Virus record (IMG/VR): IMGVR_UViG_3300024324_000089
Location: 1 to 23,100 of that record
Origin: a virus
Direction: 5' to 3' (one strand)
Length of the DNA stretch: 23,100 nt
Part shown: piece after piece, positions 1 to 23,100 of the stretch
How the letters are laid out: the number at the start of each line of letters is the position of its first letter
Numbering within the stretch: position 1 is the first letter of the stretch
The notes under the pieces: model-generated
The model's input: only the letters and a program-made list of their open reading frames with translations
Database searches by the model: none
What the model was told of the DNA's origin: nothing
Made by a program: the position numbers and the translations under genes

Positions 1-298
1 TGATAGGTTCGAAGCTACCATATACTTCCTTACGCATATTAGTGACTAACAATCTACCTGCTAGTAGCCCATAGTCAGGATGCTCAGGTGTTAACTTCTC
101 ACTCGCACTCTTAATAAGTGTCTGTTGAATAGCAACTGATGACATCTTATTAGCAATCTTTAGGTGTGCATTAAGTGCTACATCAGATACAGATACCTTA
201 AGTCCCTCAGCACATTGAGCTAACATCGTATGAATCTTATCATAATCCAGCAGCTCTAGTGTACCATCTCTTTTCTTTACGTGTATGTCCTTATTCAT
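1..298 (-). CDS. nrdA: Ribonucleoside-diphosphate reductase large subunit, N-terminal part (ATP cone)
   Basis: The gene starts with ATG at 298 and runs off the left edge, so about 99 residues are visible. They begin MNKDIHVKKRDGTLELLDYD and continue with DKIH, AAEGL-like CAEGL, DVALNAH, TLIKSAS, PEHPDYGLLAGRL and a final RKEVYGSFEP. By recall these align along their length with the N-terminal ATP-cone and following helix of class Ia NrdA such as E. coli R1. The enzyme reduces ribonucleotides to deoxyribonucleotides for phage DNA synthesis, and the ATP cone is the allosteric activity site. The start lies inside the end of the upstream 65-codon gene (8-base overlap), so translation is probably coupled. 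The catalytic cysteines and the small subunit lie outside the window, so the class (Ia versus another ATP-cone class) rests on similarity of this segment only. Confidence 0.88.
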   Translation of the reverse strand, partial: MNKDIHVKKRDGTLELLDYDKIHTMLAQCAEGLKVSVSDVALNAHLKIANKMSSVAIQQTLIKSASEKLTPEHPDYGLLAGRLLVTNMRKEVYGSFEPI

Positions 299-488
299 CT
301 GGTGCTACCTCCATTTCAATCATCAACTCACCAGCCTCGTCCTTGAAGGTGGAGTATGTGAGCTGTCCTTTGTTGTGCAGTACAATAGCATCAATCATAC
401 CCTCGTTGTATGCTTTCTTATCTGTATAATAAATTACCAGTGACCCTAAGGCTACCCACAATATACTTACTGTTACTAATTCATTCAT
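291..488 (-). CDS. Small membrane protein next to ribonucleotide reductase
   Basis: The predicted protein has 65 residues. An in-frame TTG lies upstream, but the ATG at 488 follows GAGGAG at 5-base spacing and is the better start. Residues 4-21 form a hydrophobic helix (VTVSILWVALGSLVIYY), followed by a polar domain containing YNEGMIDAIVLHNKGQLTY. I recall similar single-pass proteins with a GM-DA-x-H-x-GxLTY pattern encoded beside replication or nucleotide genes in T7-like marine phages; no function is known to me. It overlaps the preceding gene by 8 bases and the nrdA start by 8 bases, so it sits in one translationally coupled string with them. The topology is inferred from hydrophobicity alone. 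Confidence 0.75.
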   Translation of the reverse strand: MNELVTVSILWVALGSLVIYYTDKKAYNEGMIDAIVLHNKGQLTYSTFKDEAGELMIEMEVAPDE

Positions 489-636
489 AAAACTCCTCAA
501 ATCTGTCGCGTTTTTCCCATAGTTTCTTCTCGAAGACCTCTAGGATATCCTCAGGCTCTAACTCTAGCTCATCACATATTAGGCACACATCATAGTTCTG
601 TGCCACACGCTCCTTAAGCTCCTCTAACGTAATCAT
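481..636 (-). CDS. Small acidic helical protein
   Basis: The protein has 51 residues and begins MITLEELKERVAQNYD. A longer reading frame extends upstream, but it would run into the nuclease gene. The ATG at 636 lies just past the nuclease stop with AGGA about 10 bases upstream, so this start is preferred. The product is predominantly acidic and helical, with LELEPEDILEVFEKKL resembling a helix-turn-helix-like two-helix fold (xDICDxLELxxEDLLEAF) seen in small phage proteins. No catalytic motif or membrane segment is visible. It lies between the nuclease and nrdA genes in a gap-free operon, which suggests a role linked to replication or nucleotide supply, but this is inference. Confidence 0.75.
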   Translation of the reverse strand: MITLEELKERVAQNYDVCLICDELELEPEDILEVFEKKLWEKRDRFEEFYE

Positions 637-637
637 T

Positions 638-1504
638 TTAGTAGTTTCCTGATTTCTTATTGGCAAAGTTTGAGCCAGGCCCTTGGTACTCACCATCATA
701 ATAATTAGTAAATCCATTACTAGTAGTTATAGTATCTATCTTATCAAAGCAAGACTCTTTATAACTACAGAATGCACACTTCATATTCAACTGTGTACTA
801 CTACCTCCAGCATTATGGTTAACAGTCTTAGTTGCATCAGCTAATCTCATAGGTGGAGTGCCTAATTCCATCTTATCTTTTAGTTGTATGATGTGCTTAT
901 CAATATCCTTCTCTAACTTCTGTTTAGATAATTTAAGGGTTGACTTGTTCTTATTAAAGACAAGGAAGTATGCACTGTCCCTATCATCTGATTTACCATA
1001 AGCACTCAACTGTTTAATATATCCAAAGGCATCATCTTTAATACCATCAGGTGCAAACTTCTTATCATAGCTCCAAGCACTTGCAGTCTTAACATCCACT
1101 AACTCACCATCAATTATACAGTCTTGAGAACCATTCACCCCTTCTAAGGTATGCTTTCCTTGTTGCCCCTCTACCTTGTGCCCTGATAGTTCTACTAGAC
1201 CTAATAGAATAGCCTCCATAATATGTCCTTGTAGGAATGTTATATATACATCTCCAGTAGGTTTCTCAGAATCGTATCCTTTGATACCATACCACTGTGC
1301 TCTCTCACATCTACCGATACCTGACATACGTAGTCTGTTATACTCTTCTCTAGGGGATAGAGCATTAACTATTGCCTCACTAACCTCAACACCTACCCTA
1401 TCTGCTATCTTCTTAAGATATTTATCATCCCCTACATACTCTTTATCTTCCATCATCTTGTAGACATCTTCTACTACTGTATCAATCTTATAATTAGTTC
1501 TCAT
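638..1504 (-). CDS. PD-(D/E)XK exonuclease with a four-cysteine Fe-S cluster signature (Cas4/AddB-like)
   Basis: The 288-residue protein carries a RecB-type nuclease core: GHIMEAI (H94, E97), D128 in GSQDCIIDG, the D137-V-K139 catalytic pair, and QLSAY (Q165, Y169), the QxxxY motif. Four cysteines bracket the core: C66 in GRCERAQWY, then C243-x2-C246-x5-C252. This is the 4Fe-4S staple pattern of Cas4 and AddB nucleases. A likely role is 5'-3' or end-directed degradation of DNA in phage recombination or host genome breakdown, taking the place of T7 gp6 exonuclease. The ATG at 1504 follows AAGGAG at 4 bases. A class-2 promoter lies directly upstream (1534-1568). No CRISPR array or Cas1/2 is present, so an adaptation role is not supported. 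Confidence 0.85.
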   Translation of the reverse strand: MRTNYKIDTVVEDVYKMMEDKEYVGDDKYLKKIADRVGVEVSEAIVNALSPREEYNRLRMSGIGRCERAQWYGIKGYDSEKPTGDVYITFLQGHIMEAILLGLVELSGHKVEGQQGKHTLEGVNGSQDCIIDGELVDVKTASAWSYDKKFAPDGIKDDAFGYIKQLSAYGKSDDRDSAYFLVFNKNKSTLKLSKQKLEKDIDKHIIQLKDKMELGTPPMRLADATKTVNHNAGGSSTQLNMKCAFCSYKESCFDKIDTITTSNGFTNYYDGEYQGPGSNFANKKSGNY

Positions 1505-1533
1505 ACTTCTCCTTTATTTACTTTACCCTTCTT

Positions 1534-1568
1534 ATTATATCACGCCTATATATTACTTTAAAAACTAA
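1534..1568 (-). promoter_or_regulatory. Class-2 phage promoter upstream of the nuclease gene
   Basis: Read on the minus strand, TTAGTTTTTAAAG (1568-1556) is followed after exactly 16 bases by TATAAT (1539-1534). The start would fall about 1527, giving a leader of roughly 22 bases before the nuclease ATG. A TG one base upstream of TATAAT makes an extended -10. The 13-bp block abuts the polymerase stop codon. It is one of five identical architectures in the window. Confidence 0.8.
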
Positions 1569-3308
1569 TTAGTGTGTCTCTGCCCAAGAATTACCTACTT
1601 TATATTCGCCTGTGATAGGACAATTCATATTATAATATTCAGTAGTGGCTTCCATACTCTCTACTAATAAATTACCAATAGTATCTGCATCTTCTGGTGC
1701 ACACTCTATCTGAGCCTCATCGTGTATCAATCCTAGTTGATGATACTCTAGTCCCTGCTCTTTAGCCTTATCATTAAAGATTGCCCAAGCCCTCTTAGCT
1801 ACTATTGCACCTGCTGATTGTAATAAGAAGTTAAGTGCTGAGTGCTCACTTCTAATTTCAATATGCCTACCATCTAAGGCCTTAAGATGTCCTCTCTTTG
1901 AGGCTACACGCACTGCTTCTAATAAAGCTTTAAGTGGGGGAATAGACTTAAGGAATTTATCTTTAATACTCCTCCCTTTAGACTTACCACCACCTACAAT
2001 CTTACCTACTAACTCATCACCACCACCATAAATAAAGGCATAGATAAATGTCTTTGCCTCATTCCTAGTATTCAAACCTGCGGCCTTCTGATTAACTACG
2101 TGTATGTCCTCTTCTACTAACTTCTGTGTATACTTATTACTATTCATATAATGTGCTAAGCATCTTAACTCTAGACCACTAAGGTCTGCACCTACTAGTA
2201 CCTTATCTTTATGTACAATAAATAATTCACGCATCTCTTTACCATACTCTTTACCACTGGCTGTTACTTGTTGCATATTAGGGTTGCTACTACTCATACG
2301 GTGTGTTATTGTACCTATTGTGTGTACTCTACCGTGAATACTATTAGTCTTAGGGTTAACATTCTCAATCCAAGAGCGTAACATACTGTCTCTCTTCTGT
2401 AGCATTAAGTATCTTTTAATTAGTTGTGCTTGTGGTATGTCTACACCAGCAAGGACTGATTCATCTACTTTTACTTGACCTTTATCTGTAAATTCAGTTG
2501 GCTTCCATCCATAATGTTGTAGGTATCTAGCTATCTGCTGTCTACTACCTAAGTTAAACTCTGGATAATCCCAATAACCCCACTCAAACTCATCATTAAG
2601 GAATGCACCTTTATCTAGCTGTCCTTGATAAGCTTTAGTAGGGGTCTTAGTTCCTTTTAAGTAATAGTTATCTAAAATATTAAGTTCTTTAAACGTCTTA
2701 AGCGGTCTAAACACTTGTCTAACCTCTTCTTCAACATCTCTAATGTCTTGCTGTATATGTTGTAAAAGCTTAACTGCTTTAACCTCATCAAAATACCATC
2801 CATATCTTTCCTGTTCACTACACATCTCCTTTATTTTATATTCTAATTTAAGAGCTTCTTGCTCTTCCTCTTTTACTTCTAAATGTTCATACACTTTAGT
2901 AGTAATCTCTACATCTCTAACACAATAGCGTAGCATCTCTGGTGTATACTTAGACCAGTCCGAGTAATCGCCCTTCTCAAACCCTAGTCTATCACCCCAA
3001 CTAGCAAGGCTATGGCCACCTTCTCTCCTCGGCTCAATGAATTGACTTAGTAATAAGGTATCTTCTACTTTAATATTACTAAAGTCTGTATCTAATAGAT
3101 TCTCCAATACTGGCTTGTCGTAAGATATAATATTATGCCCAATCAAGGTAGTAACATTCTTATTAGCTAGCCAATCATTAAATCTAGGTATAAAGTGTGG
3201 TGTGAATTTAACAATTTCCTTGTTATCCACATTCTGTAATACAATACACCAAATTACAGTTGGTTCTAGACCATCAGTCTCTATATCTACTACCCACTTA
3301 GAAGTCAT
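1569..3308 (-). CDS. polA: Family A DNA polymerase with 3'-5' proofreading exonuclease (T7 gp5-like)
   Basis: The replicative DNA polymerase has 579 residues from the ATG at 3308, which follows GAGGAG at 5 bases. The exonuclease domain shows D8/E10 (DIETDG), N59/D64 (GHNIISYD) and Y128/D132 (YCVRD). The polymerase domain has motif A D375 (ADLSGLELR), motif B R415-x3-K419-x3-Y423 with Y427-G, and motif C H529-D530-E531. Y423 aligns with F762 of E. coli Pol I; Tyr is also present in T7 gp5. T7 gp5 is about 704 residues. Here the thumb stretch between KTFKEL and FNLGSRQQI is much shorter than the T7 thioredoxin-binding loop, so that processivity loop seems reduced or absent. The start overlaps the end of the primase-helicase gene by 11 bases, so the two are probably coupled. 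Confidence 0.95.
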   Translation of the reverse strand: MTSKWVVDIETDGLEPTVIWCIVLQNVDNKEIVKFTPHFIPRFNDWLANKNVTTLIGHNIISYDKPVLENLLDTDFSNIKVEDTLLLSQFIEPRREGGHSLASWGDRLGFEKGDYSDWSKYTPEMLRYCVRDVEITTKVYEHLEVKEEEQEALKLEYKIKEMCSEQERYGWYFDEVKAVKLLQHIQQDIRDVEEEVRQVFRPLKTFKELNILDNYYLKGTKTPTKAYQGQLDKGAFLNDEFEWGYWDYPEFNLGSRQQIARYLQHYGWKPTEFTDKGQVKVDESVLAGVDIPQAQLIKRYLMLQKRDSMLRSWIENVNPKTNSIHGRVHTIGTITHRMSSSNPNMQQVTASGKEYGKEMRELFIVHKDKVLVGADLSGLELRCLAHYMNSNKYTQKLVEEDIHVVNQKAAGLNTRNEAKTFIYAFIYGGGDELVGKIVGGGKSKGRSIKDKFLKSIPPLKALLEAVRVASKRGHLKALDGRHIEIRSEHSALNFLLQSAGAIVAKRAWAIFNDKAKEQGLEYHQLGLIHDEAQIECAPEDADTIGNLLVESMEATTEYYNMNCPITGEYKVGNSWAETH

Positions 3309-4932
3309 TAGTCTCCTCAACTTTACGCATTGAAGGGTCTTGTCCTTTCTCTAATCTACCAGTGATAGTATCAAAGTGTGCCCATCCACCCTCACCAGTC
3401 TGGCCAGTACGTCTTAACTTAGGCACTCTAATTCTAACTGAATTCCTCTCATACTCATCTTCAGCTAACTTATCCCTACTAAATAGTATATTGTTGTGGC
3501 AAGACTGTGGTATAGCACCACTACCTTTAACATCATACTCACTAATCTTATGTGGGTGGCTACCATCATCCGGCTTACGAGTGTGTGTGCTAATAATAAT
3601 ACAGGCCCTAGTTTCTTTACATAACTTAATAAATCTATCACATACCTCCTCAATATTCTCATTGGATAGGTTCTTAATAGCTGTGTGTAGTGGGTCTACA
3701 ATAATAATACTACATCCTAATCCTTTAACAAAGTATCTAATCTTAGAGAACATCTCGTCTAAATCAATAGAGCCACCACCATCATTATGTAGTTGAATCT
3801 TACTACCAAATCCTAAGTCTTTAGCTAACTCCATAATCTCATCTACCTCTAACTCCTTAGGTGCTAGTAGTGATAGATTCTTATTAGTATGTACACTTAC
3901 TACCTTGCGTACTGTCTCATCAAGACTATCCTCTACCATAAAGCACCCAACCTTCTCCTTAGTTTCAGTAGCAAAGTGATATAGTAATTCATTGATAATA
4001 GTTGTCTTACCGATAGAGGTGTGGGCGATGATAGAAGTTAATTCTCCCCTAGCTAGACCACCTCTAGTCATCTCATTAAGATTACCAAAGCTCTCCGGTA
4101 AAGGTATTAACTCTGTGTGCTTATACTCTAATAGTGCTTGATACATATCATCTAATGTAGCAACACCTGATACTACATAAGGCTTAGCATCCCACCATTC
4201 CTCAACAAACTTCTTACTTGCATTATTGACTAAATAGTCTGAGGCATCCTTATACTCGCTTAGGGATACTATCTTACATTTGTTAGGGCCTAGTATGGGT
4301 GCGATAGACTTCGTTGCTTCTCGGCCATCCTCATCATTATCAAAACAAAGAACCACAGTTTCGTAGGAGTCTAACCACTCCAGATTAGCCTTTATGTTAT
4401 CTAAACACTTAGCACCATTATTAACTGATACTACTGTCCAAGTACCTCCTAACATCTCATAAGTAGCCAATGCATCTAGCTCACCTTCCACTACTGTAAC
4501 ATATCTACCATTAGTTCTAAATAACTGCTGTCCAAATAGCATATTATTGCTTGAGGTGTCTCCACTACCAAAGAACTTCTTATCTTTTACTGTTCTTGTC
4601 TTAAACCCTGATAGATTATTGTCTTTATTAAAGTATGGGTAATGATGTTTAACAATATCACCAGTGTAGTCCTTCTCTACCTTTACTCCATACTTCTTTA
4701 AGGTACTTTCCTTAATGTTTCTATCCTCTAACCTAGAGTAGCTACCAATATAACCTGACTCCCAACCTTCCTTAATTACTTTAGACTCTTTATCCACATT
4801 CTCACTCCCACTAGGTGTAGAATTATTACATACAAAGCAATGAGAACTACCACTCTCATATACTGCGTTACCATCACTACTACCACACTCATCACAATTA
4901 GTATGCTTTACAAACTTATCTTCTTTTGACAT
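3298..4932 (-). CDS. Fused DNA primase-helicase (T7 gp4/Twinkle-like)
   Basis: The 544-residue protein has domains in T7 gp4 order. An N-terminal zinc-binding primase finger has C13-x2-C16 and C32-x2-C35. A TOPRIM RNA polymerase domain shows E149 (VVEGELDA) and D198/D200/D202 (FDNDEDG). A RecA-type DnaB-like helicase covers about 280-530, with P-loop K309-T310 (AHTSIGKT), Walker B D413 (IIIVDP) and H450 (ISTHTRKP). It primes lagging-strand synthesis and unwinds the fork for the adjacent polymerase. The P-loop carries Ala303 where GxxxxGK[ST] expects the first glycine. The ATG at 4932 follows AAGGG at 6 bases. A class-2 promoter lies directly upstream (4964-4998). Confidence 0.94.
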   Translation of the reverse strand: MSKEDKFVKHTNCDECGSSDGNAVYESGSSHCFVCNNSTPSGSENVDKESKVIKEGWESGYIGSYSRLEDRNIKESTLKKYGVKVEKDYTGDIVKHHYPYFNKDNNLSGFKTRTVKDKKFFGSGDTSSNNMLFGQQLFRTNGRYVTVVEGELDALATYEMLGGTWTVVSVNNGAKCLDNIKANLEWLDSYETVVLCFDNDEDGREATKSIAPILGPNKCKIVSLSEYKDASDYLVNNASKKFVEEWWDAKPYVVSGVATLDDMYQALLEYKHTELIPLPESFGNLNEMTRGGLARGELTSIIAHTSIGKTTIINELLYHFATETKEKVGCFMVEDSLDETVRKVVSVHTNKNLSLLAPKELEVDEIMELAKDLGFGSKIQLHNDGGGSIDLDEMFSKIRYFVKGLGCSIIIVDPLHTAIKNLSNENIEEVCDRFIKLCKETRACIIISTHTRKPDDGSHPHKISEYDVKGSGAIPQSCHNNILFSRDKLAEDEYERNSVRIRVPKLRRTGQTGEGGWAHFDTITGRLEKGQDPSMRKVEETNDF

Positions 4933-4963
4933 ATTTAACCCTTACTTTATTTACATTCCCACA

Positions 4964-4998
4964 ATTATAACACACTATTACCTTCCTTTAAAAACTAA
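4964..4998 (-). promoter_or_regulatory. Class-2 phage promoter upstream of primase-helicase
   Basis: On the minus strand TTAGTTTTTAAAG (4998-4986), 16 bases, TATAAT (4969-4964) with TGT before the -10 element. The 13-bp block is embedded in the T-tract of the terminator at 4991-5019, so one T-rich stretch ends SSB transcription and forms the upstream part of the next promoter. The leader to the primase ATG is about 25 bases. Confidence 0.8.
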
Positions 4999-5019
4999 AA
5001 ACCCCCAATTAAGGGGGTT
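4991..5019 (-). terminator. Intrinsic terminator after the SSB gene
   Basis: On the minus strand AACCCCC, loop TTAATT, GGGGGTT, followed by TTTAGTTTT. The stem is 7 bp with five G-C pairs and lies 22 bases past the SSB stop. The TTAATT loop recurs in the hairpins at 7951-7977 and 8714-8731. Confidence 0.88.
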
Positions 5020-5041
5020 AATATTATATTATATTAGCTAG

Positions 5042-5452
5042 TTAGAAATCACCGGCTAGTCTTGAATCACTGGCCTCCGGATTCTTCTCTAGTAGTTTAA
5101 CATCAGTAAAGTAAACACTACGCTCACCGGCCTTACCTTGGTGTGATACCTCGGCTCTAACCTTAACTACATCACCATAGACTGAGAATACTTCGGGGTC
5201 TAGTGGCTCACCTTCAGCATCCCAACTACCAAACACACCATCATTAAACTCCATCTTACGAGTCATTTTGACTTGCTTGTTACCCTCGTACTCACCAATC
5301 CTAGCACCTGCATCCTTGAACTCTTTAACATTGTCCTTATCCACAGTTAAGGTAATGGAATAGTTGCCAGTTTCTGCACCTTTCCATAATGATGATTTAG
5401 TTAATGATACAAAACCACTAACACCCTTTGCAATAACCTTTGTTGTTGCCAT
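5042..5452 (-). CDS. Single-stranded DNA-binding protein (T7 gp2.5-like)
   Basis: The protein has 136 residues. The frame is open further upstream, but the ATG at 5452 follows AGGAGAGG with good spacing and opens with MATTKVIAKGVSGFVSLTK; the upstream frame would overlap the 43-codon gene. The composition is a beta-rich OB-fold type: YSITLTVDKDNVKEFKDAG, then strands around KMTRKMEF, FSVYGDVVKVRAEV and RSVYFTDVKLLE. It ends in LAGDF, with the terminal Phe typical of phage and bacterial SSB tails that recruit polymerase and primase-helicase, although the tail here is only mildly acidic. The place directly ahead of primase-helicase and polymerase supports the call. It is co-transcribed with the 43-codon gene from the 5742-5776 promoter and closed by the terminator at 4991-5019. 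Confidence 0.8.
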   Translation of the reverse strand: MATTKVIAKGVSGFVSLTKSSLWKGAETGNYSITLTVDKDNVKEFKDAGARIGEYEGNKQVKMTRKMEFNDGVFGSWDAEGEPLDPEVFSVYGDVVKVRAEVSHQGKAGERSVYFTDVKLLEKNPEASDSRLAGDF

Positions 5453-5477
5453 ACTTCCTCTCCTTACTTCGTAAAGA

Positions 5478-5609
5478 CTACTTATCTTTACTATTATTAG
5501 TACCACTCTTGGCTGATACCTTACCCTTCTCATTCCCACCAAGGCTTACATCAACACCTTTGGCTAACACTTCTTTATTAGTCTTTATAATCTCATCTAA
5601 ACTTCTCAT
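5478..5609 (-). CDS. Small basic hypothetical protein ahead of SSB
   Basis: The gene has 43 codons, starting MRSLDEIIKTNKEVLAKGVD and ending in a low-complexity polar tail rich in Lys, Ser and Asn. AGGAG lies 6 bases upstream of the ATG at 5609; an ATG 5 bases earlier stops after two codons. No domain is recognised. The N-terminal half can form an amphipathic helix. It is the first gene of the SSB operon, 25 bases upstream of the SSB start, and lies behind the long structured leader. The reality of the gene rests on its good ribosome binding site and its position. Confidence 0.6.
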   Translation of the reverse strand: MRSLDEIIKTNKEVLAKGVDVSLGGNEKGKVSAKSGTNNSKDK

Positions 5610-5634
5610 ACCATACTCCTTTATTATTATATTA

Positions 5635-5730
5635 CTAGGTTATACCTAGATTAACCTTAGTCTACCCTAGTTAACCTTATTCTTACCTTACTTTATACTC
5701 AAGGGAGATAGTCTAAGGTCAGTCTAGGTA
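5635..5730 (-). promoter_or_regulatory. Structured CTAG-rich 5' leader of the SSB operon
   Basis: Downstream of the promoter at 5742-5776 the minus-strand RNA carries the arm TACCTAGACTGACCTTAG (5730-5713) and later CTAAGGTTAATCTAGGTA (5660-5643). They pair over 18 positions with one mismatch and one G-U. After an A-A mismatch the helix continues for about six more pairs toward 5707/5666. A small hairpin CTAGGT-ATA-ACCTAG (5649-5635) uses the same bases as the 3' arm end, so the two folds compete. The 15-nt core CTAGACTGACCTTAG recurs in the plus-strand leader at 9653-9667. Function is unknown: attenuation, antitermination, RNase III processing or protein binding are all possible. Confidence 0.6.
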
Positions 5731-5741
5731 GTCTAAGTCTT

Positions 5742-5776
5742 ATTATACACTAGTTTGTACTACCTTTAAAAACTAA
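5742..5776 (-). promoter_or_regulatory. Class-2 phage promoter of the SSB operon
   Basis: On the minus strand TTAGTTTTTAAAG (5776-5764), 16 bases, TATAAT (5747-5742). It lies immediately downstream of the last early gene (stop at 5787) and about 125 bases upstream of the 43-codon gene, leaving room for the structured leader. Confidence 0.8.
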
Positions 5777-5786
5777 TTGTCATTAA

Positions 5787-5978
5787 TTAGGCTATATACC
5801 TCTTTAGAGATATATTATCTATTACCTTATGGTAGTAATTATCAGCTACTAGTACATCATACCTTGCCCTATCTAAATTATCCTTATCCTCCCTAGATAG
5901 GTACTGGCTTGTCTGTGTATCATAAATTAAGTTACCCATACTTTCTTCCTCTAATATGTAATCAGTTATTCTACTCAT
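5787..5978 (-). CDS. Early hypothetical protein
   Basis: The protein has 63 residues. The ATG at 5978 follows AGGAGG at 5 bases. The sequence MSRITDYILEEESMGNLIYD is followed by a charged helical stretch with YLSREDKDNLDRARYDVLVADNYYHKVIDN. It is soluble and has no cysteines or recognised motif. It overlaps the end of the previous small gene by 8 bases. It is the last gene of the early block; the class-2 promoter for the SSB operon begins 11 bases past its stop. Confidence 0.7.
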   Translation of the reverse strand: MSRITDYILEEESMGNLIYDTQTSQYLSREDKDNLDRARYDVLVADNYYHKVIDNISLKRYIA

Positions 5979-6159
5979 CCTCCCCTCCTAAAGTTATATT
6001 CAATATCTCTTGCCTTTGTAATTTCAAGGCTTTAGTTCTATCAATAATCTCAATAGCCTCATCTCTAACTTTATTAGCTTTAATTTCCTCCTTTTTAATC
6101 TTATTATTAACCCTCTTTAAATCTATTATTAAATTATCTATCCAATCATTTACCATCAT
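5971..6159 (-). CDS. Early coiled-coil hypothetical protein
   Basis: The protein has 62 residues, almost entirely charged and helical (DLKRVNNKIKKEEIKANKV, then KALKLQRQEILN), with heptad-like spacing of Leu/Ile consistent with a coiled coil. GGAGG precedes a double ATG (6159 and 6156); the first overlaps the upstream stop as ATGA, a classic coupled start. No function is recognised. The small basic helical form could act as a partner or inhibitor of a host protein, as many early phage proteins do, but the sequence does not show a target. Confidence 0.68.
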   Translation of the reverse strand: MMVNDWIDNLIIDLKRVNNKIKKEEIKANKVRDEAIEIIDRTKALKLQRQEILNITLGGEDE

Positions 6160-6413
6160 TCATCCTCCACTTTATCTATAATATTAGCACTAGATTCTCT
6201 CCACTGCTCCCTATTTAAATCTCTGTATGCACTTAATTCATTCCTCTGTGTGTATGACATTCTATTACCATCTCTATCTATTGTTATATTCCACTCATCC
6301 CCTCTCTTAATACTAAACCCATCCATATAAGAGGGGTCTAGTGGTATTCCTAATATAATAGTAGTAGGTTTATCTACCCATCTATATGCTTGTGGTATCC
6401 TTGACTTCTTCAT
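6156..6413 (-). CDS. Early hypothetical protein
   Basis: The protein has 85 residues and starts MKKSRIPQAYRWVDKPTTII. GGAGG lies 6 bases upstream of the ATG at 6413. The N-terminal half (TTIILGIPLDPSYMDGFSIKRGDEW) looks beta-rich; the C-terminal half is polar and helical (TQRNELSAYRDLNREQWRES). No membrane segment, cysteines or known motif are visible. It overlaps the end of the upstream 37-codon membrane gene by 32 bases in another frame, and the next gene by 4 bases. Confidence 0.7.
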   Translation of the reverse strand: MKKSRIPQAYRWVDKPTTIILGIPLDPSYMDGFSIKRGDEWNITIDRDGNRMSYTQRNELSAYRDLNREQWRESSANIIDKVEDE

Positions 6414-6495
6414 CCTCTCCCTCCAACATATAAGCTAATAAACCAAACCATCCTAATATAGCTAATCCCATTAATACCTCAATTATATCCACCAT
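6382..6495 (-). CDS. Early single-pass membrane micro-protein
   Basis: The gene has 37 codons: MVDIIEVLMGLAILGWFGLL followed by AYMLEGEDEEVKDTTSI. Residues 4-22 are a clear hydrophobic helix followed by an acidic tail. GAGGAGG lies 7 bases upstream of the ATG at 6495, one of the better ribosome binding sites in the block. Its last 32 bases overlap the start of the following gene in a different frame. Function is unknown; it is one of three N-terminally anchored micro-proteins in the left arm. Confidence 0.62.
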   Translation of the reverse strand: MVDIIEVLMGLAILGWFGLLAYMLEGEDEEVKDTTSI

Positions 6496-6655
6496 TCTTC
6501 AACCTCCTCTGTTTATCTAATAAATCCTTCATTAAGGCCATTCCTTCCTTAATATCTGATAAATATACCTTATCAGTGTCCGGAGGATTCGATTCTGGCG
6601 TACTTCTGTCCTCACCCTTAGCCTTGCCCTTAGTTAAATGTGCCATATTACTCAT
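6479..6655 (-). CDS. Early hydrophilic hypothetical protein
   Basis: The gene has 58 codons. The N-terminal half is low-complexity, basic and proline-containing (MSNMAHLTKGKAKGEDRSTP, then ESNPPDTDKV), and the C-terminal half is an amphipathic helix (YLSDIKEGMALMKDLLDKQR). AAGGAGG lies 4 bases upstream of the ATG at 6655. The start overlaps the previous stop as ATGA; the end overlaps the next ATG by 17 bases. No motif is recognised. Confidence 0.65.
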   Translation of the reverse strand: MSNMAHLTKGKAKGEDRSTPESNPPDTDKVYLSDIKEGMALMKDLLDKQRRLKNGGYN

Positions 6656-6753
6656 ACTTCCTCCTTGTTAATTACTCTCTCGTTATAGTCAATGGCTTGT
6701 ACTAATTTCCAAGCAACGTACCCGATAAAAATTGCTATTAATAATTGTTCCAT
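6652..6753 (-). CDS. Early single-pass membrane micro-protein
   Basis: The gene has 33 codons: MEQLLIAIFIGYVAWKLVQA, then IDYNERVINKEEV. A hydrophobic helix spans residues 3-18, followed by a short charged tail. GGAG lies 7 bases upstream of the ATG at 6753, and it ends in a 4-base ATGA overlap with the next gene. The size and form resemble the 37-codon membrane gene nearby. Function is unknown. Confidence 0.6.
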   Translation of the reverse strand: MEQLLIAIFIGYVAWKLVQAIDYNERVINKEEV

Positions 6754-6754
6754 C

Positions 6755-6979
6755 TTATTTCTCCTTTATTTTCTTTAATTCATACCAAAATGCACTAGCA
6801 GTATCTTCTATATGCGCATAGACAGTAGCCCAATACCAATCTTGGTATGCTTCTGATACGTTATCTTCAATGAATGTCCTAAGTGTAGAATCATCCCACT
6901 CAGTAGCATCTTTTGGCAACGCCTCAGTTAAAAAGCATTCACTTGCTATTTCAAAGTAATCACTATAATTTGTTTTCAT
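6755..6979 (-). CDS. Early acidic aromatic-rich hypothetical protein
   Basis: The protein has 74 residues, begins MKTNYSDYFEIASECFLTEA and is rich in acidic and aromatic residues (AYQDWYWATVYAHIEDTASAFWYELKK). The ATG at 6979 follows AGGAG at 8-9 bases. It is soluble by composition, with no cysteine cluster. It sits head to tail with its neighbours (2 bases to the next stop, 1 base to the following start). The acidic composition resembles DNA-mimic or host-factor-binding early proteins, but nothing in the sequence identifies a target. Confidence 0.7.
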   Translation of the reverse strand: MKTNYSDYFEIASECFLTEALPKDATEWDDSTLRTFIEDNVSEAYQDWYWATVYAHIEDTASAFWYELKKIKEK

Positions 6980-6981
6980 TT

Positions 6982-7122
6982 TTATTTCTCCTTTAGTTCT
7001 ATCCTTGTATCCTCATACCCATCAAGTATCCAATCATCAGCCACCTCTTGTGCTTCGTTTAATGATTCATACTCTCCTATTACTGAGCCACCTACCCACA
7101 CTATATAGTTATATTCATTCAT
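6982..7122 (-). CDS. Early small protein with a beta-alpha fold
   Basis: The gene has 46 codons: MNEYNYIVWVGGSVIGEYES, then a helix NEAQEVADDWILDGYEDT and a strand RIELKEK. This beta-beta-alpha-beta plan (YIVWVGG ... EYESLNEAQEVADDWIxDGYxDTxIE) is typical of small uncharacterised phage proteins that I recall from many podoviruses. The preferred ATG at 7122 has GGAG 7-8 bases upstream (a second ATG follows 4 bases later, out of frame). It overlaps the previous gene by 8 bases. Confidence 0.66.
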   Translation of the reverse strand: MNEYNYIVWVGGSVIGEYESLNEAQEVADDWILDGYEDTRIELKEK

Positions 7123-7384
7123 CTTTATTCTCCATTACTGTGTAGTTTGCAATTTTACGTAACCTAAACTTAAGGTCTTTAATCTCAGCTTTTAGTTCCT
7201 CAGCGTCCTCTAACCTGTCACTCACTGAACCGTGCCAACCTTGTGCTATGTTATCTATCTCACATTGTGAGTATCCGTGGTACTCTAGGTAGTTAGCAAA
7301 TGAAGCGTTCTCCTCTGCTAAGAAATCCCTCTGTACCTCTAAGTCCTCGACTAATGTCGCTAGTTTTGTGTGTTGCTTATTCAT
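7115..7384 (-). CDS. Early coiled-coil protein with a GYS motif
   Basis: The protein has 89 residues, mostly helical and charged: KLATLVEDLEVQRDFLAEEN, then YLEYHGYSQCEIDNIAQGW, then EELKAEIKDLKFRLRKI. Its first half resembles the first half of the neighbouring 95-residue protein (coil, RD-aromatic, LA, GYS, then a D/E-L/I-x2-I helix), which suggests an old duplication. The ATG at 7384 follows AGGAG at 8 bases. A small GAGGG-ATTA-CCCTC hairpin stands just upstream of that site. Function unknown. Confidence 0.72.
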   Translation of the reverse strand: MNKQHTKLATLVEDLEVQRDFLAEENASFANYLEYHGYSQCEIDNIAQGWHGSVSDRLEDAEELKAEIKDLKFRLRKIANYTVMENKDE

Positions 7385-7401
7385 TTTATTTCTCCTGTGT
7401 C

Positions 7402-7415
7402 GAGGGTAATCCCTC
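7402..7415 (-). other. Intercistronic hairpin before a ribosome binding site
   Basis: GAGGG-ATTA-CCCTC on the minus strand, 5 bp with a 4-base loop, ending 5 bases before the AGGAG of the next gene. It has no T-tract, so it is not a terminator. It may protect or modulate translation of the downstream gene, or be chance. Confidence 0.3.
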
Positions 7416-7420
7416 TATTA

Positions 7421-7708
7421 TTAAAATCCAATACTTCTTAGGTCATCATTCATTTGCTCGGGGGTGAGTTCATCATCTTCCCACTCTTGCACCCCACAAT
7501 GCTCTTTACAGTCACTACATATGTCTGTATAGATTATATCAGCACCACAGCAATCTGATAATGGTTCTACACCTACATACTCATCATATATAGTGGCCAA
7601 ATCCTCATCAGAATACCCATTCTTAGTTAACTCATCGGCCAAAGCACTCCTCCAATCTCTTAACTCTGATACTTCATCTTCTAGCTTCCTTTCTCTTGGT
7701 GTCTTCAT
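7421..7708 (-). CDS. Early protein with coiled coil and zinc-ribbon-like cysteines
   Basis: The protein has 95 residues. Residues 6-30 are a charged coiled coil (KLEDEVSELRDWRSALADEL), followed by NGYSDEDLATIYDEYVGVEP. Residues 53-71 carry C53-C54-G-A ... C64-x2-C67-x3-C71, a compact motif likely to bind one zinc ion. This CCGA ... CxxCxxHC/KEHC pattern recurs in small proteins of many phages, by recall, without assigned function. The ATG at 7708 follows AAGGAG at 9 bases and overlaps the previous stop as TAATG. The C-terminal tail is acidic. Confidence 0.74.
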   Translation of the reverse strand: MKTPRERKLEDEVSELRDWRSALADELTKNGYSDEDLATIYDEYVGVEPLSDCCGADIIYTDICSDCKEHCGVQEWEDDELTPEQMNDDLRSIGF

Positions 7709-7881
7709 TAGTATAACTCCTTATTATTAATTAACTTACCCACTACAATAATAATTACTGCTTCTGCATTACTTAGGCCATAGGCTTGAGCAATACTTGA
7801 TACACTTAAATAGTTATTGACATAATCTAAATAGAATACCTCAATATCTCTTAGTGCATTTCTTAGCTTATCCTTATCCAT
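7708..7881 (-). CDS. Early small helix-turn-helix-like protein
   Basis: The gene has 57 codons: MDKDKLRNALRDIEVFYLDY, then VNNYLSVSSIAQAYGLSNAE, then a helix ending INNKELY. The pattern F-x-LDYxNNYLxVxxIAxxYGLSxxEAxxII is one I recall in small phage proteins and reads as a compact helix-turn-helix (SIAQAYGLSNAEAVIII). It is the first gene of the operon started by the sigma70-like promoter at 7913-7941. AAGG lies about 9 bases ahead of the ATG at 7881. A DNA-binding or regulatory role is plausible but unproven. Confidence 0.66.
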   Translation of the reverse strand: MDKDKLRNALRDIEVFYLDYVNNYLSVSSIAQAYGLSNAEAVIIIVVGKLINNKELY

Positions 7882-7912
7882 TTCTTATCCTTATCTTTAT
7901 TTACTTATGCAC

Positions 7913-7941
7913 ATCTTAACATACTTTTAACTGATTGTCAA
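7913..7941 (-). promoter_or_regulatory. Sigma70-like early promoter
   Basis: On the minus strand TTGACA (7941-7936), 17-base spacer, TAAGAT (7918-7913). It sits 10 bases past the terminator at 7951-7977 and about 30 bases upstream of the 57-codon gene. The -35 is a perfect consensus; the -10 matches 4 of 6. It differs from the class-2 promoters. Confidence 0.72.
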
Positions 7942-7950
7942 GTGTTTATA

Positions 7951-7977
7951 CAATAAAAAGCACCAATTAAGGTGCTT
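7951..7977 (-). terminator. Intrinsic terminator between early operons
   Basis: On the minus strand AGCACC, loop TTAATT, GGTGCT, followed by TTTTATTG. It lies 20 bases past the stop of the 64-codon gene. The stem is 6 bp, plus a flanking A-T pair, with the same TTAATT loop as the SSB terminator. Confidence 0.82.
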
Positions 7978-7996
7978 AGTTATATTATTGGCTTAG

Positions 7997-8191
7997 TTAA
8001 ACTACAATCTCACTACTAAAATCAACTAGGCCATTATCAAAGCTATAATCCTCATTAAATAGTGCTTGTGGCTGGATATCGATTGTATCTCCGGCCTCCC
8101 TATCTAAATTGAACCAAGCCTCATTCTCATTAATTGTGGATAATTTAACATTACCCTCCTTTGTGTATATTGTGTATTGTCTATTACTCAT
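7997..8191 (-). CDS. Early hypothetical protein
   Basis: The protein has 64 residues, acidic and apparently beta-rich: MSNRQYTIYTKEGNVKLSTI, then ENEAWFNLDREAGDTIDIQP. AAGGAG lies 9-10 bases upstream of the ATG at 8191. It overlaps the preceding gene by 8 bases and is the last gene before the terminator at 7951-7977. No motif is recognised. Confidence 0.7.
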   Translation of the reverse strand: MSNRQYTIYTKEGNVKLSTINENEAWFNLDREAGDTIDIQPQALFNEDYSFDNGLVDFSSEIVV

Positions 8192-8369
8192 CTGTTATCA
8201 CTCCTTCGTTTATTAAATGTTTAGCTGTTCTACCAAACCATCCTTGTAATTGCCAAGCTAGGCCACTATTAACTAGCTCCTGCCAAGCTTGTATTACTTC
8301 TTCTTCGGTATCAACTTCAATCCATCCTTCAGCTATACCAACTGCATCTGCTTTATTTATATTACTCAT
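8184..8369 (-). CDS. Conserved small phage protein (AWQxLVxxGLAWQLQGWFGRTA type)
   Basis: The protein has 61 residues. It carries EEVIQAWQELVNSG and LAWQLQGWFGRTAKHLINEG, a tryptophan-rich helical motif I recognise from small uncharacterised proteins found in many unrelated phages, where it also appears as a short stand-alone gene or a C-terminal tail. No biochemical role is known to me. The ATG at 8369 overlaps the previous stop as ATGA, and its own stop overlaps the next gene by 8 bases, so these three genes (8653 to 7997) form one coupled string. Confidence 0.78.
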   Translation of the reverse strand: MSNINKADAVGIAEGWIEVDTEEEVIQAWQELVNSGLAWQLQGWFGRTAKHLINEGVITDE

Positions 8370-8653
8370 TGTAATATCTCCTCTTTTAAGTTGTTATTAA
8401 CCTCAATTAGGCCAACATCGACTAGATGTTGTAGCTCTTTAGTTGTTTTATTACCATCAATAAAACCTTTAAGGTGTCTTAAGGTAGTACGGCTATAATC
8501 CCAATCAGCACCAAAGGTAGTTGTTCCACCTTCTACTACTTTACATACAATACTATCGTATGACTGTAAATAGCTAGTTCCTGCTCTCTTTGTAATTACA
8601 AAGTGATGAGCCACCGGATTATCTAGCTCATTTATTAGTTGTGTTATTCTCAT
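8366..8653 (-). CDS. Conserved small early phage protein
   Basis: The protein has 95 residues: MRITQLINELDNPVAHHFVI, then SYLQSYDSIVCKVVEGGTTT, WDYSRTTLRHLKGFIDGNKT and TKELQHLVDVGLIEVNNNL. The S-Y-x-S/T-I-V-x-K plus D/Y-S-x-TT-x-x-H-L-x-x-F pattern followed by a short helix pair is familiar from small proteins of T7-like phages; function unknown. The ATG at 8653 follows GAGG at 8 bases. It is the first gene of a coupled group of three. Confidence 0.74.
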   Translation of the reverse strand: MRITQLINELDNPVAHHFVITKRAGTSYLQSYDSIVCKVVEGGTTTFGADWDYSRTTLRHLKGFIDGNKTTKELQHLVDVGLIEVNNNLKEEILQ

Positions 8654-8713
8654 TTTATTACCTCTTTATTATTAGACCTATCTCATCAGTAGCAAGTGGT
8701 CAATCTTTACTAG

Positions 8714-8731
8714 ACCCTCAATTAAGAGGGT
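8714..8731. terminator. Hairpin between the first two early transcription units (possible terminator)
   Basis: ACCCTC-AATTAA-GAGGGT, a perfect 6-bp stem with the same loop as the two clear terminators. It lies 9 bases past the stop of the first early gene. On the minus strand the following bases (CTAGTAAAG) are not T-rich; on plus they are (TTTCGATTGTTATT). Its orientation and strength are therefore doubtful. A TTGACC lies shortly downstream on minus, but no convincing -10 follows at normal spacing. Confidence 0.45.
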
Positions 8732-8739
8732 TTCGATTG

Positions 8740-8934
8740 TTATTGTGGAACAGTATTAAATATCTTAACACTATCATCAGTTATCTCAACCTTGACACAA
8801 CTAGTATCAACACTCTCATACCTATAAGTATAACCTTCTGATATGCCTAGTGGTAGCAAGAAAATAACCCCGTCTACTGCATCTGTTCCAATATATGGAT
8901 TGCCTTTGTATTCATTATAGTATTGTGTCTTCAT
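8740..8934 (-). CDS. First early gene, hypothetical protein
   Basis: The protein has 64 residues. A GTG lies in frame upstream, but the ATG at 8934 (MKTQYYNEYKGNPYIGTDAV) follows AAAGGAG at 8-9 bases and is preferred. The protein looks beta-rich (DGVIFLLPLGISEGYTYRYE, then VKVEITDDSVKIFNTV) and soluble, with no known motif. It is transcribed alone from the strong early promoter at 8969-8996, with a leader of about 28 bases. It is therefore probably the first protein made from the left arm, a position where phages often place host-takeover factors. That role is inference from position only. Confidence 0.72.
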   Translation of the reverse strand: MKTQYYNEYKGNPYIGTDAVDGVIFLLPLGISEGYTYRYESVDTSCVKVEITDDSVKIFNTVPQ

Positions 8935-8968
8935 TGGTATTGCTCCTTTTATTAATTGATTCACTTAT

Positions 8969-8996
8969 AGTATAACATAACATTAAAAGGTGTCAA
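8969..8996 (-). promoter_or_regulatory. Strong sigma70-like early promoter of the left arm
   Basis: On the minus strand TTGACA (8996-8991), 16-base spacer, TATACT (8974-8969). A perfect -35 and a 5 of 6 -10 make it the best host-type promoter in the window. The region upstream (ATTTAATTGAATTAA) is AT-rich like an UP element. Confidence 0.82.
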
Positions 8997-9051
8997 GTAT
9001 TAATTCAATTAAATATAGATAGGCTTGCTTGCTACCATCACATTAGCAAAA

Positions 9052-9256
9052 GGTGATATGCCTTAATAGATAGGGTTGTAGAGTATGTGTATGGATTATT
9101 AGACATATTGTTGTATTTATAATACACACTAGTTATTAAAACGGTGATGGCCTTTAGTATTAAAGAGAATAATTAATAATGATATATAAATACCCCCTTC
9201 GACCCACTAAAGATAAAACAATTAATCACATATTAATGCACGGTGATACCTTAGAA
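9052..9256 (+). repeat. Three dispersed GGTGAT...CCTTA repeats
   Basis: The copies start at 9052 (GGTGATATGCCTTAATA), 9143 (GGTGATGGCCTTTAGTA) and 9242 (GGTGATACCTTAGAAT), spaced 91 and 99 bases. The two halves GGTGAT and CCTTA/CCTTTA are kept, with 0-3 bases between. They could be iterons or operators. Confidence 0.45.
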
Positions 9257-9395
9257 TACCCCTTCCCCTTACAAGGTTATTAATAAGATAGTATATAAGG
9301 AATTACTGATATAGAAGACCCCTCCACACCCTTTGTGAGAACTTAGCCACCCACGGAATCCCACCTCTATATAAAATTCAAGTAATTCCATATTA

Positions 9396-9465
9396 TGTTT
9401 CACGGATTGTTTCACGGGCTCTAGTCATTACTAGTTAATGAGAAGGGTTATCATTTGGGCTCTAG
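9396..9465 (+). repeat. Tandem TGTTTCACGG and paired GGGCTCTAG repeats
   Basis: TGTTTCACGG occurs at 9396-9405 and 9408-9417 (12-base period, one helical turn). GGGCTCTAG occurs at 9416-9424 and 9457-9465, flanking a small CATTA-CTAGT-TAATG hairpin. All lie just upstream of the first late promoter, where an activator would be expected to bind. Confidence 0.5.
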
Positions 9466-9496
9466 ACATATTATATTATTTTACTATATTTATCAA

Positions 9497-9531
9497 TTAG
9501 TTTTTAAAGTTAGGTATTTATAGGGTATAAT
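9497..9531 (+). promoter_or_regulatory. Class-2 phage promoter P-late-1
   Basis: TTAGTTTTTAAAG (9497-9509), 16 bases ending in TAGGG, TATAAT (9526-9531). It drives rightward transcription through the structured leader 9538-9756 toward the second promoter and terS. Confidence 0.82.
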
Positions 9532-9620
9532 CAATAGTATGTTTATACTAAACAGGTACATACCCAGGTTCAACCTCTCTACTACTACTTAGGTAAAGAG
9601 CTGGTAGATACCCTGGTATA

Positions 9621-9658
9621 GTCTAGACATACCTAGATTAGACTAGGTTAGTCTAGAC
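9621..9658 (+). other. 38-base composite palindrome (leader hairpin A)
   Basis: GTCTAGAC, AT, ACCTAG, loop ATTAGA, CTAGGT, TA, GTCTAGAC. The outer 8-bp and inner 6-bp stems are perfect, separated by a symmetric 2x2 internal loop; an A-T pair extends the base. As DNA it is also a strong dyad that could bind a dimeric protein. Confidence 0.72.
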
Positions 9659-9704
9659 TGACCTTAGGTATACTAACTAGTATAATAACTAAGGTTAGAC
9701 TAGA
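9652..9704 (+). other. Leader hairpin B, sharing an arm with hairpin A
   Basis: TCTAGACTGACCTTAG (9652-9667) pairs with CTAAGGTTAGACTAGA (9689-9704) over 16 positions, with one A-A mismatch and one G-U. Inside lies a second stem TATACTA/TAGTATA (9669-9675 with 9678-9684). Bases 9652-9658 are also the 3' arm of hairpin A, so only one of the two can form in a given RNA. Confidence 0.68.
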
Positions 9705-9756
9705 ATGACTAGGTATAGGGTATTGGTTGTAGTGTAGGTGTAGTAACCTTATTAAT

Positions 9757-9791
9757 TTAGTTTTTAAAGTTATAGTTAACTAGGGTATAAT
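9757..9791 (+). promoter_or_regulatory. Class-2 phage promoter P-late-2 for terS
   Basis: TTAGTTTTTAAAG (9757-9769), 16 bases ending in TAGGG, TATAAT (9786-9791). The start would be near 9798, leaving a leader of roughly 27 bases made almost only of A and T, with no Shine-Dalgarno sequence before the terS ATG. Confidence 0.82.
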
Positions 9792-9824
9792 ATTATTTAT
9801 GTATATATTATTTTATAATAAATT

Positions 9825-10376
9825 ATGAAGACTGGTCAAGAAGTTAAGGCTCAAGATAAGAAAGACTTAGAGGAGCTTAAGAATAAAGCTAAGTATGCTG
9901 TGGCTGCTGAGACAGGTAAACTACCTAGTGATGTAGTTATTAAGGTAGAAAAGAAGAGAGGTAGGCCTAAGTCTGAATATAGAACTGCTGGTGGTAAGAA
10001 GACTAGAGGTGCTCACGGTAAGAAGTATACCCCTACTGATGATGATTATGGTAAGGTAGAGGAAATGGTCACAATAGGATTGGACCAACACACTATTGCT
10101 AAGATAATGGGTTGTTCTAATGCTACATTATCTAAATACTATAAGACCACTATGGAAGTAGCTAGAGAGAAGAGAACTGCTAGTGTAGCAGGTGTGGCTT
10201 ATAAGATGGCTATGAGTGGTGAGTCAGCTAGTATGACTACATTCTGGCTTAAGACACAAGGTGGTTGGACACCTAAGCAACACGTTATACACGAAGATAG
10301 GAACTTTGATATTAGCTGGTCTGAGGATGAAGATGATATTGCAGATGCTAATAGACGTGAGGATAATGTCCACTAA
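9825..10376 (+). CDS. terS: Terminase small subunit
   Basis: The protein has 183 residues. A helix-turn-helix (about 78-107: VEEMVTIGLDQHTIAKIMGC then SNATLSKYYKTTM) recognises the packaging site. It is followed by a helical oligomerisation segment AREKRTASVAGVAYKMAMSG and TTFWLKTQGGW, a form common in small terminases. An AT-hook-like KRGRPK lies at 44-49 in a basic linker, and the C-terminus is acidic. It lies directly ahead of the large terminase, overlapping it by one base (TAATG). No Shine-Dalgarno motif is visible before the ATG at 9825. A nine-codon AT-rich reading frame from 9799 ends on the overlapping TGA of ATGA, so initiation may depend on re-initiation or on an unstructured A/T leader. 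Confidence 0.85.
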   Translation: MKTGQEVKAQDKKDLEELKNKAKYAVAAETGKLPSDVVIKVEKKRGRPKSEYRTAGGKKTRGAHGKKYTPTDDDYGKVEEMVTIGLDQHTIAKIMGCSNATLSKYYKTTMEVAREKRTASVAGVAYKMAMSGESASMTTFWLKTQGGWTPKQHVIHEDRNFDISWSEDEDDIADANRREDNVH

Positions 10377-11677
10377 TGCTAGACACTAGGGAGGAGAAAC
10401 GTAAGGGAATTGTAATACCCTATACGCCCAGGAAATTACAAGCTAAGTTACACAATGAGTTAGCTAGGTTCAATGTTGTTGTGTGTCACAGAAGATTTGG
10501 TAAGACTGTATTTGCTATTAATCAAATGATTAAGTCAGCTATACAAGACTTACAGTTAGGTAAGAAAGCACCAAGATATGCATACTTAGCACCGCTATTT
10601 AAGCAAGCTAAGACTGTAGCTTGGGATGAATTAAAGAGATTGTTGTATGATTTCCCAGATGTTAAGTTTAATGAAGCTGAGCTAAGGGCTGACTTTATGG
10701 GGGCTAGGATACAACTATATGGAGCTGATAATCCTGATACACTACGTGGTATCTATCTTGATGGTGTCATCTTAGATGAGTATGCACAGATGAATCCTAA
10801 GATGTACTCTGAGGTTATTCGTCCTGCACTATCAGATAGGAAAGGTTGGGGTATCTTTATTGGTACACCTAAGGGTAAGAATGAATTCTATGATATTTAC
10901 CACACAGCTAAAGAGAAGAAGGGCTGGAAGAGATTCTTATTCAAAGCATCTGAGACTGGTATATTAGATGATGAAGAATTAGAGATGGCTCAGCAAGATA
11001 TGGCTGAGTCTGAGTTTGAACAAGAGTATGAGTGTAGTTGGTCTGCAGCACTGAGAGGTGCATATTATGCCAAAGAGCTGGAAGCTGCTTATGATGAGCA
11101 ACGTATAGGTAAAGTACCTTATGACCCATCTAAGCAGGTAATAACAGCCTGGGACTTAGGGGTATCTGATAGTACCTCTATATGGTTTGCACAATATGAT
11201 GGTAAGGCAATTAACTTAATTGATTACTACGAGAACTCTGGTGAGGGATTGCCTCACTATATTGATTTATTAAATCAGAAAGGTTATAATTATGGTGCAC
11301 ATATAGCACCACACGATATTGTAGTAAGAGAATTTAGTACAGGTAAAAGCAGGAAAGACTTAGCATATAGCCTAGGTATTGAATTCCAAGTTGCACCTAA
11401 GTTAAAGGTTATGGATGGTATTGATACTGTCAGAACTACCCTTAATAGATGTTGGTTTGATGAGACTAAGTGTCAGAAAGGTATAGATGCTTTATTACAG
11501 TACCGTAGCTCTTATGATGATAAGAAGAAGATTTGGAGTCAGAAGCCAGTCCACGACTGGACTTCACACGCAAGTGATAGTTTCAGATATTTATGTAATA
11601 CAGAGGTAGTGTTCACAGGGAACGACTCTGCTTGGAGTAAGGAATTACCTAAGCAGGATTTAAGTTGGGTAATATAA
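10376..11677 (+). CDS. terL: Terminase large subunit (packaging ATPase and nuclease)
   Basis: The packaging motor has 433 residues. The ATPase domain has Walker A R39-R40-F-G-K43-T44 (CHRRFGKT), Walker B VILD134-E135 and coupling motif G163-T-P (FIGTPKG). The RNase H-like headful or cohesive-end nuclease domain has D260 (ITAWDLG), D314 (APHD) and D401 (HASDSFRY), the three metal-binding acids. The length is typical of compact TerL proteins. It is translated by a one-base overlap with terS. The type of packaging (headful, direct terminal repeat or cos) cannot be read from the sequence alone. Confidence 0.95.
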   Translation: MLDTREEKRKGIVIPYTPRKLQAKLHNELARFNVVVCHRRFGKTVFAINQMIKSAIQDLQLGKKAPRYAYLAPLFKQAKTVAWDELKRLLYDFPDVKFNEAELRADFMGARIQLYGADNPDTLRGIYLDGVILDEYAQMNPKMYSEVIRPALSDRKGWGIFIGTPKGKNEFYDIYHTAKEKKGWKRFLFKASETGILDDEELEMAQQDMAESEFEQEYECSWSAALRGAYYAKELEAAYDEQRIGKVPYDPSKQVITAWDLGVSDSTSIWFAQYDGKAINLIDYYENSGEGLPHYIDLLNQKGYNYGAHIAPHDIVVREFSTGKSRKDLAYSLGIEFQVAPKLKVMDGIDTVRTTLNRCWFDETKCQKGIDALLQYRSSYDDKKKIWSQKPVHDWTSHASDSFRYLCNTEVVFTGNDSAWSKELPKQDLSWVI

Positions 11678-11689
11678 TAGGAGAAGGGA

Positions 11690-11800
11690 ATGAATCCGAA
11701 GTGGCTAGAAAATAAGATTATTGAGATGTCAGAAGACATTAGAGAACTAAAGGAATTGCTGAGAGAAGTAGCTAAAGCACCAACTAAAGGTACAAAGTAA
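11690..11800 (+). CDS. 36-codon helical protein between terL and portal
   Basis: The gene begins MNPKWLENKIIEMSEDIREL and continues KELLREVAKAPTKGTK, a single amphipathic helix with a basic tail. AGGAG lies 6-7 bases upstream of the ATG at 11690, a clear ribosome binding site, and the stop is 2 bases before the portal ATG. The portal itself has only a weak site, so translation through this small gene may serve to load ribosomes on the portal. No function is recognised. Confidence 0.62.
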   Translation: MNPKWLENKIIEMSEDIRELKELLREVAKAPTKGTK

Positions 11801-11802
11801 AT

Positions 11803-13845
11803 ATGAAGATGACCAAGAGAGAACTAGCCGCCCACGTAGAACAAGAGATTCAAGGTGCTCTTGGCTATGGTGATGGTAAACTAACTCGTCAGCGTACTGA
11901 TGCTATGGATAGATACTATGGTAAGAAGTATGGTAATGAGCAAGAAGGTCGTTCTCAAATTGTCACACGAGATGTTGCTGATGTAATCGAATGGATTATG
12001 CCAAGCCTAATGAAGATATTCACAGGTGGTGATAAGGTAGTACAGTTTGAACCTCAAGGTCCTGAAGATGTAGAGATGGCTAAGCAGGCTACTGACTACA
12101 CTAATTATGTTATTATGAAACAGAACCCAGGCTTTAGTATTATCTATAGCTGGTTCAAAGATGCTCTATTACAGAAGAACGGAATTGTCAAGCACTTCTG
12201 GGATGACACTACCGAAGTAACAAGAGAGGAATATAAGAACCTCACAGAAGAAGAATTTACTTCACTACTTATTGATGATAATATCGAAGTAGTGGAGCAT
12301 ACAGCAAATGGTACAGAGGAATTAGTTGAGGGTCAATTACCACAACCTATTACTCACGATGTTGTAGTTAAAAGAACAAGAGAGAGTGGTCAGGTTTGTA
12401 TTGAGCCTGTACCACCAGAAGAATTCCTAATTAATAAGTACGCAAAGGGAATCGAAGATGCAAGATTTGTTGGGCATAGAGTCAAGAAAACTAAGTCTGA
12501 GCTATTAGCACAGGGCTATCCTAAAGCCAAGTTGGAGAGAGCATTCTCTGCACAAGAAGCTGAATGGAAGTCTGAGAGATTAGCCAGGTTTGATTATGAT
12601 GGTGACTCTAGTTATCCTGATGGTGATATTGATGATGGTGTTTGGGTAACCGAATGTTATATCAAGGTAGACTTTGACAACGATGGTATAGACGAATTAA
12701 GAAAGATAACGAAGGTCGGAGATGAACTATTAGATAATGAGGCTGTGGACAGTGTTCCCTTCTCCTCCCTTACACCTGTTCCAATGCCTCATAAGTTTTA
12801 TGGTTTGAGTATTTATGACTTAATCTCTGACCTTCAACTAATTAAGACTACCTTAATGCGTAACTTGTTAGACAATATGTATCTAACAAATAATGGGCGT
12901 TATGAAGTAGTCGAAGGTCAAGCCAACTTGGATGACCTTATGACCAGCAGACCTGGAGGTATTGTAAGAGTACGTACACCAGGTGCTGTGTCACCACTAG
13001 CTACTCCACAGCTAGACCAGAACTCCTTTAATATGCTGGGCTATTTAGATAGTATTAGAGAAGAGAGAACTGGTGTTAACAAGAACAGTATGGGGATTGG
13101 AGATGGTGGCTTAAAGTCACACCAAACTGCTACTGGTGTAGCACAAGTAATGACTGCAGCACAACAGAAGATTGAATTGATTGCTAGAGTATTCGCAGAG
13201 ACAGGGATGAAGGACCTTGCCAATAGTGTGTACCAATTAGTACAGAAGTTTGAATCTCCTGAGAAGATTGTCAGACTGAATAATAAGTGGACTACACTTT
13301 ATCCTGCTGAATGGAAAGAGAAGATGGACTGTACTGCACAGGTAGGTCTAGGCTTTGGTAACAAGGATATGAACCTTATGCACTTAGGTCAACTAGCTCA
13401 AACTATACAGATGGTTGCACAACACCCAGCTGCTGGTATGATGATTAAACCTAAGAACGTATATAACTTAATTGCTGAACAGATTAAAGCTATGGGTATG
13501 AAGAACGTAGAGGACTTCATTACAGACCCAGGAGACCAAGAACCACAACAACAAGGTCCTAGTCCAGAAGAACAAGCTAAGCAAGCAGAGATGCAACTTA
13601 AGGCAGAAGAACTTAAGATTAAGATGCAGAAACTACAAACTGAGTCAACTCTTAAACAGAGAGAGATGGAACTAGATGCACAACTAGCACAGCAAGAGCT
13701 TGAACTTAAAGCATCAGAAGCCCAAGTTGATATGCAAATCAAAGCACAAGAATTAGAAATTAAGAAAGCAGACTTAGCTCTTAAACAACAAGAGTTAATA
13801 TTAGAGAGGGAACAGGGAAGACCAGTAGCTATTGGTCCAACATAA
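11803..13845 (+). CDS. Portal protein (P22-like family)
   Basis: The portal has 680 residues and forms the dodecameric ring at the head vertex through which DNA enters and leaves. It contains the expected core with RSQIVTRDVADVIEWIMPSL and MKIFTGGDKVVQFEPQGPED near the N-terminus, a wing/stem region (PPEEFLINKYAKGIEDARFV) and a clip to crown segment (PMPHKFYGLSIYDLISDLQL, NSMGIGDGGLKSHQTATGV). From about 588 to 670 it carries a long Glu/Gln/Lys-rich coiled coil that could form a barrel inside the head, as in P22. The start has only AAGG 12 bases upstream; a second ATG follows two codons later. The coil tail may also be a scaffold contact. Confidence 0.9.
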   Translation: MKMTKRELAAHVEQEIQGALGYGDGKLTRQRTDAMDRYYGKKYGNEQEGRSQIVTRDVADVIEWIMPSLMKIFTGGDKVVQFEPQGPEDVEMAKQATDYTNYVIMKQNPGFSIIYSWFKDALLQKNGIVKHFWDDTTEVTREEYKNLTEEEFTSLLIDDNIEVVEHTANGTEELVEGQLPQPITHDVVVKRTRESGQVCIEPVPPEEFLINKYAKGIEDARFVGHRVKKTKSELLAQGYPKAKLERAFSAQEAEWKSERLARFDYDGDSSYPDGDIDDGVWVTECYIKVDFDNDGIDELRKITKVGDELLDNEAVDSVPFSSLTPVPMPHKFYGLSIYDLISDLQLIKTTLMRNLLDNMYLTNNGRYEVVEGQANLDDLMTSRPGGIVRVRTPGAVSPLATPQLDQNSFNMLGYLDSIREERTGVNKNSMGIGDGGLKSHQTATGVAQVMTAAQQKIELIARVFAETGMKDLANSVYQLVQKFESPEKIVRLNNKWTTLYPAEWKEKMDCTAQVGLGFGNKDMNLMHLGQLAQTIQMVAQHPAAGMMIKPKNVYNLIAEQIKAMGMKNVEDFITDPGDQEPQQQGPSPEEQAKQAEMQLKAEELKIKMQKLQTESTLKQREMELDAQLAQQELELKASEAQVDMQIKAQELEIKKADLALKQQELILEREQGRPVAIGPT

Positions 13846-13858
13846 GAAGGAGAAGTAG

Positions 13859-14122
13859 ATGGGTAAGAAAGGGAAGGATATACAATTGGGAAAGGATGCA
13901 GAAAGATTTGTTAATGACCCGTTGTATAAGACAGCTTTTGCGGAGACAAAAGAAGAACTGATTAAGATGTTACTACAAACTAAAATCAGTGAAGAAACAG
14001 AAAGAGATAGAATTTATATTACCATCAAAGCTTTAGGGCTGATTGATGAGCACATACAGAGTGTCATCAATACTGGTAAGCTGGCTGAAGGACAGCAAGA
14101 ATTTTATTCAGAACATTATTAA
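13859..14122 (+). CDS. Conserved small protein between portal and scaffold
   Basis: The protein has 87 residues and begins MGKKGKDIQLGKDAERFVND. Its helices include AFAETKEELIKMLLQTKISE and ERDRIYITIKALGLIDEHIQ, followed by SVINTGKLAEGQQE. Proteins with the same plan (F/LxxDPxFxxAxxxxKxxLxxxxxxTKxxD-x-ERDRLxxxxKALxxVxxHL-xxxxxTGKLA) are usual between portal and scaffold or coat genes of phages with this head module, by recall. The role is unknown; a minor head or assembly factor is likely. AAGGAG lies 7 bases ahead of the ATG at 13859. Confidence 0.72.
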   Translation: MGKKGKDIQLGKDAERFVNDPLYKTAFAETKEELIKMLLQTKISEETERDRIYITIKALGLIDEHIQSVINTGKLAEGQQEFYSEHY

Positions 14123-14141
14123 AAACTAAGGGAGAAACCTA

Positions 14142-15179
14142 ATGGATTCAGAAACGAATAACCAGATGGAAGTAGCGTTCGAAAGAGCCAAAGAAGGGTC
14201 GTCAGAAGAGGCGGCAAATAATATCCTTAATATGTGGGAATCAGAAGATGACCAACCTACAGGCGAGGAAACCGAAGTTACTACAGAAGACGAGGTAGTG
14301 GCTGAGGACCAACAGGAAGATGAAGTCGAAACAGAAGAGGTCTCAGAAGAAGAGGAAGCCTCTGAAGAAGTAGAGACAGAAGATACAGGTGAAGAGGAAA
14401 CCGAAGAGGTAGCTGAAGAATCTAACTATACTATTAAGGTAGATGGTGAAGAGTATGAAGTTAACTTAGAAGAACTCAAAGCTGGTTATCAAAGACAATC
14501 TGACTATACTCGTAAGTCTCAAGCACTAGCTGAAGGACGCAAAGAAAACGAAGCAATTCAATCTGAGCGTATTAGATTAGAGCAAGAGAGACAGATGTAC
14601 GCAAATGGTTTACAAATGCTGAAAGAACAGCAGTCAGCCAAGCTTCAAGAGTTTAAAGGTGTAGACTGGGAAAACCTTAAAGAGGAAGACCCATACGCAT
14701 ATATGCTTAAGAAGGATGAGTACCGAGATGCTCAGGATAAAGCAAGGAATGCTGCACAACAACAACGGATTGTACAGCAACAACAGAAACAACAAGAGGC
14801 ACAGTCAAGAGCAACCTTTGTTCAAGACCAATACTCTCAGTTAGTTAATGCTTTACCTGAGTGGGACAACAAAGAGTCTACCGTTAAGGAAGACATTAGA
14901 AAGTTTGCAATATCTTCAGGGTATGCACCAGAAGAAGTTGACCAACTAGCAGACCACCGTAGTGTTCTTATACTTAAGAAAGCTATGGAGTTTGATAAGT
15001 TAACTAAGAAGGTAGCACCTAAGAAGAAGGCAATCAAGAAAGTTCCCAAGGTACAGAAGTCTGGAAGAGGTAAAGTTAAGTCTGAAGCAGCCGATGATAA
15101 AACCAAGAAAAAGCGTGCAAGGTTAAGGAAGTCTGGTCATCAAGATGATGCCGCTTCCGTATTTTATGATATGTTATAA
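14142..15179 (+). CDS. Head scaffolding protein
   Basis: The protein has 345 residues. Residues 33-93 are an extreme acidic stretch of Glu/Asp with Thr/Val. YTIKVDGEEYEVNLEELKAG and YQRQSDYTRKSQAL (96-129) form the conserved scaffold motif. Residues 130-230 are a coiled coil with Gln runs. After a helical segment the tail 291-345 is strongly basic (APKKKAIKK, KKKRARLRKSGHQDDAASVF), matching the coat-binding helix-turn-helix end of podovirus scaffolds. It directs coat assembly and is expelled or degraded before packaging. It lies directly before the coat gene, as usual. The start follows AGGGAG. Confidence 0.87.
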   Translation: MDSETNNQMEVAFERAKEGSSEEAANNILNMWESEDDQPTGEETEVTTEDEVVAEDQQEDEVETEEVSEEEEASEEVETEDTGEEETEEVAEESNYTIKVDGEEYEVNLEELKAGYQRQSDYTRKSQALAEGRKENEAIQSERIRLEQERQMYANGLQMLKEQQSAKLQEFKGVDWENLKEEDPYAYMLKKDEYRDAQDKARNAAQQQRIVQQQQKQQEAQSRATFVQDQYSQLVNALPEWDNKESTVKEDIRKFAISSGYAPEEVDQLADHRSVLILKKAMEFDKLTKKVAPKKKAIKKVPKVQKSGRGKVKSEAADDKTKKKRARLRKSGHQDDAASVFYDML

Positions 15180-15212
15180 CAAGGGTTATAACTACAATAT
15201 AAGGAAATAGTA

Positions 15213-16115
15213 ATGGCTACTAATTTTAATACTTATGATGCACAAGCAATTCGTGAAGATTTGTCTGATGTAATCTATGATATCAGCCCAACAGAAACTC
15301 CGTTTCTATCTGGTATCGCAAAGAAAGGCAGTGTTTCTAACACTTACTTTGAATGGCAGACTGATGCACTAGCAGCAGCTTCTGGCACTAACGCAGCAGT
15401 TGAAGGAGCAGCAGCAGGTACTGCAGCAACTACAGCTACAACTCGTCTAGGCAACTACACACAAATCTCTAAGAAGGTTGTTGAAGTTACTGGTACTCAA
15501 GACAAGGTTAACAACGCTGGTAAGAAGTCTGAGCTTGCTCACCAACTTGCTAAAGCTTCTAAAGAGCTTAAGCGTGATATGGAAACTTCACTATTAGCTA
15601 CTAACGCAGCTGTTGCAGGTGATGCTTCTACAGCTCGTGAGACTAAAGGTGCTGCAACTTTCATCACTACTAACGTAACTGATGCAGGTACTACTGGTAC
15701 TCACGCAGCAATCGTTGAAGCTGATGTAACTGCAGTAGCAGAGTCTACTTGGAATGCTGGTGGTAACCCATCAACTATCCTATTAGGTGCTACTAATAAG
15801 AAGTTAATCACTGCTATGTCTGGTCGTGCTGACGCGACTCGTTCAGTTGTTGATGACAACAATACTGTTTACAACGCAGTTGATGTATATGTTTCTGACT
15901 TCGGTACTTTCAACATTCAGTTGGATAGATACTGTGACCAGGACATCGTATACTTCTTAGACCACGATATGTGGTCTGTTGACTACTTACGTGATTTCCA
16001 GACTATCGACATCGATAAGACTGGTGACTCTGAGAAGAAGATGCTTTTAGTTGAGTATGGCTTACGCTGTGGCAACGAAGCAGCTAACGGTAAGATTCAG
16101 TACACAACTGGTTAA
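15213..16115 (+). CDS. Major capsid protein (SU10-like, DUF5309 type)
   Basis: The coat protein has 300 residues and an HK97 fold expected from its family. The N-terminus MATNFNTYDAQAIREDLSDV followed by IYDISPTETPFLSGIAKKGS and NTYFEWQTDAL is the signature of the SU10-type coat (DUF5309). Further matches are TRLGNYTQISKKVVEVTGTQ and ELKRDMETSLL. The C-terminus (RDFQTIDIDKTGDSEKKMLL, VEYGLRCGNEAANGKI) is the usual end of the family. Codons and Ala/Thr/Gly-rich composition suit strong expression. A strong terminator directly follows, so the coat is the last gene of the most abundant late transcript. Confidence 0.92.
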   Translation: MATNFNTYDAQAIREDLSDVIYDISPTETPFLSGIAKKGSVSNTYFEWQTDALAAASGTNAAVEGAAAGTAATTATTRLGNYTQISKKVVEVTGTQDKVNNAGKKSELAHQLAKASKELKRDMETSLLATNAAVAGDASTARETKGAATFITTNVTDAGTTGTHAAIVEADVTAVAESTWNAGGNPSTILLGATNKKLITAMSGRADATRSVVDDNNTVYNAVDVYVSDFGTFNIQLDRYCDQDIVYFLDHDMWSVDYLRDFQTIDIDKTGDSEKKMLLVEYGLRCGNEAANGKIQYTTG

Positions 16116-16129
16116 TAGTTAGTTGACTT

Positions 16130-16157
16130 AGACCTCGGCTTAGGCTGGGGTCTTTCA
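16130..16157 (+). terminator. Intrinsic terminator after the major capsid gene
   Basis: AGACCTCGGC, loop TTAG, GCTGGGGTCT, then TTTC. The stem has 10 pairs, two of them G-U. It lies 14 bases past the coat stop and 18 bases before the next gene. Because no promoter is seen after it, it probably acts as a partial terminator that sets a lower level for tail genes. Confidence 0.82.
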
Positions 16158-16174
16158 AATTATAGGAGATACAG

Positions 16175-16477
16175 ATGGGAATACAAACACAATTAGTAGA
16201 GAACCTAGACGGTTCTATAACCAGTGTATCAACTCAAGATAACAAAGAAATAAAGAAGATTGCAGAAGATAATGCTATGCTTCGATTTGACTCAGCCCGT
16301 AGTGGCAGAGCACAGTATGATGGTGACTCACAATTCTCACACAGAGTAGCTCGTATACCTATTATTATGGTAGAGCAGATGATGAGAGAAGGTGTGTGGA
16401 ATAACCAAGAACGTATGAAGGAATGGATGAATGACCCAGTCAACGCACCATTCAGAACAACAAAAGGTAAACTATAG
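16175..16477 (+). CDS. Hypothetical head-region protein
   Basis: The protein has 100 residues: MGIQTQLVENLDGSITSVST, then QDNKEIKKIAEDNAMLRFDS, and FSHRVARIPIIMVEQMMREG and RMKEWMNDPVNAPFRTTKGK. The C-terminal pattern (VARIPxxVxExxxxxGVWxxxxRMKxWLNDPxNxxFRTTxGKI) is one I recall in small proteins directly downstream of coat genes in several podovirus groups. The role is unknown; a minor virion or connector factor is plausible from position. AGGAG lies 7 bases upstream of the ATG at 16175, right after the terminator. The stop TAG directly touches the next ATG. Confidence 0.74.
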   Translation: MGIQTQLVENLDGSITSVSTQDNKEIKKIAEDNAMLRFDSARSGRAQYDGDSQFSHRVARIPIIMVEQMMREGVWNNQERMKEWMNDPVNAPFRTTKGKL

Positions 16478-17122
16478 ATGGCACTAAGTACGTATACAAA
16501 TATTAAAGATGCAGTAGCTGACTGGTTAGACCGTAGTGACTTAACTACTAGGATACCAGACTTTATAGCATTAGCTGAAACTAGAATCAATAGAGACTTA
16601 CGCATTAGACCTATGGAAGTACGTTCTACTATGACAACCACAGCAGATAAGAGATACTTTAACTTACCTGGTGGTTACTTACAGATGCGTAACATCCAAC
16701 TGAATACTAACCCTATCAGAGCACTGGAGTATATTACTCCTGAGATGTTAGATAGATTGTATGGCAGTAGTTCAACAGGTGTACCAAGAGCATACACTAT
16801 GATTGGTGATGAGATTCAATTAGCACCAGTACCAGACTCAGCATACACATTAGAGGTTGCCTTCTACGAGAAGTTCACACCACTAGGTGATGGTACTTCA
16901 GGTACTGTAACATCTAACTGGCTAACTAGTAATGCACCTGACTTATTATTGTATGGTTCTCTATTAGAAGCAGAACCATTTATTAAGAATGATGAGCGTA
17001 TACCAGTATGGTTAAATGCATACAGTTCAGCTATTGATAAGCTACAGAAGGCAGATGCAAGAGATAGACACTCAGGCTCACAGATGAGAGTACGTACTAT
17101 CTACTCTGGAGTTGAGGGCTAA
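16478..17122 (+). CDS. Head-tail adaptor protein (SU10 adaptor-like)
   Basis: The protein has 214 residues: MALSTYTNIKDAVADWLDRS, DFIALAETRINRDLRIRPME, then GYLQMRNIQLN, YITPEMLDRLYGSSSTGVPR, YTMIGDEIQLAPVPDSAYTL and EVAFYEKFTPL. The order of a helical hairpin, a beta-rich middle and LLYGSLLEAEPFIKNDERIP matches the phage adaptor/connector family that binds below the portal ring (SU10, phiEco32-type podoviruses). It is placed between the coat gene and the tail genes. It starts right after the previous stop, and its stop overlaps the next ATG (TAATG). Confidence 0.87.
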   Translation: MALSTYTNIKDAVADWLDRSDLTTRIPDFIALAETRINRDLRIRPMEVRSTMTTTADKRYFNLPGGYLQMRNIQLNTNPIRALEYITPEMLDRLYGSSSTGVPRAYTMIGDEIQLAPVPDSAYTLEVAFYEKFTPLGDGTSGTVTSNWLTSNAPDLLLYGSLLEAEPFIKNDERIPVWLNAYSSAIDKLQKADARDRHSGSQMRVRTIYSGVEG

Positions 17123-17553
17123 TGGCTCAAAGCACTTGGGCAGCAGATACTAATACCTGGGCAGCGGATACTAACACCTGGGCAGTAAGTACCTACCAAC
17201 ACACAGCTCTACTTAATGCTAACAGTTCTGTGTCTAGTTCACAGACAGCAGTATTCCCTGTAACTGCTAATATGACTCAGTTAAATCTTACTGAGTTAAA
17301 TGAAGAAGACGCAATCAAACTAGCTAGTGCAATACTGGGAGCATCAGTAGGTACAACAGCATCAGCCAGTATATCTATACCAATATCAGTAACGTTAGCA
17401 GAAACATCAAATCTAACAAATAACATAAACTTTGAAGAGAGCATAACCTTAAGTGCAACAGGTAATATAACTTCAACTAATAACTTCTTGTGGAATGATG
17501 TCACAGAAGATACATCAACTACTTGGACCAAGGTAGCAGACCCAGACGAATAA
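17122..17553 (+). CDS. Beta-rich minor structural protein with N-terminal WAADTNT repeats
   Basis: The protein has 143 residues. It starts MAQSTWAADTNTWAADTNTW, two and a half copies of a 7-residue unit encoded by 21-base repeats. The rest is Thr/Ser/Ala-rich and strand-prone (SASISIPISVTLAETSNLTN, ITLSATGNITSTNN), ending with LWNDVTEDTSTTWTKVADPD, which returns to a Trp-containing motif. No membrane segment is seen. Its position after the adaptor and its composition suggest a virion decoration or tail-associated protein. I do not recognise the family with certainty. Confidence 0.65.
   Translation: MAQSTWAADTNTWAADTNTWAVSTYQHTALLNANSSVSSSQTAVFPVTANMTQLNLTELNEEDAIKLASAILGASVGTTASASISIPISVTLAETSNLTNNINFEESITLSATGNITSTNNFLWNDVTEDTSTTWTKVADPDE
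17134..17193 (+). repeat. 21-base tandem repeat in a structural gene
   Basis: Units start at 17134, 17155 and 17176 (ACTTGGGCAGCAGATACTAAT-type). The second unit differs at a few silent third positions and the third is truncated. In frame they encode TWAADTN, so copy changes would add or remove 7 residues. Confidence 0.8.
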
Positions 17554-17596
17554 CAAAAACGAAATTATATAAATAGTTTCACACAAGGAGTAAATA

Positions 17597-18082
17597 ATGA
17601 AAGACGTAGGAATTGAATTAACAAACATATGGAAAGTTACTTGTCTTGATAAAGACGGTAATGTAAAGTGGGAAGAAGATAAGAAGAACTTAATTACGAC
17701 AGTAGGTCTTAATCATATCCTCGACACACAATTTCACGCCAGTACACAAGTAACAACTTGGTATATTGGACTTAAAGGTGCTGGTACTCCAGTAGCTGGT
17801 GACACTATGGCATCACACTCAAGCTGGACAGAGAACACTGATTACTCAGGTAATCGTAAAGAGTGGACTGAAGGTGCAGCTAGTTCAGGCAGTATGACTA
17901 ACTCTTCTAGTGTAGACTTTAGTGTAACAGGAACAGCAACTATTGCAGGTGCATTCTTAAACACAGCAGCAACAGGAACAGCAGGTACATTGTATGGTGT
18001 AGTGGACTTTAGTTCTAGTCGTTCAGTAATCTCAGGTGATACACTACAGGTAACAGTAACAGTAACAGCTGCTTCAGCATAA
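17597..18082 (+). CDS. Ig-like/beta-sandwich structural protein
   Basis: The protein has 161 residues: MKDVGIELTNIWKVTCLDKD, then NLITTVGLNHILDTQFHAST, VTTWYIGLKGAGTPVAGDTM, ASHSSWTENTDYSGNRKEWT, and a final SGDTLQVTVTVTAASA. This NLVTTxGLNHxLDxxFxxGTQ...WYIGL...GDTMASHxGWxE...YSxxxRxxW pattern is common in uncharacterised beta-rich proteins within phage tail regions, by recall. The product is probably a small virion decoration or fibre-associated protein. AAGGAG lies 7 bases upstream of the ATG at 17597. A 43-base AT-rich gap separates it from the previous gene; no promoter was evident there. Confidence 0.72.
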   Translation: MKDVGIELTNIWKVTCLDKDGNVKWEEDKKNLITTVGLNHILDTQFHASTQVTTWYIGLKGAGTPVAGDTMASHSSWTENTDYSGNRKEWTEGAASSGSMTNSSSVDFSVTGTATIAGAFLNTAATGTAGTLYGVVDFSSSRSVISGDTLQVTVTVTAASA

Positions 18083-18096
18083 CTAGGAGGGCTTAG

Positions 18097-19194
18097 ATGG
18101 CTATTGAAACATTTGAGTATATTGATGACCTTAATGTTGCCAATCCAACAGCGACAGATAATGTCTCTGAAGGTGATGACCATCTTAGAGGTTTAAAGAC
18201 TACCCTTAAGAATACATTTCCTAATGTAACTGGTGCTATTAATGCAACAGAAACTGAACTAAACATCCTTGACGGTGTTACAGCTACAACAGCTGAACTA
18301 AACTACGTTGACGGTGTTACTTCAAACATCCAAACACAGCTAGGTGCTAAGCTACCTCTAGCTGGTGGTACTATGACTGGCACTATTGCAGGCTTTACCT
18401 CAACAGGTATTGATGATAACGCTACGAGTACAGCTATTACTATTGATGCTAGTGAGAATGTAGGTATTGGTACTACTAGTCCTAATGCTAAGTTATCTAC
18501 GGGTGGTACGGTTGGCTCTAAACTTCTAATCTATGATGGCGGCTTAACAACTGCTGGTGGCAATGGTATTTTCTCTGGTATTGGGCAAGACATACCAGGA
18601 GCAAACATTACGTCAATTTTAGGAAGGCATACAAGTGGTGCGCTGGTTTTCGGGCAATACACAAATGCTGATGACCTTACGACTGTTACAGAGCATATGC
18701 GCATAGACTCAGCAGGTGATGTCACAGTAAAAACTGGCAACCTAGTAATAGGAACATCTGGCAAAGGTATTGACTTCTCTGCAGATGGTAACGCAGCAGG
18801 TATGACTTCAGAGGTCTTAGATGACTATGAGACTGGTACTTGGACTCCTAGCGTTGGGGGCACTGCTACTTATTTTACTCAAACGGGTACTTACACAAAA
18901 GTCGGAAACCAAGTTACAATTAAATATGATTTTACTATAAATAGCATAGGTACTGGAAGTGTAACCACAGTATCAGGTCTTCCATTTACATCGTCAGCAG
19001 CTTCTGCAGCTTGTACTATTGGATATTACTCTTCTTTAGCGACATCAGCAACAGCTCTATATCACAGGGTAGATGGTAGTTCAACATCTATCGTTAATGC
19101 AATTACCACAACTGCAGCCGTAACTACAACAAACCAAGCGTCAATATATGGAAATGTTTCTAGGGTTATAGGTTCAGCAACATACTTAACTTAA
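18097..19194 (+). CDS. Tail fibre/tip protein A
   Basis: The protein has 365 residues. The N-terminal 75 residues (MAIETFEYIDDLNVANPTAT, EGDDHLRGLKTTLKNTFPNV, TETELNILDGVTATTAELNY) form an attachment module widely found in phage fibres, with two TELNxLDGVT units. A thin triple-helix-like Thr/Gly/Asn-rich shaft follows (GIDDNATSTAITIDASENVG). The C-terminal domain after YETGTWTPSVGGT and YTKVGNQVTIKYDF looks like a trimeric jelly-roll receptor-binding tip. It shares the attachment module with the 206-residue protein at 20709. AGGAGG lies 6-7 bases upstream of the ATG. The two genes probably encode alternative or co-assembled fibres that decide host range. Confidence 0.82.
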   Translation: MAIETFEYIDDLNVANPTATDNVSEGDDHLRGLKTTLKNTFPNVTGAINATETELNILDGVTATTAELNYVDGVTSNIQTQLGAKLPLAGGTMTGTIAGFTSTGIDDNATSTAITIDASENVGIGTTSPNAKLSTGGTVGSKLLIYDGGLTTAGGNGIFSGIGQDIPGANITSILGRHTSGALVFGQYTNADDLTTVTEHMRIDSAGDVTVKTGNLVIGTSGKGIDFSADGNAAGMTSEVLDDYETGTWTPSVGGTATYFTQTGTYTKVGNQVTIKYDFTINSIGTGSVTTVSGLPFTSSAASAACTIGYYSSLATSATALYHRVDGSSTSIVNAITTTAAVTTTNQASIYGNVSRVIGSATYLT

Positions 19195-19203
19195 TTAACC
19201 TAA

Positions 19204-19710
19204 ATGAAAACTTGCCCTAAATGCTCAACACACAAACCTCTAGCTGAGTTCTACAAACGCTCAGATACAGGTAAGCCACATTCGTGGTGTAAGAAGTGTA
19301 AGCATCAATCAGGCAAGGAATGGAATGCTAAGAACAAAGCAAAGCACTCAGAGATAAATGCTGCTTGGTATGTTGATAATAAAGACAAGCACTTAGAGAA
19401 CAGTAAGATTTGGTATCAGGCTAATAAGTCACGTAAGTTAGAGACAACCACAGCACGAGATAAACGCTGTGTATTAGCAACACCTGTATGGGCTGATAGA
19501 GAACTGATTAAAGAGTTATATGCTCTGGCTCAGAAGCTAACAGAACAGACAGGGATACCACACGAGGTTGACCATATAATCCCACTACAAGGTAAAGAGG
19601 TATGTGGGTTTCATTTGGAAGACAACTTACAGGTTATTACTCAAGCTGAGAATAGACGTAAGTCAAACAAGATGCTATGTTCGGATGAACGTAGTGGACA
19701 CTTAAATTAA
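19204..19710 (+). CDS. Free-standing HNH endonuclease with zinc finger and 15-residue repeats
   Basis: The protein has 168 residues. An N-terminal zinc finger has C4-x2-C7 and C29-x2-C32. Three 15-residue repeats begin at about W40, W55 and W70 (W-x-x-x-NK-x-K-H-x-E), a NUMOD-like DNA-contact ladder. The HNH core is EVD123-H124-IIPLQG, then LEDN141-LQVI and N150-RRKSN, with Asn in the place of the last His. No Shine-Dalgarno sequence precedes the ATG, which lies 9 bases after the fibre stop. Such genes are mobile homing-type enzymes that nick or cut at a nearby site and spread by repair. Its place between fibre genes suits an insertion that could drive fibre exchange. Confidence 0.88.
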   Translation: MKTCPKCSTHKPLAEFYKRSDTGKPHSWCKKCKHQSGKEWNAKNKAKHSEINAAWYVDNKDKHLENSKIWYQANKSRKLETTTARDKRCVLATPVWADRELIKELYALAQKLTEQTGIPHEVDHIIPLQGKEVCGFHLEDNLQVITQAENRRKSNKMLCSDERSGHLN

Positions 19711-19723
19711 CAGGAGAGTCAAA

Positions 19724-19996
19724 ATGGCTTTAGTAAAGAAAACGGTAGTAGATAAAGTAGAAGTAGTTGGTGAACACAAGATGGTACAGTGTCGTGAAGC
19801 TACTTGGGTAGAAGATAATGGTGTAATGATTGGTGGTAAGAACTTCCACAGACACGTAATCGCACCAGGTGATGACACAACAGGTGAACCTGCTGAAACC
19901 ATTGCTATCTGCAATGCGGTACACACACCAGAAGTAATAGCAGCTTATGAAGCTATGTTAGCTGCTCAAGAAGCAGAGATGAATCCAGCTGAGTAA
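19724..19996 (+). CDS. Conserved small phage protein
   Basis: The protein has 90 residues: MALVKKTVVDKVEVVGEHKM, then VQCREATWVEDNGVMIGGKN, FHRHVIAPGDDTTGEPAETI and a final acidic Ala/Glu helix (EVIAAYEAMLAAQEAEMN). The first half is beta-rich. The motif T-VVDKVEVVG-x-x-x-VQVR-x-x-T-x-V-x-DG-x-x-I-x-x-x-FHRHV-x-PGD is one I recall in small proteins in tail and lysis regions of marine phages; function is unknown. AGGAG lies 7 bases upstream of the ATG at 19724. The next gene begins 9 bases after its stop. Confidence 0.74.
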   Translation: MALVKKTVVDKVEVVGEHKMVQCREATWVEDNGVMIGGKNFHRHVIAPGDDTTGEPAETIAICNAVHTPEVIAAYEAMLAAQEAEMNPAE

Positions 19997-20004
19997 GGAC
20001 ACTT

Positions 20005-20235
20005 ATGGAAATGTCAGATATCTTTTTAACCCTAGTTGGGCTTGTCATAGCTATGCTCGGTTGGTTTATGAGCAGACTAGCAGACACAGTAAACAAGTTA
20101 GAACAGAATATTAATAGCTGTCAGACTCATATGCCGCTTAATTACGTACTTAAAGCTGACTACAAGACTGATATGGTAGAGATTAAAAAGATGTTAAGTG
20201 ATATCTACGGCATTATTAGAAAAGAAAGAAAGTAA
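20005..20235 (+). CDS. Membrane-anchored coiled-coil protein, possible holin-type lysis protein
   Basis: The protein has 76 residues. A single N-terminal membrane helix (about 5-22, DIFLTLVGLVIAMLGWFM) is followed by a coiled coil (LADTVNKLEQNINSC) and a charged end (KADYKTDMVEIKKML, RKERK). This plan matches XhlA-type and other single-pass lysis helpers often encoded next to endolysin or spanin genes. The preferred ATG at 20005 has AAGG 6 bases upstream; another ATG follows two codons later, a dual-start layout sometimes used by holins. No endolysin gene is visible in the window, so the holin call is inference from form and from the lipoprotein gene nearby. Confidence 0.6.
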   Translation: MEMSDIFLTLVGLVIAMLGWFMSRLADTVNKLEQNINSCQTHMPLNYVLKADYKTDMVEIKKMLSDIYGIIRKERK

Positions 20236-20321
20236 TGATATGGGTTGAGCTTGCTAATAATACGGCAAGATTCTTCCTCTTCGACCCTTGGACTCTTCCA
20301 ATCAATTGGATACTAATATGA
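20235..20321 (+). CDS. 28-codon aromatic peptide in the lysis cluster
   Basis: The gene starts at the ATG that overlaps the previous stop (TAATG), so translation coupling is likely, and ends 18 bases before the lipoprotein ATG. It encodes MIWVELANNTARFFLFDPWT and then LPINWILI: hydrophobic and rich in Trp and Phe, able to sit at a membrane surface but short for a full transmembrane helix. No Shine-Dalgarno sequence of its own is seen. It could be a lysis regulator or an unimportant reading frame; its coupled start and exact fit between two genes favour a real gene. Confidence 0.45.
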   Translation: MIWVELANNTARFFLFDPWTLPINWILI

Positions 20322-20351
20322 TACGATTAGGAGGTACAAATGATACGATTA
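20318..20351 (+). repeat. 12-base direct repeat spanning the lipoprotein start
   Basis: ATGATACGATTA occurs at 20318-20329 and 20340-20351. The second copy begins with the lipoprotein start codon; the AGGAGG that serves it lies just after the first copy. A local duplication of the start region is the simplest explanation. Confidence 0.75.
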
Positions 20352-20693
20352 CTAATACTATTCATAGCACTATCACTTAGTAGCTGTAGTTCATTAGAGC
20401 TACGTAACCTAGGTAAGTCAGGGGTTTCTGCAGGTGTCGCTTATGCTATTAATCCTATTGCTGGTGTAGCTAGTTTAGCTACATCTATGGCATACGATGA
20501 GATAGTACCTGACAGTCCCGAGGTTGCCGATATAGAGACGAAAGAACAAGCAGTGGCATTCGTGGCTCAGTCTTGGGGAACAGACATACTGTATGCCTTT
20601 ATAGCGTTCCTAGTGATAACAAACTTAATAGGTCCTTGGTTGGCTAGAAGAAGTGGATATGCTAAGGCTAAGAATAAATACAAAGAACAATAA
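20340..20693 (+). CDS. Lipoprotein with C-terminal membrane helix, candidate unimolecular spanin
   Basis: The protein has 117 residues. A signal peptide (MIRLLILFIALSLSS) ends in a lipobox L13-S14-S15-C16, so Cys16 should be lipidated. A periplasmic part follows (about 17-82, with Gly/Ala-rich GVSAGVAYAINPIAGVASLA). Near the end are a membrane helix (about 84-101, ILYAFIAFLVITNLIGPW) and a basic tail (ARRSGYAKAKNKYK). An outer-membrane lipid anchor plus an inner-membrane C-terminal helix in one chain is the architecture of u-spanins such as T1 gp11 (134 residues), which fuse the membranes in the last step of lysis. AGGAGG lies 5 bases ahead of the ATG. A host-surface exclusion lipoprotein is an alternative. 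Confidence 0.62.
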   Translation: MIRLLILFIALSLSSCSSLELRNLGKSGVSAGVAYAINPIAGVASLATSMAYDEIVPDSPEVADIETKEQAVAFVAQSWGTDILYAFIAFLVITNLIGPWLARRSGYAKAKNKYKEQ

Positions 20694-20708
20694 CAATAGA
20701 GGAATAGG

Positions 20709-21329
20709 ATGGCATTAGAAAGCACAACATATATTGATGGATTAGTATCCACTAACCCAACAGGAACAGACTCAAGGTCTCAGGGTGATGACCACCTAAG
20801 ACTTATTAAGTCAGCAATCAAAGCAACACTACCCTCTTTGAGTGGAGCTGTTACTTCTACACATACAGAATTAAATCTGCTTGATGGTGTTACTGCAACA
20901 ACAACCGAATTAAATTATAATGATGTTCCTACACTAGGTACTGTTGAGTCCTCAAAGACTGTGACAGCAGACGCAGTAGGCACAACTAAGAAGATAAAGA
21001 CACAAGCACAGACAGAGATTGTTAATGCTATTGGTACTGTAAGCACAGCAACAGCTATTGACTTTGACTTAGGTAATGTAGCCACAGCAGTAATTGCTAG
21101 TGGTGGTTCATTTACTATATCTAATGCACCTACATCAGGTGTGTATGGTAAGTTCAAACTAATCCTAACTAATGGTGGTGCTGGTACTACTATCTTCCCT
21201 TCTTCAGTGAAGTGGGCTGGTGGTACTGAACCAACCTGGACTACCTCAGGTATTGACATCATTACCTTTGAGACTATTGATGCTGGTGCTAACTGGTATG
21301 CAGATTCAGACGGCTTAAACTTTAGCTAG
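20709..21329 (+). CDS. Tail fibre-like protein B (paralogue of the 18097 gene)
   Basis: The protein has 206 residues. Its first 75 residues (MALESTTYIDGLVSTNPTGT, QGDDHLRLIKSAIKATLPSL, THTELNLLDGVTATTTELNY) repeat the attachment module of fibre A with the same GDDHLR and TELNxLDGVTATT landmarks. The rest is a compact beta domain (VNAIGTVSTATAIDFDLGNV, SGVYGKFKLILTNGGAGTTI, PSSVKWAGGTEPTWTTSGID, GANWYADSDGLNFS), a fold common at the tips of phage fibres. It lacks the long shaft of protein A. AGGAATAGG precedes the ATG. It may be a short fibre or an adaptor that pairs with protein A. Confidence 0.78.
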   Translation: MALESTTYIDGLVSTNPTGTDSRSQGDDHLRLIKSAIKATLPSLSGAVTSTHTELNLLDGVTATTTELNYNDVPTLGTVESSKTVTADAVGTTKKIKTQAQTEIVNAIGTVSTATAIDFDLGNVATAVIASGGSFTISNAPTSGVYGKFKLILTNGGAGTTIFPSSVKWAGGTEPTWTTSGIDIITFETIDAGANWYADSDGLNFS

Positions 21330-21330
21330 T

Positions 21331-22875
21331 ATGCCTGCACAGATAACCAATCTTAATCTTAATGGTATCAATAAAGATATCAGCCCTTATGAGCTAGGTG
21401 AGAACCTTTGGTCAGACGGTAATAATGTACAGTTTGATAATGATAAGACAGCTAAGGTTAAAGGACACCAACAAGTGTTTGGTACTCCTAGTGTTGCACC
21501 TTACTGGCTATTACCTTTCAATACTATTACAACAGACTACTGGATATACCCTAGCTTAACTAAACTTTATAGGGTATCTACATCAGGCACTACAACCACA
21601 CACACAGATATAACTCGTGCTACTGGTGGTGATTATTCAGCCACTGCTGCAGATAGATGGAATGGTGGTATCTTAGGTGGTGTTGCTATTGTTAATAATG
21701 GTGTTGATGTTCCTCAGATGCTAGGCTCAACAGCCTCTAACTTCTCAGCTTTAAGTAATTGGTTATCTAGCACAACTACTAAAGTTATCAGACCTTTTAA
21801 GAGATTCCTAGTGGCATTAGATTCAACAGAGTCTGGTACTAGATATCCATTCAGAGTACGTTGGTCACACCCAGCTGAGGGTGGTACTGTACCTACAACC
21901 TGGGATGCCAGTGATGATACTAAGGACGCTGGTTATGTAGACCTATCACAGTCTAATGGTTTTGTAGTTGATTGTTTACCTTTAGGTGACAGTAACATTA
22001 TCTATAAAGAAGACTCGGTATGGGCTATGACATTTGAAGGTGGTCAATCTATCTTTGGATTCAGACAGTTATTTAATGATGCTGGTATCTTAGGTAAGGA
22101 TTGTGTTAAATCATTTGATAACCAGCATTTTGTAGTATCTGAGGATGATGTCTTTACACACGATGGTCAATCTAAGAAGTCTATTGTTGATGGTCAAATC
22201 AGAGATGAGTTGTTTAATTCAATACACCCTGACTATAAGACTCGTACCTTTGTTGCCGCAGATAGAGAGAAGAATGAGATGTGGATATGTTTTGTATCTA
22301 ACTCAGCTACTGATGCCTTTGCAGATAAAGCATATGTATGGAATTGGAGAAACAATACTTGGTCTATTAGAGATTTACCTAGTGTCAGTTATATTAGTTG
22401 GGGTGTGGTAGACACAGTATCAACTACTGACTGGACAGAATCAGGTGACTGGGATACAGATAATGATTCTTGGGATTCACCCCTTAAGCCTTCTTTATTA
22501 CTTGCTGATGCTAACAACACTAAGTTGTTTGTTCTAGGTAGTAATCAGTTTAATGGTACTAGCTTTAGGTCTTGGGCAGAGAAGACGGATATGAATTTAA
22601 GTCATCCTGGTATTAAGTCAGTCACTAAGATTGTACCTAGAGTAAGTGGTACTGGTAGTGTAGACTTTTATATTGGTACTGAGATGCAACCACATCAAGG
22701 TGTAACTTGGAAAGGACCTTACACATTCACACCAGGCACACACTCAGAGATACCTGTCAGGGCTACTGGCACTTATATTGGTATCAGAGTAGAGACAACA
22801 GATGACAAGGCTTGGGCACTGGAGAACTTAGAGGTTCACTGGACACCACAAGGTATTAGAGGTCAAGGTGTCTAG
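21331..22875 (+). CDS. Tail nozzle/tubular or stabilisation-like protein
   Basis: The protein has 514 residues, predominantly beta. The start MPAQITNLNLNGINKDISPY, ELGENLWSDGNNVQFDNDKT and KVKGHQQVFGTP is the common opening of podovirus proteins of the P22 gp10/T7 gp12-like nozzle type: N-terminal GLNxDxSPYELxxxxWSDGxNVxFxxGxxxKVxG. Later parts include SVWAMTFEGGQSIFGFRQLF, DDVFTHDGQSKKSIVDGQIR and KAYVWNWRNNTWSIRDLPSV, a beta-propeller-like repeat layout. It closes the tail tip and carries fibres. No Shine-Dalgarno sequence is seen; the ATG lies one base after the previous stop, so coupling is likely. Confidence 0.83.
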   Translation: MPAQITNLNLNGINKDISPYELGENLWSDGNNVQFDNDKTAKVKGHQQVFGTPSVAPYWLLPFNTITTDYWIYPSLTKLYRVSTSGTTTTHTDITRATGGDYSATAADRWNGGILGGVAIVNNGVDVPQMLGSTASNFSALSNWLSSTTTKVIRPFKRFLVALDSTESGTRYPFRVRWSHPAEGGTVPTTWDASDDTKDAGYVDLSQSNGFVVDCLPLGDSNIIYKEDSVWAMTFEGGQSIFGFRQLFNDAGILGKDCVKSFDNQHFVVSEDDVFTHDGQSKKSIVDGQIRDELFNSIHPDYKTRTFVAADREKNEMWICFVSNSATDAFADKAYVWNWRNNTWSIRDLPSVSYISWGVVDTVSTTDWTESGDWDTDNDSWDSPLKPSLLLADANNTKLFVLGSNQFNGTSFRSWAEKTDMNLSHPGIKSVTKIVPRVSGTGSVDFYIGTEMQPHQGVTWKGPYTFTPGTHSEIPVRATGTYIGIRVETTDDKAWALENLEVHWTPQGIRGQGV

Positions 22876-23100
22876 TAGATATACACCATTACCTGTACCA
22901 ACAAAGCCAGAAGACATACCTGCTTATCTTCAAGAAGAACTGAAGAGAATATCTATTACTACTAACAACTTAGCTGATGGACACTTGGATAAAGCACACG
23001 TAGAACCACCGAGACCTAGAGCAGGTGATATTAGATATGCTGATGGTTCTGATTGGAATCCTGGACAAGGTGGTAACTTATATTATTATAATGGTACAGA
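22868..23100 (+). CDS. Hypothetical tail-region protein, partial at the right edge
   Basis: A GTG start at 22868 overlaps the nozzle gene by 8 bases and follows GAGG at 6 bases; 77 codons are visible. The sequence reads SSRYTPLPVPTKPEDIPAYL, then QEELKRISITTNNLADGHLD, and ADGSDWNPGQGGNLYYYNGT. A proline-rich start, a helix with LxxELxRI, then ADGxxWNPGxGxGxYxYxNGxW near the C-terminus is typical of short proteins in phage tail regions, by recall, of unknown function. The end lies outside the window. Confidence 0.7.
   Translation, partial: MSSRYTPLPVPTKPEDIPAYLQEELKRISITTNNLADGHLDKAHVEPPRPRAGDIRYADGSDWNPGQGGNLYYYNGT

Follow-up and report, generated by a model that had tools for sequence, protein, structure and literature searches.

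The window analysed here is the whole 23.1-kb fragment of an uncultured, marine-type virus with a bacterial host. Its early and replication genes run leftward, and a terminase-portal-capsid block runs rightward. The terminase large subunit shares 52-54% identity with those of HTVC010P-type pelagiphages, the portal protein 37-39% with those of Pseudomonas and other podophages, and the DNA polymerase about 40% with those of pelagiphages and roseophages. The promoters, leader elements and early open reading frames (ORFs) considered below are listed in Table 1. An Rfam search of the window gave no match.

Table 1. Promoters, leader elements and early ORFs of the window; leader lengths are estimates
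Feature	Position	Strand	Context	Leader
Tagged promoter 1	1534..1568	-	Upstream of Cas4-type exonuclease gene (638-1504)	~23 nt
Tagged promoter 2	4964..4998	-	Upstream of primase/helicase gene (3298-4932)	~25 nt
Tagged promoter 3	5742..5776	-	Upstream of 43-aa ORF (5478-5609) and ssb (5042-5452)	126 nt to 43-aa ORF, 283 nt to ssb
Tagged promoter 4	9497..9531	+	P1 of tandem late pair	~287 nt to terS
Tagged promoter 5	9757..9791	+	P2 of tandem late pair, upstream of terS (9825-10376)	~27 nt to terS
Early promoter, TTGACA-N17-TAAGAT with TGn	7913..7941	-	Upstream of helix-turn-helix (HTH) ORF	
Early promoter, TTGACA-N16-TATACT with TGn	8969..8996	-	Upstream of first early operon	
57-aa early ORF	7708..7881	-	Predicted three-helix HTH protein; candidate tag reader	
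85-aa early ORF	6156..6413	-	Homologues in relatives have an N-terminal HTH-like stretch missing here	
Imperfect dyad, 25-nt arms	9647..9709	+	Between tandem late promoters	
Imperfect dyad, 22-nt arms	5643..5730	-	ssb-operon leader	

The pattern TTAGTTTTTAAAG-N16-TATAAT occurred exactly five times in the window, on both strands and with no mismatch. All five copies were exact at the coordinates and on the strands given by an earlier reading made without database searches (the sequence-only reading), and the 13 bases of the upstream block, hereafter the tag, were invariant as that reading had claimed. Copies with 1-3 mismatches to the full pattern were absent from the window (0.10 expected), and a relaxed scan for block, gap and -10 element found nothing better than 4 mismatches beyond the five, with no intermediates; the tagged class is therefore all or none in the window. 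The same 13-mer at one offset was common to 5 of the 36 TATAAT sites in the window; 200 simulated sequences never had one 8-mer at more than 2 TATAAT sites. Mean pairwise identity among the five copies was 1.0 for the block and for the -10 element, 0.41 for the spacer and 0.29 for the 40-bp flanks (0.26-0.28 expected). A promoter cassette duplicated not long ago would have left similar flanks, and this origin was rejected because flanks and spacers are unrelated between copies. It is simpler to read the block as kept by selection and not by recent copying.

If TATAAT is numbered -12 to -7, the tag occupies -41 to -29, with its centre at -35. Inside it, TTTAAA occupies the -35 place with a 17-bp spacer to TATAAT, within the 16-18 bp range, and TTTAAA-N17-TATAAT matches the host sigma70 consensus at 10 of 12 positions. 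In all five copies, TTTAAA lacks the G and the C of TTGACA, and the flanking tag bases, TTAG and the final G, are invariant and lie outside any host element. The TGn extended -10 was found only in the promoters at 1534 and 4964 and is absent from the other three. The tag is asymmetric, without dyad symmetry, and its phase to the -10 element is fixed. The architecture had been described as non-standard; its geometry proved ordinary, with TTTAAA at normal -35 spacing, and what is unusual is the weak -35 together with the invariant bases around it.

Each copy stands ahead of a gene or operon, as had been proposed, at the distances estimated in Table 1. Promoter 1 starts directly after the DNA polymerase stop codon, promoter 2 (4998) adjoins the T-tract of a terminator-like hairpin (5019-5000), and the tandem promoters 4 and 5 head the terminase/late operon. 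A second terminator-like hairpin precedes the TTGACA promoter at 7941. Both early promoters (8996 and 7941) keep TTGACA, whereas all five tagged promoters have TTTAAA, which bears out the contrast drawn by the sequence-only reading; its view that the replication and late operons are served by one class, which differs from the early promoters with TTGACA, is supported. The two long leaders, those of the late operon and of ssb, each contain an imperfect dyad and have the exact 15-mer CTAGACTGACCTTAG in common; the dyads and the 15-mer are possibly an origin, a regulator site or an RNA element. A comparable long hairpin of changed sequence lies in the ssb leader of relatives (L014, ~9400-9500). 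In the large intergenic region at 9048-9260 of the window, A(A/C)GGTGAT with CCTTA behind it recurs three times in loose form, an iteron-like arrangement.

We then considered about 150 related loci gathered by terminase, portal and primase searches. The tag was absent from these loci, two contigs of the window's own phage excepted. Single exact tag matches in L001, L002, L005 and L006 were attributed to chance, the reversed pattern giving six single hits; these records hold no second copy, and L001 and L006 carry the same stretch. The region upstream of terS was compared across 41 dereplicated relatives, the window's own phage counted in. Most of them have two tandem late promoters 115-260 bp apart at the same site as in the window, with no shared tag. 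Typically, the -10 of these late promoters is of the extended, host-like kind (TTTTATGGTATAAT), A-rich sequence occupies -42 to -38 and a clear -35 is missing; the profile was selected for GG before TATAAT, and only its other positions count as evidence. Both late promoters of a phage share a block of their own in fixed register in L132 and L133, and less clearly in L029, with 21-23 of 33 matches against a between-genome mean of 11.1 (sd 2.7); the lineage-specific block of L132 is TTCTAAATAAGTTTTT. With L132 and L133, which are related, counted as one lineage, at least two other lineages have a block of this kind at their late promoters. A further L132-type block-bearing genome that includes the replication region was looked for and not found, and a DNA polymerase scan for close relatives found none. 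The ssb promoters of L014 and L016 read TTAG-NN-TTGACA-G-N16-TACAAT, the frame of the tag with a proper -35, which hints, weakly on four shared letters, that the tag may have grown out of an ordinary promoter of this kind.

Other repeats were seen among the relatives. Those before TATATT in L042, L124 and L128 form a dense tandem-like array in the late region and were rejected as promoters. Dispersed short palindromes, one kind per relative, are located in the early and leader intergenic regions of L135, L059, L156 and L053/L159 (AAGACAATGTCTT, CAAGCAATTAAATGCTTG, ACGCATTTAAATGCGT and AGTATATATATACT).

Strain L102 is 98.0% identical to the window over 4,672 bp. Downstream of 9824, the two differ at 88 positions in 4,030 bp (2.2%), against no substitution in the 497 bp of 9328-9824, which contain both late promoters; the downstream rate predicts about 11 substitutions there. 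Constraint may explain the unchanged stretch; recent recombination there would be an alternative. Another relative, L104, lacks the tag despite a TerL 99% identical to that of the window, and close kin therefore manage without it. Its primase and DNA polymerase are 67% and 60% identical to those of the window, a picture of mosaic genomes joined near the late promoters.

Of the early genes, the 57-aa ORF comes first behind the second TTGACA promoter (7941). A three-helix fold was predicted for it from sequence alone with a pLDDT of 91, and it matched the profile phrog_26669 (1.3e-6), which represents phage families of unassigned function. Its fold matches included HetR, DeoR, sigma region 4, Mu C and Mu Mor; all had Z below 8 and therefore support an HTH fold and nothing finer. 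No fold match rose above the common HTH background, and there was no sequence match to solved structures. Judging from this predicted fold, we infer that the 57-aa protein is the best visible candidate reader of the tag. Many relatives encode longer homologues of the 85-aa early ORF, about 130-150 aa in length (e.g., L139:4567-5016 and L059:4192-4599). The N-terminal HTH-like stretch of this family, a reading supported by weak profile matches to transcriptional regulators, is absent from the window and L104 and was probably lost there.

Profiles for sigma region 2 or 4 matched nothing in the window and 17 related records, which are fragments, and the positive controls matched. AsiA and MotA gave no match in the window and 9 relatives (fragments, in which distant homologues would be missed), nor did the Mor family (PF08765) in the window and 9 relatives, again fragments. 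The phage RNA polymerase profile PF00940 was also without a match, but its positive control was equally silent, so this result is uninformative; the ORF list of the window contains no unexplained large ORF. Of the earlier statement that the window holds no RNA polymerase or sigma gene, the sigma part agrees with the profile searches of these fragments, and the RNA polymerase part leans on the ORF list. A factor encoded elsewhere or among the small early genes had also been suggested. An early ORF with a predicted HTH does exist, and the factor could also be encoded beyond the ends of this 23.1-kb fragment.

On balance, we lean towards reading the tagged promoters as middle/late promoters of host RNA polymerase in which a phage-specific site takes over from the -35 contact and is recognised by a DNA-binding protein that the phage makes early. 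We favour this because the -35 is degenerate in all five copies, invariant bases lie outside the host elements and the early promoters of the same phage differ. What follows on promoter activity, timing, the need for a phage factor and the identity of that factor we infer from sequence. The primary sigma factor of host RNA polymerase would recognise TATAAT, and TTTAAA would be too poor for sigma region 4 to hold well. The 13-bp site (-41 to -29) would be bound instead by an early phage protein, which would contact or remodel sigma region 4 or the alpha C-terminal domain, so that the divergent replication and late operons are activated together. The TTGACA promoters would fire first and supply this protein, for which the 57-aa protein is a candidate.

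This phage-factor reading is consistent with the fixed-register blocks that L132, L133 and L029 have of their own, the relatives' tandem late promoters without this tag, the three promoters lacking TGn, the unchanged late promoter region in L102 and the predicted HTH of the 57-aa ORF. Against it, no known activator family was matched, the HTH fold is common and L104 does without the tag; among the loci compared, the tag is moreover confined to this phage. A bolder version, which we regard as quite unlikely, makes the 57-aa protein a stand-alone substitute for sigma region 4, reading the tag instead of the -35 and docking host polymerase on TATAAT; protein and tag would then have changed together from phage to phage, giving each lineage a private code.

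The strongest rival dispenses with a phage factor. Host RNA polymerase alone would read these promoters, the tag would be where proximal UP-like sequence, -35 and spacer reach a local optimum, and its uniformity would come from selection for strength in one host. We consider this a serious possibility, albeit an unlikely one. TTTAAA stands at the canonical -35 spacing, and the late promoters of relatives are host-like, with the extended -10 TATGGTATAAT and the A-rich stretch at -42 to -38. The early promoters of T4 are likewise read by the host and are nevertheless long and conserved beyond -35 and -10 (PMC2988021), so a long invariant block need not imply the extra requirement to which the sequence-only reading pointed. 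Host polymerase alone accounts poorly for a -35 that is degenerate in five of five promoters when the early promoters of the same phage have TTGACA, for the invariance of TTAG and the final G outside the host elements, for the three promoters without TGn and for the lack of intermediate variants.

Two further explanations assign other roles to a phage protein. The tag could be an operator over the -35 region through which an early phage repressor, removed later, shuts the replication and late promoters. The site does overlap the -35 region in all five copies, and relatives commonly have palindromic, phage-specific repeats between their genes, but the tag has no dyad symmetry, a weak -35 would not need repression and a repressor site would not require exact phase with the -10 element; we find this distinctly improbable. 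Least credible is a sigma factor encoded by the phage itself, the arrangement in 7-11 and other phiEco32-like phages, although portal homologues (37-39% identity) occur in other podophages without their own RNA polymerase. The late promoters of 7-11 offer a precedent in being bipartite with a fixed 16-bp gap (GTAAtg-16-aCTA) and serving several late operons (PMC8948821). Their -10 is, however, not host-like and a sigma gene is present in 7-11, whereas the tagged promoters have exactly the host TATAAT, which is absent from the phage-sigma promoters of phiEco32 and 7-11, and the sigma profiles found nothing in the window and the 17 related records. The phage-sigma plan of phiEco32-like phages does not fit this perfect host -10.

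Among known systems, the middle promoters of T4, at which AsiA and MotA appropriate sigma, have a 9-bp MotA box, (a/t)(a/t)TGCTT(t/c)a, whose centre lies at -30 and which tolerates changes (PMC2988021). As in that class, the host TATAAT is kept (5/5 here), the host -35 is replaced by a phage-specific box, TGn is present in about half and replication genes would be served after the early phase (PMC2988021). Unlike the MotA box, the tag has 13 invariant bases centred at -35, and TTAGTTTTTAAAG lacks the GCTT core; no MotA or AsiA match was found in the window and 9 relatives, and late operons here also belong to the class. We therefore do not file the tagged class under T4 middle promoters, since the plan is alike but box and position differ and the factor genes were not found. 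With T4 early promoters, which host sigma70 reads through UP, -35, TGn and -10 elements, the tagged promoters have in common conservation well past -35 and -10 and an A/T-rich upstream region, but those promoters have an excellent -35 and serve early genes; the tagged ones combine a degenerate -35 with replication and late genes. Mu Mor and C are HTH activators of sigma70 promoters with a poor -35. The proposed activator site likewise lies beside or over a poor -35, and the 57-aa candidate is predicted to have an HTH fold as they do; the Mor family, however, had no match in the window and 9 relatives, and the candidate is about half the size of Mor and C.

To our knowledge, many abundant marine podophages have no RNA polymerase or sigma gene. 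For Skadi, a related HTVC010P-type isolate, reports cover only predicted sigma70 promoters and Pribnow boxes (PMC10504331). The tagged promoter class is real, and in plan it is a variant of phage promoters already known. One invariant tag on replication and late promoters provides a handle on gene timing in marine podophages, as it predicts start sites and gene classes and narrows the early proteins of interest to a few. The comparison of close relatives indicates quick turnover of the tag, which would be a case of protein-DNA co-evolution. A tag-reading protein, probably an early one of this virus, may switch on the genes for copying DNA and those for building particles together.

Follow-up and report, generated by a model that had tools for sequence, protein, structure and literature searches.

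The two long leader RNAs of the viral DNA considered here, a 23.1-kb virus record (the window, meaning the whole stretch of 23,100 nucleotides that was analysed), are strongly supported, by comparison with relatives, as paralogous copies of one cis-acting element that occurs as a pair across the phage family. One leader precedes the operon for a single-stranded DNA-binding protein (SSB) and replication genes, the other the late operon. A sequence-only reading of this DNA had already proposed an element shared by the replication and late leaders, for example a put-like antiterminator, an RNase III site or a protein-binding element. The shared element is upheld by its conserved position behind promoters, by compensatory changes and by a likeness of the two leaders that is specific to each genome, and its action as RNA is likely, though not proven. 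Among the several mechanisms considered, antitermination is the most likely, and we tentatively read the pair as a leader RNA that may act like the put antiterminator of phage HK022; that suggestion is favoured over an RNase III or protein-binding site by the internal terminators conserved in precisely these two operons.

The lineage is that of an uncultured tailed phage, with a TerL that reaches at most 54% identity to those of cultured Pelagibacter phages and a portal protein that reaches at most 39% to those of Pseudomonas phages. Comparison with named phages at the DNA level gave nothing beyond a chance 28-nt match, and related TerL was absent from the genome contigs searched, so that no host is inferred. 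The rightward gene order is TerS, TerL, portal, major capsid and tail genes, and the leftward genes comprise early genes, a gp2.5-like SSB, a primase/helicase, a polymerase and a Cas4-type exonuclease. Five promoters, designated class 2, have in common the box TTAGTTTTTAAAG and TATAAT: those of the SSB operon (5742..5770, minus strand; TTTAAA-17-TATAAT within the box), the primase (4992-4964, minus) and the exonuclease (1562-1534, minus), and the late promoters P1 (9503..9531, plus) and P2 (9763..9791, plus). As previously noted from the sequence, the transcripts starting from 4964, from 1534 and at P2, the last leading to the terminase small subunit gene TerS (9825..10376, plus; phrog_309), have short leaders, and among class-2 transcripts only those of the SSB operon and of P1 have long ones. 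Between the SSB-operon leader and the SSB gene (5042..5452, minus; phrog_112, E 6e-4) a 43-codon open reading frame can be read from the sequence (5478..5609, minus). The promoters of the early genes are unlike class 2, and in the early region a terminator-like hairpin (7958-7977, minus) directly followed by a consensus TTGACA promoter (7913-7941, minus) forms an operon boundary.

The 15-mer CTAGACTGACCTTAG occurs exactly at 5713-5727 (minus) and 9653-9667 (plus), in both cases as an arm of a potential hairpin directly downstream of a class-2 promoter (SSB and late P1, respectively), and the 3' arms of both hairpins start with CTAAGGTTA, all of which agrees with the sequence-only reading. The partner arms are themselves two-mismatch matches of the 15-mer (5646-5660, plus, and 9689-9703, minus), and local alignment of the late with the SSB leader gives a score of 42, the maximum of 2000 shuffles being 33; the likeness of the two leaders around the 15-mer is beyond chance. 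The late leader also contains a dense array of seven CTAG copies in 90 bases (9623..9712, plus; at 9623, 9633, 9643, 9653, 9677, 9700 and 9709, with steps of exactly 10 nt among the first four). This local density stands, but the argument drawn earlier from the scarcity of CTAG in bacterial DNA is inapplicable, because the tetranucleotide is just mildly under-represented in the window (134 copies versus 164 expected).

By folding, the whole late element extends from P1 to P2 (9538..9756, plus), and the hairpin described at its core, with the shared 15-mer, is predicted as written (9650..9706, plus; 9652-9667 with 9689-9704), with pair probabilities of 0.36-0.92 except at one position. The element of the SSB-operon leader (5631..5737, minus) consists of a long hairpin, with CUUAG, CCUAG and CCUUAG boxes about 10 nt apart, and a small hairpin, and has homologous hairpins in relatives. 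Here the stem as first written (5730-5713 with 5660-5643), which forms 17 of 18 pairs and has an energy of -30.8 kcal/mol, is not preferred, and we rejected it as the sole structure, since a register-shifted fold is favoured energetically: the minimum-energy fold (-33.7 kcal/mol) pairs 5737-5714 with 5656-5679 and adds the small hairpin at 5655-5631. The repeated boxes permit more than one pairing register in this leader. Folded singly, the two window leaders reach z values of -1.7 and -2.1 against shuffled sequences, and as these signals are modest the weight of the case rests on relatives.

Relatives were gathered by a TerL scan and a primase-alignment scan, which yielded about 180 TerL loci and about 120 primase loci. 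Most TerL relatives (83 unique leaders) keep the tandem P1-hairpin-P2 layout before TerS, with two TATAAT elements spaced 115-260 bases and the hairpin in between, and relatives carry a promoter-proximal hairpin leader before the gp2.5-like SSB gene as well (e.g. CUAAGACAGUCUAGG...CCUAGACAGUCUUAG). The exact 15-mer is confined to near-identical genomes; the late arms of other relatives read, for example, CCUAG...CUAGG plus a variable inner helix, found as CUAAAG/CUUUAG, CUAGUG/CACUAG, CUAAUG/CAUUAG or CUUAAG/CUUAAG. Because this inner helix shifts position, the consensus fold was poor when all distal late leaders were aligned automatically, and we used instead an arm-permutation test that combined the 5' region of each phage with the 3' regions of all the others, as a guard against fitting. 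Own arms out-paired permuted arms with a z of 5.5 (18 representatives; the statistic ignores kinship). In the SSB stem (15 pairs in 16 sequences, from hand-chosen segments, with the window row out of register in that set), 91% of cells are paired versus 23-47% in slid registers, and double changes are seen at 8 of the 15 pairs, a level that none of 500 shuffles reached (kinship being again ignored). Homologues that keep the sequence and lose the pairing, which had been named as the finding that would speak against the element, were not observed: the sequences of relatives change and the pairing stays. CTAG/CTWAG boxes about 10 nt apart number 5.26 per kb in leaders versus 0.157 elsewhere (~33-fold), an enrichment much of which comes from the SSB leaders and the window, the count in distal-clade late leaders being low. 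A box-bearing leader before TerL is absent in cultured HTVC010P-type phages and in Venkman, though their TerL is related.

The two leaders also resemble each other within a genome. Using 22 mutually divergent genomes, we obtained a summed score of 794 when each late leader was matched with the SSB leader of its own genome, versus 563 (sd 28) for permuted partners (z 8.2), with no excess in the flanking controls (z -0.3 for the segment upstream of P1 and -1.0 for the start of TerS). In the extreme cases the late and SSB leaders have ~42 identical nt in common (L103) or share the apical domain CAUUGAACC...UUUAUAUAAAU (L069 type), but a number of distal-clade genomes show no more likeness between their own two leaders than is seen across genomes, so that the signal comes from part of the set. 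Because the two hairpins change jointly across phages, they probably constitute a shared control signal; the likeness may arise by gene conversion or by co-evolution with a common partner. Such concerted change of a leader pair within genomes is an unusual feature.

Operon-internal terminators behind the SSB and capsid genes provide a link that goes beyond the earlier reading. In the window, an intrinsic-terminator-like hairpin (AACCCCCTTAATTGGGGGTT + TTTAGTTTTT; 5000..5019, minus) lies between the SSB gene and the primase/helicase gene on its 3' side (3298..4932, minus; phrog_239), and most relatives have an equivalent. With a strict definition (hairpin plus T run, at most ~100 nt before the primase start) it is found at 41 of 57 loci, the same scan giving zero sites over the next 3.5 kb and, on the antisense strand, 4 sites in 441 kb; a looser rule gives 52 of 69. 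In many relatives this hairpin abuts the primase ribosome-binding site, with no recognisable promoter between them. A second terminator-like hairpin (AGACCTCGGCTTAGGCTGGGGTCT + TTCAAATTAT; 16130..16153, plus) directly follows the major capsid gene (15213..16115, plus; phrog_1328). Its equivalents in relatives, G+C-rich hairpins with some T's and with differing sequences, are present at 32 of 34 loci, and strict criteria applied to 422 kb of late region gave 10 sense sites, nearly all of them post-capsid, and 0 antisense sites. Terminators and transcription start sites are predictions throughout. Essential genes lie downstream of both hairpins, and an intrinsic attenuator (G+C-rich stem, then T run) is absent from both window leaders. 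It is thus the leader-bearing operons in which a terminator-like hairpin stands inside the operon, behind a gene whose product is needed in abundance, and this fits what an antiterminator would need. Leaky termination controlling dosage, or protection of 3' ends, would nevertheless look the same: T7 T-phi, a partial terminator after the major capsid gene, sets dosage without an antiterminator, and a leaky terminator behind any gene in heavy demand can do so alone. It also speaks against antitermination that the primase of the window has its own promoter, which the terminator overlaps.

As an antiterminator, the element would be a long AU-rich hairpin near the 5' end of both transcripts, its stem bearing CUAG/CUWAG boxes at intervals of about 10 nt; it would form while the RNA is being made and alter the polymerase during elongation, either by direct contact or through a phage or host protein recognising the boxes. 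The tagged SSB-operon transcript would then pass the post-SSB terminator into primase and polymerase, and the tagged late transcript the post-capsid terminator into the tail genes. In lambda, nut and Q-dependent antitermination, a promoter-proximal element sets operon-wide read-through; the marine leaders are likewise promoter-proximal, and read-through is what we propose for them. HK022 put binds the beta' zinc-binding domain and thereby suppresses termination, no phage protein being needed, and the marine-phage leader could similarly act in cis without a dedicated protein. Few RNA elements are known to alter the behaviour of RNA polymerase across whole operons; among those of phages, put is the principal one that works without a protein. 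Put is ~70 nt long with two stem-loops, and is present in the early operons in two copies, one per operon, that read through terminators (PMC9378689). The marine pair resembles putL and putR in that similar copies stand near promoters in two operons of one genome, with predicted terminators downstream in both. In contrast, the marine leaders are 75-220 nt, AU-rich and box-bearing, and they belong to replication and late operons. As for the two stem-loops of put, the SSB leader folds into a long and a short hairpin and the late leader has a larger, different fold.

Membership of put by sequence was rejected, because, in local alignment with the complete HK022 genome, putL and putR included, the leaders reach a best score equal to that of shuffled leaders; the likeness is functional at most. 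This lack of sequence similarity counts against a put-like antiterminator, as does the variation of hairpin architectures between clades. No Rfam family reached its gathering score in the window and nine relatives, searching by E-value gave nothing credible across both leaders in the region searched, and a limited literature search found no published description of the leader pair. That the pair represents processive antiterminator RNAs of a new, protein-independent class, unrelated to put in sequence, widespread in uncultured marine phages and tagging both transcripts for passage through the post-SSB and post-capsid terminators, is a doubtful proposition. A family-wide leader pair with a built-in terminator per operon would offer many natural variants from which the rules of such a signal could be derived.

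The alternative that survives best, although we think it rather unlikely, is a 5' stabiliser or RNase III site: the leader hairpin would protect, or be cut in, the two most heavily used messages and, paired with the post-SSB and post-capsid 3' hairpins, would delimit long-lived mRNA segments. Long near-perfect 5' stems on two transcripts with abundant products, stable hairpins terminating the SSB and capsid segments, and some SSB-leader stems that fold at z -5 to -8 all agree with this. T7 likewise has stems in its mRNA and a terminator, a partial one, after the major capsid gene, but its RNase III sites lie between genes, whereas the marine elements form a genome-specific pair of leaders. For stabilisation a stem alone would do; the genome-specific likeness and the conservation of evenly spaced CUAG/CUWAG boxes come in addition and suggest sequence-specific recognition.

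Box spacing of 10 nt, close to one turn of B-DNA, could instead reflect a role at the DNA level, with boxes on one face of the helix forming an operator array or a transcription-primed replication origin and with incidental RNA pairing; T4 and T7 origins consist of promoters plus a downstream segment. Strand-specific signals are weak, which is also a point against antitermination. The ratio of G.U to A.C is 69 to 42 in SSB stems and 33 to 36 in late stems, the composition-matched expectation being below 1 for both alike; tests of strand asymmetry give a positive result with the SSB leader alone, and folding z-scores are much the same for either strand, a comparison confounded by base composition. 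In agreement with a DNA-level role, the late stems have no G.U excess, and in some phages the first box and the predicted start site overlap: in ~11 unique short late leaders the box begins 3-5 nt after the -10 and may therefore precede the start site, which also counts against an antiterminator RNA. We nevertheless regard this explanation as improbable, since inter-box and apical sequences likewise co-vary as stems, a G.U excess is present in the SSB stems and in a second hairpin that relatives have in the SSB leader (see below), and placement downstream of promoters is constant, with the 5' arm in the same orientation relative to transcription.

More improbable still is a site for a phage RNA-binding protein that would co-regulate translation or decay of both messages and with which the two copies would co-evolve, for although it has in its favour the likeness of same-genome leaders, including apical loops that vary freely between clades, and the second hairpin, whose pyrimidine loop is conserved and whose 3' arm has an alternative pairing, it is without a candidate protein, the late and SSB hairpin architectures differ inside one genome, and gene conversion could also account for the likeness. 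The autoregulatory leader of T4 gene 32 is comparable as a structured leader on an SSB message, but the marine phages carry a related element on the late message too, and binding is here putative. Even as a stabiliser or protein site, the pair would be an undescribed conserved RNA by which a group of uncultured phages links its late genes to those for replication.

Some further elements were observed in these genomes. The conserved second hairpin (UUAGUCUUACUAAGAGUACACUGG / CCAGUGUACCCUUAGUAGGAUU), whose loop is the U-rich CUUCC, occurs in the SSB leaders of L066 (~2700-2860, reverse) and other relatives and is absent from the window. Its 3' arm may pair with the next bases instead (UAGUAGG-AUUA-CCUACUA), both pairings persist through changes such as UAGUGGG/CCCACUA, and it looks like a switch controlling SSB. 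Upstream of P1, a block resembling CCCACCTCTATATAAAATTCAAG (window 9355-9390, plus) is kept by many closer relatives though its flanks diverge, and is a possible cos, terminal or origin site; L012 and L033, of one clade, carry short AAATGAGAATGATTATC-type repeats arrayed upstream of this promoter. Finally, the early leftward region of the window contains, directly after a small open reading frame, a candidate type II hammerhead ribozyme (8672-8738, minus; Rfam RF02276, 31.9 bits against a gathering score of 37), the core of which (CGAAAC, GUC and ACUGAUGA) is intact.
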